A DNA stretch of 64,000 nucleotides from positions 62,001 through 126,000 of the forward strand of contig JAAEOK010000112.1 of assembly GCA_024244705.1 (NCBI GenBank). Reading direction: 5' to 3'. The position numbers were made by a program, and so were the translations under genes. Source of the DNA: Alphaproteobacteria bacterium (GTDB lineage: Bacteria; Pseudomonadota; Alphaproteobacteria; JAAEOK01). The notes under the pieces were generated by a model. The model searched no databases and had not been told where the DNA came from. It worked only from the letters and a program-made list of their open reading frames with translations. Shown piece after piece: positions 1 to 64,000 of this stretch. The number at the start of each line of letters is the position of its first letter. Positions within the stretch are counted from its first letter, which is position 1.

Positions 1-974
1 CGCAACATTCGGCTCGATGAAGCCTCATCGGTTTCGATCGCCGCCCGGCGAAAATCCCGTGTCGTCGGAATCGAAAATATGATCACCGGCATACCGTTGC
101 GGGCGGCTGCCCGCTTGGCGATTCGCCCAAGAAAATGGTGTGCTGCTTGGAGCTGGTGCGGTTCGGCGTCGTAATAGCCGGAAAAACCCGACTCGTCGAA
201 TTCGCGCTCTTCCAGCAGTGTCATGGCGTACATCACGGCGCCGTAGGTGTAGGTGAAATCGCGTCCGAAATTCGCGATAAACTGGAAGATCCCGAGGTCT
301 TTGTATTGCCAGTCCCGGAACGTGATTTCGCCCGGTGGCTCGTCGACCGGATGGAAAACCTCATATTTCCCATCGCCGGAGGCACGAAAATAAGGCCGAT
401 AGCGGTATGCGTAAGAGTTTCTTTTGGCCTCCCAAACCTCCGGGTCGTTGTCGCTGTAATCATTGTCGGGCAAGAAGAAAATGACGACCGCATCATGGTC
501 GTACGTGTCGGCGAAGTGCTCGTATATGAGATAGTATTGGACCGGTCCGACATGGCCCGCGGCGCCAAAATTCAAGAAATCGAAGCCTTGGCTTTCGACG
601 ATGGTGTCGAACCGGTCTTCCTGCACCACGCCGTAGCCTTCCAGAAAAGAATCGCCGAGGCCGAATACGGTTGGAATTCCATGCCTCGGTAGGTTCCAGG
701 AATCGTCGCGGGCGCCAACTTCATTCGACGCATAGACGACCGAATAACAGGATCGTCGATCGCTACCTTGGGCATCGGCTTTGTGCCATGCGCCCCAAGG
801 ATGATTTTCTGTGCGCCACGAATCGGCGGGCGGCACATCGGCGCGCGTCGCCCAAATTACCGGGCGATACTTGACCGGTACCAAACCGAATTCAAAAACG
901 ATGGCAGCAGCGATCTCGGCAATCAGTAGGAAAATGACAATGATCAGCGCCGCCGTTCCAGCAAGCCTGAACAT
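1..974 (-). CDS. SGNH-hydrolase-like membrane-anchored protein, 3' end outside window
   Basis: This minus-strand frame is open from an ATG at 974 to the window edge (324 codons), so the C-terminus is missing. Residues 4-29 form one hydrophobic segment, suggesting a membrane anchor with the rest outside the cytoplasm. The SGNH block I motif GLGDSFLEGYG lies at about 105-115 with Ser109 as the likely nucleophile, and a block resembling the Gly/Asn oxyanion blocks (NFGAAGHVGP) follows about 30 residues later. Codons read as a coherent protein, while the opposite-strand open frame does not. SGNH family members deacylate or deacetylate lipids and glycans; the substrate here is unknown. The stop codon and catalytic Asp/His lie beyond position 1, so activity cannot be judged. 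Confidence 0.72.
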   Translation of the reverse strand, partial: MFRLAGTAALIIVIFLLIAEIAAAIVFEFGLVPVKYRPVIWATRADVPPADSWRTENHPWGAWHKADAQGSDRRSCYSVVYASNEVGARDDSWNLPRHGIPTVFGLGDSFLEGYGVVQEDRFDTIVESQGFDFLNFGAAGHVGPVQYYLIYEHFADTYDHDAVVIFFLPDNDYSDNDPEVWEAKRNSYAYRYRPYFRASGDGKYEVFHPVDEPPGEITFRDWQYKDLGIFQFIANFGRDFTYTYGAVMYAMTLLEEREFDESGFSGYYDAEPHQLQAAHHFLGRIAKRAAARNGMPVIIFSIPTTRDFRRAAIETDEASSSRML

Positions 975-1461
975 CGTCCCGTCATGTCGCCGCTAAAAAG
1001 TTCTCCCCAAACAGCATTATGCCCCCAATCTACACCCAACTTGGCCGCCTTGGATCATGTTCGACGGTCGTTCTTGGGCGAGAACTCGCGGACGCATTCG
1101 ACCCACGCTCGCGTCCGATTTCGCCACAGAGTTTATGCCAATTTACGGTAGAATAAAAGGCCCGGCATACTCCACCGCAGCACCCATCAAAGATTGTGGT
1201 GGCATTGGGGCCGCGACCGGTCACCAACGAAAACGACATCATGCCGCCGAACAGCTCCGGCTCCGCCGCCGTGATGATCGAGGGTTGACTCGCCTTTACG
1301 ATGCCAATCAGGCGCGATAAATCGTCAATTAGCTGCATCCGCCCACAAAACCGTTGATCGGCGCCCTTGCGGTGACCATCATGGCCGAAATTGTGGAAAG
1401 GAACCGGACCTGACCTGGATCAAGGTAACGACACCGGTTACGGTCCAAGAGTCACCGAACA
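975..1461. other. Intergenic region between divergent SGNH gene and molybdenum hydroxylase operon
   Basis: This stretch of 487 bases separates the minus-strand SGNH gene from the plus-strand reductase operon and should hold both promoters. I see no convincing -35/-10 pair, riboswitch or RNA gene. A 102-codon minus-strand open frame (1030-1338) has no recognisable domain and no good ribosome binding site, so I treat it as non-coding or as gene debris. Confidence 0.4.
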
Positions 1462-1944
1462 ATGGTCAGAATCCTAAATATTACGCTCAACGGCCGACCG
1501 CGCGCCGACGCCGTCGGCGATAATGTCCTGCTGCTCGACTATTTGCGCGAGCAGGTCGCCCTGACGGGAACGAAGACCGGCTGCGACGGCGGCGAATGCG
1601 GTGCCTGCACGGTCTTGATCGACGATCGCCCGGTGTTCTCGTGCCTCCGTCTCGCCGCGACCTGCGAGGGAACCAAGATCGACACCATCGAGGCACTCGC
1701 CGATGGCGGGCGTCTGTCGGCGATCCAGCGCGGGTTTCATGAAAAACTGGGAGCCCAATGCGGCTATTGCACGCCCGGTCTCATCATGGCCTCGGAGGGA
1801 TTGCTGCGCCACAATGCGGCGCCGAGCGAGGCGGAAATCCGTGAGGCGTTGGGTAGCAACATTTGCCGCTGCACCGGTTACGTGAAAATTATCGAGGCGG
1901 TGCAATACGCCGCCGGTCTTATCGCGGATGGAGATCGGCCATGA
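1462..1944 (+). CDS. hcrC: Molybdenum hydroxylase 2Fe-2S subunit (4-hydroxybenzoyl-CoA reductase gamma type)
   Basis: This is the 160-residue iron-sulfur subunit of a xanthine-oxidase-family enzyme. The plant-type ferredoxin motif CDGGECGACTVL (about residues 40-51) binds the first 2Fe-2S cluster. The helical-domain motifs CGYC (about 100) and CRC (about 135) bind the second. The length matches the family. It relays electrons between the molybdenum cofactor and the FAD. Its TGA overlaps the ATG of the large subunit (ATGA at 1941-1944), so the subunits are translationally coupled. The gene symbol follows from the diagnostic insert in the third subunit of the operon; by itself this protein could equally be a CO-dehydrogenase-like or isoquinoline-oxidoreductase-like subunit. 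Confidence 0.85.
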   Translation: MVRILNITLNGRPRADAVGDNVLLLDYLREQVALTGTKTGCDGGECGACTVLIDDRPVFSCLRLAATCEGTKIDTIEALADGGRLSAIQRGFHEKLGAQCGYCTPGLIMASEGLLRHNAAPSEAEIREALGSNICRCTGYVKIIEAVQYAAGLIADGDRP

Positions 1945-4271
1945 CCGAAGTCGCTCCCGTCAAGTCGATCGGCGGCTATGTTCCCATGGTCGACGGGCCC
2001 GACAAAGTCTCGGGCAGGGCCAAATATACCGCCGACTTTGTCCAGCCCGAAACGATGGCCGGCCGCATATTCCGCAGCCCATACGCTCACGCCGAAATCC
2101 TCGAAGTCGACATCTCGGAAGCAGCCAAGGTGCCGGGCGTTCGCGCCATCGTGACCGGTGCCGATTGCGACCAAACATTCGGCGTTCTGCCGATCGCACG
2201 CAGCGAATACCCGATGGCGCGGGACCGTGTCCGTTACAAGGGCGAACCGGTGGCGGCCGTCGCCGCCGATAACGACGCCGCCGCGCTCGAGGCGATTCGA
2301 CGGATCCATATGAAGGTCAAGGAACTGCCAGCCTATTATACGGTCCGCGACGCTCTGTCCGAACAGGCGGTCGACCTTCACGATCATCGTCCCGGAAATA
2401 TCGAGCGCGACGTATTTTTCGAGCTCGGCGATATCGAGGGCGGGTTCGCCGACGCCGACCTCGTGCGGGAACAGAATTACCATTGCGCCGAGGTGTGCCA
2501 GAACCAGATGGAGATGCACGCCGCCTGGGCCGAATATGACGCGGCGCGGGACCGCATGACGGTCTATGCCAGTACCCAGGTGCCGTTCTACGTCCATCTC
2601 ATGCTGGCTCGCACCCTCGATATGGACAAATCCAAGATCCGCGTCGTCAAACCCCATATCGGAGGCGGCTTCGGCTGTCGGACCGAAACTCTGAACGTCG
2701 AGTTGATTACCGCCCTGTTGGCCCGCAAGACCGGCGGCCGGGTCCGTACCGTGGTCAACCGTGAGGAGACATTCATCACCCACCGCGGCCGGCCGGAAAC
2801 CGAGATCCGCCTGAAAATGGGGATGAACCGCGAGGGACGTGTGACCGCGGTCGATTGTGAGACCTATCAGCGTGGCGGCGCCCACAGCGGCTACGGCATC
2901 GTCACCATCCTCTATTCCGGTTCGATGCTCTACGCGATCTATGACCTTCACAATGTCAAGTACGTCGGCAAGCGCGTCCTGACCAACACGCCGCCGTGCG
3001 GCGCGTTCCGCGGCCATGGCACGGTCAATATCCGGTTCGCTTTCGAGAGCCTGCTCGATTCGATGGCCGACGAACTGGGCCTCGACCCGATGGCGGTGCG
3101 GCGCGCCAACTACCTGACGGCGCCGACCTTCACCGACAACGATCTGATGGTCAACAGCTATGGGCTGCCGGAATGCGTCGATGGCGTCGAGGAAGCCAGC
3201 GGGTGGAAAAAGAGGAAAGGGAAATTGGCGCCGGGCAAGGGCCTGGGCATGGCTTGCTCCCACTATATCAGCGGCGCGTCCAAGCCCGTCAATTGGACCG
3301 GCGAGCCGCACGCCACCATCAAGTTGAAGCTCGACTGGGATGGTTCGATCGTGCTTCTCACCGGCGCCGCCGAGATCGGTCAGGGGTCGTCGACCGTGCT
3401 CGTCCAGACCGTCGCCGATGTCCTCGGACTCGACATGGCACGGGTCCGAATCGTGGCCGCCGACAGCGAGGTGACGCCGAAGGATAATGGGTCCTATTCG
3501 TCGCGGGTGACCTTCATGGTCTGCAACGCGGCGATCGAGGCCGCCGAGAAGCTCAAACGGATCATGGTCGAGGCGGCGGCACGCAAGCTCGAGGCCCAGC
3601 CCGAGGATATCGAATGCCTGGGCGAGGTCTATCGGGCGGGACAACAGGATGCGGGGATCGATTTCGACGATGTGGTAACCGAAGCGCTGCGCGATATCGG
3701 TACGATCACCGTGACGGGCAACTACAACACCATCCCGGAATCCCACGGCGGGCGCAAATACCGGGGTGCGGCGATCGGCGGAACGATGGCTTACAGCTAT
3801 GCCGCCCAGGTCGTCGAAGTTTCGGTCGATGAGGATACCGGCCAAGTGACCGTCGACAACGTGTGGGTCGCGCACGATTGCGGCAAAGCGCTTAACCGGC
3901 TCACCGTCGAGGGTCAAGTCCAAGGTTCGGTGTGGATGGGCATGGGCCAGGCGATGAGCGAGGAGACCGGCTATTACGACGGGCTCCTCGTCACCGGCAA
4001 CATGCTCGACTACCGCGTCCCGACAATTCAGGACTCGCCCCCGATTCACGTTCAAATCGTCGAGGCGCACGACCCGCATGGACCCTTTGGCGCGAAAGAG
4101 GCCGGAGAAGGCTCGTTGGCCGGGTTCCTCCCGGCGCTCACCAACGCCATCGCGGACGCGATTGGCGTGCGTTTCACGGACCTGCCGGTGACGCCGGATC
4201 GGGTTTTCGCGGCATTGGAAAAGCGGCAACGCGCGGCCAAGCGCAAGGCCGCAACCGCGGCCGATAGCTGA
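1941..4271 (+). CDS. hcrA: Molybdopterin-binding catalytic subunit of 4-hydroxybenzoyl-CoA reductase type
   Basis: This is the 776-residue molybdenum-cofactor subunit of a xanthine-oxidase-family enzyme. The frame stays open upstream to 1863, but the ATG at 1941 overlaps the previous stop and matches the family N-terminus (residues KSIGGYVPMVDGPDKVSG). Family signatures visible are GGGFG, the PPCGAFRGHG cofactor loop, EIGQGSSTV, and GAKEAGEGS near the C-terminus, whose Glu is the conserved active-site residue. In 4-hydroxybenzoyl-CoA reductase this subunit removes the para hydroxyl of the aromatic thioester. No other aromatic degradation gene lies nearby, so the substrate is inferred only from the companion beta subunit. 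Confidence 0.85.
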   Translation: MTEVAPVKSIGGYVPMVDGPDKVSGRAKYTADFVQPETMAGRIFRSPYAHAEILEVDISEAAKVPGVRAIVTGADCDQTFGVLPIARSEYPMARDRVRYKGEPVAAVAADNDAAALEAIRRIHMKVKELPAYYTVRDALSEQAVDLHDHRPGNIERDVFFELGDIEGGFADADLVREQNYHCAEVCQNQMEMHAAWAEYDAARDRMTVYASTQVPFYVHLMLARTLDMDKSKIRVVKPHIGGGFGCRTETLNVELITALLARKTGGRVRTVVNREETFITHRGRPETEIRLKMGMNREGRVTAVDCETYQRGGAHSGYGIVTILYSGSMLYAIYDLHNVKYVGKRVLTNTPPCGAFRGHGTVNIRFAFESLLDSMADELGLDPMAVRRANYLTAPTFTDNDLMVNSYGLPECVDGVEEASGWKKRKGKLAPGKGLGMACSHYISGASKPVNWTGEPHATIKLKLDWDGSIVLLTGAAEIGQGSSTVLVQTVADVLGLDMARVRIVAADSEVTPKDNGSYSSRVTFMVCNAAIEAAEKLKRIMVEAAARKLEAQPEDIECLGEVYRAGQQDAGIDFDDVVTEALRDIGTITVTGNYNTIPESHGGRKYRGAAIGGTMAYSYAAQVVEVSVDEDTGQVTVDNVWVAHDCGKALNRLTVEGQVQGSVWMGMGQAMSEETGYYDGLLVTGNMLDYRVPTIQDSPPIHVQIVEAHDPHGPFGAKEAGEGSLAGFLPALTNAIADAIGVRFTDLPVTPDRVFAALEKRQRAAKRKAATAADS

Positions 4272-5278
4272 TGGACGTCCTTCCCGATTTCACAATTCTG
4301 CGGCCGACCACCATCGATGAAGCGGTCGCGGCGCGGACGCAGCACCCGGACGCGCGCCTTCTCGGCGGCGGTACCGATTTGGTTGTCAACATTCGCCGCG
4401 GCATCGAGGCGCCACCGGTCCTGATCGAGATGATGGCGATCGATTCCTTGCGATCGATCTCGACCGCTGATGATGAATTGGCCGTGGGCGCATCGGTCCG
4501 GCTGAGCGAGCTCGCCGATCACGAAGACGTTTTGTCGAACTATCCGGTCGTTGCCCAGGCAGCGCATTCGATTGCCGGCCCCACCCACCGCGAGATGGGT
4601 ACGGTTGGCGGCAATATCTGTCTCGATACCCGGTGCATTTTCTACAATCAGAGCGAATGGTGGCGGACCGCCAATCGGCATTGCCTGAAGACCACCGGCG
4701 ACATGTGCCATGTCGCGCCGAAAAGCCGCGGCGTGTGCTTCGCGACCTTCAGCGGCGACCTCGCCCCCGCTTTCCTCGTTCTTGATGCCGAGGTCGACCT
4801 CATGGGTCCGGAAGGGATGCGTACCTTGCCCTTGAAAGAGCTTTACACCGGATATGCCAAACAGGACGGGTCAACCGGCGACGGTCGCAATTATCTCAGC
4901 CTTCGGGCGGGCGAGATCGTCACCGCGGTGCGCGCCAAGCGCATCCCCGGCCACAAATCGGCCTATGATAAGATCCGCATCCGGCGGTCGATCGAATACC
5001 CGGTGGCGGGTGTCGCCGTCGCCTTGCGGCGGGACGAATCGATTCTCAAGGATCTCCGTATCGCCTTCACCGGGACCAATCCACGGCCTGTCCCGCTCGA
5101 CGGCACCGATGCGCTGTGTGGTGGGGCACTCGACGAAACGGTTCTGGAAGCGCTCGACGATCTTGTTCGCGACCAGGTCATGGCGATGAAGACGACCTTC
5201 ACGCCCGGTCACTACCGGCGCCGTGTCGCCAACGTGCTGGCCCGGCGGCTGGTGACGCACCTATTCGATGCAGCCTAA
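4271..5278 (+). CDS. hcrB: FAD-binding subunit with extra 4Fe-4S insert (4-hydroxybenzoyl-CoA reductase beta type)
   Basis: This is the 335-residue FAD subunit of the operon; its ATG shares a base with the preceding TGA (TGATG at 4269-4273). The family FAD motifs LLGGGTDLVVN (30-40) and GTVGGNICLDTRC (110-122) are present. Between the FAD lobes sits an insert with Cys122, Cys138, Cys146 and Cys156. These match in spacing the four ligands of the additional 4Fe-4S cluster known from the Thauera 4-hydroxybenzoyl-CoA reductase beta subunit and absent from ordinary xanthine-oxidase-like enzymes. This is the strongest evidence that the complex reduces an aromatic CoA ester with low-potential electrons rather than hydroxylating a substrate. 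The order gamma-alpha-beta forms a tight operon; no maturation gene (XdhC/CoxF type) is adjacent. Confidence 0.87.
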   Translation: MDVLPDFTILRPTTIDEAVAARTQHPDARLLGGGTDLVVNIRRGIEAPPVLIEMMAIDSLRSISTADDELAVGASVRLSELADHEDVLSNYPVVAQAAHSIAGPTHREMGTVGGNICLDTRCIFYNQSEWWRTANRHCLKTTGDMCHVAPKSRGVCFATFSGDLAPAFLVLDAEVDLMGPEGMRTLPLKELYTGYAKQDGSTGDGRNYLSLRAGEIVTAVRAKRIPGHKSAYDKIRIRRSIEYPVAGVAVALRRDESILKDLRIAFTGTNPRPVPLDGTDALCGGALDETVLEALDDLVRDQVMAMKTTFTPGHYRRRVANVLARRLVTHLFDAA

Positions 5279-5305
5279 TCGCAACTCGAAAGAACGCAGT
5301 TCACG

Positions 5306-6787
5306 CTAGGTGCCGCCGGGAATGCAGACGGCACCGGAAGGCGGACGTCCCGATTGGCATTCCGCGAGCATATCGAACCCGTTTTCGGCGACCGGATTGA
5401 TCACCCGCCCGTGCCACGCCCCGTCATCATCGACCAACATTTCGAGAAAACCGAAACGGTCGCGAGTCATGACCGCCGCCCGCACGCCGTCGACATCGGC
5501 GGTCATATCCGGCGCCAGCTCGAGCTTCGGAAGGCCAATGCCGCCATTGCCGACGAAAATTTGGGGCGGGCGCGTATCATCTTCGAATGTCAGCGCCTGA
5601 AACACGTGGATATGCCCGCTTAGCACGAGATCAATTTCAGCCGAAAGGTGACCGCCGGAGGCGCTACTCAAAGCGCGCTGCAGGGTTTGGTTTATCACGA
5701 GAAATTTGCCGGAGACCGCGTCGCTTCCACGATCATCGCCGCGCAGTCCCCAAAGTGGTCGGTGCGTGACCAGCCAAGCCGGGTCTTTATCGGCAAGACT
5801 TTGCACCTTGATGAACTCCTCCGTGTAGTGATCGCGGTACAGGACCCCTTGATCGCACGCATTGGCGCTGTCGACCATGAGGAGATCGAGACCACTCAGA
5901 TCGATCCGATAAGGCTCGACGAATCGAATAGGGCTCGTTTCACTCTCGGGCGTGCAGCTTTGTTCCGACATCGCGCCTCCGATAAGTGGGGAGCCGGGAC
6001 CGAGCAAATAAAACCACCCAGGACCCGCCCGACTGCACAGTTCATGATTGCCGCGCGAGGCGACCAGCGGTGTCACCGATAGGAGATCGGCGGCCGGCAC
6101 GAAGAAATCGTCCCGCCAGTCCGGCCAATTGTCCCAATCGTCGCTTCCCGATACGTTCTGGCTGATATACGGGCCCGGCTGCCGGCAGCCATACTTCGCC
6201 GGCACGCCGTCTCCCGCATCATAGACCCAGTGGGCCACGCCATCGATCGTGACCCTGCCCGGCGTGCCGCGATAATTGTAATCGCCGACATGGATCAATA
6301 GATCCGGCTGGCGTCCGGCGGCCCATCCGGCCATGGCGCCAAACGGCCACGCCGCGGCCCGATCGCAATCTTGGCCGCCATCATCGTAACAACCCGTGTC
6401 GCCGAAAATGACGATGTGTCTCGGCCGCTGCTTGACGATCGGGAGCGCGCGGCCGCTCTGTCCAACACGTCCGGCGACACCGTACTCATAGATCGCCTCG
6501 CATACCTTGATTGGGAAGGTCGCCGCGTGCGGATTCTTGCGTTCCGTGGTCGCGGCGTTCCGATCCGCGATCGAAATGACCGGACAGGAAGCGTTCGCGT
6601 CGACGATGAGGCGAACGAGCGGCACGGTTGAACCCGTTGGCGTCGGGACGAGGATGATATATGCCGACTCAACCGCGTCGACGGAGGCATCGCTCGGTGA
6701 ACCACCCACCATCCCGCAGCCGAGGAGAATCGAGGCCGAAAGAACAACCACGCCAAGATTTCGGAGATTTGCGACTGCCCTTCGCAC
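5306..6787 (-). CDS. Calcineurin-like metallophosphoesterase, predicted lipoprotein
   Basis: This is a 493-residue exported phosphoesterase starting at a GTG (6787) preceded by a GAAGGGG ribosome site. A signal peptide ends in a lipobox, ILLGCG, with Cys24 as the likely lipidated residue. The metallophosphatase blocks appear in order: GDTG (about 154), GDYNYRG, RGNHE, THRPLWG and SGHIH. This is the full set of metal ligands. An N-terminal domain of about 120 residues with several cysteines precedes the catalytic domain, a layout recalling purple acid phosphatase-like proteins. It is convergent with the reductase operon (27-bp gap) and lies just downstream of tRNA-Pro. The substrate is unknown; a periplasmic phosphomonoesterase or nucleotidase is plausible. 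Confidence 0.82.
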   Translation of the reverse strand: MRRAVANLRNLGVVVLSASILLGCGMVGGSPSDASVDAVESAYIILVPTPTGSTVPLVRLIVDANASCPVISIADRNAATTERKNPHAATFPIKVCEAIYEYGVAGRVGQSGRALPIVKQRPRHIVIFGDTGCYDDGGQDCDRAAAWPFGAMAGWAAGRQPDLLIHVGDYNYRGTPGRVTIDGVAHWVYDAGDGVPAKYGCRQPGPYISQNVSGSDDWDNWPDWRDDFFVPAADLLSVTPLVASRGNHELCSRAGPGWFYLLGPGSPLIGGAMSEQSCTPESETSPIRFVEPYRIDLSGLDLLMVDSANACDQGVLYRDHYTEEFIKVQSLADKDPAWLVTHRPLWGLRGDDRGSDAVSGKFLVINQTLQRALSSASGGHLSAEIDLVLSGHIHVFQALTFEDDTRPPQIFVGNGGIGLPKLELAPDMTADVDGVRAAVMTRDRFGFLEMLVDDDGAWHGRVINPVAENGFDMLAECQSGRPPSGAVCIPGGT

Positions 6788-6883
6788 GACGTGGTCCCCT
6801 TCGATTCAATATAGGCTGAAGTGGCGGCAACGAGGCCGACATTCGACCTCGCTCGCTTCGCCCATGAATGAACTGAAATAGAA

Positions 6884-6960
6884 TGGTCGGAGAGGCCGGA
6901 TTTGAACCGACGACCCCCACACCCCCAGTGTGGTGCGCTACCAGACTGCGCTACTCTCCG
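6884..6960 (-). tRNA. tRNA-Pro (anticodon GGG)
   Basis: Read on the minus strand, a 77-nt cloverleaf runs from C at 6960 to a genomically encoded CCA at 6884-6886. The 7-bp acceptor stem is CGGAGAG/CTCTCCG. The anticodon stem CCACA/TGTGG encloses the loop CTGGGGG, giving anticodon GGG. The T-loop contains GGTTCAAATCC. It sits next to the merR/ihfA genes, a common alphaproteobacterial arrangement. Confidence 0.97.
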
Positions 6961-7044
6961 GGCCACCATTCAACAACGGGCACCGCCCGCGATGCGCACT
7001 CTAATGCGGGCCCGTGACGATGACAATACGATCGCGAAGGTGGA

Positions 7045-7509
7045 TTATTCTTCGGCGCGGAGCAATTTACGAACTTCGACCAATTCCTTCAAAAGCGCCT
7101 TCAACTCGCGACGCAGCTTAGGATCGATGTCGCGGCCGGCATCTTCGACGGGGCGATTTCGCGCCTCCCGAACCGGAGGCGGCACGTTGGGACCGGTCCG
7201 TTGGCCGGCTACTCTGGGCCCGCTTTTTACCCCGCCCTCGCGCAAGAGCCGCTGCACGCCCTTGATCGTATAACCCTCGGTGTATAGCAACTCGCGAATG
7301 CGGCGCAGCAGGTCGACGTCCTCGGGTCTATAATAACGCCGGCCACCACCGCGTTTGAGCGGCCGGACCTGGGCGAATTTGGTCTCCCAGAACCTCAATA
7401 CGTGCTGGGGAACATCGAGCACCGTAGCAACTTCGCTGATGGTCCGAAATGCGCCTGGCGATTTGCCGTCGCGTCGATTGCTGACACTACTCTCCGCGAT
7501 TTGTCCCAT
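7045..7509 (-). CDS. MerR-family transcriptional regulator next to ihfA
   Basis: This 154-residue protein has an N-terminal MerR winged helix: [20 protein letters not shown] (about 23-42) followed by the wing [15 protein letters not shown]. The tail is basic and proline-rich and ends in a short charged helix, with no metal-binding cysteines, so it is not a metal-responsive MerR. It follows ihfA with a 2-bp gap on the same strand. This ihfA-merR pair directly before tRNA-Pro is widespread in alphaproteobacteria; to my knowledge the regulator's targets are not established. Co-expression with ihfA is likely from the spacing. Confidence 0.86.
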
Positions 7510-7511
7510 CC

Positions 7512-7835
7512 CTATATCGCCACCGGTTCAGAGCTTGCTCCCTGGCCCTGATTGATCCGGTCCTTCAGCACGTGCGAAGCCCGGAACACGAGAACCCGAC
7601 GGGGCAGAATCGGCACTTCTTCCCCGGTCTTCGGGTTGCGACCCATGCGTTCGCCCTTCTCGCGTACCGAAAAGCTGCCAAACGACGAGATCTTGACCCC
7701 CTCGCCGCGGGTCAGCGCCGTCGCAATTTCCTCAAGCACGTATTCGACCAGCTCAGCCGAATCGTTCCGCGACAGGCCAACCTCTTGGTAGACAGCTTCA
7801 CTCAAGTCCGCGCGCGTGACTGTGTTGCCGGTCAT
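7512..7835 (-). CDS. ihfA: Integration host factor subunit alpha
   Basis: This 107-residue protein is one half of the heterodimeric DNA-bending factor IHF, which shapes nucleoid structure, recombination sites and sigma-54 promoters. The HU/IHF fold is clear: [17 protein letters not shown] at the N-terminus, [20 protein letters not shown] in the middle, and the arm [20 protein letters not shown] that inserts into the minor groove. The length is close to the usual 100 residues, with a slightly longer tail. The fabH stop is 237 bp away across a gap that should hold its promoter, while the MerR gene follows immediately. Confidence 0.95.
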
Positions 7836-8071
7836 GGCGCCCTCTCTCCCCTAGATGACCCTGCTAGAAGCGTACTCTGATCGGATTAATCCGTCAATTC
7901 CAAAGGGATATGGGCGCTTCTTAAGCTCTTGTTCGAATCCTGGGATCGGTATTTCCTCCGGGTAGGCCCTCGTCACCGCGGTGACAAGACGAAACTCAAC
8001 TAAAATTACTCTTTTATGGCAGCGAATTAGCGCAGTTTATTGAAGTCTGGATTTACCGATACATGGCGAAT
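7836..8071. other. Intergenic region between ihfA and fabH
   Basis: These 236 bases are more AT-rich than the flanking genes and lie between two minus-strand genes, so they should contain the ihfA promoter and the end of the plsX-fabH transcript. I see no strong hairpin followed by a T-run and no open frame worth calling. Confidence 0.4.
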
Positions 8072-9049
8072 CTACCATCTTATAAGACTTGACCCCCACG
8101 AGAGCCCGCCGCCGATGGCCTCGATCAAGACGAGATCACCCTGTTTGATCCGGCCGTCATGGGCGGCCTCTGACAGGGCCAACGGAATCGACGCCGCCGA
8201 CGTATTGGCATGACGGTCGACCGTCGTCACGACATTGTCGGGCGATAGATTGAGCTTTCTGACCGTGCCGTCGATAATACGTTTGTTGGCTTGGTGGGGT
8301 ACCAGCCAGTCGACGTCGGCCGGAGTGAGGTTGTTGGCTTCCAGTGCTTCGTGCACGACTTTGGCCAATTTTTCCACCGCATGGCGGAACACCTCGCGCC
8401 CGACCATGCGGACGTGACCGGTTTGCTGATTGAGCGAAACTCCGCCATTTACCTCCAACAGATCACGATATCGGCCATCGGTATGAAGGTGGGTCGACAG
8501 GATCCCGCGTTGCCGGGCGTCGCCGTTGGTTTTTTGTGCCTTGATAACGACTGCTCCGGCGCCGTCACCGAACAGGACACAGGTATTACGGTCGTTCCAG
8601 TCCAGAATCCGGGAAAACGTTTCGGCGCCAATAACCAAGGCATGCTTCGACTGTCCGACTCGAACGAAATTATCGGCCACGGCCAGGCCATAAACAAAGC
8701 CCGCACAAACAGCCTGCACATCGAAGGCCGCGCCGGAGGTCGCGCCGAGCTTGGCCTGAACCTCCGCGGCCGTCGCCGGGAAGGTGCGATCGGGGGTCGT
8801 GGTCGCGACCACGATGAGATCGATGTCGCCGATATCCAGCTCGGCGCGTTGCAATGCCTGTGTGGCCGCCGCTACCGCAAGATCCGAGGTCACCTCGTCA
8901 TCGGCCGCAATGCATCGCTGGCGAATTCCGGTGCGTTCGACGATCCATTCGTTCGTCGTATCCACGCGTTTGGCCAATTCCTCGTTCGTAACGACACGTT
9001 CCGGAAGATAGGCGCCGACACCGCAAATGAGTGAACGATACATGCTCAC
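8072..9049 (-). CDS. fabH: 3-oxoacyl-ACP synthase III (KAS III)
   Basis: This 325-residue enzyme starts fatty-acid synthesis by condensing acetyl-CoA with malonyl-ACP. The thiolase-fold catalytic triad is visible: Cys115 in [10 protein letters not shown], the His in VPHQANKRI and the Asn in [10 protein letters not shown]. The frame starts at GTG 9049, overlapping the plsX TGA (GTGA at 9046-9049); an ATG two codons in (9043) is an alternative. The coupling to plsX fits the standard plsX-fabH fatty acid/phospholipid operon, with rpmF and the DUF177 gene upstream. Confidence 0.96.
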
Positions 9050-10092
9050 ACCGTCGCCGCACGAACGCCCGTTGCCGGCGGCAACAGGCTTGCAAAATCT
9101 TCGATGGCACGCTCGACAAATCCGTACCGAGCCATGTCGACCGCGACGCCAATGGCGGTCGCGAAGCCAAACGCGTCGGAACCGCCATGGCTTTTGACCG
9201 CGATCCCGTTGATGCCGAGAAAGACGGCGCCGTTGTAACGCCGGGGATCGATCCGCTTTCTCAATTTACGGAATGCGCCGCTGGCAAATAAATATCCGAT
9301 CCGAGCCAAGATGGAACTCCTGAACGCCTCGCGCAGGAATGCGTTCAACAGCTTACCAGTTCCTTCCGCAGTCTTGATCGCAATATTTCCCGACCAGCCA
9401 TCGGTTACGACGACGTCAACCGTGCCGCTGGCGATGTCAACGCCTTCGACGAAACCATGGAATCCAATTGGGAGATTCGACTGGCGCAGGACGCTTGCCG
9501 CGTCGCGCACCGCCTCATGGCCCTTTTGGTCCTCGGTTCCCACATTGAGCAATCCAACCGTCGGCTTTTCGATCCCAAAGACCGTCCGAGCGAAGACTTC
9601 TCCCAATATGGCGAACTGGACCAGGTTCTCCGCATCGCAGGTCAGGTTCGCCCCAAGATCAAGCATAATGCTCTCGCCGCGGCGGGTCGGGACGAACCCC
9701 GCCATGGCGGGGCGGTCGATTCCCGGAAGCGCCCGCAAGACAATCTTGGTAAAGGCAAGCAATGCCCCGGTGTTCCCGCCCGAAACGACACCGGCCGCGT
9801 TGCCTAGTTTCACTTCCTCGATAGCGAGTCGCATGCTTGATCGTTTGCCCGCCCGGAGCGCGGCCGACGGTTTGTCTTCAGGCGAAATCACGTCGAGGGT
9901 ATGACGGACTTCGACCGCGTCCCGCAGGACTTTGTGCTCGTCCAGCAACGGCACGATTTGTGCCTCGTCACCGACCAGGATAAAGCCAACATCCGGAAAT
10001 CGCTTACGCGCGATCAACGCGCCCCTGATCACCGCCTCAGGCGCATGATCGCCACCCATCGCGTCAAGGGCAATGGTCAGTTTCCCTGTCAA
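9046..10092 (-). CDS. plsX: Phosphate acyltransferase PlsX
   Basis: This protein makes acyl-phosphate from acyl-ACP for the first step of phospholipid synthesis (PlsX/PlsY pathway). The N-terminal signature [14 protein letters not shown] and the motif [11 protein letters not shown] are clear, and the length of 348 residues is normal. The only initiation codon compatible with the family N-terminus is a TTG at 10092, with AAGG about 9 bases upstream; no ATG or GTG exists upstream in frame before rpmF. The first internal ATG (10059) would remove the conserved beta strand. It lies between rpmF (28-bp gap) and fabH (GTGA overlap). Confidence 0.95.
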
Positions 10093-10120
10093 GGGTTCGA
10101 CCTTTAGCGGGGGAATCGGG

Positions 10121-10303
10121 TCAGACGCCCGCTATCTCCACAACCTCGCGACCATCGTAGTGGCCGCAAGCACCACATACATGGTGCGGCCGCTTGAGTT
10201 CCCCGCAATTTGCACACTCGGCGTAAGCGCCGGGCTTCAAGGCATCGTGGGCTCTCCGCATGTCGCGACGCGACTTCGAAATCTTCTTCTTTGGAACTGC
10301 CAT
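10121..10303 (-). CDS. rpmF: 50S ribosomal protein L32
   Basis: This 60-residue basic protein starts with the canonical [20 protein letters not shown]. It keeps two CxxC pairs (CANC and CGAC), so it is the zinc-binding form of L32. The position between the DUF177 gene and plsX is the conserved bacterial order. Confidence 0.97.
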
Positions 10304-10379
10304 AGCTTTTTACTTTCTTCATCGTGGCCGCCTACACGCGTTGTTCTCTTAGACAAATTACGCGCTTGCGGCAAGCAGG

Positions 10380-11006
10380 TTACCGATCGTCATTTTTCCG
10401 GCGGAGCCCTTCGAGGGCCACAAAAGGCCCGGATTTCGTCGAATCTTCGGCATCGGCAATCCATCGTGGATCAACCTCCGCGCCGGCTGACCGCGGGTAC
10501 GGATCAAGGGCACAAGCGAGCTGTTGTACGACTTCCTCGCCGAGGTCGATGCGGTCTTCGATAATCAATTCCGGCGGGTCCGTATCGTCTCCGCATTCCC
10601 CCATGGCCTCAACTTCCGCGCCATTGCGGGCATAGACCGTTTCGAAATCACTCTCAACGATCATATCCACCGGTTGGAGCGTCACGACACATTCTTGCAC
10701 GACCTCGGCCCTGAGATTTCCGGAAACCAGAAAAACATCCTTGACCGGGCCGTTCCGCACCGTGATATCCGCCTCGAGTGCCCGAATATCCTCCAAGCCG
10801 AGCCGCGCGGAGATGGCGGCGCATTCTCGCCGCTCCGCCCGCAGATGCGCGGAAGTCGCGATTTCTGTCATTCCGGATAGATCGAGGACGTGCGAAAACT
10901 CGAGCGCCCGCGAATCTTGCGTCGGTGCCATGGCTGTGCCTGCTGGGATGTCCAATTCTTGCCGCTCGGCGGAAGCGGCGCGCACATTAGGGACGATGCT
11001 CGGCAT
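10380..11006 (-). CDS. YceD/DUF177 family protein upstream of rpmF
   Basis: This protein of about 208 residues belongs to the DUF177 (YceD) family, encoded almost universally just upstream of rpmF and implicated in 23S rRNA maturation. The family signature CVVTLQPVDMIVESDFETVY is present, as is an acidic stretch ending DRIDLGEEVVQQLACALDPY. I chose ATG 11006; the frame also opens with a TTG at 11012, and an internal ATG precedes APTQDSRALEFSHVLDLSGM, where the conserved region begins. It directly follows the cytochrome bc1 chaperone gene. Confidence 0.88.
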   Translation of the reverse strand: MPSIVPNVRAASAERQELDIPAGTAMAPTQDSRALEFSHVLDLSGMTEIATSAHLRAERRECAAISARLGLEDIRALEADITVRNGPVKDVFLVSGNLRAEVVQECVVTLQPVDMIVESDFETVYARNGAEVEAMGECGDDTDPPELIIEDRIDLGEEVVQQLACALDPYPRSAGAEVDPRWIADAEDSTKSGPFVALEGLRRKNDDR

Positions 11007-11012
11007 GGTCAA

Positions 11013-11579
11013 CTAGATTTCCGGATCCGCGTCGAGGTCACGGAACCGAGCGAATTCAGCGCTGCCGTCAAGTATGTCACCGTCACCGAGATCGGCAAGG
11101 TGTGCCGCCTGAAAACGAACATAATCGGCCATTATCGCAACGACGGCGTCATCCGGCGCGATGCCGCGGTAGAGATTGCGCGACAGCGCCGCCGCCAAAT
11201 CGTCCGCCCGTGGCGAGCCGAGCGCCGCCTGATAGGCTGCAATTCGCCCGTAAAGCGCCTTCGCCATTGTTTTCACCCTTCGCCCGACGGCCAAATCGCC
11301 GACGCCCAGTTCTCGGAGGTTTTCGTCCATGTCCGCGAACATGGTATCGAACAGAGCCTGACCCACGAGCTTGCCCCGCCCATGGGCGCTGCGGAGGCGA
11401 TGGAGGATCAAGAAGACATGCAGCGCGATCATGTCGAACCGGCCATCCAAGGTGTCCGGGACACCGCCGGAGCGATAGAACGTCCCCCGGCGCGCCTGAC
11501 CGACCGCCGCCATGTAAAGCATCCGAGCCGCTTTGCGGTTGGCGCCGCCGGTTCGCAATTTACCGATCACGGGTAACAC
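11013..11579 (-). CDS. Ubiquinol-cytochrome c chaperone (CBP3-like)
   Basis: This 188-residue protein matches the bacterial branch of CBP3, the assembly factor for cytochrome b of the bc1 complex. The core contains ARRGTFYRSGGVPDTLDGRF followed by DMIALHVFLILHRLR, then an MFADMDENLRELGVGDLAVG segment typical of the family. The start is a GTG at 11579; a second GTG three codons in is possible. It is immediately upstream of the DUF177 gene, a common alphaproteobacterial order. It implies an aerobic respiratory chain with complex III. Confidence 0.86.
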   Translation of the reverse strand: MLPVIGKLRTGGANRKAARMLYMAAVGQARRGTFYRSGGVPDTLDGRFDMIALHVFLILHRLRSAHGRGKLVGQALFDTMFADMDENLRELGVGDLAVGRRVKTMAKALYGRIAAYQAALGSPRADDLAAALSRNLYRGIAPDDAVVAIMADYVRFQAAHLADLGDGDILDGSAEFARFRDLDADPEI

Positions 11580-11709
11580 AGGCTAATTCCCCTCGGGCAT
11601 CGGTTGACACACCGGACGGAGCAGTGCCATCTTTCGTCCACGGTGGTGGGCCGGGACGACGCGATTCCGGTTTGAATTGCGGCGATATAACCAAGGTTTT
11701 CACGGAACT

Positions 11710-12189
11710 ATGTCTGACACGTGGGTAAATCCGCTGCGATGGCTGGTGGTGCTCTTTCTGATCGCCGCCCTGAGCGCCTGTGCGACCCGCGTTTCCAACC
11801 ACGGCAACAAGCCGGACCCCGATAAACTCGCCCAGATCGAGCCGGGTGTCCAGAGCAAGGCCCAGGTCAAGAACATGCTCGGTTCGCCGTCTTCGGTCGG
11901 CGCCTTCGAAAAGAATACATGGTACTACATCAGCCAGGTCGGCGAACGCAGCTGGTTCTTCCCCGAAGAGGCCACCGAACGTGAGGTGGTGATGATCCGC
12001 TTCGATGATGTCGGTCAGGTTGCAAGCATCGAGCAGTTGGACCTCGAGGACGGTCAGGAGGTCGATATTGTCGACCGCGAAACTCCGACCCAAGGCCAGC
12101 AGCTGACCTTCCTGCAACAAATGTGGCAGGCGCTCATCGGCGGCCCGGGTCTCTTCTCCGGCGGCAGCGCGGGCGAAAGCCCGCTCTAA
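11710..12189 (+). CDS. bamE: Outer membrane assembly lipoprotein BamE (SmpA/OmlA)
   Basis: This is the small lipoprotein of the BAM complex that inserts beta-barrel proteins into the outer membrane. From the ATG at 11710 there is a signal peptide ending in the lipobox LSAC (Cys about residue 21). The SmpA/OmlA fold follows: IEPGVQSKAQVKNMLGSPSS, then TWYYISQVGERSWFFPEEATER. The frame stays open upstream to 11677, but the earlier residues would precede the signal peptide awkwardly. It is the only plus-strand gene in this housekeeping stretch, divergent from the CBP3 gene and convergent with hppA. The glycine-rich tail is slightly longer than usual. Confidence 0.93.
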   Translation: MSDTWVNPLRWLVVLFLIAALSACATRVSNHGNKPDPDKLAQIEPGVQSKAQVKNMLGSPSSVGAFEKNTWYYISQVGERSWFFPEEATEREVVMIRFDDVGQVASIEQLDLEDGQEVDIVDRETPTQGQQLTFLQQMWQALIGGPGLFSGGSAGESPL

Positions 12190-12222
12190 CCTCTTCGGTT
12201 TCCGTCCCGTTTAGGCGTCGGC

Positions 12223-12240
12223 GGTGCCGACGGCGGCACC
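12223..12240. terminator. Possible hairpin between convergent bamE and hppA
   Basis: A perfect 7-bp GC-rich stem (GGTGCCG/CGGCACC) with a 4-base loop lies in the 80-bp gap between the two convergent genes. No T-run follows on either strand, so this is at best a weak or Rho-assisted end. Confidence 0.35.
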
Positions 12241-12269
12241 CGCGTGCTGGTCGCGCGACGCGTGCGCCA

Positions 12270-14351
12270 CTAAACCGACGCCAGCACCGCCAACAGCAGA
12301 ATCGCCACGATGTTGGTAATCTTGATCATCGGGTTGATGGCCGGCCCCGCCGTGTCCTTGTAGGGGTCACCGACCGTATCGCCGGTAACGGCGGCCATAT
12401 GGGCCTCCGATCCCTTTCCTCCGCAATGACCGTCCTCAATGTATTTCTTGGCATTGTCCCAGGCGCCGCCGCCGGAGGTCATCGATATCGCCACGAAAAG
12501 TCCGGTAACGATGGTTCCGAGCAACATTGCGCCGAGGGTCGTAAAGGCCGCGCCCTGCCCGGCCGCGGCGGCGATCACGAAGTAGACGATGACCGGAGCC
12601 AGGACCGGCAGCAACGAAGGCACGATCATTTCCTTGATTGCCGCCTTCGTCAGCAGATCGACAGCGCGACCGTATTCGGGTTTCGCGGTGCCTTCCATAA
12701 TCCCGGGGATTTCCTTGAATTGACGGCGCACTTCGACGACCACTTGTCCCCCTGCACGGCCGACAGCCATCATTCCCATCGAGCCAAACAGGTAAGGCAG
12801 CAGGCCGCCAATGAAGAGACCGATGACGACGAAGGGGTTTTGCAAGGTGAAATCGACTTCAACGGTGGGGAAGTAATGGTGAAGGTCCTCGGTATAGGCG
12901 GCGAAGAGAACCAACGCCGCTAGCCCGGCGGATCCGATAGCGTAACCCTTTGTCACTGCCTTCGTCGTATTACCGACCGCATCGAGCGCGTCGGTTGTCT
13001 TGCGCACGTCCTCCGGCAACTCGGCCATTTCGGCAATGCCGCCGGCGTTGTCCGTCACCGGCCCATAGGCGTCGAGGGCGACGACCATGCCGGCCAACGC
13101 CAACATCGTCGTCGCGGCCACGGCCAGGCCGAACAGCCCGGCGTTGACGTAGGCGACGATTATGCCGGCCGAAATCACCAATACCGGTAGCGCGGTCGCT
13201 TCCATCGATACCGCCAAGCCCTGAATGATATTGGTCGCGTGCCCGGTATTCGACGATTCCGCGACACTCTTAACCGGTCGGTGGTTGGTGCCGGTATAGT
13301 ACTCGGTGATCCACACGATCAGGCCGGTGACGACCAAGCCGGCAATCGAGCAAATGAGGAGATTGAAGCCCGTAAATGTGACCCCCCCGGCCGTATATTC
13401 GGTTCCGAAACCGAGGAACGGCAGCGTAATGATGGCGATGAGGATCGCTGAGACAACGGCGCTGACGATAAAGCCCTTGTACAATGCCCCCATGATGTTC
13501 TCGCTGGGACCAAGACGGACGGCAAATGTCGCAACCACCGAGGCGATGATACATACGGCGCCAATAACCAGTGGGTAGAGCATCATCTCGGCCATGACAT
13601 CGCCGGTGAAGAAAATGGCCGCGAGCAACATGGTCGCAACAACGGTGACGGCATAGGTCTCGAACAAATCAGCGGCCATGCCGGCGCAATCACCGACGTT
13701 GTCTCCAACGTTGTCGGCGATGACCGCGGCGTTGCGTGGGTCGTCTTCGGGAATGCCGGCTTCGATCTTGCCGACGAGATCCGCTCCGACATCGGCCCCC
13801 TTGGTGAATATGCCGCCGCCGAGACGGGCAAAAATCGAAATCAGCGACGCGCCAAAGCTGAGCGCTACCAGCGCTTCGAGCAACCGTCGGGTTTCGACCC
13901 CAAAGGCGAGAAGAATGAGGTAGTAAATCGCGACCCCCAGCAATCCGAGGCCAACCACCAACATGCCGGTGATCGCCCCGGATTTGAAGGCAATGTCGAG
14001 CGCCGGTTCGAGGCCGTTACGGGCGGCATGCGCCGTCCGCACATTGGCGCGAACCGACACATACATGCCGATATACCCGGCGGCGGCAGAGAGAACCGCG
14101 CCGATCGCAAATCCGATCGCGACGTTGAATCCGAGGAATGCCAGTAAGATGAGACAGACGATGATACCGACAATACCGATGGTCATGTATTGCCGGTTCA
14201 GATAGGCGCGCGCGCCTTCTTGAATGGCGGCGGCAATTTCCTGCATACGCTCGGAACCGGCATCGGCAGACAGAACGCTCCTGCTCGCCCACCAGCCATA
14301 GCCAAGGGCCAGGAGCCCGCAGAGGATCACCAGAATATAGAGAAACACCAT
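12270..14351 (-). CDS. hppA: Proton-translocating membrane pyrophosphatase, K+-independent type
   Basis: This 693-residue integral membrane enzyme couples pyrophosphate hydrolysis to proton export. Core motifs are [20 protein letters not shown] and [20 protein letters not shown], the acidic substrate loop, with a second Asp-rich site near [14 protein letters not shown]. In the K+-determining segment the sequence reads GNTTKA, with Lys where K+-dependent enzymes have Ala, predicting a K+-independent proton pump as in Rhodospirillum. The frame is open upstream to 14474, but ATG 14351 begins directly at the first membrane helix. It follows thiL. It would let the cell recover energy from biosynthetic pyrophosphate. 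Confidence 0.95.
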
Positions 14352-14517
14352 TTTTTGAGGTCCTTGGTCGATGTCCAAACACAGGAGCCGCGCGGCGCGC
14401 CCCGTTTTGCAATTGGGGTCCCAACCGGCGGCGGTCAGAAAGTCGCGCGGAAAATGCCAGAATCCTCGCTGCAACGCAACAACGGGGTCAAATCAGTTTG
14501 GAACGGCGAAATCGCCT

Positions 14518-15504
14518 TCAAAAATGCCGGTATCCGCCGCCGTCAATCTCGATCATCCGACCGTCGTGGCCGCGAACCTTGACCTCGGGTTCGGCCAAAA
14601 AACAGCCGATTTCCGTAATCGCGGTTCCAAGCTTCTCGGCAATGCCAAGTATCCCGCTGGTTTCCGATTCGGGTGCCGCAAACAGCAGCTCATAATCGTC
14701 ACCGCCGGTGATCGCGAGCCGAGTCAAGCCGTCATCGGCGGCGATTTGCCGCTTCGCGGCAGCGGAAACCGGAACGCGGTCCAGCCAGATCTCCGCGCCG
14801 ACGCCCGACGCGCTGGCCACGTGCCGGAGATCGGCAACCAAGCCATCGGAAACGTCGATCATGGCATGGACCATGCCGGCGAGGTGAAGGCCGAGGGCCA
14901 CTCGCGGCCGGGGTAGCAAATAACGGTCGATCAGCGGTGCGACGTCGGGATTGTCGGCAGCCATGCCAGCCCGAAGCGCGCGGAGACCGAGGGCGGCGTC
15001 ACCGATGGTTCCTGAAACGTAAATCCGGTCGTCTGTCCTAGCTCCGTTCCGCTTAACCGCCAGGCCCCGTTGGCATGTACCAAATGCGGTAATGGATATC
15101 GTAAGCGGCCCCGGTGTCGCGACCGTGTCGCCACCGATCAGCGACAGCTCGAACATCTCCTGGTCGACGGCCAACCCGGCGGCGAACTCCGCTATCCAGT
15201 CCTCGGATATGCTGTGCGGTAGCGCAAGTCCCAACGTGTAGGCCACGGGCTGCGCCGCCATCGCGGCGAGATCCGATAGGTTAACGCGGAGCGCCTTACG
15301 CGCCACGCCGCCGGCTTTGTCCTCGCGGCGGAAATGGACGCCTTCGACCAAGACATCGGTGGTTATGACCACTTCTTCATCGGCATCGGCGCTGAGCACA
15401 GCGGCATCGTCGAGTAAATTGAACGCGCCCCAATACTCCGCGGCCAAGGGGGCGAAGTACCGCGCGATCAGTCCGAATTCGTCGCTGCCATCATTCTCGG
15501 CCAT
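14518..15504 (-). CDS. thiL: Thiamine-monophosphate kinase
   Basis: This 328-residue enzyme phosphorylates thiamine monophosphate to the active diphosphate cofactor. Family motifs are DEFGLIARYFAPLA at the N-terminus, DDAAVL, TTDVLVEGVHFR, the metal-binding GGDTV and the C-terminal ITGGDDYELLFA. I chose ATG 15504, which gives the normal length and overlaps the end of nusB by 14 bp; the frame continues upstream without family similarity. Position after ribH-nusB is conserved across proteobacteria. Confidence 0.95.
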   Translation of the reverse strand: MAENDGSDEFGLIARYFAPLAAEYWGAFNLLDDAAVLSADADEEVVITTDVLVEGVHFRREDKAGGVARKALRVNLSDLAAMAAQPVAYTLGLALPHSISEDWIAEFAAGLAVDQEMFELSLIGGDTVATPGPLTISITAFGTCQRGLAVKRNGARTDDRIYVSGTIGDAALGLRALRAGMAADNPDVAPLIDRYLLPRPRVALGLHLAGMVHAMIDVSDGLVADLRHVASASGVGAEIWLDRVPVSAAAKRQIAADDGLTRLAITGGDDYELLFAAPESETSGILGIAEKLGTAITEIGCFLAEPEVKVRGHDGRMIEIDGGGYRHF

Positions 15505-15988
15505 CGCATTGGCCCTCAAATTCCTCCCGACGCAGGGTGCGAGCCATCCGATCAAGCACGCCGTTTACAAGTCCCAGTTCCTTGCCGTCAAAAAACGACC
15601 GCGCGATATCCACATACTCCGAAATCACCACGCGGGCCGGAACATCGAGACGGTTGCGAAGCTCGTAGCCGCCGAGGCGAAGCATCGCCTTGAGTACCCG
15701 GTCAAGGCGATGAAGCGGCCATTCCGGCGCGAGTACGTCACCGATTATCCGGTCAAGATCCGCACAATCGGCCGACGCATTACGGACCAGCTCATCGAAG
15801 TACGAACGATCGGCATCCGCCCTCGGGGCGCCGTCCAGGTCACCCCCGAGGCGGTACTGCGCGAATTCGCCGACCACCTTATCAACCGAAAGATCGGTCA
15901 TATCGAGTTGATAGAGCGCCTGAATCGCCGCCAGACGGGCCATACTGCGTGCGCCGGCGACTGTTGCCTCGTTTCGTCGGACGTTCAT
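15491..15988 (-). CDS. nusB: Transcription antitermination factor NusB
   Basis: This protein of about 165 residues binds boxA RNA with S10 and promotes antitermination in rRNA operons. Signature segments are ARLAAIQALYQLDMT, DVLAPEWPLHRLDRVLKAML and the C-terminal VISEYVDIARSFF, with LGLVNGVLDRMAR. The ATG at 15988 overlaps the ribH TGA (ATGA at 15985-15988), favouring this start over the longer open frame. It is translationally coupled between ribH and thiL. Confidence 0.95.
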   Translation of the reverse strand: MNVRRNEATVAGARSMARLAAIQALYQLDMTDLSVDKVVGEFAQYRLGGDLDGAPRADADRSYFDELVRNASADCADLDRIIGDVLAPEWPLHRLDRVLKAMLRLGGYELRNRLDVPARVVISEYVDIARSFFDGKELGLVNGVLDRMARTLRREEFEGQCDGRE

Positions 15989-16431
15989 TCGACACCAAGG
16001 CGGCGGCGGAGCGCGATCATGTCGAGGCAGGCGGTGGCGCCACTTCCGCCCTTGTCCATTTTTTCGACCGATGCCCGCGTCCACGCCTGTTCCCTGTCCT
16101 CTACGGTCAGAATTCCATAGCCAATCGCGAGGCCATGTCGAACCGCGAGATCTTGAAGGCCCCGTGCGCTCTCGCCGCAGACGTAGTCATAATGGCTGGT
16201 CTCCCCGCGGATGACGCATCCCAGAGCAACGTAGCCATCGTAAGAAATCGGGCCGCGACTGAGGTGGGCCATCCGGATGGCGGCTGGGATTTCGAAGGCG
16301 CCCGGCACCGCAATACGATCGTGGGTAGCGCCCGACCGTTCCAAGGCGGCGACAGCGCCCCGCGCCAACTCATCGGCGATGTCTTCATAAAAGCGTGATT
16401 CGACGATGAGAATGTTCGTCCGATCGCTCAC
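15985..16431 (-). CDS. ribH: 6,7-dimethyl-8-ribityllumazine synthase
   Basis: This 148-residue enzyme makes the lumazine precursor of riboflavin and normally assembles into 60-mers or pentamers. Visible motifs are VPGAFEIPAAIR (substrate loop), ALGCVIRGETSHYDYV with the catalytic His, and the GYGILTVEDREQAWTR segment. Initiation is at a GTG (16431) overlapping the ribBA stop (GTGA). It is the fourth riboflavin gene in a fully coupled ribD-ribE-ribBA-ribH run. Confidence 0.96.
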   Translation of the reverse strand: MSDRTNILIVESRFYEDIADELARGAVAALERSGATHDRIAVPGAFEIPAAIRMAHLSRGPISYDGYVALGCVIRGETSHYDYVCGESARGLQDLAVRHGLAIGYGILTVEDREQAWTRASVEKMDKGGSGATACLDMIALRRRLGVE

Positions 16432-17558
16432 GAGGTCACCTCCGGCGACGTGATCGGCCGCCGCTCGACAATTCGCAACCCGTAGCCCTCGAGACCAATG
16501 ACCGTGCGGTTGGAATTGGTCAACAAGATCATGTCGTGGACACCGCTATCCAGGAGAATCTGTGCGCCCACGCCGTAGTCGCGAAGCTCCCGGTCTCCGC
16601 CCTCACCCGCAGCCGCAGACTTCCCAGCGACGCGGTCGGAAAGGCTGGTCGCTCGAGGTTCCCGGATGACGACCACGACCCCATTTCCCTTCTCGCCGAT
16701 CATCTCCATCGAGGCCTGGAGGTCGGCGGCGCCGGATCGTCTCTCGCCAAGCACATCGCCGAGCACATTCAGGGCATGCATGCGAACGAGTGTCGGTTGA
16801 CCGTCGTCGATTTCGCCCTTGATAAGCGCCAGGTGCTCCGCATAGGCGACCGTGTTCTTGTAGACGATCATACGCCACTCGCCGCCATACCGGCTGGTGA
16901 ACGGGCGTTCGGCGATCCGTTCCACGATGCGGTCATTGCGCCGGCGATACGCAATCAAATCCGCGATCGTTGCAATCTTAAGGCTGTGTTGTGCCGCGAA
17001 GCCGACAAGGTCAGGGAGCCGGGCCATGGTCCCATCGTCGTTCATCACCTCGCAAATCACCGCCGCCGGTCTCAGACCGGCAAGTCTCGCTATATCGACC
17101 GATGCTTCGGTGTGCCCCGCGCGCACGAGAACACCGCCATCGCGCGCGACCAATGGAAATACGTGGCCCGGGCTCACGATGTCCTCGCGACCACTATTGG
17201 GGTCGGTCGCGATCGAGATGGTCCGCGCACGGTCGGGGGCGGATATCCCGGTCGTTATCCCGTCGCGGGCCTCGATCGAAACGGTAAACGCGGTCTGGTG
17301 GCGCGAGAGATTATCGTGCGTCATCAAGGAAATGCCGAGATGTTCGACACGGTCTCGGGTCAGCGCGAGGCAAATCAGGCCGCGCCCGTATTTGGCCATG
17401 AAATTTATCGCCTCGGGTGTTGCCATTTGCGCCGGAACAATCAGGTCCCCTTCGTTCTCGCGCGCCTCGTCATCGACGAGAATGATCATGCGGCCATTGC
17501 GTGCTTCGTCGATGATCTCTTCGATAGGCGATAGGTATGTTCGGTCCGATTCGTTCAC
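16428..17558 (-). CDS. ribB: 3,4-dihydroxy-2-butanone 4-phosphate synthase with degenerate GTP cyclohydrolase II domain
   Basis: This 376-residue protein has two domains. Residues 1-210 are an intact RibB domain: VDDEARENEGDLIVPAQ, ICLALTRDR, RHQTAFTVSIEA, and the catalytic GHVFPLVARDGGVLVRAGHT. Residues 215-376 align with GTP cyclohydrolase II but lack all three zinc cysteines: where active RibA carries CLTGD...RCDC, this protein reads NVLGDVLGERRSGA, and the GRGIGL loop is replaced. It therefore should supply only the butanone-phosphate branch of riboflavin synthesis. The GTG start at 17558 overlaps the ribE stop (GTGA). An active ribA must be encoded elsewhere. Confidence 0.93.
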   Translation of the reverse strand: MNESDRTYLSPIEEIIDEARNGRMIILVDDEARENEGDLIVPAQMATPEAINFMAKYGRGLICLALTRDRVEHLGISLMTHDNLSRHQTAFTVSIEARDGITTGISAPDRARTISIATDPNSGREDIVSPGHVFPLVARDGGVLVRAGHTEASVDIARLAGLRPAAVICEVMNDDGTMARLPDLVGFAAQHSLKIATIADLIAYRRRNDRIVERIAERPFTSRYGGEWRMIVYKNTVAYAEHLALIKGEIDDGQPTLVRMHALNVLGDVLGERRSGAADLQASMEMIGEKGNGVVVVIREPRATSLSDRVAGKSAAAGEGGDRELRDYGVGAQILLDSGVHDMILLTNSNRTVIGLEGYGLRIVERRPITSPEVTS

Positions 17559-18148
17559 GACTGCTCCCTCAGGCGGGCAACGTATCGCGCCAGCATGTCG
17601 ATTTCTACGTTCACCGGTTGCCCCTCGGTCAATGTTCCCAATGTCGTATGCTCTTGCGTAAAGGGGATGACATTGGTGTCGAAACGGTCGGCCGTCACAC
17701 CGTTTACCGTCAGTGAAACGCCGTCTATCGCAACCGAGCCCTTCTCCGCAATGTATTTCGCCAGTCCGGTGTGAACCTGAAACACATAGCGGCAGCTAGT
17801 CCCGTCGGGTGCTATCGAAACCACGGCAGCGACACCGTCGACGTGGCCGCTGACAATATGACCGCCCATTTCGTCACCCAACCGCAACGCACGTTCCAGA
17901 TTGACCCGAGAGCCGGCAGTCCAGTTCCCGAGCGTAGTACGCGCTAGGGTCTCGTTGGAGGCATCGACGACGAACCAGTCCGGTCCCTTGTCGACCACGG
18001 TCAGGCATACGCCCGAGCACGAGATCGAGGCGCCAAGGGCGACGGTCTCGGTTTCGTAGCCGGTCTCGATGGTGAGACGGAGACCGCCCTCCCCCAATCC
18101 GTCGACCGCACGTACGCAGCCAACATCGGTGACAATGCCTGTGAACAT
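17555..18148 (-). CDS. ribE: Riboflavin synthase alpha chain
   Basis: This 197-residue enzyme dismutates two lumazines into riboflavin. It has the classic duplicated lumazine-binding barrel: repeat one starts MFTGIVTDVG and contains SCSGVCLTVV, repeat two contains GHIVSGHVDGVAAV and AIDGVSLTVNGV. I chose ATG 18148 because every family member starts with MFTGI; upstream open codons to 18235 show no similarity. The gap from ribD is 10 bp. Confidence 0.96.
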   Translation of the reverse strand: MFTGIVTDVGCVRAVDGLGEGGLRLTIETGYETETVALGASISCSGVCLTVVDKGPDWFVVDASNETLARTTLGNWTAGSRVNLERALRLGDEMGGHIVSGHVDGVAAVVSIAPDGTSCRYVFQVHTGLAKYIAEKGSVAIDGVSLTVNGVTADRFDTNVIPFTQEHTTLGTLTEGQPVNVEIDMLARYVARLREQS

Positions 18149-18158
18149 GCCGGCTAAC

Positions 18159-19256
18159 CTAGTGGCGGGCGCGGTAGGTTTCCAGAATATCGTTGCCCAC
18201 GACTTCCACAGCCCGCCGCTCGAAGGTAGGTGCATCGGCGATATCCGCGAGGGCGAGTTCCGAAACGATCGGCCGGCCGCCTTGTCCGAACATGCGGGGC
18301 GCGCGAAACAAAGCCAATTCGTCGACCACGCCAGCTTTCACAAAAGCAGTGGCAATACCGGCGCCGCCTTCGACGAGCAGACGGGTTATTCCCCGGTTGG
18401 CGAGCAGCGACAACACCCCATCGACAACCGCCGAATCGTCTTCGGCACCAGCCAGCGGAATGACCTCCGCACCGACTTCCGCCAACCGCGCGTGCCATTC
18501 GGTCTCCTCACCAGGCGCGGTAAAAACCCAGGTAGGCACACGCGACGCACTCTCGACCAAAGCAAGACTTGGCTCCATGCGGCGACGCCGGTCGACGACG
18601 ATGCGGATCGGCGAGCGGTCTTCCAATCCCGGAAGGCGGCAGGTCAGCATCGGATTGTCGGTCACCGCGGTCTCGCTACCGATCAGAATGGCGTCGTGGA
18701 CGGCCCGCAGGTGATGGGCACGGCGGCGTGCCGGCTCGCCCGTAATCCATTTGCTTTGGCCGGTTTGGGCCGCGATTCTGCCGTCGAGGGTCGTCGCGGC
18801 CTTCAATGTTACCATCGGCCGGCCCCGTTCGATGCGGCTGAAAAAACCGGCATTCAGATCGACCGCAGCCTCGCGGCGCACTCCCATTTCAACTTGGATA
18901 CCAGCTTGGCGCAGCATATTGGCGCCCCCGCCCGCCACACGAGGATCGGGATCCTCGGCCGCGACCACGGCCCGGGCGATCCCGGCATCGACCAATGCCT
19001 CGGCACAAGGAGGGGTGCGGCCGTGGTGGGCGCACGGCTCCAGCGTGACATAGGCGGTGGCGCCCCTGGCTTGGCCCCTCGCCCGGGCCAACGCCTCGGT
19101 CTCGGCATGCGGCCGGCCTGTGGGTTGAGTCCAACCGCGGCCGACGATACGCCGACCGGTAACGACGACGCAGCCAACAGCGGGATTCGGTGATACACGA
19201 CCGAGACCGCGTGCGGCAAGCCGCAGCGCCAGTTCCATGAAATCGGCATCCGACAC
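18159..19256 (-). CDS. ribD: Bifunctional riboflavin deaminase/reductase
   Basis: This 365-residue protein carries out the second and third steps of riboflavin synthesis. The N-terminal cytidine-deaminase-like domain shows the zinc motif HAETEAL and PCAHHGRTPPCAEAL. The C-terminal reductase domain shows LKAATTLDGRIAAQTGQSKW and the NADPH-binding GGAGIATAF. I place the start at GTG 19256, one base after the nrdR stop. The preceding longer frame would overlap nrdR by 100 bp and adds a non-conserved basic stretch. It is co-transcribed with nrdR. Confidence 0.93.
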   Translation of the reverse strand: MSDADFMELALRLAARGLGRVSPNPAVGCVVVTGRRIVGRGWTQPTGRPHAETEALARARGQARGATAYVTLEPCAHHGRTPPCAEALVDAGIARAVVAAEDPDPRVAGGGANMLRQAGIQVEMGVRREAAVDLNAGFFSRIERGRPMVTLKAATTLDGRIAAQTGQSKWITGEPARRRAHHLRAVHDAILIGSETAVTDNPMLTCRLPGLEDRSPIRIVVDRRRRMEPSLALVESASRVPTWVFTAPGEETEWHARLAEVGAEVIPLAGAEDDSAVVDGVLSLLANRGITRLLVEGGAGIATAFVKAGVVDELALFRAPRMFGQGGRPIVSELALADIADAPTFERRAVEVVGNDILETYRARH

Positions 19257-19257
19257 T

Positions 19258-19716
19258 CTAGGATTCGTCCCCGCCGAGCTTGCCGATGAAGTCCTCGAAA
19301 TCCTTGGCCTCGCGGAAATTGCGATAGACCGATGCGAAACGGACATAGGCGACCTGATCGACATTGGCCAAAGCGTCCATGATCATTTCGCCGACAACAG
19401 AAGAGGGTATCTCGTTTTCGCCGGAACTTTCCAGGCGCCGAACGATCCCATTCACCATACGTTCGATCCGCTCGTCATCGACCGGCCGTTTGCGCAATGC
19501 TACGCGCACAGACCGAATAAGCTTGTCGCGGTCGAACGGCGCGCGCTGTCCATTCTTTTTGATGATTACCAGGTCTCGAAGCTGGACCCGCTCGAATGTC
19601 GTGAACCGCGACCCGCATGCGGGACAAAACCGTCTCCGACGAATCGCTGCGCCATCTTCAGTGGGTCGCGAATCCTTGACCTGCGTATCTTCGTTGCCGC
19701 AAAAAGGACAGCGCAT
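19258..19716 (-). CDS. nrdR: Transcriptional repressor NrdR
   Basis: This 152-residue repressor senses ATP/dATP and controls ribonucleotide reductase operons through NrdR boxes. The zinc ribbon [20 protein letters not shown] with the second pair [13 protein letters not shown] is followed by the ATP-cone domain starting [16 protein letters not shown]. Length is standard. It lies 127 bp downstream of rpiB; the serine hydroxymethyltransferase gene glyA, usually found between them in alphaproteobacteria, is not there. Confidence 0.97.
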
Positions 19717-19843
19717 GCCTCTCCCTCTCCGTACGCGACCGGCGATGCCGGTTTAATCGATTCCACGCCGCAAATGGTCAGCCTGATTTGCCCATTTGCA
19801 AACGCACTCCTTTTGGTCCCGCCCCGATTCACGGAGCATGGCG

Positions 19844-20308
19844 TTAGTCACCAGGTGCCGCCGCCGCGGCAATTGAATCGAGCTTATCGACTCGGCGTGC
19901 ATGACGGCCGCCTTCAAATTCAGTTTCAAGGAACGCCCGCAGGCAGCGCTTGGCCGTGTCGAGATCGGTGAAACGTGATCCAAGTGCGAGCACATTTGCG
20001 TCATTGTGCCGCCGCGCCAAGCGGGCTGCCTCCTCTGTATAACAGGGTGCCGCACGGATCCCGCGATGACGATTGGCGGCCATGCTGATTCCGATGCCGC
20101 TGCCGCAAACGAGAACGCCCCGACGCGCCCGACCGTCATGTATTGCTGCCGCCAGCGCATCGGCAAAATCCGGGTAATCGACGCTGTCTTCACTATTCGC
20201 ACCGAGATCGAGGACTTCATAGCCCAGCGAACTCAGCTCATGGCCGATGTCGCATTTCAGCCCGTAGCCCGCATGATCGGACGCGATTGCGATGATATCG
20301 GTGGTCAT
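19844..20308 (-). CDS. rpiB: Ribose-5-phosphate isomerase B
   Basis: This 154-residue enzyme interconverts ribose 5-phosphate and ribulose 5-phosphate, the latter being a riboflavin precursor made from the pentose pathway. The RpiB motifs ASDHAGYGLK and the anion-binding CGSGIGISMAANR are present, as is the His in RRHNDANVLALGSR. It heads the minus-strand rpiB-nrdR-rib run. The ATG at 20308 is the only sensible start. Confidence 0.95.
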   Translation of the reverse strand: MTTDIIAIASDHAGYGLKCDIGHELSSLGYEVLDLGANSEDSVDYPDFADALAAAIHDGRARRGVLVCGSGIGISMAANRHRGIRAAPCYTEEAARLARRHNDANVLALGSRFTDLDTAKRCLRAFLETEFEGGRHARRVDKLDSIAAAAAPGD

Positions 20309-20761
20309 GGGCCGAAACTAGTGTCCTCACCGTCAAGACGGGGTTCATAAGGTAGCGCGATTGGACTTACCATATATCGCGGCGCAATGCCATCGAGACA
20401 CTACTTCTGCCATGCCCTTTGGCCAATCGACCGCGGCAATGCTTCCCGAGATGACGAGTATTGATCGCCTGCGCCCGACCCCAAGACAGACAAGCCAAAA
20501 CCCAAGAAATCAGCCGAATTAGAACTTTAAAGGGCGAGTATATCGATCTTTCCCGCCGCCCCGTCTTTTGTTGCGCGGGCTAGGTTCTCTTGCCAAACAG
20601 GCCAATGCAGATCTCCAGAAGATCACCGGGACCACAAATATCTTGAATACACTAAGAATATATAGAGTAAGAAAGAAGAACCTCGCAAAGTATTATTGAC
20701 ACTGCACTCCGGCGGTGTAAAGTGCGCCGCTGATACTAAAAAGAATGTGGATGGCTAAGAA
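20309..20761. other. Intergenic region upstream of mucR
   Basis: This 453-base gap between divergent rpiB and mucR has no gene I can support. Its right half (about 20480-20700) is AT-rich, with runs such as AAGAATATATAGAG, the kind of target MucR proteins bind when autoregulating. A sigma-70-like promoter sits at 20696-20723. Confidence 0.5.
20696..20723 (+). promoter_or_regulatory. Predicted sigma-70 promoter of mucR
   Basis: TTGACA at 20696-20701 and TAAAGT at 20718-20723 are separated by 16 bases, giving a perfect -35 element and a moderate -10. Transcription would start near 20730, about 30 bases before the mucR ATG. A six-codon reading frame (ATG at 20745) ends with a TGA that overlaps the mucR ATG. 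Confidence 0.6.
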
Positions 20762-21196
20762 ATGAGTGAAGAAAACACTGCGCGTGTGCAATTGTTGACA
20801 ATGACGGCGCAGGTTGCCGCGTCGTATTTCGGCAACAATGTCGTCCCCGCAACGCAAATCCCCGAGGTCATCAAATCGGTCTATGGCTCCTTGGCTTCGC
20901 TGGATGGGCAGTCCGATGGCACGGGACAATCAAGCCAGAAACCGGCCGTCCCGATCCGCCGCTCGGTGACGCCGGACTTCGTCATCTGCCTCGAGGACGG
21001 CAAGAAGCTGAAAATGCTGAAGCGGCACTTGCGTACTACCTATGGCCTGACGCCCGAGGAATACCGGGTAAAATGGGGACTGCCCCCGGACTATCCGATG
21101 GTGGCCCCCAATTATGCCAAACAGCGGTCCAACTTCGCCAAGAAGATTGGCCTCGGCCGGAAGCCGCGGACGACGAAGCGGCGCCGGAAAAAGTAG
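20762..21196 (+). CDS. mucR: MucR/Ros family transcriptional regulator lacking one zinc ligand
   Basis: This 144-residue protein matches MucR/Ros throughout, including VTPDFVICLEDGKKLKMLKR and the downstream DYPMVAPNYAKQRS. Family members are H-NS-like global regulators of exopolysaccharide, motility and cell-cycle genes that bind AT-rich DNA through a prokaryotic zinc finger. Here Cys76, Asp79 and His89 are kept, but the fourth ligand position (usually His) is Thr93. Loss of zinc ligands is known in some Mesorhizobium homologues that still fold and bind DNA. A strong promoter and AT-rich upstream region suggest autoregulation. The C-terminus is very basic. Confidence 0.92.
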   Translation: MSEENTARVQLLTMTAQVAASYFGNNVVPATQIPEVIKSVYGSLASLDGQSDGTGQSSQKPAVPIRRSVTPDFVICLEDGKKLKMLKRHLRTTYGLTPEEYRVKWGLPPDYPMVAPNYAKQRSNFAKKIGLGRKPRTTKRRRKK

Positions 21197-21277
21197 CGAG
21201 TTTTTGTTTGGTCGGACGGGCGGCGGAAATACACGGTCCGGTTCTCGCACCCAATTCGACGTCACAACAAGTCATAG

Positions 21278-21314
21278 AAAAAGGCCCGGCGAGAAATCTC
21301 GCCGGGCCTTTCGT
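21278..21314. terminator. Bidirectional rho-independent terminator between mucR and livK
   Basis: A 13-bp GC-rich stem (21281-21293 pairing with 21298-21310) with an AAAT loop lies between the convergent genes. On the minus strand the stem is followed by a run of five T, ideal for ending the liv transcript. On the plus strand TTTCGTATTT follows, so it also ends mucR. Confidence 0.9.
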
Positions 21315-21335
21315 ATTTAGACCAGATAAGTCGAT

Positions 21336-22451
21336 TTACATCTGGTTGTATTTGCCGCTTTCCCAAATGTACCAGACATATTCGGGGTTCATGACATCAC
21401 CCTTTTCGTCAAAGGTGATTGGACCGATAACGGTCTCATAGGTCTTACCCGATTTCATCACTTCGGCAATCTTTTCGGCGTCAAAGGACCCGGCCTCGGT
21501 GGCGGCATCCGCCCAGACCTGAAACGCCGCATAGGTGTAGAGCGTATAGCCCTCGGGCTCGTAATTGTCGGCCCGGAACCGTTCGACGACAGCGAGCGCT
21601 CCGTCCTTGGCGCGCGGATCCGGCTGGAAGGTCATCAGAGTTCCGTGTCCGGCGTCGCCGGTAATCTTCCAGTACTCATCGGTAACCAGCGCATCGCCGG
21701 AAACGAGCTGCGGCTTATAGCCTTGCTCATGGGCCTGCCGAATGATCAGACCGGCCTCCGTGTGGTAGCCGCCGACATAGATTGCATCGATATTGGCGGC
21801 CTTCATCTTGGTCACGAGCGCCGAGTAATCCTTTTCGCCGGCGGTATAGGCCTCATACATGGCCTCGTTGACACCATTGCGGTTCAGATTGAGCTTGGTC
21901 TCGTCGGCCAGGCCTTTGCCGTAGGCGGTCTTGTCATGAAGGATGGCGACTTTCTTGCCCTTGAACTTGTCGGCCAAGTACATGCCAGCGGTAATGCCTT
22001 GGTAGTCGTCACGGCCACAGACGCGCAGCGTCGTGTTCCAGCCTTTCTCGGCAGCATCCTCGGTGTAGGCAGGATTCGTCGAGGCCGGAGAAACCTGGAG
22101 GATGCCTTCCTCGGCATAGACCGCCGAAGCGGGGATCGAAGAGCCGGAGCAGAAATGACCGGCCATGAAGACGACGCCCTTGCCGACCATGTCGTTGGCA
22201 ACCGCGACCGCTTGCTTGGGGTCGCAGGCATCGTCACCGATGCTCAACGAAAGCTGTTCGCCATTGACGCCACCGGCGGCATTGATGTCATTGACCGCCA
22301 TTTCCGCGCCGCGCTGCATTTGCTCGCCGAACGACGCGTACTGACCGGTCATGGGCCCCGCGGTCGCAACTTCTACGTCGGCCTGGGCCGCCGCGGCGCC
22401 CAGAGCCGTCGCCGCTGCCGCGGCAAGAATTGTGAGTTTAAAGCTAGCCAT
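21336..22451 (-). CDS. livK: Branched-chain amino acid ABC transporter substrate-binding protein
   Basis: This 371-residue periplasmic protein has a Sec signal peptide (hydrophobic alanine-rich residues 5-22, cleavage after AQA) and the type-1 periplasmic binding fold of LivJ/LivK. Typical segments are VATAGPMTGQYASFGEQMQR, NDINAAGGVNG and GHFCSGSSIPASAVYAEEGI; the family disulfide cysteines are present. An AGGGAGAAG ribosome site precedes it. It is the last gene of the liv operon and has its own 166-bp leader, consistent with extra expression of the binding protein. The ligand could be Leu/Ile/Val or another amino acid or amide; the fold does not decide. Confidence 0.92.
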   Translation of the reverse strand: MASFKLTILAAAAATALGAAAAQADVEVATAGPMTGQYASFGEQMQRGAEMAVNDINAAGGVNGEQLSLSIGDDACDPKQAVAVANDMVGKGVVFMAGHFCSGSSIPASAVYAEEGILQVSPASTNPAYTEDAAEKGWNTTLRVCGRDDYQGITAGMYLADKFKGKKVAILHDKTAYGKGLADETKLNLNRNGVNEAMYEAYTAGEKDYSALVTKMKAANIDAIYVGGYHTEAGLIIRQAHEQGYKPQLVSGDALVTDEYWKITGDAGHGTLMTFQPDPRAKDGALAVVERFRADNYEPEGYTLYTYAAFQVWADAATEAGSFDAEKIAEVMKSGKTYETVIGPITFDEKGDVMNPEYVWYIWESGKYNQM

Positions 22452-22617
22452 AGGATTACTTCTCCCTGTTGGAAAAAAACCGGGTCGACATTACCCGGTC
22501 GAGCCGACTGCCCCCGTGCAAGAGGCAGGATTAAGGCGGTTGACGTCATTGTAGCACGCAGCAACCGCGCAGCAAGACTCCGATACGGACCGGTCCCCGC
22601 TACACATCGCCGCGCCC

Positions 22618-22959
22618 TCAACCACGCTTCCGCCATGAAAGTGGCGTCGATTGCACGTACAACCAAGGATATTGCCGCACCATCTGGCGGACCCGAGTCA
22701 ATCGGTAGCCAAACAGACAAATCGCTGTCAGCACCGCCGTACATACGACGAATCCGGATATCGAAAGCAATTCGCCATCAAACAAAGAATAGGCGAAAAA
22801 ACGATTGGCCAAACCAAGCAGGGCCGAATAGGGAAATGCCTGCGAAATCGGCCGCCAGGTCAGGGCAAGACCCTGCCCTGTCATGAAGGCGGCGAAACCG
22901 AGCAGGATGACCGTTAGACCGACAAAAACGGTGACCGAGGAGCCGAGAAGACTTTCCAT
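22618..22959 (-). CDS. DUF6867-type small membrane protein in liv operon
   Basis: This 113-residue protein has three predicted membrane helices (about 8-28, 42-60, 66-86) and a conserved cytoplasmic end with GYRLTRVRQMVRQYPWLYV and SWRKRG. I recognise it as the small DUF6867 protein found inside branched-chain amino acid ABC operons of alphaproteobacteria. It lies 17 bp after livF and before livK. Its role is unknown; an accessory subunit or regulator of the LivHM channel is a reasonable inference from the constant position. Confidence 0.75.
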   Translation of the reverse strand: MESLLGSSVTVFVGLTVILLGFAAFMTGQGLALTWRPISQAFPYSALLGLANRFFAYSLFDGELLSISGFVVCTAVLTAICLFGYRLTRVRQMVRQYPWLYVQSTPLSWRKRG

Positions 22960-22976
22960 CCCGCTACCTGCCCGAG

Positions 22977-23696
22977 CTAAACTTTTGCATGTCCGCCCTC
23001 GAGATAGGCCGACCGGACTTCGTCGTTGGCCAACAATTCGTTACCGGTCCCGGTCATGAGGATTTTGCCATTCGCCATCACATAGCCACGGTGGGCGAGG
23101 CGAAGCGCGTGAAAGGCATTCTGCTCGACCAGGAACACGGTTACGCCCTGCTCACGGTTTACCTCTTCGATGACCTGGAAAATTTGTTTCACGATGAGCG
23201 GCGCCAGACCCAACGAGGGCTCGTCGAGCAGCAAAAGCCGCGGCCGGCTCATCAGGGCGCGTCCGATGGCGAGCATTTGCTGTTCGCCGCCCGACAATGT
23301 CCCGCCACGCTGACCTTGCCGCTCCCTGAGAATGGGAAACAAGCTAAACACGCGCTCGAGATCGAAATCGTAATGCTCCAAGTCGGCGGTCAGCGCGCCC
23401 ATCTGGAGGTTCTCGAGTACGGTCATGCGTGGAAAAATGCGCCGTCCCTCGGGCGACTGGGCAATGCCCATATGGACAATTTCGAAGGTCGGACGGCGGG
23501 TAATTTCTATGCCCTCGAAAACAACCGCGCCTTCCCGCGCTTGCGGGTTTCCGCAAATCGTCATCAGCGTCGTCGACTTGCCAGCACCGTTGGCGCCGAT
23601 CAGGGTTACGATCTCGCCGGCATTGACCTCGAGGTCGATGCCGCGAAGGGCCTCGATGTTGCCGTAGAAAGTATGAATGCCGGACAGGGACAGCAT
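22977..23696 (-). CDS. livF: Branched-chain amino acid ABC transporter ATP-binding protein LivF
   Basis: This 239-residue ATPase is one of two that power the importer. It shows Walker A GANGAGKST, the signature LSGGEQQMLAIGRA and Walker B LLLLDEPSLGLAP, followed by the LivF-type ending with VMANGKILMTGTG. It starts 3 bp after the livG stop and is followed by the DUF6867 gene. Confidence 0.95.
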   Translation of the reverse strand: MLSLSGIHTFYGNIEALRGIDLEVNAGEIVTLIGANGAGKSTTLMTICGNPQAREGAVVFEGIEITRRPTFEIVHMGIAQSPEGRRIFPRMTVLENLQMGALTADLEHYDFDLERVFSLFPILRERQGQRGGTLSGGEQQMLAIGRALMSRPRLLLLDEPSLGLAPLIVKQIFQVIEEVNREQGVTVFLVEQNAFHALRLAHRGYVMANGKILMTGTGNELLANDEVRSAYLEGGHAKV

Positions 23697-23699
23697 CTT

Positions 23700-24596
23700 C
23701 TAGCCCTCATCCTGCGGTGGCGGAGTGATGTTGGCCATGATCTCGGGGGGCAGTTCCTTGTCCTCTTCTTCGCCAAGATAGGCGCGAATGACGTTCGGAT
23801 CATGCCGAACTTGCTCCGGCGATCCATCGGAGATTTTCTTGCCATAATCGAGCACAACGATGTGATCCGAGATTTCCATCACCACACTCATATCGTGCTC
23901 AATCAACAGCACGCCGATTTCATGTTCATCACGGATATAGATCAACAGCTCGTTCAGCTCGCCTGATTCCCGCGGATTCAGGCCGGCCGCCGGTTCGTCC
24001 AGACAAAGCATGACCGGTTCGGTACACATGGCACGGGCGATCTCCAGCCGTCGCTGCGCGCCATAGGGTAAATTTCCGGCGTTCCAGTCGGCACGGTCGG
24101 TCAGTCGCACGCGGTCTAGCCAGTACTTCGCCAGTTCGACCGCGTCGTGCTCCGCGCTGCGGTACACCGGCAGGCCAAATAGGCCCAACAAGGTGTAGCC
24201 CGAAGCCCGCATCAGCTTGTTGTGTTGCGCGACGACCAGGTTCTCCAGAGCCGTCATCTGCGAGAACAGGCGTATGTTCTGGAACGTTCTCGCCACACCC
24301 GCCTTTTGCGAAATGCGGAATCCCTCGCTCTGTTCGAGAAGGATACGTCCATGCTGCGGATGATGAAGCGAAAGACGCCCCACCGTTGGCCGATAGAACC
24401 CTGTCAGGCAATTGAACACCGTCGTCTTGCCGGCACCGTTCGGTCCGATTATCGCGGTGATTTCCCGGTCCTTGGCCCGGAACGAAACGTCGTCGATCGC
24501 CACCAAGCCGCCGAAGCGCATGGTCAAGTGCTCGACATCTAGCAAGATGTTGCCGTCCCCGGACAAACCGGCACTTTCCGCCGCCGGCACGCTCAC
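23700..24596 (-). CDS. livG: Branched-chain amino acid ABC transporter ATP-binding protein LivG
   Basis: This ATPase of about 298 residues has Walker [10 protein letters not shown], the signature [14 protein letters not shown] (LPYG rather than LSGG, as usual in LivG) and Walker [14 protein letters not shown] place the start at GTG 24596, which overlaps the livM TGA (GTGA at 24593-24596); the frame extends to 24680 inside livM without family similarity. The tail ([20 protein letters not shown]) is a little longer than usual and acidic/proline-rich. Confidence 0.94.
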
Positions 24597-26107
24597 GGGC
24601 CGCCTCCACCGCCGGGCGACCCATGCCCATGAAGTCGCAGCGTGGGTTCGCGGTGGGCGAGCAATCCGCTTGGTCGCCACAGCATAATCAGCACCATTCC
24701 ACCACCAAACGCCAACATGCGATATTGCTGCAGCTCGCGAAACAATTCCGGCATGCCGATCAATACGACGGCGGCAACGACGACTCCCAATTGACTACCC
24801 ATCCCGCCCAGCACAACGATCGCGAGGATCACGGCCGATTCGATAAACGTGAAGCTTTCCGGGCTGATAAATCCCTGCCGCGTGGCGAAGAAAGAACCGG
24901 CAAAGCCGCCGAACATGGCGCCGATGCCAAACGCGGTGAGCTTGGTGTTGGTTGGATTGATGCCCAGGGACCGGCATGCGATCTCGTCTTCCCGAAGCGC
25001 CTCCCAAGCGCGACCGATCGGCAGCCTGCGAATACGGATGGTAAACAGATTCACCACCATCGCCAGTGCGATGATGATGTAATAGAGATAGATGACCCGG
25101 TCTATGGGGCTGTAGGTGAGGCCAAAAAACTCGTGGAATGTGACGTCGCCCTCGGCCGCCTTTTTTGAAAACGTAAGACCGAAAAGAGACGGGCGCGGGA
25201 TACCGGAGATGCCATCCGGACCGTTGGTGAATTCATACCAATTGAGCAAAATGATGCGAACGATTTCGCCGAATCCTAACGTCACGATTGCCAGATAATC
25301 GCCACGCAGCCGAAGGACGGGAAAACCCAACAAAACGCCGAAGCTCGCGGCAAAGAAACCGGCCAGCGGTAAGCATATCCAAAAATTAAAGTCAAAATAC
25401 TGGGCCAGCAACGCGAAGCTATAGGCGCCGACGGCATAAAACGCCACATACCCGAGATCGAGGAGACCGGCGAGGCCAACAACGATATTCAGGCCCCAGC
25501 CCAACATGACGTAAGTCATCACAAGCGTGCCGATGTCGACCACCCTGCGATCGGCGAAGGGCATGAATGGCAGCGCCAAGGCAAATAGAAAAATCAGCGG
25601 ACCAATGTATTTCGCATAATGCTGAACCGCGGCGCCGATATGATCGAGCCGTTCTTCCATGTTTTCGCTGTCGCCGCGCCGGTCGTTTAGCCGCGATAAG
25701 GCGCGGATCGCGAATATTACCGCGACGACGACGATCATCCACGCCACGATTGGATCGTTGAAGGGTCGAAGCTTGGCCAAGCCGGCAGCCACTTCCGGGT
25801 CCAGGAAATACTTGGATAGCAGTATGAGGACCAAATACGCGGCAACCACGGCGCTGCCGACGAGGACCATGAAGGGGCGGTTTTCGCGGAGGCCGATCAA
25901 TGCCAATCGACCGAGAAATCCGAACACGCCTGCCGTGAGGACATCGACAAATCGGGTGGCCAATTCCATGCCGCCGGGCACGTCCTTGATATGGAAGCCG
26001 ACGAGCGGAAACGCCAACGCGCAGATGACAAACGCGGTGAGACCCGCTTCCTTCAACGCCGCCGCGGAATCAAAGCGCCGATGACCGGGCAGAGCGAGTT
26101 CGGCCAT
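24593..26107 (-). CDS. livM: Branched-chain amino acid ABC transporter permease LivM
   Basis: This 504-residue permease is longer than the usual 300-430 residues. The conserved LivM core occupies the C-terminal two thirds: [20 protein letters not shown], then [20 protein letters not shown], the EAA-type loop [20 protein letters not shown] and [18 protein letters not shown]. The N-terminal roughly 170 residues hold four extra hydrophobic segments, an arrangement seen in other proteobacterial LivM proteins of the high-molecular-mass type. It begins 3 bp after livH. Confidence 0.94.
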
Positions 26108-26110
26108 GGC

Positions 26111-27022
26111 TCAAACCTTCTCCATCTCGGGTTTGCCAAGTAGTCCGGTCGGCCGGAAGATCAGAATCAGCACCAGCACACCAAATGCAGCGACGTCTTT
26201 GTACTCGACGGTGAAATAGCCCGACCAGAACGTTTCGATCAGACCGATCAACAGACCCCCGAGCATGGCGCCCGGCAGCGAGCCGATACCGCCGAGGACC
26301 GCGGCCGTGAACGCCTTGAGGCCGGCCAGGAACCCGATAAAGAAGTCGATCACGCCCCAATAGAGAACAGCCATCATGCCGGCGACCGCGGCCAAGCCGG
26401 CGCCCATGACGAAGGTCAACGATATCGTGCGGTCGACATTGACGCCGACCAGCGCCGCCATGCCGCGATCCTGTTCGCAGGCCCGCTGTGCCCTGCCCAA
26501 GGGCGATCGCGCGATCATCAAAGAGAACGCGATCATCAGGCAAACCGTCAGCACGATAATGAAGACCTGCAAATAGCTCATCTGAACGACAAACCCGGTG
26601 TCGGATTCAACGATCGCGAAGCCGCCCGAGAATACCGGCGGCAACGGCTTGTTCCGCGCGCCCTGCAACAACTGCACGTAATTCTGGAAAAAAATCGACA
26701 TACCGATGGCGGAGATCAGGGCAGCCAACCGCGGAGACCCGCGCAGGGGCCGGTAGGCCACCCGTTCCAAGGACCAACCGTAAATCGACGCAAACAGCAT
26801 CGAGAACAGCAATACGATGATCAGCGCCAACGGCAACCAAGCATCGATACCGATCAGAAGGAACATGATGATCGAGCAGAAGGCGCCGATCATGTAGATC
26901 TCGCCGTGCGCGAAATTGATCATTCCGATGATCCCGTAGACCATCGTGTAGCCGATGGCGATCAACCCATAGATCATGCCCAGGGTGACGCCATTGATAA
27001 GTTGCTGCAGGAAATACTCCAT
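26111..27022 (-). CDS. livH: Branched-chain amino acid ABC transporter permease LivH
   Basis: This 303-residue permease starts at ATG 27022, preceded by AAAGGGG; the frame continues to 27112 but without similarity. Conserved LivH segments are LINGVTLGMIYGLIAIGYTM, GMINFAHGEIYMIGAF, RPLRGSPRLAALISAIGMS and the GLKAFTAAVLGGIGSLPGA region near the C-terminus. It is the first gene of the operon and pairs with LivM to form the channel. Confidence 0.95.
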   Translation of the reverse strand: MEYFLQQLINGVTLGMIYGLIAIGYTMVYGIIGMINFAHGEIYMIGAFCSIIMFLLIGIDAWLPLALIIVLLFSMLFASIYGWSLERVAYRPLRGSPRLAALISAIGMSIFFQNYVQLLQGARNKPLPPVFSGGFAIVESDTGFVVQMSYLQVFIIVLTVCLMIAFSLMIARSPLGRAQRACEQDRGMAALVGVNVDRTISLTFVMGAGLAAVAGMMAVLYWGVIDFFIGFLAGLKAFTAAVLGGIGSLPGAMLGGLLIGLIETFWSGYFTVEYKDVAAFGVLVLILIFRPTGLLGKPEMEKV

Positions 27023-27316
27023 GCGCCCCTTTGGACCTACGCCGCTATGCTGCCGTACGGCGGTGGGAAGGTGCCGCTCGGCCTCCCCATAGGGAGCGGA
27101 TGCCAAAACCAATTATTCGTTCGGTAAGCGCGACTTTGTCCGCGTTTGGCAGGCCTCACTGAACGCTCTCCACACCCTGTTCTTTGCCGGGTTCCCGTGG
27201 CGCACGGAATTTTGACGCGCCCGGCCCGTTATTGTGTCAGCGGCGAGACATAGCGCAGCCGCCTATAGGCGGCAAGTAAAATTGCGCCAACGAATCGGTG
27301 ATACCGGAAACGATCG
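27023..27316. other. Promoter region of the liv operon
   Basis: This gap of 294 bases lies between livH and the MarR gene, both on the minus strand, so it should contain the liv promoter. A 6-bp perfect hairpin GCCGCC-TATA-GGCGGC sits at 27258-27273 just after the MarR gene stop but lacks a T-run. No gene is seen. Confidence 0.4.
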
Positions 27317-27922
27317 TCAGTGTCGTTCGACGGCGACGTTTTCGGGCGATTTGTGATTGACGCAGATGAGCGCGGTATCCGTCTGACGCAAGGGATCGCC
27401 AGTGAGGCCGCAGCGATGCGGGGCATCGGGTACGATATCGAGATCGCGTTCCAAATAACTACAGGTGCGGCACACTCCGAATTGTTTGCAGCCTTGTTTC
27501 GCATTGAGGCGGCCAAGCAACCGGTTGAGCCCGTCGACCAACGACGATTCGAGATTGTTCGGAAGATCCGCCGTCAACTCGTTGATTCTCTTAAGAGGAT
27601 CGGCCTTCAACAACTCTTCGCCAGAGTCCGTCAATTCCAAACACGTGACCCGTCGATCGGTATCGCAAGGCACCTTATGGACGTAGCCTTTGGATGCCAA
27701 GGCGATCAACGTCTGCGACGCCGTCCCCCGTGTCGTGTTCAGAAACTGGGCCAGCCCGCCCGGGGTCCGGGAAATCCGGTTGGCGCGGCTGAGAAATCGC
27801 AATGCCTCCCACTGCGCTGGATTTAGCCCGACATCGAATTCGAGCTGCCGAGTCGTACGGCTGATACGATCAATCAGCTCTGCGACGCAGCTCCCGTAAC
27901 ACTTACCCTCAGAGAAATCCAT
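27317..27922 (-). CDS. MarR-family regulator with cysteine-rich C-terminal region
   Basis: This 201-residue protein has a MarR winged helix in residues 15-140: LNPAQWEALRFLSRANR, GGLAQFLNTTRGTASQTLIA (recognition helix region) and the wing CDTDRRVTCLELTDSGEELL. After the dimer helix comes a cysteine-rich tail with Cys145, Cys151, Cys154, Cys171 and Cys187 (the first three in CKQFGVCRTC), plus Cys8 and Cys12. Such spacing suggests a metal or iron-sulfur site or a redox switch. It is divergent from the rpoH-like gene across 129 bp, which hold two copies of an 11-bp repeat. Its ligand and targets are unknown. Confidence 0.85.
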   Translation of the reverse strand: MDFSEGKCYGSCVAELIDRISRTTRQLEFDVGLNPAQWEALRFLSRANRISRTPGGLAQFLNTTRGTASQTLIALASKGYVHKVPCDTDRRVTCLELTDSGEELLKADPLKRINELTADLPNNLESSLVDGLNRLLGRLNAKQGCKQFGVCRTCSYLERDLDIVPDAPHRCGLTGDPLRQTDTALICVNHKSPENVAVERH

Positions 27923-27941
27923 GGCACGCCATTAAATATAT

Positions 27942-27952
27942 TAGCGACTCGA
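27942..27952. repeat. 11-bp direct repeat, copy 1
   Basis: TAGCGACTCGA occurs here, 20 bases upstream of the MarR-gene start codon, and again at 27989-27999. Each copy contains GACTC, a GANTC site methylated by CcrM in alphaproteobacteria. A regulator operator is the simplest reading. Confidence 0.55.
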
Positions 27953-27960
27953 TATTATTC

Positions 27961-27989
27961 TTGCGTTCCCGCGTGAGTGCCGTTATAGT
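27961..27989 (+). promoter_or_regulatory. Predicted promoter of the rpoH-like gene
   Basis: TTGCGT (27961-27966) and TATAGT (27984-27989) are separated by 17 bases. The -10 element abuts the second copy of the 11-bp repeat, so a protein bound there would block initiation. Confidence 0.55.
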
Positions 27990-27999
27990 AGCGACTCGA
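27989..27999. repeat. 11-bp direct repeat, copy 2
   Basis: This is the second TAGCGACTCGA, 47 bp (start to start) from the first and overlapping the last base of the predicted -10 box of the rpoH-like gene. Confidence 0.55.
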
Positions 28000-28051
28000 A
28001 ACTAAATCGTGCGGTCACACCAGCAGTCCGCAGATGAAATGAAGCGAATGG

Positions 28052-28939
28052 GTGAAAAAATCAATGGCTTCCAAATCGACTTCCTCCGATCGCGGCAATC
28101 AGCGTTTCATTTCCACCTTGATGAAGGCGCCGCTACTTGAGCGGGAGCACGAGTATGACCTGTCTCGGCGGTGGCGTGAGGAAGGCGATGAAAAGGCGCT
28201 GGATGAACTCGTGGTTAGCCATGGCCGTCTGGTGGTGAGGATCGCTTGGCGCTTTCGCGGCAGCGGACTTCCGATCGATGACCTGATTCAGGAAGGAAAT
28301 TCTGGTTTGCTCGATGCCGCCGACCGGTTCGACCCTGAACGCCTGGTACGTTTTTCGACCTACGCGACGTGGTGGATCGTGGCGGCAATTCAAAACTACA
28401 TTCTACGCAATTCCTCCGTTGTTCGAGTCGCGACGACGCCGACCCAGCGCCGGCTATTCTTCAATCTGCGCCGCGCGCGCGCGAAGATGCAGGCTTCTCA
28501 GGACGGGTTTACGTCGACCGATCGTGAGGCGCTCGCCGAAGAACTTGGCGTCAACGTCACCGACGTCGAGAAAATGGAGGCCCATCTATCACGGCCCGAC
28601 CAATCGCTGAACACGCCGATCGGAGAGGATGACGGCGCGACCTTGCAGGACTTTTTCACTGCCGATGGCCCGTCGCCGGAGGATATTGCTCTGGATCACG
28701 AGCAAAGCCAGGCCCAGCGCAAATGGATCGATCAGGCGCTCGACAAATTGTCGCCGCGGGAGCAGGAAATCATCCAACAGCGATTTCTCTCCGACAAGAA
28801 GGCTACCCTGGCAGAGATCGGCGAGTCTTTCGGTGTAAGCAAGGAACGGATTCGTCAGATCGAAAGCAAAGCGCTGTCAAAGATGGGAACGATTCTCACA
28901 GACATCGTACATGATCGCCGGGATATCGCCGGTCACTGA
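28052..28939 (+). CDS. rpoH: RNA polymerase sigma factor RpoH (sigma-32 type)
   Basis: This sigma-70-family factor of about 295 residues is of the heat-shock type. Region 2 reads VVSHGRLVVRIAWRFRG, then DLIQEGNSGLLDAADRFDPE and FSTYATWWIVAAIQNYIL; the RpoH box region QRRLFFNLRR is clear; region 4.2 shows LSPREQEIIQQRFLSDKKAT with the helix-turn-helix GVSKERIRQIESKAL. The frame begins with GTG 28052; ATG 28064 is an alternative, and neither has a strong ribosome site. Alphaproteobacteria often hold several RpoH paralogues; being next to a MarR regulator rather than a heat-shock operon suggests a secondary, stress-specific copy. Confidence 0.88.
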   Translation: MKKSMASKSTSSDRGNQRFISTLMKAPLLEREHEYDLSRRWREEGDEKALDELVVSHGRLVVRIAWRFRGSGLPIDDLIQEGNSGLLDAADRFDPERLVRFSTYATWWIVAAIQNYILRNSSVVRVATTPTQRRLFFNLRRARAKMQASQDGFTSTDREALAEELGVNVTDVEKMEAHLSRPDQSLNTPIGEDDGATLQDFFTADGPSPEDIALDHEQSQAQRKWIDQALDKLSPREQEIIQQRFLSDKKATLAEIGESFGVSKERIRQIESKALSKMGTILTDIVHDRRDIAGH

Positions 28940-28976
28940 CGGCGATCGGACTTGTCCGTATTTCCAGGCGCGAGAC

Positions 28977-29522
28977 CTATGCGGCGGTGCGGGAACGGCG
29001 AACCGGTGCGGCGGTGTGCGATCCGACATCGGACCAGAAATCCTCGAGACAGTGCAGCCGTGCGTTGACTTCCGTCAACTCCTGCTCGGTCATTTCTCTC
29101 GCGAGACGGACACTATGACGATCGAAGACCTCGGCCAAGCGTCGGCAAAGATCCATGCCGTCATCGGAGAGGCGCACCCGGACCGAGCGGCGATCGCGCG
29201 GTGAGCGCTGCTGGGTGACATACCCGGCCTCGATCATCTTCTTCATGTTGTATGTGACATTGGTGCCCATGTAGCAGCCGCGCTGCGTCAACTCGCCGAC
29301 CGTCAATTCGTCATCGCCAATGTTATAGAGAATTAGACATTGGACGCTGTTGATGTCGTCAACCCCGAGACGGTCGAGTTCTTCCTTCACGACATCCAGA
29401 AAATGCCGGTAGAGTCGCTCGATCAACGCAACTGTTTCCAGGTAAACCGGTCTCACTGAACGTCCTCGCTTGGATTCGGCTAGGTAGGAGACCGTGTTAG
29501 CGCGAATAGATTTAAATTTCAT
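28977..29522 (-). CDS. ldtR: LdtR-like MarR-family regulator
   Basis: This 181-residue winged-helix protein contains DDINSVQCLILYNIGDDELT, then RGCYMGTNVTYNMKKMIEAG as recognition helix and SPRDRRSVRVRLSDDGMDLC as wing. The GCY(M/L)G(T/S)NV(T/S)YN(M/V)KK segment is characteristic of the alphaproteobacterial group containing LdtR of Liberibacter, which controls L,D-transpeptidase and osmotic-stress genes. It begins right next to the mmsB stop, so it may share the valine-operon transcript. The name is by family resemblance; the target genes here are not known. Confidence 0.7.
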   Translation of the reverse strand: MKFKSIRANTVSYLAESKRGRSVRPVYLETVALIERLYRHFLDVVKEELDRLGVDDINSVQCLILYNIGDDELTVGELTQRGCYMGTNVTYNMKKMIEAGYVTQQRSPRDRRSVRVRLSDDGMDLCRRLAEVFDRHSVRLAREMTEQELTEVNARLHCLEDFWSDVGSHTAAPVRRSRTAA

Positions 29523-30419
29523 TTAATCTCCGGGATCACCCTGAAGCATCTTGAAAATGCCCGAGAAATCGGTGCCCCTTTCGCCACTGCCGGAAAACTC
29601 TTCATACAGATCGCGGGCATGACGGCCGAGCGGTGTCGCGGCTCCCTCGCTTTGCGCCGCATCCTGCGCCAACCGCAAATCCTTGAGCATCATATCGGCC
29701 GTGAATCCGGCTTCGTAATCACGATTAGCAGGCGAAGTCGGCACCGGCCCCGGGACCGGACAATAGGTCGTCAGAGACCAGCACTGGCCCGACGATGTCG
29801 AGCTGACGTCGAACAATTTCTGTCGGTCGAGGCCGAGCCGATCGGCCAGCGCGAATGCCTCGCAGACCGCGATCATCGACACGCCAAGAACCATGTTGTT
29901 GCAGATCTTTGCGGCCTGGCCATTGCCGGCGCCGCCACAATGAACCACTGTCTTGCCCATGATCTCGAAAAGTGGCCGTGCCATCTCGAAGGCCTCGTCA
30001 CTGCCGCCAACCATGAATGTCAGGGTCCCCGCAGAAGCACCGCCGACACCGCCCGAGACTGGCGCATCCAGCATTGCGAACCCAGCTTTCTCGGCATCGG
30101 CATTGGTCTCGCGCGCAGCGGCAACGTCGATTGTCGAGCAATCGATCAAAAGCGTCCCGGCTGTGGCGGCCTGCAGCACGCCGTCCGCGCCACAATAGAC
30201 GGACCGGACGTGCTTGCCGGCCGGCAACATCGTTACGACTACATCGACCTCACTCGCCGCATCGGCGATGCTGCCGGCGCCGGTGCCGCCGAGGCCGGTG
30301 AACGTCTCCACGGTGTCCGCGGCAAGATCGAACCCCTTCACGTCATGGCCCGCCGTCAACAGATTGGCGGCCATCGGCCCGCCCATATTGCCGAGGCCGA
30401 TAAAGCCGATTGTCGTCAT
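29523..30419 (-). CDS. mmsB: 3-hydroxyisobutyrate dehydrogenase
   Basis: This 298-residue NAD-dependent enzyme oxidises 3-hydroxyisobutyrate to methylmalonate semialdehyde in valine degradation. The dinucleotide-binding motif GFIGLGNMGGPMAANL opens the protein, DAPVSGGVGGASAGTL is the substrate loop and the catalytic Lys lies in GNGQAAKICNNMVLGV. The ATG at 30419 has a GAGGAGG site upstream and matches the family start. It follows the acyl-CoA dehydrogenase and hydrolase genes in pathway order. Confidence 0.95.
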   Translation of the reverse strand: MTTIGFIGLGNMGGPMAANLLTAGHDVKGFDLAADTVETFTGLGGTGAGSIADAASEVDVVVTMLPAGKHVRSVYCGADGVLQAATAGTLLIDCSTIDVAAARETNADAEKAGFAMLDAPVSGGVGGASAGTLTFMVGGSDEAFEMARPLFEIMGKTVVHCGGAGNGQAAKICNNMVLGVSMIAVCEAFALADRLGLDRQKLFDVSSTSSGQCWSLTTYCPVPGPVPTSPANRDYEAGFTADMMLKDLRLAQDAAQSEGAATPLGRHARDLYEEFSGSGERGTDFSGIFKMLQGDPGD

Positions 30420-30447
30420 TGCGTTCCTCCTCGCGCCGGCGCGGCGC

Positions 30448-31512
30448 TTAGTCAAAAGTCAAATCGTCGGCGCCAAGCGGTGCAAAATAGGCGTCAAGTT
30501 CATCGTCAGTAACATCGTCAGCGGAGGCATGCCGCCACTGCGGAGCGTTGTCCTTATCGATGATGACCGCCCGCACACCCTCGAAAAAATCGTGATCGGC
30601 CATGCACCGTTGGCTGAGGCGGTATTCCATGACCATCACGTCCTCAAATTCCATCGCCGCGCCCTCGCGAAGCTGTCGAAAGGCGACACGCAGGCTCATC
30701 GGCGATTTACGCCCCAAGACGACCAACGTTTTTGCCGCCCAATCGCCCGCGTCCGCCGCCAGTGCAGAGATAATATCGGCCACCGAACCGAGGCCGAAGA
30801 AACGATCGATATCCGCACGTTGTTCCGCCAGTGTCGAAGGTCCCGGATCCTCGGCCATGGCATCAAGAACCTCGTCGACGCCCTTGTCGTCGCCCGTCGG
30901 CCCGAGCGCGTCGATCAAGCGTTCGAGTTCGGACCATGGAATGTAGTGCGACGCGATGCCCGCGTATAAGCAATCCGCCGCGTTGAGGCGCGCGCCGGCC
31001 AGTCCGAGATACATGCCAATCGCACCGGGACATTGCGGCAGGAAATCGCCACCGCCGACATCGGGGAACAAACCAATTCCGGTTTCGGGCATGGCGAACA
31101 AGGTGCGCTCTGTCACTACTCGGTGACTGCCGTGGACCGAGACACCGACTCCGCCGCCCATCGTGATGCCGTCCATCAGAGCGATATAGGGCTTGGGAAA
31201 GCGGTATATTTGACGATTGAGGCGATACTCATCGCGATAGAAGTCGGCGCGATAGGTGCTCGTCCCATCGTTACGCGCGTCATAGAGCGCACGTACGTCT
31301 CCACCCGCGCAAAACGCCCGGTCCCCGGCCCCCAGGATCGCGACCGCGCCGATGTCCGGATCCGTGGCCCAATTCGCCAACGTGTCGGCCATGGCTTCGA
31401 TCATCGATGCGGTCAGCGCGTTCAGCGCTCGCGGGCGATTGAGGCGGATTACCCCGAGCCCGTCGTCCCGGTCGAACAAGATTTCTGGTTCATCGCCGGT
31501 CGGTTGGGCCAT
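30448..31512 (-). CDS. 3-hydroxyisobutyryl-CoA hydrolase
   Basis: This enzyme of about 354 residues has the crotonase fold with the hydrolase-type architecture. DDGLGVIRLNRPRALNALT and AFCAGGDVRALYDA form the CoA and oxyanion pocket. YIALMDGITMGGGVGVSVHG and PETGIGLFPDVGGGDFLPQC carry the hydrolase signature with the catalytic Glu. A long C-terminal helical part (residues 200-354) matches the HIBCH family rather than enoyl-CoA hydratases. I use ATG 31512, 4 bp after the acyl-CoA dehydrogenase stop. Together with its neighbours it releases free 3-hydroxyisobutyrate for MmsB. Confidence 0.92.
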   Translation of the reverse strand: MAQPTGDEPEILFDRDDGLGVIRLNRPRALNALTASMIEAMADTLANWATDPDIGAVAILGAGDRAFCAGGDVRALYDARNDGTSTYRADFYRDEYRLNRQIYRFPKPYIALMDGITMGGGVGVSVHGSHRVVTERTLFAMPETGIGLFPDVGGGDFLPQCPGAIGMYLGLAGARLNAADCLYAGIASHYIPWSELERLIDALGPTGDDKGVDEVLDAMAEDPGPSTLAEQRADIDRFFGLGSVADIISALAADAGDWAAKTLVVLGRKSPMSLRVAFRQLREGAAMEFEDVMVMEYRLSQRCMADHDFFEGVRAVIIDKDNAPQWRHASADDVTDDELDAYFAPLGADDLTFD

Positions 31513-31516
31513 CGCG

Positions 31517-32656
31517 CTATCCCTGCAAAATCTTGCGGGCAATGATCAATCGCATGATTTCGTTGGTGCCCTCGAGTATCTGGTGAACACGCGTGTCGCG
31601 TACGAAACGCTCAATCGGATATTCGCGCATATAGCCATAGCCACCGTGCAACTGGAGGGCCTCGTTGCACACTCGGAAACCGATATCGGTCGCCAACCGC
31701 TTGGCCATCGCACAATGCAAGGTGGCATTCGAATCCTTGTCGTCCAGCGACTGCGCCGCGCGATGGACCATCAAGCGCGCCGCATCGAGCTCGGTCGCCA
31801 TATCGGCGAGGCGGAATTGGAGGGCTTGGAAATCGGCGAGTTTGTGGCCGAACTGCTGCCGCTCGCCCATATGTTGGCGGGCCGCCTCCAGGCACGCCCG
31901 CGCCGCCCCTATCGAGCACGCGGCAATATTGATCCGTCCGCCGTCGAGGCCGGCCATCGCGATCTTGAAGCCGTCGCCTTCTTCGCCGACGCGATTGGTA
32001 ATCGGGACTCGGCAATCCTCCAATATCACCGCCGCGGTGGGCTGACTATTCCAGCCCATCTTCTTTTCCTGCTTTCCGAAGCTAAGGCCCGGCGTGTCCT
32101 TTTCTATAACGATCGTGGAAACGCCGCCCGGTCCATCGCCGCCGGTCCGACACATGACAACGTAGACATCGCTGGTCGAGCCGCCCGAAATAAAGGCCTT
32201 GGTCCCGTTCAACACATAATGGTTGCCGTCGCGTTCAGCCCGTGTGCGCAAGGACCCGGCATCGGAACCGGCGCCCGGTTCGGTCAAGCAATAGCTGGCA
32301 AAATGCTCCATCGAAGTAAGTTTCGGCAGCCATTGCCGGCGCTGGTCGATATTGCCGAATCCATCGATCATCCAGCACGCCATATTGTGGATCGAGATAT
32401 AGGCGGCCGTCGAAGTGCATCCGGCGGACAACTCCTCGAAGATAATCGCGGCATCTAGGCGGCCGAGCCCCGCTCCGCCGACATCATCGCCGACATAGAT
32501 GCCGCCAAAGCCGATATCGGCGGCCGCCCGCAGAGCATCGACCGGAAATACCTTCTCCTCGTCCCACGTCGCGGCATGCGGCGCCATCTCGTTTACAGCG
32601 AAATTGCGCGCCAAATCCTGGAAGGCGCGTTGCTCTTCTGATAGCGTGAAGTCCAT
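31517..32656 (-). CDS. Acyl-CoA dehydrogenase, isobutyryl-CoA dehydrogenase type
   Basis: This 379-residue flavoprotein shows the family motifs [20 protein letters not shown] and GTKAFISGG, with the C-terminal [19 protein letters not shown] and [17 protein letters not shown] holding the catalytic Glu region. The order acyl-CoA dehydrogenase, hydroxyisobutyryl-CoA hydrolase, hydroxyisobutyrate dehydrogenase points to isobutyryl-CoA as substrate. The gene for methylmalonate-semialdehyde dehydrogenase (mmsA), often part of this cluster, is not in the window. It is divergent from hemB across 136 bp. Confidence 0.9.
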
Positions 32657-32666
32657 GAATTTATAG

Positions 32667-33875
<1,209 letters not shown>

Positions 33876-33912
33876 ATCACTTCGTGCCCGCCATTTTCTG
33901 TCGGCGACCAGA

Positions 33913-34221
33913 TCAGATTCCGCCGGCCACCTTTTTCGCCACCTTCGCCAACATGTCGACGGCGGTTGCGACTTTGTTGATCGTCTCGGCGAAGTCCGCC
34001 AGATCCTGCCGCGCCTTCTTCAGTTCCTCTACAGACGTTTCCAGCTCCGCAATTGCCGCCTCATATTCAACCGTGTTCGCGCCGATCTGATGGGCCGCCA
34101 ACTTTTCCGAAGCCTCCAACGCCTGGTCATAGACCACTTCGATCTGCTGACGGCGATCGGGGTCGGTTTCGGCTTGGTATTCCGCACGAAGTTGATTGAT
34201 CAATTCTCTGCGTGACGCCAT
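33913..34221 (-). CDS. Small coiled-coil protein, unknown function
   Basis: This 102-residue protein has no domain I recognise. It is rich in Ala, Glu and Lys with heptad-like spacing from residue 30 to 75 (for example AAIAELETSVEELKKARQDL), predicting a long coiled coil. It ends with an amphipathic, slightly hydrophobic helix VDMLAKVAKKVAGGI. A GGAGGG site precedes the ATG. It follows the lipoprotein gene by 15 bp on the same strand, so the two probably act together at the cell envelope. No signal peptide is seen, so it would remain cytoplasmic or bind the inner membrane. Confidence 0.7.
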   Translation of the reverse strand: MASRRELINQLRAEYQAETDPDRRQQIEVVYDQALEASEKLAAHQIGANTVEYEAAIAELETSVEELKKARQDLADFAETINKVATAVDMLAKVAKKVAGGI

Positions 34222-34236
34222 ATCGCCCTCCGCTTC

Positions 34237-35157
34237 CTAAGATCCTGCGAAGACGGCCGCCGCCGCCGCCAAATCCTCTACCCGTTTGGCGAACGCCCTT
34301 ATACTGGCGAAGGAAACGTCGCCGGTCTGTAGGGCGGTAACCATTTTGCCGTGGGCCGCGACCATATCCATCGCCGCATCGGCGATCGGCGGATACACCG
34401 TATTGGTTTCGCGGATCGTCGTGCCCGCCAGACGCAGCGCTTCCGAGCCGACGAAGCGATCACCTGGCTGGACCTTGCCCTCAAGGGCTTTGCCTGCGTT
34501 CTTCTCGAGCTGAAACGCGCGCGCATCCATATATTCGGGTACCGGGCCGTCCTTATTGAACTCGCCCGCGAATAAGTCCCCAAGCTTGGCGATCTGAGGA
34601 TCGGTGGCCGGCACGATTTGTTTCAGCGCCTCCGCCGCCTGACGATCGATCCACAAACCACCAATGCCGACAATGATCTTACCGATGGAATCGAGTTGGT
34701 CGTCGCTGAGCACCTGGTTCTCGTCGAGCGAGCGCACCGACGCGGTGAACTTGCCACCCGCCTTCTGCAATGTCGCCGCCTCGTTGGCATCGACCAGGGC
34801 GAGAAGCAGCGCGCCGTATTCCTGGATCGTCTTCGCCGCCTTGACCCGAGCCGCAACGTCCCGTTCATTGAAGGGACCATCGAAGTCGATCTTGTCCTTA
34901 TCGGGGGTAAGAGCGAGGTCGTACATATTGACTTGGGCAACTCGCGCGGGCAGCGCTTCGACGACTCCCGCCGTGACCGTCCCGAACGAATTGGAGGCAA
35001 GGCTGAATTGTCGAACGGCATCGCGCTGTTCGACGGATAGGCCACAGGCGCCCAACGCCAGCACCATGCCGGACAACGCCAACATCCGGCCGAGTTTGCA
35101 ATCGGCCGACCGCTGGCGGGCGCGGCGCCCGTACCCTTGGGTGAACGATAATGCCAT
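34237..35157 (-). CDS. Predicted lipoprotein of unknown function
   Basis: This protein of about 306 residues starts at ATG 35157 behind AAGAAAGGA. A basic N-region is followed by a hydrophobic stretch and the lipobox ALGAC (Cys about 38). The mature part is mostly helical and rich in Ala, Asp and Lys, with no known motif. An internal ATG just before LALSGMVLALGAC is an alternative start with a shorter signal. Two hundred residues of alternating charged and alanine-rich segments suggest a periplasmic helical bundle. It forms a two-gene operon with the small coiled-coil protein downstream. Confidence 0.72.
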   Translation of the reverse strand: MALSFTQGYGRRARQRSADCKLGRMLALSGMVLALGACGLSVEQRDAVRQFSLASNSFGTVTAGVVEALPARVAQVNMYDLALTPDKDKIDFDGPFNERDVAARVKAAKTIQEYGALLLALVDANEAATLQKAGGKFTASVRSLDENQVLSDDQLDSIGKIIVGIGGLWIDRQAAEALKQIVPATDPQIAKLGDLFAGEFNKDGPVPEYMDARAFQLEKNAGKALEGKVQPGDRFVGSEALRLAGTTIRETNTVYPPIADAAMDMVAAHGKMVTALQTGDVSFASIRAFAKRVEDLAAAAAVFAGS

Positions 35158-35433
35158 CAAGTTTCCTTTCTTGGGGAAACCCGACGACCCCCATGTTGAC
35201 GCTTGTTATCCTCGATGTCGAAATTCCATCCGACAACCGAAGCCTAGACAGCGCCCGAGAAAGCGTCAACGTCAAAGCGGTCCCCGTCAGGCGGTTACCC
35301 CCGCTGTACACATTTGCTTCGATTCTTGGGGGCCCAATGGTCCAACATTAGACAATGTCAGAAATGGTTACATCCCTAGACCACTAGTGCCGATCGAAAG
35401 GCCGAACAGTTGTGGCATGGAAGGCAGTCGAGA

Positions 35434-36291
35434 ATGACCGATACGCTCATCATTTCCGCCGCGGATTCTGGATATTTCGCATTGTTGAAGGGCCTTATTC
35501 TATCGATCCGGGAAAAGAACGAAGGGCGAACTACACCGATCAAGATTATGAACCTTGGACTAACTCCCGACCAGGTTGACTGGCTCGCGGGGCAAAACGC
35601 CGGTGTCGTGGAAACCGATTGGGCGATCGATTTCCCGGGACGCGATGAATGTCCCAACACTTTCAAAGCGCAGGTCAACCGTCCGTTCTTGCCCCAACTG
35701 TTCCCCGAGCATGAGTCTCTAATTTGGCTGGACGCCGATATCTGGGTTCAAACATGGGATGCGATCAAATGGTTTACGATGGCCGCCAAGCAAGACTTCT
35801 TGGCTGTCGTACCGGAGATCGATCGGTCGTACAGATACACTTTCCACAAGCCCAACGAATCTGGCTTCATACCAAGTCTTTATGCGGGCGTGTTTGGTGA
35901 AGAAGAACGTCAGACCGGCCTTCTTCCGACGCTCAATGTCGGCGCATTCTCGATGTCGGCCGCCAGCGACTTTTGGCCACTATGGCAGCAAACCCTTGAT
36001 CGCGTCTTATCAAAATCGACCACTTTCCTCGCCGAACAAGCGGCATTCAATTTCGCCGTCTACAAATACCGCCCCACCCGCTATCAATTTCTCCCTACCA
36101 TCTATAATTGGATGTGCAATCAATCGACGCCGCGATTTCGCAAAGAAATGTTTGTCGAGCCATCGCCGCCGTTTCAGCCGATATCGATGATGCACCTATC
36201 CTTCAAAGCCAAGCTTGACGAAACAATTGAAGTTCAATGCGATGACGGACCTCGAAAAATGTCGCTCCGATACAGGCAGGGTCAATACTGA
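35434..36291 (+). CDS. Putative glycosyltransferase (GT8-like, DxD motif)
   Basis: This 285-residue protein has a GT-A-like start (TLIISAADSGYFALLKGLIL) and the metal-binding DxD in LIWLDADIWVQ at about residue 100. A C-terminal helical part carries conserved Trp and Cys (YNWMCNQSTP). There is no membrane segment. It resembles glycosyltransferases that add sugars to lipopolysaccharide or protein, but I cannot name a subfamily. It is an orphan with no other polysaccharide gene near, and base composition is visibly lower in GC than its neighbours, which suggests transfer. ATG 35434 is preferred over an upstream TTG. Confidence 0.68.
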   Translation: MTDTLIISAADSGYFALLKGLILSIREKNEGRTTPIKIMNLGLTPDQVDWLAGQNAGVVETDWAIDFPGRDECPNTFKAQVNRPFLPQLFPEHESLIWLDADIWVQTWDAIKWFTMAAKQDFLAVVPEIDRSYRYTFHKPNESGFIPSLYAGVFGEEERQTGLLPTLNVGAFSMSAASDFWPLWQQTLDRVLSKSTTFLAEQAAFNFAVYKYRPTRYQFLPTIYNWMCNQSTPRFRKEMFVEPSPPFQPISMMHLSFKAKLDETIEVQCDDGPRKMSLRYRQGQY

Positions 36292-36369
36292 TGACATGCG
36301 TCGCCTGGCAGGCCAATAGAGCTCTGCCTGAGTTAAATAGTCATTCTTCACGGACGAGTACGGCGTCGG

Positions 36370-37221
36370 TCAGTCGCCCGAAGATGCCGCCTCTTCGGCG
36401 ACCTCACGGTGATATTTGCGCCGAATATCGGCGAGATCGACCGTCGGCGACGGCAACTCCATCCCAATCCCTTCGAGTGTGTCGCAAATGATCCGGGCGA
36501 CGGCGAGATTGCGAAACCATTTCCGATTCGCCGGGATCACGAACCAGGGTGCATGAGTGGTCGAGCATTTCGACAGCGCGTCCTCGAACGCGGCCCTGTA
36601 GTCGTCCCAGTAGTCCCGCTCGGTGTAGTCGGATTCGCTGATCTTCCAGTTTTTCGATTTGTCGTCGAGCCGGTTTTTGAATCGATCGAGCTGTTCTTCC
36701 TTGCTGATGTGAAGGAAGAACTTGAGGACATGGGTGCCATTGTTCGCCAGCAACCGCTCGAATTCGTTGATCGTCCGGTAGCGCTTCGACCAGGTCTCCT
36801 TTGGCACGAGGTCATGAACTCGCGCGACAAGGACATCTTCGTAGTGGGAGCGATTAAAAACCGCAATATGTCCCTTTTCCGGCACGTGGGGATGAATGCG
36901 CCAAAGAAAATCGTGTTCACGTTCTGCGGCGGATGGCTGCTTGAAACCGGTGACCGTGCATCCCTGCGGATTCATGCCGCTGATGACATGGTTGACCGTC
37001 CCGTCCTTGCCGCCGGCGTCGAGCGCCTGGAGAACGATGAGCACGGAACGCTTGTTCTCGGCGTAGAGCAGGAACTGCAGAGCCGCCAATCGTTGACGGT
37101 CCTTCTCTATCATGCGCTCGGCGGATTTGCGCGACACCCCCTTCTCACTGAAATCGGGGTCAATCCTGCCGAGGTTAACCTTTGTTCCCGGCGGAACGAT
37201 AAAGGTCTTCGAGTAGTTCAT
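36370..37221 (-). CDS. ppk2: Polyphosphate:nucleotide phosphotransferase PPK2
   Basis: This 283-residue enzyme transfers phosphate from polyphosphate to nucleotides. The Walker A-like LDAGGKDGT lies at about 67-75, the Walker B-like NRSHYEDVL at about 122, and the lid KISESDYTERDYWDDY follows. A single PPK2 domain of this length fits the class I/III group (ADP or AMP/ADP phosphorylation). It starts 4 bp after the stop of the proton-ATPase gene, so both are co-transcribed. That pairing suggests it regenerates ATP for the pump when polyphosphate is available. Confidence 0.92.
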   Translation of the reverse strand: MNYSKTFIVPPGTKVNLGRIDPDFSEKGVSRKSAERMIEKDRQRLAALQFLLYAENKRSVLIVLQALDAGGKDGTVNHVISGMNPQGCTVTGFKQPSAAEREHDFLWRIHPHVPEKGHIAVFNRSHYEDVLVARVHDLVPKETWSKRYRTINEFERLLANNGTHVLKFFLHISKEEQLDRFKNRLDDKSKNWKISESDYTERDYWDDYRAAFEDALSKCSTTHAPWFVIPANRKWFRNLAVARIICDTLEGIGMELPSPTVDLADIRRKYHREVAEEAASSGD

Positions 37222-37225
37222 GACT

Positions 37226-39748
37226 TCACCCCTGGTGGAGGCCGCTGTGACTATCGAGTGGTCGCTTGAGGGTAGTGAGAAATGCGGCCTGATGGGCGTG
37301 CCGCCGGTCCAGCATCCCGAGCAAGGCGAGTTTGACGGCGTCCTGAAACAGCATCCACACGATGTTGTAGGCCCACACCCAACCGATCAGCGCCCACGAA
37401 ACCGGTGACATGAGCCAACCAAAAGCGCTGATGAAGACCGCAAAGACTTGCGTTGCAACGATGGCGGCAAACAGCTTCGGGCTCGGATGCGGCGGTTTCC
37501 AGAAGGCATGTGGCGTACGAGTCAGGAACAGCATCAGGTGACCGCCGGCGACAAGCTGGAGGAACATCATCGTCTGAAGTTGATCTCGAGGGAGCCCGTA
37601 AATGCTGTCGCCCACATAGAGCAGCCCAAAGCTTTGAACGACCGCGAGTAGGCCAAGGATGGTCGAAACCACCAGCGTACGATGCATATCCCAGCGAACC
37701 GGCTTGGGGTCGACTTCCGCGTTGTCGAACGCGATGGTCATGATCGGGATGTCGTCGAGCAGGGCGAGGGCGATGATCATGACCGCCGTGAGCGGAAAAA
37801 AATCGTAGTAGACCGTTGCCAGGACGACAAAGAACATGATGTCGATCGTCATCGCGATCCGATACAGCGTATAGCTCATCATCCGGCGAAAGATTCGACG
37901 CGCCTCCTCTAGGCCATCAATGATCACCGACAATCCAGGGGCGGTTAGGATCAGAGCAGCGGCAGCACGCGCCGCATCGGTCGCCCCGGAGACCGCAATG
38001 CCGACGTCAGCTTGCTTCAGGGCAGGCGCATCATTGACGCCGTCGCCGGTCATGCCTGTGATATGCCCGCTTTCCTGGAGCGCCTTGACGACCGCGAACT
38101 TGTGCTCCGGGAAGACCTCGGCGAAGCCATCGGCTGCGGCAACCTTCGCGGCAGCATCGGGCGGGATTTGAACCGAGCCGGCGGTGCTTGGGAACAAATC
38201 TGTTGCCGGCACGATGTTCTTGCCCATGCCGAGTTGATCCGCGATTTGGCGCGCGATTGCGACGTTGTCGCCCGTGACCATCTTGACCGCGACGCCGTAG
38301 TCATGAGCCCGGGAGATGGTTTCTTTGGAGTCGACGCGCGGCGGATCGTAGAGCGGCAGTAGGCCGAGAAACTTCCATGTCTTCTTGTCCTCGGACCGTG
38401 CGACGCCCAACGTTCGATACCCCTCGCCGGCGAGATCCTGGATATGCGATTCGATCTTGCCGCGATCGTCTTTGTCCAACTTCGCGAGATCCAGGATTAC
38501 TTGTGGCGCACCCTTGGTGACGGTGAAGCTCCCGCCGGTCGAATTGGCGATCGAGGCTTGGGTGCGTTTGCTGACAGGGTCGAAAGGTACGAAATCCGTC
38601 TGAGTATACTGCTTGAGCGTTTCCGGATCGGCCAGCCCGCCAATGACGGCAAGATCGATCGGATCGGCATCCTCGCTCTTCGAGGCGAGGGCGCCGGCGA
38701 GAACCACATCCTGTGACCGAGCGTCGGCCCATGGCTGGGTGTCGCCGAGCGTCAGTTTGTTTTGAGTCAGCGTGCCGGTTTTGTCGGAGCAGAGGATGTC
38801 GATGCCGGCGAGTTCCTCGATCGACTCGAGGCGCGAGACGATGGCCCTTTTCTTCGCCAGCATCTGCGCACCCAAGGCCATTGTCACCGAAAGTACTGCG
38901 GGCATCGCGACCGGGACCGAAGCGACCAGGAGGATCAGAACGAACTCGGCAAGCTTGAACAACTGGTCTCGATCGAAGTTGCCTCGCATAAGAAGAAGTT
39001 GGTCGATGACCAGGATCACCGCGAGCGCCAGGGCGACGACAATAAGAAAATCGCCGATACGGAGCACGGCCTTTTGGAAGTGAGAAACGGTTCCGGCCTT
39101 CTGCACGAGCTTTGCGGTGCGACCGAAAAAAGTATCGCCGCCGGTCGCGGTAGCCACCGCAATCATCTCACCTTCCTTGACAATCGACCCCGAATAGGCG
39201 TCGTCCCCGACGGATTTCGATACCGGGAGGGATTCGCCGGTTAGCGCGGCCTGGTCGATGCTCAAATAGCCGCCTTGCAGAAGTAGACAGTCCGCGGGGA
39301 CGACGTCGCCCAAACGCAGGCGGACGATATCGCCGGGAACCAGGTCGCGCGCCTCGATCTCACCCCAATCACCGTCGCGTAACGCGCGGGCCTTGAGTGC
39401 GAGAGAATTCTTCAATGCATCGAGCGCGTTAGTTGCCTGATGTTCCTCCCAAAATCCGAGGCCGGCATTGAACAGGAGCAACGCCAGAATAATGACGAAA
39501 TCACCCCAGTCCTGAACGATCAAAGCCATCAGTGCGGCCGCTTCGATCATCCAGGGAATTGGTGCCCAGAAGAATGGCCGGAGAGTTTGGAGAAGGCTCT
39601 TCTTCACCTCTTGAAGTGCGTTGGGCCCGTATTTTGCAAGCCGCTCCGCGGCTTCCGAAGCGGTCAACCCAGTGCTCGGATCGGCGCTTAGTCGCGTCAG
39701 CGTGTCAGTAACAGATGGTTTCTCTTCGCCTTGTGCCTTGGTCGCCAT
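37226..39748 (-). CDS. Plasma-membrane-type proton-pumping P-type ATPase (P3A)
   Basis: This 840-residue pump resembles fungal/plant H+-ATPases and their prokaryotic relatives. It shows TGES (170-173) in the actuator domain, the phosphorylated Asp322 in CSDKTGTLTQNKLTL, KGAPQVIL of the nucleotide domain, MVTGDNVAIARQIADQLGMG and TGDGVNDAPALKQADVGIAV. The membrane helix 4 motif is PVAMPAVLS, the P3A form. The long C-terminal autoinhibitory domain of eukaryotic enzymes is absent. It would export protons at the expense of ATP, and it shares its operon with PPK2. Confidence 0.93.
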   Translation of the reverse strand: MATKAQGEEKPSVTDTLTRLSADPSTGLTASEAAERLAKYGPNALQEVKKSLLQTLRPFFWAPIPWMIEAAALMALIVQDWGDFVIILALLLFNAGLGFWEEHQATNALDALKNSLALKARALRDGDWGEIEARDLVPGDIVRLRLGDVVPADCLLLQGGYLSIDQAALTGESLPVSKSVGDDAYSGSIVKEGEMIAVATATGGDTFFGRTAKLVQKAGTVSHFQKAVLRIGDFLIVVALALAVILVIDQLLLMRGNFDRDQLFKLAEFVLILLVASVPVAMPAVLSVTMALGAQMLAKKRAIVSRLESIEELAGIDILCSDKTGTLTQNKLTLGDTQPWADARSQDVVLAGALASKSEDADPIDLAVIGGLADPETLKQYTQTDFVPFDPVSKRTQASIANSTGGSFTVTKGAPQVILDLAKLDKDDRGKIESHIQDLAGEGYRTLGVARSEDKKTWKFLGLLPLYDPPRVDSKETISRAHDYGVAVKMVTGDNVAIARQIADQLGMGKNIVPATDLFPSTAGSVQIPPDAAAKVAAADGFAEVFPEHKFAVVKALQESGHITGMTGDGVNDAPALKQADVGIAVSGATDAARAAAALILTAPGLSVIIDGLEEARRIFRRMMSYTLYRIAMTIDIMFFVVLATVYYDFFPLTAVMIIALALLDDIPIMTIAFDNAEVDPKPVRWDMHRTLVVSTILGLLAVVQSFGLLYVGDSIYGLPRDQLQTMMFLQLVAGGHLMLFLTRTPHAFWKPPHPSPKLFAAIVATQVFAVFISAFGWLMSPVSWALIGWVWAYNIVWMLFQDAVKLALLGMLDRRHAHQAAFLTTLKRPLDSHSGLHQG

Positions 39749-40657
39749 GCTGGAGCATCCATATCGGGTGACGAAAGACTACACTAGAGCACTATGTGTT
39801 CATGTGGAAACATTCTGCCGGAGGCATTTTTCGCCATGACCAGAAAAGCGCCGCGGAGCATATCCGGCATACGGTCGAGGCGGTCGACGCCGTCATGGCG
39901 AAACAGGCCCCGGCCCGACCGGGTTGCGTTTGGGCGGGCCTCCGCGTCGTTGCCGCCCTCACCCGATGCTTCGGCATCGCGTTTCGGACGGCGCCTCGCG
40001 GGCCGCCGCCCTCAAATCGCAACAGAATTGATTCGACGTGAACACATAGCGCTCTAACCCCATCGCCCGGAAAACCGCATCGTCCAGAACGAAATCCTGA
40101 CCATTCCAATTTGGCTGGGATTCCCATGTGGAACTCTCTCGACTTGTTGGCGGGAAGCCGGATCGAGTTCTTGAAGCCCTCGGCAGGCGGCGAACTTGAA
40201 CGCGGTCGATCCATTGGCCGGAAAGACTGGTGACAGCGGCCAGGTTGGTATCCGTGGCCAGCAACTCGGTCTCGAACCGACCCATCTGGCTGGTTGATCC
40301 ACGCCCACGCGAATCCGCCTTGCCGCCGACGATCCAGCGCATCGCCGAATCGCGCCCAAGCCGGTCAGCGTCATTCACGTCCTCGTATCCGGCCAGACGA
40401 CCATAGACGAATTGGCGAAGCAGACCGACGACGCCGTGTCAGCCGTTCTTGCCCGTTCGCCCTTCGGCCAGGACCTTACTCACCAATGCGGTTCGGATCC
40501 TTACGATATCGCTCCGGATAGCCTACTCGGCCGAGTTTGACGGGATTGGCGCATCCTTCGCGCGAAGGAATTAGCGTCAACAGCGATTGCGTCGCGCCGA
40601 TAGGCGCCAGACTCACCCTCCACTGCCGCCCGACATGGTGAGCAATAGGCCAATCGA
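39749..40657. other. Gene-poor region with inverted-repeat element
   Basis: No gene is supportable in these 909 bases between the ATPase and MFS genes. The left third holds an inverted-repeat element (39785-40056). The rest contains several overlapping open frames on both strands without recognisable domains or ribosome sites, so it looks like decayed coding sequence. The MFS gene ends at 40658. Confidence 0.5.
39785..40056. repeat. 272-bp element bounded by 21-bp imperfect inverted repeats
   Basis: The left arm 39785-39805 (TAGAGCACTATGTGTTCATG plus T) and the right arm 40036-40056, read in reverse complement, match at 19 of 21 positions. The repeats start at the same base on both sides and similarity stops immediately outside. 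The interior encodes no transposase and is GC-rich. This fits a non-autonomous mobile element (MITE-like) or an extended repetitive intergenic element. No clear target duplication is seen. Confidence 0.6.
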
Positions 40658-42232
40658 TCATTGCGATGCCTTTCCCATATTCGCGATCGGGCCGCGCATC
40701 AGCCAGACGCACAAGGCCGATCCAAGCAATGCTACCAGGGACGCCATGACCATGACGTCGTCGAAAGTGTCGTCGAGGACGCCGATCAGCGTGGCCTTGA
40801 TTGTTTCGGCGTCCGCCGCCGTGAACTGGGCCAGGGCCTGTTTGACATCGGCGGCCGAGCCATGGGCGAGCTCATGGATCAGACCGAGTTGATCGGCCGG
40901 CCCCGAATGCACGGTCGCGACGACGGCGGCAACCGCCGCGTGCTCGACATGGGCCGTCACCAGCCCGCCGGCGACGATGCCCATCGTGCAGCCGAAGTAG
41001 AGACAGGTGTTGATCGTGCCCGACCCCTGGCCGGCGTCTCCGTCGGGCAATACGCGGAGACCAACACGCGGCAACAGAGGCATCGTCAGGCCGAATCCGG
41101 CGCCGACGAGCAGTAATACCCACCAAAAATCGCCGTAGGCCGATTGGTCGGTCGTGTAATGAAGAAGCCAGAGGCCGACCACCAAGAAGGCCATGCCGAT
41201 GACGGTCGGCCATCGAAAACTATATGGGGCGAGGAGCCGGGGTGCCAAAATCGATAATGCAAACATCATCGCCGTCAGCGGCAACAACGACAAACCGGCA
41301 TTGATCGGCGAAAGATGCATGGTGCCGGGCGCCTGAACGAACAAATTGTAAAAGTAGAGAAAGGCAGTCATCACGAAGCCGACGATGGACATGCCTGCGG
41401 TCGCGGCGACAAATCGGGGCTTCGTGAAGTAGCGGAAATTTATCAGCGGATCCGCTGCGTGCCGTTCTGCAATGGCGAACGCCGCCGCGGCAACGATCGC
41501 AACCGACAGCGTCGATAATGTGTCGAATGACCACCACCCGGCCACATGGGCGTTGGTGAGGCCATAGGCAAGGGTCGCGAGCGTCACGACCAAGAACACC
41601 ACACCGAGATTATCCAGCTTGGCGTCGCGATGCGTTTCTTTTGGGATGATCGCCGCTTTTCCGACTCGCCAGGCGAGCCCGAGGGCAAACGACAACAAGA
41701 TGATATCGAAGACAAAAATTGCCCGCCATCCGATATATGCCGTCAGCAGTCCACCGGTGATTGGCCCGATGCCGAACCCGAGTGCGACCATGCCACCCCA
41801 CAGGCCGACAACTGTCGCGCGCTTCGCCTCGGGCGTCGTCACACTCAAGATCGCGACCGGCGTGGCAAATATCGAAGCCGCGCCGATTCCCTGCAATATT
41901 CGCCCGAACAGCATCAGCACCGTTTCAGTTGCCAGCACGGCAGCCGCCGAGCCGATCGCGAAAGTGGCCAGCCCGAGGGTGAAAATTCGGAGTTTGCCGA
42001 AAATATCCGCGCACCGTCCGACGACGGCGACAAGCGACGCGCAGGCAAGCATGTAGGCGCTAACGACCCATTGCAGGGCCTCGGCTCCCATAACCAGGTC
42101 GCGCTTGATCTCGGGGATGGCCGTTACCACGGCCGTGGTGTTGAAGGCGACGACAAGCGTCCCGAGGCAGGCCATGAACAGAACCAGCCTGCTCCCAGGC
42201 CGATCGGTTTTCGGCTCTAACTTTTCAGCCAT
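40658..42232 (-). CDS. MFS drug/solute exporter, DHA2 (EmrB/QacA) family
   Basis: This protein of about 524 residues has roughly 14 hydrophobic segments. The N-terminal half shows VVTAIPEIKRDLVMGAEALQ followed by WVVSAYMLACASLVAVVGRC (helix 1/2 region). Motif C of antiporters lies in GLWGGMVALGFGIGPITGGL, and PLLPRVGLRVLPDGDAGQGS is typical of the DHA2 C-terminal half. It most likely exports toxic compounds by proton antiport. I use ATG 42232; the longer frame to 42301 is not conserved. No TetR/MarR repressor is adjacent. Confidence 0.9.
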   Translation of the reverse strand: MAEKLEPKTDRPGSRLVLFMACLGTLVVAFNTTAVVTAIPEIKRDLVMGAEALQWVVSAYMLACASLVAVVGRCADIFGKLRIFTLGLATFAIGSAAAVLATETVLMLFGRILQGIGAASIFATPVAILSVTTPEAKRATVVGLWGGMVALGFGIGPITGGLLTAYIGWRAIFVFDIILLSFALGLAWRVGKAAIIPKETHRDAKLDNLGVVFLVVTLATLAYGLTNAHVAGWWSFDTLSTLSVAIVAAAAFAIAERHAADPLINFRYFTKPRFVAATAGMSIVGFVMTAFLYFYNLFVQAPGTMHLSPINAGLSLLPLTAMMFALSILAPRLLAPYSFRWPTVIGMAFLVVGLWLLHYTTDQSAYGDFWWVLLLVGAGFGLTMPLLPRVGLRVLPDGDAGQGSGTINTCLYFGCTMGIVAGGLVTAHVEHAAVAAVVATVHSGPADQLGLIHELAHGSAADVKQALAQFTAADAETIKATLIGVLDDTFDDVMVMASLVALLGSALCVWLMRGPIANMGKASQ

Positions 42233-42322
42233 TGGGTATAGTCCAAACAGGGTTTTCGTGGGCACTGTAACATTCCGCGCACACCAAAAAGAGAAGGCCA
42301 TGAACGGTCATCGGGATTCCGT

Positions 42323-43297
42323 TCAAAGGCTTCCGAAAAATGCCTCTGCACATCGATCATGCCAGGGTACCGTATCGCCGGAACCGTGAAATCCAACGTG
42401 GCCGCCATGTCGCGACAACAACAAGCGCACGTTGGGTGTGCGCGACCAATCCCCTTCAAGATAGGCGTTCGGTGAGATCCAGGGGTCATCGAGAGCATGT
42501 ACAATCAAAGTCGGAATCGCAATTCCGTCGATGAATTCCCGGGATGAACATTGCCGGTAATAGTGGTCCGCGCTGTCGAACCCGTTGCGCGGCGCAATGA
42601 AACGATCGTCAAACTGATAGACGGATTTGGCGCCCTCTATGGTCCTGCGCTCATCTTCGCTAAGTTCGGCGCCGGCGGCCGTCGCCTCCTCCTTCATCCG
42701 GTTCAAAATGTAATCGTGATAGAGCCGATTGCGCGGCCGGCGCATGGTGCGAGACGCCGCGCACAGATCGAGCGGAACCGAAATCGCCACGGCGCCGCGC
42801 AATCTCGCCGCCATCCCGGCCTCGCCCAGATGCTTCAAGAGCACGTTGCCGCCCAAGGAATAGCCGAGGGCGACAATTCCGGCCGGCTCGTCGATCTGCT
42901 CGAAGACGGCGGCGATGTCCTCGCTCTTGCCCGCGTGATATTGCCCCCGGCAGGTTGGGCGTGCCGGCGCCGACCCGCGGAGATTGAGCCGCACGACCGG
43001 GTAACCGTGCCGCAGCAAGTGATGGGCGGTGACTCGGACATGAATGCTGTCCTCGCAACCGGTCAGGCCGTGGATCAGAATAGCGATCGGTTTCCCCGGG
43101 GATTCTAGGCCGGGTCGATGGAGCGCGCCGATCAATCGGTCACCGTCCGCCATGGCGAATTGGATCCTTTCCAACGGCCAGGGCGAGAGATCGGCGTCGG
43201 TTTGCGTCAATATGTTTCGCAACGTTTGAAGGTCGCCGCCGAACCACGGCAGACGCGGCCGAAATGGCGGAAAGAACTGATCGTCATCGGTCCTCAC
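42323..43297 (-). CDS. YheT-like alpha/beta hydrolase
   Basis: This protein of about 324 residues belongs to the COG0429 (YheT/ABHD) hydrolases. FFPPFRPRLPWFGGDLQTLR at the N-terminus is a family hallmark. The oxyanion strand reads ILIHGLTGCEDSIHVRV, the nucleophile Ser lies in ALGYSLGGNVLLKHLG and the His in SRHGGHVGF. The open frame begins with a TTG at 43315, but GTG 43297 overlaps the upstream hydrolase stop (GTGA) and is more likely. Substrates of the family are poorly known; esters of lipids or xenobiotics are possible. Confidence 0.88.
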   Translation of the reverse strand: MRTDDDQFFPPFRPRLPWFGGDLQTLRNILTQTDADLSPWPLERIQFAMADGDRLIGALHRPGLESPGKPIAILIHGLTGCEDSIHVRVTAHHLLRHGYPVVRLNLRGSAPARPTCRGQYHAGKSEDIAAVFEQIDEPAGIVALGYSLGGNVLLKHLGEAGMAARLRGAVAISVPLDLCAASRTMRRPRNRLYHDYILNRMKEEATAAGAELSEDERRTIEGAKSVYQFDDRFIAPRNGFDSADHYYRQCSSREFIDGIAIPTLIVHALDDPWISPNAYLEGDWSRTPNVRLLLSRHGGHVGFHGSGDTVPWHDRCAEAFFGSL

Positions 43298-44142
43298 TCC
43301 GTCGCCCGTAGCCAATCGCCGACCAGACCGATCTGCCGGTCATCCATCACCATCGGCGTGTGCCCGCATCCCGCAATCTCCTCTATTTGGGCCATTGGCC
43401 CCCGCACCGCCATTTCCGCCGCCGTTTCCGGCAACAGAAGGTCCGACGTCTCGCCGCGCAAGACCAGGACCGGACAGCGAATGGCGTCCCATACCGGCCA
43501 CAGGTCGATGTCGTCGATCGGCCCGGTATTAAACGCCTCGGCGATGCCCGGGTCATAGTGCAACGTCAGCGATCCATCATCGCGGCGGCGCATGCCGTGG
43601 TCGGCAAGGTGGCGCCATTGGGCGTCCGTCAAAGGTCCAAACGGGGCCGCGACGTCACGCAAATAGGCTTCGACTTCACCAATGTCGGCGAAGGTTGGAT
43701 CGGTACCAACGTAGAAGGAAATGCGCAGCAAAGCCGCCTTTGGAATGAAGGGTCCGACGTCGACAAGCACCAGCCGTCGTATCGGCGAGTTGGGCTGCAT
43801 CGCCATGAACATGCCGATAAGGCCGCCCATCGACGTTCCGACCCAGTCGACCTGCTCTCGGTTCAGGCGCGCGATGAGCGCTGTCATATCGGTCAGATAT
43901 TGCGGATAGCCATAGGCGGATTTATCACCCAGCCAATCGCTTTTGCCGCGCCCCACGACATCCGGACAAGCGGTCCGAAAGTCCTTCGAAAGCGCGCCCG
44001 CCAAGGCATCGAAATCACGCCCGTTGCGGGTCAAGCCGTGGACACAGATAAGTGTCTTCTCGGCCAGTTCCGAACCCCACTCGGTGTAAGCCACGCGATG
44101 GAAACCCGTTTTGTTTAGCGATTTATAACTGTGTGTTTTCAT
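43294..44142 (-). CDS. Alpha/beta hydrolase
   Basis: This 282-residue hydrolase has the HG oxyanion motif LICVHGLTRNGRDFDALAGA, the nucleophile Ser in WVGTSMGGLIGM, the acid Asp in the LRGETSDLLL region and His in GCGHTPMVM near the C-terminus. The full triad predicts an active esterase, lactonase or C-C hydrolase; nothing nearby narrows it. It lies upstream of the YheT-like gene with a GTGA overlap. An AT-rich region (44143-44190) precedes it and probably holds the promoter shared divergently with the acyl-CoA synthetase. Confidence 0.88.
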   Translation of the reverse strand: MKTHSYKSLNKTGFHRVAYTEWGSELAEKTLICVHGLTRNGRDFDALAGALSKDFRTACPDVVGRGKSDWLGDKSAYGYPQYLTDMTALIARLNREQVDWVGTSMGGLIGMFMAMQPNSPIRRLVLVDVGPFIPKAALLRISFYVGTDPTFADIGEVEAYLRDVAAPFGPLTDAQWRHLADHGMRRRDDGSLTLHYDPGIAEAFNTGPIDDIDLWPVWDAIRCPVLVLRGETSDLLLPETAAEMAVRGPMAQIEEIAGCGHTPMVMDDRQIGLVGDWLRATE

Positions 44143-44368
44143 AATTTTATGAATATTATTTAATCCTATTTCTCATATATATATGCGCCCATGCTTGGAC
44201 CGTTTGCCCGTCGATACGGCGTGCAGCCCGGCGCCATGATCGGTTGCGGTGACTCGGTCGTCCCGGCCGGGAATGCACAGGTAGACCGGCAACCGGCTTA
44301 CATCAAGCGGCTTTCGCTTGAATTCGCCTCGACGCCGCGTATTGTCTCGCGGCATCTCTGAGGACCGA

Positions 44369-45904
44369 ATGATCCCGATGTCCAATAATCTTTACAGCTT
44401 GTTTGAAAGCCGTTTCCCGGCCGATCGCACGGCGCCCTTTGTCGAGACGGTTGATGGCAAGATCTACACCTATCACGACCTCGAGGTCACGTCGGCACGG
44501 TATGCCAACTTGCTGCGGTCCTTGGGTGTCGCGAAGGGGGACCGGGTCGCGGTGCAGGTCGAAAAATCGGCGGAAAATGTCTTCCTTTACCTCGCCTGTC
44601 TGCGGGCCGGTGCCGCGTTGCTGCCACTCAACACGGCCTACCAAAAGACCGAGCTCGCCTACTTCCTCGGCGATGCCGCGCCGCGCGTCTTCGTCTGCCA
44701 GCCCGATCGTCTTTCGGAGGCCCAAGCGATAGCGGGCGAACACGAGGTGCCCCATGTGATAACGCTGGGTCGGCGCGGCGACGGCAGTCTGGCCCAAGAC
44801 ACCGCGACCTTGGCCGACACTTTTGAAACCGTTGCCACCGACGCCGACGACCTGGCCGCGATTCTGTATACGTCCGGGACCACGGGGCGCTCGAAGGGCG
44901 CCATGTTAAGTCATCGCAACCTGTCTTCGAACGGAATCACTTTGCATCGGCTTTGGGGATTCCGGGAGAGCGACGTACTGCTCCACGTGCTGCCCATATT
45001 CCATACCCATGGTCTGTTCGTCGGGCTCAATTGCGTCCTCCTCAACGGCAGCTCGATGCTGTTCCTCGAGAGATTCGATATCGACGAGGTCATCCGCCTG
45101 CTGCCGCGCGCGACGGTCTTTATGGGCGTACCGACATTCTATACGCGCCTCTTGGCTCGTGAAGACTTCGGCTTGCCGTCCTGCCGCTCGATGCGGCTGT
45201 TCATATCCGGTTCGGCACCGCTTCTCGAAGAGACCTTCAAGGATTTCGCCGCCCGTACCGGCCATGAAATCCTCGAACGCTACGGGATGACCGAAACCGG
45301 AATGAATACCTCGAACCCGCTCGACGGCCGTCGCGTCGCCGGGACAGTGGGGCCGCCCCTGCCCGGTGTCGACGTCAGGATAAGCGACGATAAAGGTGCC
45401 GAGATCGAGCCCGGCGGGATCGGCGTGCTTGAGGTGCGCGGTCCCAACGTATTCTCCGGCTATTGGCAGATGCCGGAAAAGACCAAACAGGAATTCCGTG
45501 ACGACGGATACTTTATCACCGGTGACCTGTCGCGGGTTGACGCCGACGGCTATATCCATATCGTCGGACGTTCAAAGGACCTCATTATATCCGGCGGCTT
45601 CAACGTCTATCCGAAGGAGGTCGAGGGCTTCATCGATGCCATCGACGGCGTAGACGAATCGGCGGTCATTGGTTTGGCCCACCCCGATTTTGGCGAGGCC
45701 GTGGCGGCGGTAGTCACGCTCAGGGACGGCGCCGACGGCCTTGGTGAGGCGGACATTATCGCCCAGCTGAAAGACGAGGTCGCGCGGTTCAAGGTGCCGA
45801 AAAGAATTTTTCTCGTCGATGAGCTGCCTCGCAACACAATGGGCAAGGTGCAGAAAAACGTCCTACGGCAGCGCTATGAGAGTACGTTTGCCAATGGCGG
45901 TTGA
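44369..45904 (+). CDS. matB: Malonyl-CoA synthetase
   Basis: This 511-residue ANL-superfamily ligase activates malonate (and often methylmalonate) to the CoA thioester. Motifs are the P-loop YTSGTTGRSKGAMLSH, YGMTETGMNTSNPLDG, GRSKDLIISGGFNVYPKEVE and the catalytic Lys in LPRNTMGKVQKN. The whole protein follows the Rhodopseudomonas MatB sequence as I remember it, including HTHGLFVGLN and MGVPTFYTRLL. ATG 44369 has AGGA four bases upstream; ATG 44378 is an alternative. No malonyl-CoA decarboxylase (matA) is adjacent, so the product may feed fatty-acid or polyketide synthesis, or salvage free malonate. Confidence 0.92.
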   Translation: MIPMSNNLYSLFESRFPADRTAPFVETVDGKIYTYHDLEVTSARYANLLRSLGVAKGDRVAVQVEKSAENVFLYLACLRAGAALLPLNTAYQKTELAYFLGDAAPRVFVCQPDRLSEAQAIAGEHEVPHVITLGRRGDGSLAQDTATLADTFETVATDADDLAAILYTSGTTGRSKGAMLSHRNLSSNGITLHRLWGFRESDVLLHVLPIFHTHGLFVGLNCVLLNGSSMLFLERFDIDEVIRLLPRATVFMGVPTFYTRLLAREDFGLPSCRSMRLFISGSAPLLEETFKDFAARTGHEILERYGMTETGMNTSNPLDGRRVAGTVGPPLPGVDVRISDDKGAEIEPGGIGVLEVRGPNVFSGYWQMPEKTKQEFRDDGYFITGDLSRVDADGYIHIVGRSKDLIISGGFNVYPKEVEGFIDAIDGVDESAVIGLAHPDFGEAVAAVVTLRDGADGLGEADIIAQLKDEVARFKVPKRIFLVDELPRNTMGKVQKNVLRQRYESTFANGG

Positions 45905-46023
45905 TACGCCTCCATTGTCGATAACCACACCACCGTCGGTCGCCAAGATGCTGGTTGGCGACGGGTCCGCGCGGCGAGAACGTGCCGGCCTGGGCGTCGG
46001 CCGCTAAAGGGCGGAAATCCGCT

Positions 46024-48411
46024 GTGCGAAAATGGCTGTATCGAATTCTCGGATTCCTAATATTTGGTTTAGCCGCGATTTCCGTCCTGGTGGTCGGCGG
46101 CTATTGGTGGTTGACCACCTCGGTATCCGACTACAACGATTCGGTCGAACTTGACGGCCTGACCGCGACCGTCGAGGTCATCCGCGACCAGCGCACGATA
46201 CCGCATATCTTCGCCTCCAGCTCCGAAGACGCGTTCTTCGCCCTTGGTTACATCCACGCCCAGGATCGCCTGTGGCAAATGGAGATGATCCGCCGGCTCG
46301 GACAAGGCCGAGTCGCCGAGATCGCCGGCGAAGCAGGCGTGGGTATCGACAAGCTGATCCGCACGCTCGATTTCTACCGGCTCGCCGAGCAAACAGTCGA
46401 CCTGCTGGCCCCCGACAGTCGGGCGGTGCTGATGTCCTACAGCGCCGGAGTCAATGCCTACCTGGAGGCGCGCGGGGGTTCGCTGCCCCCGGATTTTTTG
46501 GTCGCCGGGGTCGATCCCGAACCATGGCGGCCGGCGGACTCGATTGTATGGGGCAAATTGATGACCCTGCAATTGAGCGGCAATTGGTTCAAGGAACGGC
46601 TCCGCCTCCTGCTGAGCGGGCACTTGGATGCGGCGCAGCTCCGCGACCTGTGGCCAGACAACTCAAAGAACAGTCCAACGACGCTTACTTCGCTGAGCGA
46701 TCTACACCGTGAGGTCGCCGCTCTTGCCGGCACCGCACCTCTTCCGGCGTTGGCCGGCGCACCCGGGTTCTCGAACGAGTGGGTCGTCGACGGCGACCGA
46801 ACGGCGACCGGATTTCCGCTTCTCGCCAACGATCCCCATCTCGGTTACCAGGCCCCCAACCTGTGGTACCTGGCGCGCCTGGAAGCGCCGGGATTGAGTG
46901 TTGTCGGGGCGACCGTCCCCGGTGTTCCGATCGTGCTTTTGGGACACAACAATCACATCGCATGGGGATTGACCACGACCGAAAGCGATGTCTCTGACCT
47001 CTTCATTGAACGGGTGGTCCCTGAAGCACCGGACATGTATGAGACGCCGCGCGGGCCGATGAGGTTCGAGACCCGCGAGGAGATTATCGAGGTCCGAGGT
47101 GGCGATCCGATCACCTGGACAGTTCGCAGCAGCCGTCACGGGCCGGTGGTCTCCGATCTTTGGGTCGACGATGGCCAGCTACCCATCGGCGACAATGTTT
47201 TGGCATTGAAGGCCGCGTTTCTCCAGCCCGGCGATCTGACCGCTCAGGCCATGCTAAGGCTCAATCGAGCAATCGGATGGAAACCGGCGCTGGAGGCCCT
47301 ACGCGATTACGCGGTACCGCAGCAAAACTTCGTCTATGCCGATATCGCAGGAAACATTGGTATTATCACGCCGGGGCTGGTGCCGATTCGGCGCCGCGGC
47401 GACGGTTGGCTGCCGGTACCCGGCTGGACCGACGATTACGCATGGGACGGATACATCCCCTACGATCAGTTGCCGCAAAGCTTCAATCCCTCGTCGGGCC
47501 GAATCGTCAACGCCAACAACGCCATCGTGCCGCCGTCTTACCCCTATTTTCTCGGACGCGACTGGGAGAACAAGTACCGCGCCGAAAGGATCGATGAGTT
47601 GCTTGACGGTGCCGGGCCCTATGACACCAACCTTTTCATCGACATGCAGGCCGACAACCTGTCCGGTGCCGCGCGCCAACTTCTGCCTTTGATGCTGGCG
47701 CCCAAGGCCCTAGGCGACAGGGCTGATGGGGCTAGGGCCCTGCTTTCCAATTGGGACTACAGCATGTTTCGCGACCAAGCCGAGCCGTTGATATTCACGG
47801 CCTGGCTTCGCGAACTCAACCGTGCGCTTTACGCCGACGAACTTGGCGATCTCTTCGAAAGTTACTGGGGACTGCGCGCGGAGGTCGTATTCCATATCTT
47901 GAGTGACGCGGGTCAATGGTGCGACGACATAACGACTGCCGGAACAGAAGACTGCGATTCGCGCATCGCCTTGGCGCTCGATCGCGCCATCGCCAGGCTT
48001 GCGGCCGAATACGGCGATGACCCACTCGAGTGGTTCTGGGCAATTCCGCACCGAGCCGAATTCAAGAACCGCGTCCTCGACGTGATCCCGCTGATCCGAG
48101 ACCTCGCCAATTTGGCCATCGCGGTCGATGGCGGCACCTACACGATCAACCGAAATTCGTCGAGCATCGGCAACGATAAGGCGCCTTTCGCCGCCGTCCA
48201 CGGCGCCGGATATCGAGCGATTTACGATCTCTCCGATCTCTCCCAATCGCTCTTTATTCAGGCGACCGGGCAGTCCGGCAATCCGCTTTCGCCGTTCTAC
48301 GACAGTTTCCTCGTATCGTGGCGCGACTTTCGCTATCTCAAGATTGCGGGGGACCGGGATTCGCTAGCTGCGGATGCGCTCGGCGTGCTAACGCTCACGT
48401 CGAAACCATAG
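46024..48411 (+). CDS. Penicillin acylase family Ntn-hydrolase, membrane-anchored
   Basis: This protein of about 795 residues is a penicillin amidase-type hydrolase. It opens with an uncleaved membrane helix (RILGFLIFGLAAISVLVVGG), then the alpha chain with IRDQRTIPHIFASSSEDAFF and GYIHAQDRLWQMEMIRRLGQ. The autocatalytic site is at GFSNEWVVDGDRT, where the Ser becomes the N-terminal nucleophile of the beta chain. ANDPHLGYQAPNLWYLARL and GHNNHIAWGLTTTESDVSDL follow. The start is uncertain: GTG 46024 sits behind GGGCGGA, while the frame is open to a TTG at 45955. Physiological substrates may be N-acyl homoserine lactones or other amides. Confidence 0.9.
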   Translation: MRKWLYRILGFLIFGLAAISVLVVGGYWWLTTSVSDYNDSVELDGLTATVEVIRDQRTIPHIFASSSEDAFFALGYIHAQDRLWQMEMIRRLGQGRVAEIAGEAGVGIDKLIRTLDFYRLAEQTVDLLAPDSRAVLMSYSAGVNAYLEARGGSLPPDFLVAGVDPEPWRPADSIVWGKLMTLQLSGNWFKERLRLLLSGHLDAAQLRDLWPDNSKNSPTTLTSLSDLHREVAALAGTAPLPALAGAPGFSNEWVVDGDRTATGFPLLANDPHLGYQAPNLWYLARLEAPGLSVVGATVPGVPIVLLGHNNHIAWGLTTTESDVSDLFIERVVPEAPDMYETPRGPMRFETREEIIEVRGGDPITWTVRSSRHGPVVSDLWVDDGQLPIGDNVLALKAAFLQPGDLTAQAMLRLNRAIGWKPALEALRDYAVPQQNFVYADIAGNIGIITPGLVPIRRRGDGWLPVPGWTDDYAWDGYIPYDQLPQSFNPSSGRIVNANNAIVPPSYPYFLGRDWENKYRAERIDELLDGAGPYDTNLFIDMQADNLSGAARQLLPLMLAPKALGDRADGARALLSNWDYSMFRDQAEPLIFTAWLRELNRALYADELGDLFESYWGLRAEVVFHILSDAGQWCDDITTAGTEDCDSRIALALDRAIARLAAEYGDDPLEWFWAIPHRAEFKNRVLDVIPLIRDLANLAIAVDGGTYTINRNSSSIGNDKAPFAAVHGAGYRAIYDLSDLSQSLFIQATGQSGNPLSPFYDSFLVSWRDFRYLKIAGDRDSLAADALGVLTLTSKP

Positions 48412-48423
48412 GCTTCGCAAGCC

Positions 48424-49650
48424 ATGTCAGTGTCATTCGAGGACATAAGGAAGGCCGCCGAGCTGCTGCAAGGTCAAATCGTCGCGACACCGACCGTCGC
48501 GTCGCGGACGCTATCGGATATCACCGGAGCGGAGTTGTCGCTCAAATTCGAGAACCTCCAATACACCGGGTCATTCAAGGACCGCGGGGCGCTGGTCAAG
48601 CTTTCGTCGCTGTCGGCGGCCGAACGGGAGCGCGGAATTATTGCCGTATCAGCGGGCAATCATGCCCAAGGCGTCGCCTATCATGCCGGACGCCTCGGTA
48701 TTCCGGCGACAATTGTCATGCCGCGTGCGACGCCGTTCAATAAGGTTCGCTCGGTACACCGGTTCGGCGCTTGTACGGCACTCCATGGCGATGGATTGAG
48801 TGAGGCGGCGGAAGAGGCCCACCGCCGGGAAAAGGCTGACAAACTTGCGTTCATCCATCCATTCGACGACGAGCAAATCATTGCCGGACAGGGCACCGTC
48901 GCCCTGGAGATGCTTGCGACGGCGCCGGACCTCGATGTAGTCGTCGTCCCGGTCGGCGGCGGCGGGCTGATCTCCGGATGTGCGATCGCGGCCAAGGCGA
49001 TCAAACCGACGATCGAAGTCATCGGCGTCGAATCGGAGCTCTATCCATGCATGTTCCAAGCCGTACACGGGTTGGAACTCAAAGCCTCGGGGCATTCGAT
49101 CGCCGAAGGAATCGCCGTTAAGAGCCCAGGCAAACTTACCCGAGCAATTGTCGAATCGCTGGTCGACGATCTTCTGCTGGTCGGTGAAAGCGCCCTCGAG
49201 GATGCCGTCCAACTACTGATCGAAATAGAGAAGACCGTGGCCGAAGGCGCCGGCGGTGCCGCGCTCGCCGCGATTCGCGCAAACCCCGAGCGGTTCGCGG
49301 GACGCAAGGTCGGCTTGATCATTTCAGGCGGAAACATCGATGCCCGTCTGTTGTCGAACATCCTGGTTCGCGGCCTCGTGCGCGACGGTCGGTTGGTCAA
49401 GATAAGAGTGGAAATCTCCGACCAGCCCGGTGCTCTGGCCCAGGTGTCCGAGATTTTAGGAAAATTGGGTGGCAATATCGTTGAGGTTTATCATCAACGA
49501 ATGTTTTACGATGTGCCCGTGAAACTCGCCGAACTCGATGTCGTTGTCGAGACTCGGGATATCGAGCATGCCCAGGCGATCGTTTCCGCGTTGGAAGAAG
49601 AAGGCTATCCGACGCGCATGATGAAGGCCACCGAAGCGGAAGGGACCTAG
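48424..49650 (+). CDS. ilvA: Threonine ammonia-lyase with ACT domain
   Basis: This 408-residue PLP enzyme converts threonine to 2-oxobutyrate. The PLP Lys lies in QYTGSFKDRGALVKL, SAGNHAQGVAYHA binds substrate, and VPVGGGGLISG holds the phosphate. Residues 325-400 form a C-terminal ACT domain (VRISDQPG-like VEISDQPGALAQVSEILGKL). That single ACT of short form is typical of IlvA2/TdcB-like enzymes lacking the long regulatory domain of classic IlvA. It starts 12 bp after the acylase gene and precedes the cystathionine synthase by 5 bp, so the pair is co-transcribed. Confidence 0.93.
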   Translation: MSVSFEDIRKAAELLQGQIVATPTVASRTLSDITGAELSLKFENLQYTGSFKDRGALVKLSSLSAAERERGIIAVSAGNHAQGVAYHAGRLGIPATIVMPRATPFNKVRSVHRFGACTALHGDGLSEAAEEAHRREKADKLAFIHPFDDEQIIAGQGTVALEMLATAPDLDVVVVPVGGGGLISGCAIAAKAIKPTIEVIGVESELYPCMFQAVHGLELKASGHSIAEGIAVKSPGKLTRAIVESLVDDLLLVGESALEDAVQLLIEIEKTVAEGAGGAALAAIRANPERFAGRKVGLIISGGNIDARLLSNILVRGLVRDGRLVKIRVEISDQPGALAQVSEILGKLGGNIVEVYHQRMFYDVPVKLAELDVVVETRDIEHAQAIVSALEEEGYPTRMMKATEAEGT

Positions 49651-49655
49651 GCGGA

Positions 49656-51068
49656 ATGACGGCGACGACCTCGGATCAGAAGCACCGCATACCCGATGTG
49701 AAGACCTTCGATGGCGTGCTCGACATGATCGGCAACACCCCGGTGGTCGAATTGAATCGTCTCGATACCGGTCCTTGCCGCCTTTTCGCCAAGCTCGAAA
49801 GCCAGAATCCCGGAGGATCGATCAAGGATCGTATCGGCCTCTATATGATCGAGGCCGCCGAACGCGAGGGACGGATCGGACCAGGCGGCACTTTGATCGA
49901 AGCGACTGCGGGCAATACGGGGCTGGGCTTGGCACTGGTCGCGGCACAAAAGGGCTATCGACTGCTCATCGTCGTCCCGGACAAGATGAGCCAGGAAAAG
50001 ATATTTAATCTTAAGGCGATGGGCGCCGAAGTTGTCCTGACCCGCTCCGACGTCGGCAAGGGTCATCCGGAATATTATCAAGATCGGGCGGAGCAACTTG
50101 CCAAGGACACGCCGGGCGGCGTCTTCATCAATCAATTCGGCAACCCAGCCAATCCCCAGGCGCACTACGAAACGACCGGGCCGGAAATCTGGGTGCAAAT
50201 GGACCATGACGTCGACGCGATTGTATGCGGCGTCGGTTCGGGCGGCACGATCACCGGACTGAGCCGGTTTTTTGCGGATGTTTCACCCAACACCGAAATG
50301 ATTCTGGCCGACCCGGAGGGATCGATCCTGGCGTCCTACGTCACCACCGGCGAGATACCCAACGATGTCGGATCGTGGCTTGTCGAAGGAATCGGCGAGG
50401 ACTTCGTGCCCCCGGTCAGCGACTTTTCCCGGGTCAGTCGTACTTATACGATCGGCGATAAGGAAGCCTTCTTGACCGCGCGCGAGTTGCTGCGCGCCGA
50501 AGGCATCCTGGCCGGCTCGTCCACCGGCACGCTATTGGCGGCCGCGCTCCGATATTGCCGCGAGCAATCCTCGCCCAAGCGAGTGCTGACGTTCGTTTGC
50601 GACAGCGGAAACAAGTATCTGTCGAAGATGTACAACGACTTCTGGATGATAGATCAGGGATTTATCGACCTCGAGCAGCACGGTGACCTTCGTGATCTGA
50701 TCGCCCGCAAATACGAGGAACACGCGGTCGTCACCGTCGGCCCCGACGAATCTCTACTCGGCGCGCTGGGGCGGATGAAGCTCTATGACGTATCCCAACT
50801 ACCTGTGGTCGACGACGAGGATGTCGTCGGCATCATCGACGAGGAAGACATCCTGCTGGCGGTTTATGGTCATGACGACCAATTTCAAGCTCCGGTGCGC
50901 GAGGCCATGACCCGCAATCTTTCATTCGTCGGACCGACGACGGCCGCCGAAGAGCTGTTGTCGATATTTCGTCAAGGCATGGTTGCTATCGTGAAGGATG
51001 GTGAAAGATTTCTCGGTCTCATCACGCGCATGGATTTGCTCAATCACCTGCGCCGCCGAATGGGATGA
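49656..51068 (+). CDS. Cystathionine beta-synthase with CBS domain pair
   Basis: This 470-residue PLP enzyme condenses homocysteine and serine. The PLP Lys lies in QNPGGSIKDRIGLYMIEAAE, the PLP phosphate loop in GVGSGGTITGLSRFF, and EATAGNTGLGLALVAAQKGY is the substrate loop. Residues 345-470 hold two CBS motifs (VTVGPDESLLGALGRMKLYD and VGPTTAAEELLSIFRQG). It therefore has the Pfam-standard domain order of bacterial CBS and, with threonine ammonia-lyase upstream, forms a small sulfur/threonine amino acid module: cystathionine made here can be cleaved to cysteine and 2-oxobutyrate. Confidence 0.92.
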   Translation: MTATTSDQKHRIPDVKTFDGVLDMIGNTPVVELNRLDTGPCRLFAKLESQNPGGSIKDRIGLYMIEAAEREGRIGPGGTLIEATAGNTGLGLALVAAQKGYRLLIVVPDKMSQEKIFNLKAMGAEVVLTRSDVGKGHPEYYQDRAEQLAKDTPGGVFINQFGNPANPQAHYETTGPEIWVQMDHDVDAIVCGVGSGGTITGLSRFFADVSPNTEMILADPEGSILASYVTTGEIPNDVGSWLVEGIGEDFVPPVSDFSRVSRTYTIGDKEAFLTARELLRAEGILAGSSTGTLLAAALRYCREQSSPKRVLTFVCDSGNKYLSKMYNDFWMIDQGFIDLEQHGDLRDLIARKYEEHAVVTVGPDESLLGALGRMKLYDVSQLPVVDDEDVVGIIDEEDILLAVYGHDDQFQAPVREAMTRNLSFVGPTTAAEELLSIFRQGMVAIVKDGERFLGLITRMDLLNHLRRRMG

Positions 51069-51155
51069 AGATCGGAGCGATGCCGGACACGGCGAAACAC
51101 ACGGCTCGGATTTTCGGTACGACAGAGACGATGGCCAGCATGCGGAGATCGAGGC

Positions 51156-52607
51156 GTGGAGGACGGTAAGCATGCCGGCCTGCTGGCCGGGTACGATGCG
51201 GCGGGCTTTTACTGCGAGCTATGCGGGACCGGCGATTCGCCGCCCGTGCACACCGCGGCCATTCGAGCCTGTCTCGATGCAATGGATTTTGGCGAGCTGC
51301 AACGTCGGGCGGAGGACGTTGCCCGAGAGCTCTATAACTTCGGCATCACCTTCACGGTCTACACGGACCGCGAGGCGATCGACCGGATCCTGCCATTTGA
51401 CGTGATTCCGCGCGTGCTCGCCAACGATGAGTTCGCCCGCATCGAAGCTGGCGTTATTCAACGTGTTGCGACGCTAAACGCCTTTCTCCACGATATCTAT
51501 CACGATGCGAAAGTCGTCAACGACGGCGTCGTGCCGAAGGAATTGATTTACGGCAATCCCAATTATCGCGCGGCGATGGTGGGGATCGATGTCCCCTGCA
51601 ACACCTATGTCCACATTTGCGGCACTGACCTCGTGCGCGGCGCCGACGGCGAGTTTCTCGTCCTTGAGGACAACGCGCGGACGCCGTCTGGCGTGTCATA
51701 CGTCGTCGAAAACCGCCACATGATGCAGCGCGCTTTCCCCGATTTGATGGGCGACATGGAGGTCCGTCCGGTTGAGGATTACGGCCAAAGGCTGCATGAC
51801 GCCATGGTCGAGGTAGGCCCGGCAGGAATCGGTTCGCCGATGGTCGTTCTGCTATCGCCGGGAACATTCAACTCCGCTTATTCGGAGCACATTTTCCTCG
51901 CCCGGGAAATGGGCGTCCCCCTGGTCGAAGGCCAGGATCTGATCGTCGCGAATGATCGAGTGTTCATGAAAACGACCGCCGGACCGACCGCGGTCGACGT
52001 CATATATCGACGGATCGACGATGATTTCCTCGACCCACGTGCTTTCCGCCCGGACAGCATGCTCGGCGTCCCCGGGTTATTCGATTGCTATCGCAAAGGC
52101 AACGTCACGATCGCCAACGCGGTTGGGACCGGAGTGGCCGACAACAAAGCGGTGTATGCCTATATGCCGCGCCTGACCAAATACTACCTGGACCAGGAAC
52201 CGATCTTACCCAACGTTCAGACCAATATCTGCGCCGAGCCCGACGCGCTCGCATTCACTCTTGATCACCTCGATGAGTTGGTCATCAAGCCGGTCAACGA
52301 ATCGGGTGGATACGGCATGCTCGTCGGGCCCCATGCGACGCGGGCGGAGATCGAGGAATTTCGCGCCAAACTTCTTGGCGATCCAGGCAACTATATCAGC
52401 CAACCGGTGGTCAGCCTGTCGGTGTCGCCGACCTTGGCCGAGACGGCCATCGAACCGCGGCACGTCGACCTACGTCCGTTCGCCATCACCGGCCGCGATA
52501 CGTGGGTATTGCCTGGCGGCTTGACCCGCGTCGCACTGCGCAAAGGCTCGCTGGTCGTCAATTCCTCCCAAGGTGGCGGATCCAAGGATACCTGGGTGCT
52601 GTCATGA
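51156..52607 (+). CDS. Circularly permuted ATP-grasp protein (COG2308 type)
   Basis: This 483-residue protein belongs to the circularly permuted ATP-grasp group. Typical segments are [77 protein letters not shown] and, near the end, [20 protein letters not shown], the ATP-grasp lysine/Gly loop. Such proteins are predicted peptide ligases (amidoligases) that act with alpha-E proteins, usually beside a transglutaminase and an Anbu-like protease. Here those partners are missing and Bpt takes their place. The GTG start lies 87 bp after the CBS gene; the stop overlaps the next ATG (ATGA at 52604-52607). Confidence 0.9.
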
Positions 52608-53599
52608 AACCCGGCGAACCGGGTACCGAGCTACTGGCGCGTTATGCGGAATCAATTTTCTGGCTGGCCCGATATGTCGAGCGGGCGGAAAACCTGGCTC
52701 GTATCCTCGATGTCCAGGAGAGCTTCTCGCGCGACACGCCGGGGGCCAAGAATTGGTTTTCCATTGTTCAGCTTTACGCCGACGAAGGGCGGTACTTCGA
52801 GCATCATAGCGAGGCCAGCGCGGCCGGCGTCATCGACTTCTATGTCATGAACTTGGAAAACCCGTCATCGATCATCTCGACCATTCGAATGGCGCGGGAA
52901 AACGCGCGTACCTTGCGTCCGCTGATCAGCACGGAAATGTGGACGCACCTCAATGTCTTCTACAATCAGCTTCGAGGAACCGCGTCATCGCGCATGGCGT
53001 TATCGGAGTTGTCACGCCTGTGCGCCGTCATCAAGGAAAATTGCCAGACCCATACCGGCATCACCGAAGGCACGTTCTTCCGCGACCAAGGATGGCTGTT
53101 TTATGAATTGGGCCGTGCGATCGAGAGGGCCGACCAGACGACCCGCGTCGTCGACATAAAATACCACCTCTTGCTCCCCCAACGGGATGAAGTCGGCCGT
53201 ATCCTAGATATAAATCAGTGGCATACCTTGCTCCGGTCGCTTGCCGGATACCACGCCTATCGACGCCATTATCCGAGTGGCATGAGTGCCAAGAGTGTCG
53301 TCGAGTTCCTGCTTCTGAATCCGGAATTTCCACGTTCTCTCGCCTTGTGCGCCGACCGCATAATTCAAACGCTGGCGAGTTTGCGGTCGCGTTTCGACCT
53401 GCACGGCGGCGCTCGGGCAATCGAAAGCGCCGAATCATTTATCGATAAACTCCAGAATGCCCGCGAAACAAATATTCTCGCCATGGGGTTGAATGAGTTC
53501 CTGGATGGGGTTCAAATCGACTTGGTCCATATCTCGGCGAATATTGCCGCCGGGTTCTTTGGACACGACGCTGAGCAAGGTTCGGGGAGCCGGCCATGA
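52604..53599 (+). CDS. Alpha-E domain protein (COG2307), partner of the ATP-grasp protein
   Basis: This 331-residue all-helical protein shows LLARYAESIFWLARYVERAE at its N-terminus, then ENARTLRPLISTEMWTHLN and GRAIERADQTTRVVDIKYHL, the two Arg/Glu-rich helices of the alpha-E family. It almost always accompanies permuted ATP-grasp proteins and is thought to help synthesise or handle a peptide tag. ATG 52604 overlaps the ATP-grasp stop, and its own TGA overlaps the bpt ATG (ATGA at 53596-53599), so three genes are translationally coupled. Confidence 0.9.
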   Translation: MKPGEPGTELLARYAESIFWLARYVERAENLARILDVQESFSRDTPGAKNWFSIVQLYADEGRYFEHHSEASAAGVIDFYVMNLENPSSIISTIRMARENARTLRPLISTEMWTHLNVFYNQLRGTASSRMALSELSRLCAVIKENCQTHTGITEGTFFRDQGWLFYELGRAIERADQTTRVVDIKYHLLLPQRDEVGRILDINQWHTLLRSLAGYHAYRRHYPSGMSAKSVVEFLLLNPEFPRSLALCADRIIQTLASLRSRFDLHGGARAIESAESFIDKLQNARETNILAMGLNEFLDGVQIDLVHISANIAAGFFGHDAEQGSGSRP

Positions 53600-54324
53600 G
53601 CGCGCCAACAAGACCGCCGAAACTGGTAGCACCGCTTCGTTTTTACAGGTCGGCGCCGCGTCCCTGCGCCTACCTCCCCGGGCTCATGGAGCAGTTGATA
53701 TTCGCCGAGCTTGACGACGCCAGCGCTATGGAGTCTTACGACACTCTGACCCATGCGGGTTTTCGACGCAGCCACAACATAATTTATCGGCCCGCCTGCG
53801 CCAATTGCGCGGCCTGCATCCCGGTCCGGATCGTCGCCCATGATTTCGAGCCTGATAAATCGCTGTTGAGAATTCGCCGCCGCAACCGGGACACCATTGT
53901 CGTGCTGGCGGAAGCTCGCGCCACGATCGAGCAGTTTCATGTCTTTCAGCGATATCAGCGCATTCGCCATCCCGGCGGCGATATGGCCGAAATGACCTTC
54001 GCCCAATATCGGGCGATGATCGAAGAAACCGCCGTTAGCACATTCGTTTCGGAATTCCGGAAATCGTCCGGCGAATTGATTGGCGCGATGCTGGCAGACC
54101 AACTTGGGGACGGCGTTTCTGCGGTTTACAGTTTCTTCGATCCCGCCCACGAATCGGCGAGCCCAGGAACCTTCATGATTCTATGGCTAATCGATGAAGC
54201 GAGGCGGCGCAACCTACCTTACGTCTATCTTGGTTACTGGATCGAAGAGAGCCCCAAAATGTCCTACAAGACGCGATTTCGACCGATCGAAGCCCTTGGC
54301 GGAAAGGGTTGGGCCCGCATATAG
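53596..54324 (+). CDS. bpt: Aspartate/glutamate leucyltransferase (aminoacyl-tRNA-protein transferase)
   Basis: This 242-residue enzyme transfers leucine from Leu-tRNA to N-terminal Asp or Glu, making N-degrons for ClpS-ClpAP. The N-terminal FYRSAPRPCAYLPGLMEQLI, the cysteine cluster YRPACANCAACIPVRI, and the GNAT-like C-terminal half with YVYLGYWIEESPKMSYKTRF match the Bpt/ATE family. A Bpt rather than ATE assignment follows the bacterial distribution of the family. It starts within the stop of the alpha-E gene, which links two different protein-modifying activities. Confidence 0.93.
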   Translation: MSAPTRPPKLVAPLRFYRSAPRPCAYLPGLMEQLIFAELDDASAMESYDTLTHAGFRRSHNIIYRPACANCAACIPVRIVAHDFEPDKSLLRIRRRNRDTIVVLAEARATIEQFHVFQRYQRIRHPGGDMAEMTFAQYRAMIEETAVSTFVSEFRKSSGELIGAMLADQLGDGVSAVYSFFDPAHESASPGTFMILWLIDEARRRNLPYVYLGYWIEESPKMSYKTRFRPIEALGGKGWARI

Positions 54325-54598
54325 AGCGGAAAGTATTCGCGCCCGCGCGATGATCCGGCAGGCAAGGCGAGCCGGCCGCCAATTGCGGAGCGGACTTCGA
54401 TCGCAGCCAGATGTCCAAGCCTTCGCAGCCATTCCCATCAGGCCGCCTACGGCATGCCGCGCCAGGCCGGTTCACGCTGAGATTTACCGCCGTGCAGGGG
54501 TGAGACCCGCTTGAGGGGACCAACCTCTTCTGCTATGTCTTTTGCCAGCGTGCGACTGAAGCACTCACAAATTCAAACCGAAAACAGGGAGCTAAAAC
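54325..54598. other. Leader region of the TRAP operon
   Basis: This gap of 274 bases between bpt and the TRAP binding protein should contain the operon promoter. No convincing -35/-10 pair is visible. An AGGGAG ribosome site precedes the ATG at 54599 by 8 bases. No gene is seen. Confidence 0.4.
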
Positions 54599-55708
54599 AT
54601 GAAGAGGCGTCAATTCTTGAAAAAGGCGGGTGTCGCTGGTGTCGGCACTGCAGCCGCTGCGTCTACTCTCGCAGCACCCGCGATCGCCCAGGACCGTGTC
54701 GAAATGGTCATGGTATCAACTTGGCCGCGTGATTTTCCCGGTCTTGGCACGGGTGCCCAGCGTCTGGCGCAGCGTATTACGGACATGACCGATGGCCACA
54801 TCCAGGTCGAATACTTCGCCGCCGGTGAGCGCGTTGGGGCGTTCGATTCGTTCGACGAAGTCGCATCGGGCAACGCGCAGGCCTATCACGCCGCGGATTA
54901 CTACTGGAAGGGCAAGCATCCCGGGTGGGCCTACTATACGTCGGTGCCGTTCGGCCTGACCTACACCGAAATGAACGCCTGGATCCGCTTTGGCGGTGGC
55001 CAAGAGCTGTGGGACGAGTTGGCCGGCGAGTTCGGCATCAAAGGCGTGATGGCCGGCAATACCGGCTGTCAGATGGGCGGCTGGTTCAACAAGGAGATCA
55101 ATTCCCCGGACGACCTGAAGGGTCTGAAGATGCGCATTCCCGGCCTCGGCGGTGACGTCATGGCCAAGCTCGGCGCGTCTCCGGTGTCCCTGCCCGGCGG
55201 CCAGATCTATGAGAATCTGGTATCCGGAGCCATTGACGCCACCGAATGGGTTGGTCCTTGGAATGACGGCTTCATGAAGTTCTATGAGGCCGCCAAGTAT
55301 TATTACTATCCCGGCATGCACGAGCCCGGCTCGATGTTGGCCTTCGGTCTGAACAAGTCGTTTTGGGAGGGGCTATCGAGGCCGAATCAATTGATCATCG
55401 AATCGGCGGCGGCCATGGAGAACGATGTCATGATGGCGGAATATAATGCCAACAGTGGCTCGTCCTTGGCAGTTTTGATCCAGGATCATGGCGTCAAGCT
55501 TCGTGAGTTCAACGACGACGTCTACGACGCCTTCGGCGAGGCCGCCGAGGAAGTGTTCGTCGACGTCCGCGCTCACGGCCCGTTGGCCCAACGCATCGAT
55601 GAGAGCTTCCAGAACGCCCGTCGCGATCTCGGAAACTGGTCGAGGATCTCGGACCAAGCCTTCATCGCCCAACGCAACCGCGTTTTGGGTGTCGGCCAAG
55701 CCGGATAG
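54599..55708 (+). CDS. TRAP transporter substrate-binding protein, TakP-like, Tat-exported
   Basis: This 369-residue periplasmic binding protein begins with a twin-arginine signal (KRRQFLKKAGVAG, cleavage after AIA). It matches the DctP family closest to Rhodobacter TakP, which binds 2-oxo acids: STWPRDFPGLGTGAQRLAQR, the substrate-carboxylate Arg in LKGLKMRIPGLGGDVM and the trailing GSMLAFGLNKSFWEGLSRPN. It is followed by a strong stem-loop and then by the two membrane genes. Likely cargo is a monocarboxylic 2-oxo or hydroxy acid. Confidence 0.93.
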   Translation: MKRRQFLKKAGVAGVGTAAAASTLAAPAIAQDRVEMVMVSTWPRDFPGLGTGAQRLAQRITDMTDGHIQVEYFAAGERVGAFDSFDEVASGNAQAYHAADYYWKGKHPGWAYYTSVPFGLTYTEMNAWIRFGGGQELWDELAGEFGIKGVMAGNTGCQMGGWFNKEINSPDDLKGLKMRIPGLGGDVMAKLGASPVSLPGGQIYENLVSGAIDATEWVGPWNDGFMKFYEAAKYYYYPGMHEPGSMLAFGLNKSFWEGLSRPNQLIIESAAAMENDVMMAEYNANSGSSLAVLIQDHGVKLREFNDDVYDAFGEAAEEVFVDVRAHGPLAQRIDESFQNARRDLGNWSRISDQAFIAQRNRVLGVGQAG

Positions 55709-55719
55709 CTAACGAAATG

Positions 55720-55750
55720 GAAGCGGAGCCCCAGGGCTCCGCTTCTTGTT
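55720..55750 (+). terminator. Stem-loop after the TRAP binding protein gene
   Basis: An 11-bp stem (55720-55730 with 55735-55745) and a 4-base loop are followed by TTGTTTCT. In TRAP and ABC operons such intercistronic hairpins lower expression of membrane subunits relative to the abundant binding protein or protect its 3' end. The next gene starts 64 bases later on the same strand. Confidence 0.75.
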
Positions 55751-55808
55751 TCTGGCAAGACGATAACAAAAGCGTGATAGCCTCGAGTCCAATTGGATTG
55801 CGGCGTCG

Positions 55809-56885
55809 ATGACGGAGTCTGCTCAGGTAACCAGCGGCGGCGGAACACCGCATCAGGCCAGCGTCGTACCAACACATGGTACGACCGATCTGGTATTGCG
55901 AATTTTCGCGCTTTCAGTGGTTGCCGTTGCGCTGGCGTTTCTTGTCAACAGCTATCTCGTTCACTGGCGCGGCTGGCCGGGTTTGTTTTATTTTCTCGGC
56001 GATTTGGGTGTGCCGGGATTCACACCGCCCAAGACGGCGCTCGATAGTTCTGCGGTGGGACTTGGCTGGGCGCAACTCTTGTTGTTCCTGGGCGCAATAG
56101 CTGCCTGCATTGTAATTGTACTTTCGAACCGCAGCCGAACGCTTCACGAAGAATCGGAACGGCTGACAGCGCTCGCCACCTATATCGCCCGTGCCGCTTT
56201 CTGGGCTGTTTTCCTCGTTGGTATCGCCGATGCGCTCATTTCATTCCTGCGCGTTGAGGCGCTCCTCGGAAATGTCGTCGGTGATGCTTTAGCGCAGGAT
56301 CTGGGCCGGTCCAGTTTTCGCGGAACTTATGTCCTCTACCCGCTGGTTGTCGTTGCCATGGTGATCGCGTTTTTCTCACGGTCGGTCGGATTCATGTGGC
56401 TCGCGCTGCTGGTCGTCGTGGCCGAGCTTCAGATCGTGATTCTGCGCTTCATCTTTTCCTACGAACAGGCGTTCATGGCCGATCTGGTTCGTTTTTGGTA
56501 CGCGGCCCTGTTCCTGTTTGCCAGTGCGTACACGTTGCTCCATGAAGGTCATGTGAGGGTCGATTTGCTTTATGCTGGATTCAGCGTGCGCCGAAAGGCG
56601 TGGTCGAACCTGATCGGCTCGCTCTTGCTCGGCGTTCCGGTGTGCTGGATCATCTTGGGCCTCGGCATGGCCGACAAAGGCGGCACGATTATTAGCCCGC
56701 TCCTCAATTTCGAGGTTACGCAGGCCGGATTCGGCATGTACGTGAAGTACTTCATGGCCGGGTTCCTCATCGTCTATGCCGTGTCCATGCTGGTTCAGTT
56801 CATGAGCTATTTCCTGAACAGCGCCGGCATATTGCTACACGAGCCCGATTCACATTTGGCACAACCCGAGGAGGCGCATTTCTAG
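55809..56885 (+). CDS. TRAP transporter small permease (DctQ) with N-terminal membrane extension
   Basis: This 358-residue protein is about twice the normal DctQ length (160-200). The DctQ core spans about 195-340, with AELQIVILRFIFSYEQAFMA and ALFLFASAYTLLHEGHVRVD as the family signature. Residues 1-195 add about four hydrophobic segments (31-50, 87-107, 128-146, 174-190) with no recognised motif. It would pair with the large permease and the TakP-like protein. Start ATG 55809 has only a weak ribosome site. Confidence 0.85.
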   Translation: MTESAQVTSGGGTPHQASVVPTHGTTDLVLRIFALSVVAVALAFLVNSYLVHWRGWPGLFYFLGDLGVPGFTPPKTALDSSAVGLGWAQLLLFLGAIAACIVIVLSNRSRTLHEESERLTALATYIARAAFWAVFLVGIADALISFLRVEALLGNVVGDALAQDLGRSSFRGTYVLYPLVVVAMVIAFFSRSVGFMWLALLVVVAELQIVILRFIFSYEQAFMADLVRFWYAALFLFASAYTLLHEGHVRVDLLYAGFSVRRKAWSNLIGSLLLGVPVCWIILGLGMADKGGTIISPLLNFEVTQAGFGMYVKYFMAGFLIVYAVSMLVQFMSYFLNSAGILLHEPDSHLAQPEEAHF

Positions 56886-56914
56886 CGCCCCCGGGCGTCG
56901 GAAATGCCGTTTCG

Positions 56915-59578
56915 ATGGAACTCCTGTTTGTCGTCGTCCTGGTCGTCCTCATGGCCGGCGCGTTGGCGTCCGGTTACCCGGTCGCATTCGCGCTGCCGGG
57001 CTCGGCGATTCTCACGATCGCCCTCGCCGGCCTTACGGGTGAGATATTCGCCGGCGACGCCAGTGCCTTTTTTGCCCAGGGCGGTCCCATCCAGTGGCTC
57101 AATGCCGGGGTAACGAACTTCCGTGGAATCTATTGGGAGGCTGAGCGAGATACGCTCATCGCCATCCCGCTTTTCGTGTTTATGGGCATCATGCTCGAGC
57201 GGTCGAAGATCGCCGAGGACCTCTTGGTCACCATGGCGCAGCTCTTCGGTCCGGTTCCGGGCGGCCTCGGAATCTCTGTCGTCTTCGTCGGCGCGTTGTT
57301 GGCGGCAACCACCGGTATCGTCGGCGCCACAGTGATCGCGATGGGCCTGATTTCGCTTCCAGTAATGCTGCGAAACAATTACTCGAAGGCGCTCGCATCG
57401 GGAACGATCGCCGCTTCCGGCACGCTGGGACAAATCATCCCGCCATCGATCGTTCTGATCATTCTCGCCGACCAGCTCTCCAATGCCACCGATCAGGCGC
57501 TCACCCTGCGCAAGGCCGAATACAAGCTGGCGACTGGATCGTCATCGCTACCAGGCGAATTTGGCCTTACCTCGGCCAGCGCGGGCGACATGTTCCTCGG
57601 CGCATTTCTGCCCGGCTTGGTGCTTGTCGGTCTGTACATCCTGTTTATTCTCGTACTCGCCCTGATCCGGCCCAAGCTGGCGCCACCCGTTCATTACGAA
57701 GGCAAATTCGACGCCAAATTCGCGGCCCGTGTGCTGCTCGTCCTGGTGCCGCCGCTGACGCTGATATTTGTCGTCCTCGGCTCGATCCTGCTTGGCATCG
57801 CCACGGTCAACCAGGCGGGTGCCATCGGTGCCATCGGCGCAATGATCATGGCCGGCTACCGCCTGACGTCCGGCAAGCGGACCTCCTTCGTCCCGGCCAT
57901 CCTCGCGGTCGTGTCTCTGGCCGCGATCCTATTTTTGATCAGCACCTTCGACATCAACGTAAAGAACATACAGGACAGCGAGGACGCGCTCGGCGTCACC
58001 CTTGCCGCTATCGCCGTGGCGGTTTTCCTGTTTTCCGTCATCTGGAGCGGGTGGCGCGTCTACAAGATCGATAAGACGCTCGAATACGTCATGATCGAGA
58101 CGGCCAAGACATCGTCCTTGGTGTTCATTATTCTGCTTGGCGCTGCCATGCTGACCGCGGCATTCCGTTCTTTCGGCGGCGAGGACTTGGTACGCGAATT
58201 CCTCGGCGGCCTGCCGGGCGGGTTCATTGCCAAGTTCGTGCTCGTCATGGCGGTAATTTTCGTTCTCGGTTTCTTCCTCGACTTCATCGAGATCGCGGTG
58301 GTCGTGGTTCCGATTATCGCCCCGATCCTGCTGGCCGACCCGTCCGCCAACGTCACCGCGGTCTGGCTGGGTGTCATGATCGGCGTCAACATGCAGACCT
58401 CCTTCCTCACCCCGCCATTTGGATTTGCCCTGTTCTATCTGCGAGGTGTCGCGCCTCCCGACGTAAGAACCGTGCAAATCTATCGCGGCGTCGTGCCGTT
58501 TATTTTTCTTCAACTGGGCGCGCTCTTCATTGTCGGCGCCTATCCGCCACTCGTGAACTACCTGCCAAATCGCGTCTATCTGACCTCGGAAACCGCGCCA
58601 CCACCGACAAATCCACGCCTTCAAGCATGCCTGGAGGAATTCATTTTTGACGAATACGACCAGCGTCAAACCGATCTGCGCGCCGGTATCGACAGAGCCG
58701 CTTCGCTGAATATTTCCTACCTCCCGCCGGACCTCCAAGAATCCCTGTCCGATGGTCTCGCGTCGGCGAAAAAGACGTTCGATATGGTAAATGACATCCG
58801 CGAGGCAGACGCAGCATTCGCGAACTTCCTGCCCAATTACGAGCCGTTGCATCGCGAAGTTCGGGGCTTGCAAAAACAGATGGGCCGCCTGGATGAGGAA
58901 ACCAAACAACTGAAGCGCGATCTGGGCCGGCTCGAGCGGACCAAAGATGCGCCAATCGAATCTTTGGATGCGATAAGCCGCAAGATTGAAGAAAATGAGA
59001 GCGAAAAAGCACAATATAAGGTCCAGATACCGGACGGTTGGACCCAGGCGCGAAAGGAATATACCGATCTCGAGAAGGCGGAAAGCAAGGCACGCAATCT
59101 CTACCGCCGCAATGTCGACGGGGCCTACGAGGTCGTGGCTACGGTACGCACGCTGATCGCCAGTGCCGATGAACTCGCCGCCCTCGAACCTCAACTTGAA
59201 GGTTTGAACGCGGCGATCAATGGAGAACCGCCGGAACAGGCCATGGAAACCATTAACGAGGCGGAACGCGCTGTCGGTGCGGTGGCCGGCGGCAGTGATA
59301 TCCGGTCGGCGCTTTCCAAGGCCCGCCGCGCGCTGAAGGGTGACAATCCCGATCGCGCAGAAGCGCGCGAGCATTTGTTCAACGCACTCAAGCTATATGC
59401 CGCCGAGGTCTCGTGGCGTCAGCAGGCAGGATCCGAACTGGCGGCCGATCTCGAAGAATATGACAACGCGATCAAGGACACGATCGGAATACGGCTGCAG
59501 GAGCGACTCCCCGTCGACTTGGCAACCGATATTGCCGCCTGCCTATCGCCCCACAGCGATATTTCGCTCCACTTCTAG
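56915..59578 (+). CDS. TRAP transporter large permease (DctM) with long soluble C-terminal tail
   Basis: This 887-residue protein has a DctM core of about 550 residues: GYPVAFALPGSAILTIAL, ASGTLGQIIPPSIVLIILAD and the second half with VVVVPIIAPILLADPSANVT and LTPPFGFALFYLRGVAPPDV. Typical DctM proteins have about 430 residues. Two insertions explain the size: extra helices at about 325-380, and a soluble tail from about 555 to the end with charged heptads (LHREVRGLQKQMGRLDEETK and onward) predicting a coiled coil. The tail follows the last helix and should be cytoplasmic or periplasmic depending on topology. Function of the tail is unknown. Confidence 0.88.
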   Translation: MELLFVVVLVVLMAGALASGYPVAFALPGSAILTIALAGLTGEIFAGDASAFFAQGGPIQWLNAGVTNFRGIYWEAERDTLIAIPLFVFMGIMLERSKIAEDLLVTMAQLFGPVPGGLGISVVFVGALLAATTGIVGATVIAMGLISLPVMLRNNYSKALASGTIAASGTLGQIIPPSIVLIILADQLSNATDQALTLRKAEYKLATGSSSLPGEFGLTSASAGDMFLGAFLPGLVLVGLYILFILVLALIRPKLAPPVHYEGKFDAKFAARVLLVLVPPLTLIFVVLGSILLGIATVNQAGAIGAIGAMIMAGYRLTSGKRTSFVPAILAVVSLAAILFLISTFDINVKNIQDSEDALGVTLAAIAVAVFLFSVIWSGWRVYKIDKTLEYVMIETAKTSSLVFIILLGAAMLTAAFRSFGGEDLVREFLGGLPGGFIAKFVLVMAVIFVLGFFLDFIEIAVVVVPIIAPILLADPSANVTAVWLGVMIGVNMQTSFLTPPFGFALFYLRGVAPPDVRTVQIYRGVVPFIFLQLGALFIVGAYPPLVNYLPNRVYLTSETAPPPTNPRLQACLEEFIFDEYDQRQTDLRAGIDRAASLNISYLPPDLQESLSDGLASAKKTFDMVNDIREADAAFANFLPNYEPLHREVRGLQKQMGRLDEETKQLKRDLGRLERTKDAPIESLDAISRKIEENESEKAQYKVQIPDGWTQARKEYTDLEKAESKARNLYRRNVDGAYEVVATVRTLIASADELAALEPQLEGLNAAINGEPPEQAMETINEAERAVGAVAGGSDIRSALSKARRALKGDNPDRAEAREHLFNALKLYAAEVSWRQQAGSELAADLEEYDNAIKDTIGIRLQERLPVDLATDIAACLSPHSDISLHF

Positions 59579-59635
59579 CTCTTGGCTAACGGGCCAATCG
59601 GCCCTCGACGGCGGAATTTCGAAGGTTAGAGCGTG

Positions 59636-60481
59636 ATGGAACATCGGTTTTTCACCGCCGACGTTTTCACCGACCAAGTCTTCGGTGGCAACCCTCTGGC
59701 GGTATTTCCCGACGCGGATGCTATCGATCCGGCTCTGATGCAGCGTATTGCGAACGAGTTCAATCTATCCGAAACCGTCTTCGTGCTGCGGCCCGAAAAT
59801 CCTCAACACACGCGACGGCTGCGTATCTTTACACCGGCGGTCGAATTGCCGTTTGCCGGGCATCCGACAGTTGGAACGGCATTCGTCCTTGCCGCCATAG
59901 GCGCGATCGATCTCGATGAGACCGAAACCGACATTATCTTCGAGGAAGGCGTCGGTCCCGTTCCGGTGCGAATCGTCAGCGAGGACGGCCGGCCGGTTTT
60001 CAGCCGTCTGACCACGGCAAAATTGCCGGAACGCGGTCCGGCCGCGCCGCCACGGGAAACTCTGGCGAAGGTGCTGGGACTCGCCGCCAACGATATCGTC
60101 GAGGCGGACGACGCACCGGAAGCGTGGTCGGCCGGTGTCCCATTTCTGTTCATTCCCTTGAGCGACATGGAAGCGCTGGGTCGTGCGGCCATCGATACGA
60201 CCGCGTGGCAGTCTTCTGTGGCCGGCCATTGGGCGTCGCATGTAGTTCCCTTTACGCGCCGAGACGGCGCCGACGCCGGCATCCAAATGCGCATGTTCGC
60301 GCCCGCCATGGGTCTCATCGAGGATCCGGCCACCGGCGCCGCCGCCGCCGCCTTCGCCGGTTATTTGGCCGCCCGGGACCCGGCCACGTCGGGCCGGATG
60401 TCGTGGATTGTCGCCCAGGGTGTGGAGATGGGCCGAGCGAGCCGCCTAAACATCGATGTCGAAAAAGTGGTGGCGCCATAA
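59636..60481 (+). CDS. PhzF family isomerase/epimerase-like protein
   Basis: This 281-residue protein has the PhzF fold of two similar halves. The catalytic Glu lies in EFNLSETVFVL, and the conserved RIFTPAVELPFAGHPTVGTA and EDPATGAAAAAFAGYL are both present. PhzF itself isomerises a phenazine precursor, but most relatives have unknown substrates and no phenazine gene is near. ATG 59636 follows an in-frame GTG at 59633. It is 57 bp after the TRAP permease, so it may act on the imported compound or just share the transcript. Confidence 0.9.
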   Translation: MEHRFFTADVFTDQVFGGNPLAVFPDADAIDPALMQRIANEFNLSETVFVLRPENPQHTRRLRIFTPAVELPFAGHPTVGTAFVLAAIGAIDLDETETDIIFEEGVGPVPVRIVSEDGRPVFSRLTTAKLPERGPAAPPRETLAKVLGLAANDIVEADDAPEAWSAGVPFLFIPLSDMEALGRAAIDTTAWQSSVAGHWASHVVPFTRRDGADAGIQMRMFAPAMGLIEDPATGAAAAAFAGYLAARDPATSGRMSWIVAQGVEMGRASRLNIDVEKVVAP

Positions 60482-60629
60482 CGGCGGTCCATGTTGGCGG
60501 CACATCGGTCCTCGTAAGCGAAGGAACGATGCGTTTACCGGATTAGGAGCCGGGCGCCCAGCTCGAGATCGCTCATTAAGAATTATACAATTTATATGTT
60601 TATTAACGATTTCTAAACGAAACTCTTCT

Positions 60630-60746
60630 ATCGTCGCGAGTATAGGGATACCACCACTTTCGACAGGTCTGACGAACCAACCCCTCGTTGAGGCCTCCCT
60701 ATTGATCTTGGAGCCACCTTGACCCCGGTGGCTCCAAGCATTTTTG
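60630..60746 (+). ncRNA. Candidate small RNA ending in a strong terminator
   Basis: Between an AT-rich promoter-like block and a perfect terminator lies about 100 bases without an open frame. The sequence includes the pyrimidine-rich single strand GGCCTCCCTATT directly before the terminator stem, resembling the anti-Shine-Dalgarno CU motifs of alphaproteobacterial trans-acting sRNAs. The 5' end is estimated, since no clear -10 box can be chosen. It may instead be only the 3' end of the phzF transcript. Confidence 0.4.
60707..60746 (+). terminator. Strong rho-independent terminator
   Basis: A perfect 12-bp stem CTTGGAGCCACC/GGTGGCTCCAAG (60707-60718 and 60727-60738) with an 8-base loop is followed by CATTTTTG. 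The T-run exists only on the plus strand, so it ends a plus-strand transcript, not parC. Confidence 0.88.
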
Positions 60747-60775
60747 CACCATGCACGGATAGACCGCCGCCAAAC

Positions 60776-62998
60776 CTAGGCAAACCGGTTACTGCGCGGA
60801 AAACCAGCCGGCGGCAGGCGCCCCGCTTGGCCTCGTTTGCCGACCCAATCCGAAATATCGGTGAATGTTCTGGTCCGATCCCCGGTCCGGCAGGCAATGC
60901 CGTCGGCGAGCGTGAACACCGCGATGTCCGATAGACCGCCTTGCTTGTAGCGCTGGAGAATGACCCCCCGGCCACGGGTCATCACCGGCAATTCGTCCAA
61001 TGGAAAGATCAAGAGCTTACGGTTGTCGCCAATAACCGCGGCATGATCGCCCTCCGCGACGGTGCAGGTCTGAGCCTCCGCTCCACTCGGGACGTTCAGG
61101 ACCTGTTTGCCGGCTCGGGTTTGAGCCGCCACCACCTCCTCCGGGACGAGGAATCCTCGGCCATCGCTGGAAGCAACCAAGAGCTTACGGTCCGGCCGAT
61201 GAACGAACAGGGCGACGATGTCCTGATCGTTGCCCAGGTCGCACATCAGGCGAATCGGCTCGCCATGACCGCGGCCGCCGGGCAATTTGTCGACCCCTAA
61301 GGTATAGAAGCGCCCATTGGTCCCAAACACCAGCAGGCGATCCGTGGTCTGGGCGTTTAGGATGAACCGCGCTCGATCGCCTTCCTTGTATTTCGCATCA
61401 CGGGGATCGTCGAGGTGCCCTCGGGCAGCCCTAATCCAACCCTTTTCCGAGCACAGGATGGTGACCGGTTCGCGTTCGATCAAAGCCTCCAGCGGAACGA
61501 TCTCTGCCGTTACGCCGTCACCAATCGTCGTCCGCCGCCTGCCGGGTTCTGTTTTCTGCCCGAATTGCGATCGCGTTTCCGCGATCTCGTCGGCGACGCG
61601 CTTCCACTGGCGTTTCTTGTCACGAAGAAGGCCGGTCAGCGCTTTCTTCTCCCCGCTCAACGACTTGTGTTCGTCGCGGATCGCGACCTCTTCCAGCTTG
61701 CGCAATGCGCGCAACCGCATGTTGAGGACGGCCTCGGCCTGGAGATCGGACAATTTCCATTTCTTCATCATCGCCGCTTTCGGCTCGTCCTCTTCGCGTA
61801 TGATGCGAATCACCTCGTCGATGTTGAGGTAGGCGATCAGGTAGCCGTCGAGGACCTCCAAGCGGTGAGCAATCTTTCCGAGACGATGGTTCGTACGGCG
61901 CTTTAGAACCACCATTCGGTGGTCGAGGTATGCTTGGAGAACCTCGCGGAGGCTCATGACCCGCGGCGTCTGCTCGGCGTCAAGTACGTTCATATTGAGA
62001 CCGAAACGGCTCTCCAGATCGGTTTGTCGGTAGAGCGTCTCCATCAGCAACGCGGCGTCGATATTGCGGCTCTTGGGCACCAGTACCAGTCTCAGGTCGG
62101 CCGCGGATTCATCGCGAATGTCGCCGAGCAGCCCAAGCTTCTTATTGTTCAGGAGCTCCGCGATCTTCTCGACCAGCCGTCCTTTCTGGACCTGGTACGG
62201 GATTTCGGTGACGACGATCTCGTAGAGCCCACCTTTTTGTTTCTCGACCTGCCACTTGGCGCGGACGCGAAAGCTCCCACGACCGGAGGTATAGGCTTCG
62301 ATCACGGCGCTACGCGGTTCGACCAGCTCGCCACCGGTGGGAAAGTCGGGGCCCGGTATGAGATCGACCAATTTGGCTATGGTCGCGTTGGGAAACTTTA
62401 TCAGATGGAGGAGTGCGCCGCACAGCTCGCCTACGTTGTGAGGCGGAATATTGGTCGCCATTCCAACCGCAATCCCGGTTGCGCCATTGGCCAACAGATT
62501 GGGGAAATTGGCGGGCAGCACCAGCGGCTCCTCGCCTTCGCCATCATAAGTATCGCGGAAATCAACCGTGTCCTCGTCGATGCCGTCGAGAAGCGCCTGC
62601 GCGATCGCCGTCAGCCGCGCTTCGGTGTAGCGCATGGCAGCGGGATTATCGCCGTCGATATTGCCAAAATTACCTTGCCCGTCGACCAGCGGGTAACGCA
62701 CGGCAAAGTCCTGCGCGAGCCGCACCAATGTGTCATAAATTGCCGCATCACCATGGGGATGGTACTTACCCATCACATCGCCGACAACGCGGGCGCACTT
62801 CTTATAACCGGATGCGGGATCGAGCTTGAGCTGGCGCATCGCATATAGCAGACGGCGGTGAACCGGCTTCAGCCCGTCGCGAACATCCGGCAACGACCGT
62901 GCCATGATGGTTGAAAGCGCATAGGACAGATAGCGCTCGCTGAGTGCGTCGCCGAGGGGTATTTCCTCTATCCGCGCGGCAGGTGTCTTGGATGCCAT
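60776..62998 (-). CDS. parC: DNA topoisomerase IV subunit A
   Basis: This 740-residue enzyme decatenates replicated chromosomes with ParE. The N-terminal catalytic domain shows [40 protein letters not shown] and the active-site Tyr in [16 protein letters not shown]. The C-terminal domain has imperfect GyrA-like beta-propeller repeats and lacks the GyrA box, which supports ParC rather than GyrA. The quinolone-interacting Ser position (HPHGDS in E. coli) is Ala here. It is the last gene of the minus-strand era-recO-parC run. Confidence 0.95.
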
Positions 62999-63006
62999 CG
63001 GACCTC

Positions 63007-63741
63007 CTATCTACTATATATAGTAGCCGGTCGGCGCAGGCGGTCAACAAATCGTATGCGAGCCGCGGGAATTTGGCGTTCAAGAACGGTATAGACGCGG
63101 CTTTCCAGGAAGTAGCCGGTGAGCACCAGTCCGTCGCTCACCGCCACCTCGTCCGGCTCGCCCTGACCGATCAAGAATCCGGGCAACGGCAGCAGGCGTT
63201 CGCGGTAGGGTGCCCCCGCCTGACGTGAAACGGCGCGGCCAGACTTTGGCGAAACATAAGCCAAGTCATCGGTGCTCCCGGTCGCCGCGCAAGCGGCGAG
63301 ATCGAGTCCATAGCCGAGATCCGTGAGTAGGATCAACTCCCACTCGACAAACGCACGCAGCCAATCGCCTCCATCAAGATGATCCAGGAATGTGCAGAAA
63401 GCGGCATAGAGCCGTGGATGTTCCTCTCGCTCGGGCAGCGCGGTCTCGGCAACCGCGCAGGCCGCCGTCAACGCCGACAGGCGCAGCGGTTCGTCAAGCA
63501 ACACGGCGGCGGGAGCGGCGATCAATTCGCAACTGTAGCTTCCCAGGTGCTCGGCAAGGCGCCCACGCCACCCGGCACCGACCTTGTTGCCTGGGAGATA
63601 CATGCCGCGCCCCCGCGCGCCCGCCCCGCCACGTACCAATCCCGCGTGACGACCGTGAGCCCGGGTCAAGAGCTGGACGATTACCGCGTGCTCGCCATGC
63701 TTACGCGCCGAAAGGACGACACCTTCATCGGTCCAATTCAT
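63007..63741 (-). CDS. recO: DNA repair protein RecO
   Basis: This 244-residue protein mediates RecA loading with RecF and RecR. It has the N-terminal OB-fold segment [20 protein letters not shown] with [15 protein letters not shown], typical of alphaproteobacterial RecO. The four-cysteine zinc site found in some RecO proteins is incomplete: residues include only Cys of DLAACAATG in that region. ATG 63741 follows an in-frame GTG (63744). It lies 15 bp after the era stop and 8 bp before parC. Confidence 0.93.
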
Positions 63742-63756
63742 CACCCTGTCAGCGGA

Positions 63757-64000
63757 TTAGGCATCGAAATCGAGACCAAGGTCGCGGTATCGCTCCGGAT
63801 CGTCGATCCACTTTTCGCGTGTCTTTACGTGAAGAAACAAATGGACTTTCCGATCCAAGATCGTCATCAATTCCTCGCGTGCCGCAGCGCCGATCGCTTT
63901 GACGCGCTGGCCTCCTTTGCCGAGAACAATCGCCTTTTGGCTTGGACGCTGGACATAGACAATTTGGCCGACGCGAACGCTGCCGTCATCGAATTCCTGC
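63757..64000 (-). CDS. era: GTPase Era, C-terminal part (5' end outside window)
   Basis: The last 80 codons of Era are visible from the window edge to the TAA at 63757-63759. The KH domain shows QKAIVLGKGGQRVKAIG (GxxG loop of the RNA-binding motif) and VHLFLHVKTREKWIDDPERY followed by a conserved ending DLGLDFDA. Era binds 16S rRNA and is essential for 30S maturation. The order era-recO is standard in alphaproteobacteria. Confidence 0.95.
   Translation of the reverse strand, partial: QEFDDGSVRVGQIVYVQRPSQKAIVLGKGGQRVKAIGAAAREELMTILDRKVHLFLHVKTREKWIDDPERYRDLGLDFDA

Follow-up and report, generated by a model that had tools for sequence, protein, structure and literature searches.

Regulators of the MarR family act from palindromic operators that lie over promoters, and a divergent neighbour is controlled from the intergenic region that it shares with the regulator gene. 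Promoters of Alphaproteobacteria are in addition known to be controlled by CcrM through GANTC sites. The classical autoregulated MarR repressors (MarR, SlyA, OhrR and MepR type) resemble the locus described here in their winged-helix fold, their palindromic operators and their divergent neighbour; unlike theirs, the predicted target here is an alternative sigma factor, and the MarR fold is followed by a further C-terminal stretch in which four cysteines are invariant. The device is of an ordinary kind; it is made notable by its predicted sigma-factor target, its cysteine domain and how broadly it is conserved. A further precedent is ArnR of Corynebacterium, likewise a MarR/ArsR-like winged helix with a C-terminal cysteine domain, in which that domain binds a [4Fe-4S] centre and NO abolishes DNA binding, according to excerpts of the published account (PMC12343034). 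In the same excerpts ArnR differs in having three conserved cysteines, in acting on nar and hmp rather than on a sigma factor, and in having no stated sequence relation to the protein considered here; by analogy, it shows that the design of a winged helix joined to an Fe-S C-terminal domain exists.

The sigma factor compares most closely with RpoH2 (RpoHII) of Alphaproteobacteria, being likewise a second RpoH beside the housekeeping RpoH, on the rpoH2-like branch and with a borderline score against the PRK07500 model. In Rhizobiales, the available part of PMC4843759 assigns to rpoH2 mostly sigma24 promoter signals located far upstream and to rpoH1 sigma70 and sigma32 signals, and it credits two Nitrobacter species with rpoH1 only; in contrast to the sigma24 arrangement, the gene at this locus has a sigma70-like predicted promoter and MarR operators. 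Control of RpoH2 has been worked out in few Alphaproteobacteria, with sigma24 as the reported route (PMC4843759, same part). A search of the open literature by title or abstract opening returned no paper on MarR control of rpoH2, and the accessible part of PMC4999443 holds a single mention of MarR, within a reference.

In the window, that is, the whole stretch of 64,000 nucleotides that was analysed, a marR gene and an rpoH2-like gene are divergently oriented (Table 1). The first-pass annotation had reported an 11-mer, TAGCGACTCGA, duplicated between them, with one copy shortly before the marR start codon, the second at the -10 edge of the predicted rpoH promoter and a GANTC site in each. This description is confirmed: exact copies occupy 27942-27952 and 27989-27999, on the same strand and 47 bp apart; the first starts 19-20 bases ahead of the marR start codon (ATG at 27922, minus strand), the second shares its opening base with the end of the TATAGT hexamer (27984-27989), and GACTC forms the centre of both. 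The copies extend to a 21-nt repeat of 86% identity (27937-27957 and 27984-28004). Each is also an imperfect 19-bp palindrome (7/9 pairs, counted by eye), a property absent from that annotation, centred, as read from the sequence, at 27948 and 27995 (the C of GACTC) and with mismatches that partly differ between the two. From sequence comparison we regard it as very probable that the copies are two operators, O1 and O2, through which the adjacent MarR would repress both rpoH2 and itself.

Table 1. Coordinates of the genes and predicted regulatory elements at the marR/rpoH2 locus.
Feature	Position	Strand	Description
marR, MarR-family regulator, 201 aa	27317..27922	-	Open reading frame; C-terminal domain with four invariant cysteines, C151, C154, C171 and C187
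Operator O1 (predicted)	27937..27959	.	Imperfect palindrome of 23 bp that includes the first 11-mer copy; centre 27948, core 27942-27954; placement ahead of marR is conserved
-35 TTGCGT of predicted rpoH2 promoter	27961..27966	+	Starts 13 nt after O1 centre
-10 TATAGT of predicted rpoH2 promoter	27984..27989	+	Left edge of O2
Operator O2 (predicted)	27984..28006	.	Imperfect palindrome of 23 bp that includes the second 11-mer copy; centre 27995, core 27989-28001; over -10 and predicted start point
rpoH2-like sigma-32 family gene, 291 aa	28064..28939	+	ATG 28064 (GTG 28052 also possible); Pfam Sigma70_r2/r3/r4

The identity of the sigma factor was examined against the other RpoH of the genome (C36). 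The window protein scores 315.9 bits against the NCBIfam model PRK07500 (cut-off 315), where the C36 protein reaches 313.2, and the order is reversed against TIGR02392 (cut-off 323.1), with 378.5 for the C36 RpoH and 280.9 for that of the window. Besides these two, an open frame at C88 gives a weaker match, which is probably RpoD. A 72-row tree sets 14 housekeeping-like rows apart as a clade of their own (support 99/100), and the C36 protein groups with housekeeping RpoH. The window RpoH clusters with the marR-linked RpoH proteins, on the side of the tree that also contains the second RpoH of a Mesorhizobium (PRK07500, 475 bits), through which this side gets its rpoH2 label, the tree itself containing no named reference RpoH2; several branches are open, and the placement of long rows is unsure. 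By this tree the window RpoH is rpoH2-like and apart from housekeeping rpoH1. Downstream of and convergent to it is a second MarR-type gene, LdtR-like (28977-29522, minus strand; 184 bits against NCBIfam LdtR, cut-off 250), such a gene being found near the marR/rpoH pair also in L007, L027, L029, L034, L045 and L084. Behind marR, on its strand, follow livH- and livM-like transporter genes (24593-27112, minus strand), as they do in L027, L029, L034 and L045.

The repeat alone is not significant, since the window contains 2 exact direct repeats of at least 11 nt within 100 bp against a mean of 2.7 expected (range 0-5) from 30 first-order Markov simulations. The genome scan for the 11-mer that had been suggested in search of other promoters showed no enrichment: 3 exact copies exist in 4.5 Mb against ~1.9 expected, and the third copy lies within an open reading frame (L111). 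Proof from the rarity of the repeat was dropped on both counts (2 against 2.7 repeats, 3 against ~1.9 11-mers). The perfect 13-bp palindromic core, TADCGASTCGHTA, occurs genome-wide only at the marR/rpoH2 locus (0.5 expected). That the repeat arose by chance and has no function accords with the 2.7 repeats of this kind expected per window, but as a general account it is refuted by the conservation of the sites in 65/81 regions and by the control with marR-linked and unlinked RpoH genes, both described below, and we find it hardly credible. On sequence comparison, the significance of the sites comes from their conservation in other genomes and not from the rarity of the repeat.

This conservation was followed in 80 loci with a relative of MarR, a sample biased to close relatives because it was fetched by short peptide patterns of MarR. 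Scanning from -350 to +20 around the marR start, with a threshold of at least 8/10 core letters, we found a site in 64/80 loci as opposed to 2/80 in equal coding stretches taken as control. With the window's own locus added, 65/81 regions carry a site (dinucleotide shuffles: mean 9.6, largest 18) and 56/81 carry two (shuffles 0.73), and the excess persists with a stricter match (9/10 letters, 58/81 against 0.52 in shuffles; 10/10 letters, 44/81 against 0.02). The palindrome upstream of marR approximates TATAGTATCGA[C/G]TCGATAnTATA, and the commonest base per column over 91 sites gives TATAGTATCGACTCGATATTATT. As a symmetrised consensus is palindromic by construction, palindromy is argued from the unsymmetrised columns, in which the outer pairs at offsets 8, 9 and 10 are palindromic though they lie outside the search core, and pairs 7 and 11 are not. 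Covariation between half-sites showed no excess in a flank-pair shuffle. No site at 8/10 was detected in 16/80 loci (L040, L044, L052, L054, L058, L059, L065, L067-L070, L074-L076, L078 and L079), among which L058 has just 1 bp of upstream DNA and some show, by eye, a variant such as TTGCTAGTAGCAA. MarR is matched at E 1e-20 or better in 54/387 genomes drawn evenly from the class, a figure that counts homologues and not marR-rpoH pairs.

The comparison also bears on whose sites these are. RpoH is the divergent gene ahead of marR in 33/80 loci, all 33 of which have at least two sites, and sites are likewise present in 31 of the other 47, where the divergent neighbour is not RpoH; because they are kept there, the sites appear to belong to MarR. 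Conversely, RpoH genes from whole-genome searches have two sites in 13/13 cases when marR is in the locus and in 0/19 when it is not nearby (2/19 with one weak site), a difference indicating that the site follows the marR gene. The same searches gave 36 marR loci, 30 of them with a divergent RpoH, of which all 30 had at least one site and 28 had two; the other 6 had none, and five of these are weak or partial matches. As some genomes occur in both, the whole-genome set and the 80-locus set are not independent. Oceanibacterium hippocampi (L077) and Desertibaculum subflavum (L023) are two culturable relatives that carry the pair. The proposal of the first-pass annotation that one regulator, probably the adjacent MarR, controls both genes is thus strongly supported by the comparison, in which the sites travel with marR. 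That another regulator binds them (the LdtR-like protein, or RpoH2 in a feedback) and marR is a bystander would be in keeping with the LdtR-like gene that adjoins the locus and lies near the pair in 5/33 rpoH-linked loci (L007, L027, L029, L034 and L045). However, the sites are also present in the other 28 rpoH-linked loci, with no LdtR neighbour detected, and in the 31/47 loci without RpoH, their constant companion being MarR rather than LdtR or RpoH, which makes this alternative very improbable.

Candidates for the divergent gene were obtained at 39 of the 47 non-RpoH loci (8 gave none) and clustered. The largest cluster, 22/39, is a family of ~240 aa that is apparently secreted (e.g. L056:2148-2891); the others comprise 5 protoglobin-like proteins, 4 thioredoxin-fold proteins and 8 others including cytochrome P460. 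A Pfam scan of ten divergent neighbours matched protoglobin in L030, cytochrome P460 in L035, AhpC-TSA in L064 and, below the cut-off, in L069, adenylosuccinate lyase in L054 and a penicillin-binding protein in L075, and gave no Pfam match for the four members of the ~240-aa family scanned. In L069, one of the 4 thioredoxin-fold loci, the frame nearest marR begins, by eye, like the protoglobins, so the gene that was clustered probably lies one further out. Protoglobin-like partners occur in L030, L042, L049, L052 and L067 (one confirmed by Pfam), two of which, L052 and L067, have no site at threshold. Together with the cytochrome P460 of L035, these partners suggest a haem- or NO-related signal for the MarR family. 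In the Nitrobacter loci, MarR and its sites are kept beside a different gene, consistent with the report, in the available part of PMC4843759, of two Nitrobacter species with only rpoH1.

The sites stand in a nearly fixed relation to the promoter predicted for rpoH2, which is sigma70-like (TTGCGT-17-TATAGT, a 17-bp spacer). Geometry was scored in the 53 loci whose two sites are separated by 40-62 bp; the rule asked for a TTG and, at promoter spacing, a hexamer having A in second and T in sixth place, 20 offsets being allowed. By this rule 42/53 loci have a promoter, with the TTG 12-15 nt after the O1 centre in 42/42 and the -10-like hexamer starting 11 nt before the O2 centre in 21/42; in 11/53 the rule found none. 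From these conserved offsets, O1 would abut the -35 and O2 would cover the -10 and the start point; O2 of the window indeed overlaps the predicted -10 of the promoter that it would control, and the operator consensus has a -10 element (TATAGT) for its left arm. A stricter promoter scan of 27000-29000 found none, so the rpoH2 promoter is argued from conservation; similarly, marR itself showed no convincing -35/-10, and its autorepression is argued from position. The nearly fixed distance from O1 to the -35 (42/42 TTGs 12-15 nt after the centre) is what an activator site would also display, and MarR might be an activator or dual regulator that recruits RNA polymerase from O1 and tunes it through O2. 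We consider this unlikely, as an operator over the -10 and start point is in the usual position of a repressor, and O1 also lies at the marR start, where autoregulation explains its place.

The regulator itself is a winged-helix protein by Pfam (MarR_2, 42.9 bits, cut-off 27), with no NCBIfam equivalog above cut-off. Its structure model (mean pLDDT 92.9) matches MarR structures over ~140 columns; a sequence search of solved structures returned general MarR proteins only, as did a fold search among the 50 matches listed. Over its last 62 residues no Pfam family reaches the cut-off (nearest Fer2, E 0.073, 13.5 bits against 21). The four cysteines are present in 81/81 aligned proteins and invariant in a 62-sequence alignment too, and may hold a metal or redox centre. 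A quick MarR tree places the rpoH-linked proteins, along with that of L058 (the locus with 1 bp of upstream DNA), to the same side of one split, although the support of this split is low (0.17).

For repression by MarR, the reading we favour, binding, repression, signal and regulon are steps that we infer. One MarR dimer would occupy each palindrome. At the rpoH2-like promoter, which is divergent from marR, O2 takes in the -10 and start point, and O1 directly precedes the -35, the O1 centre being ~25 bp before the marR start codon; given this placement, bound MarR would shut off rpoH2 and limit marR. A signal acting on the four-cysteine C-terminal domain (an oxidant, NO, or gain or loss of a Zn or Fe-S centre) would release MarR, RpoH2 would be made, and RNA polymerase would be redirected to a stress regulon.

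The first-pass annotation had further predicted that cell-cycle methylation could influence binding. Among the proteins encoded in the genome is one of 361 aa that combines N6_N4_Mtase and RAMA domains, the layout of CcrM. Like promoters under CcrM/GANTC control, the locus has GANTC at the centre of each operator and a CcrM-like enzyme encoded in the genome; unlike them, it offers no specific support for a role of methylation. That the sites are primarily methylation switches, in which the CcrM state sets MarR binding and ties rpoH2 to the cell cycle, could account for three observations: GANTC is central in 106/132 sites (broken in 26/132), a methylase is encoded, and the window holds far fewer GANTC sites than shuffles predict (188 against 358). 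However, the figure of 106/132 is inflated because the scan selected for the GANTC letters, and the mismatches of imperfect sites, of which the four GANTC letters take 27/106 where an even spread would give 42, with the outer T and A positions most variable, are distributed about as might be expected for the inner half-site of any palindrome. Moreover, operators without GANTC exist (e.g. GACCC/GGGTC in L025, L031, L033 and L036). We therefore hold such a switch to be distinctly improbable; the MarR recognition sequence, of which GANTC would form the inner half, can account for its conservation, and an effect of methylation on MarR binding is only possible.

A wider reading, which we put forward tentatively and with slightly less than even confidence, is that a four-cysteine class of MarR proteins with its own operator code (~TATAGTATCGASTCGATANTATA, embedding the -10) directly gates rpoH2 in a large part of the Alphaproteobacteria, where it would replace the sigma24 route of Rhizobiales, and elsewhere gates protoglobin, cytochrome P460, thioredoxin-fold or unknown secreted proteins. 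These alternative partner genes in lineages without rpoH2 are the reason for supposing an NO/oxidant or metal-redox signal. If true, a cysteine-rich repressor on rpoH2, kept in dozens of other genomes, would constitute a second route from signal to sigma factor, and the defined operator could be used to find members of the regulon. The swap of targets between lineages would be a case in which a regulator keeps its DNA code while the controlled gene changes.

Further targets in the same genome were sought among 11 core sites with one mismatch outside the window (L111-L121) and one with two mismatches (L122), the latter kind being known from among the matches listed, each viewed in its context. 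Most lie inside open reading frames, as does a core-like site at window position 15901, which falls in overlapping open frames; L116, L121 and L122 are outside the longer frames. In L113 (1501-1513; G000:C1:100820), a one-mismatch core, CATCGAGTCGATA, has a good right arm and stands just before a possible start codon; it may be intergenic, ahead of a gene without a Pfam match, and is a possible second target. In L116 (1440-1570; G000:C57, a 4-kb contig), the near-operator TATCGACTCAATA is located, by eye, between the inverted-repeat arms TGATACCAAG and CTTGGTATCA.
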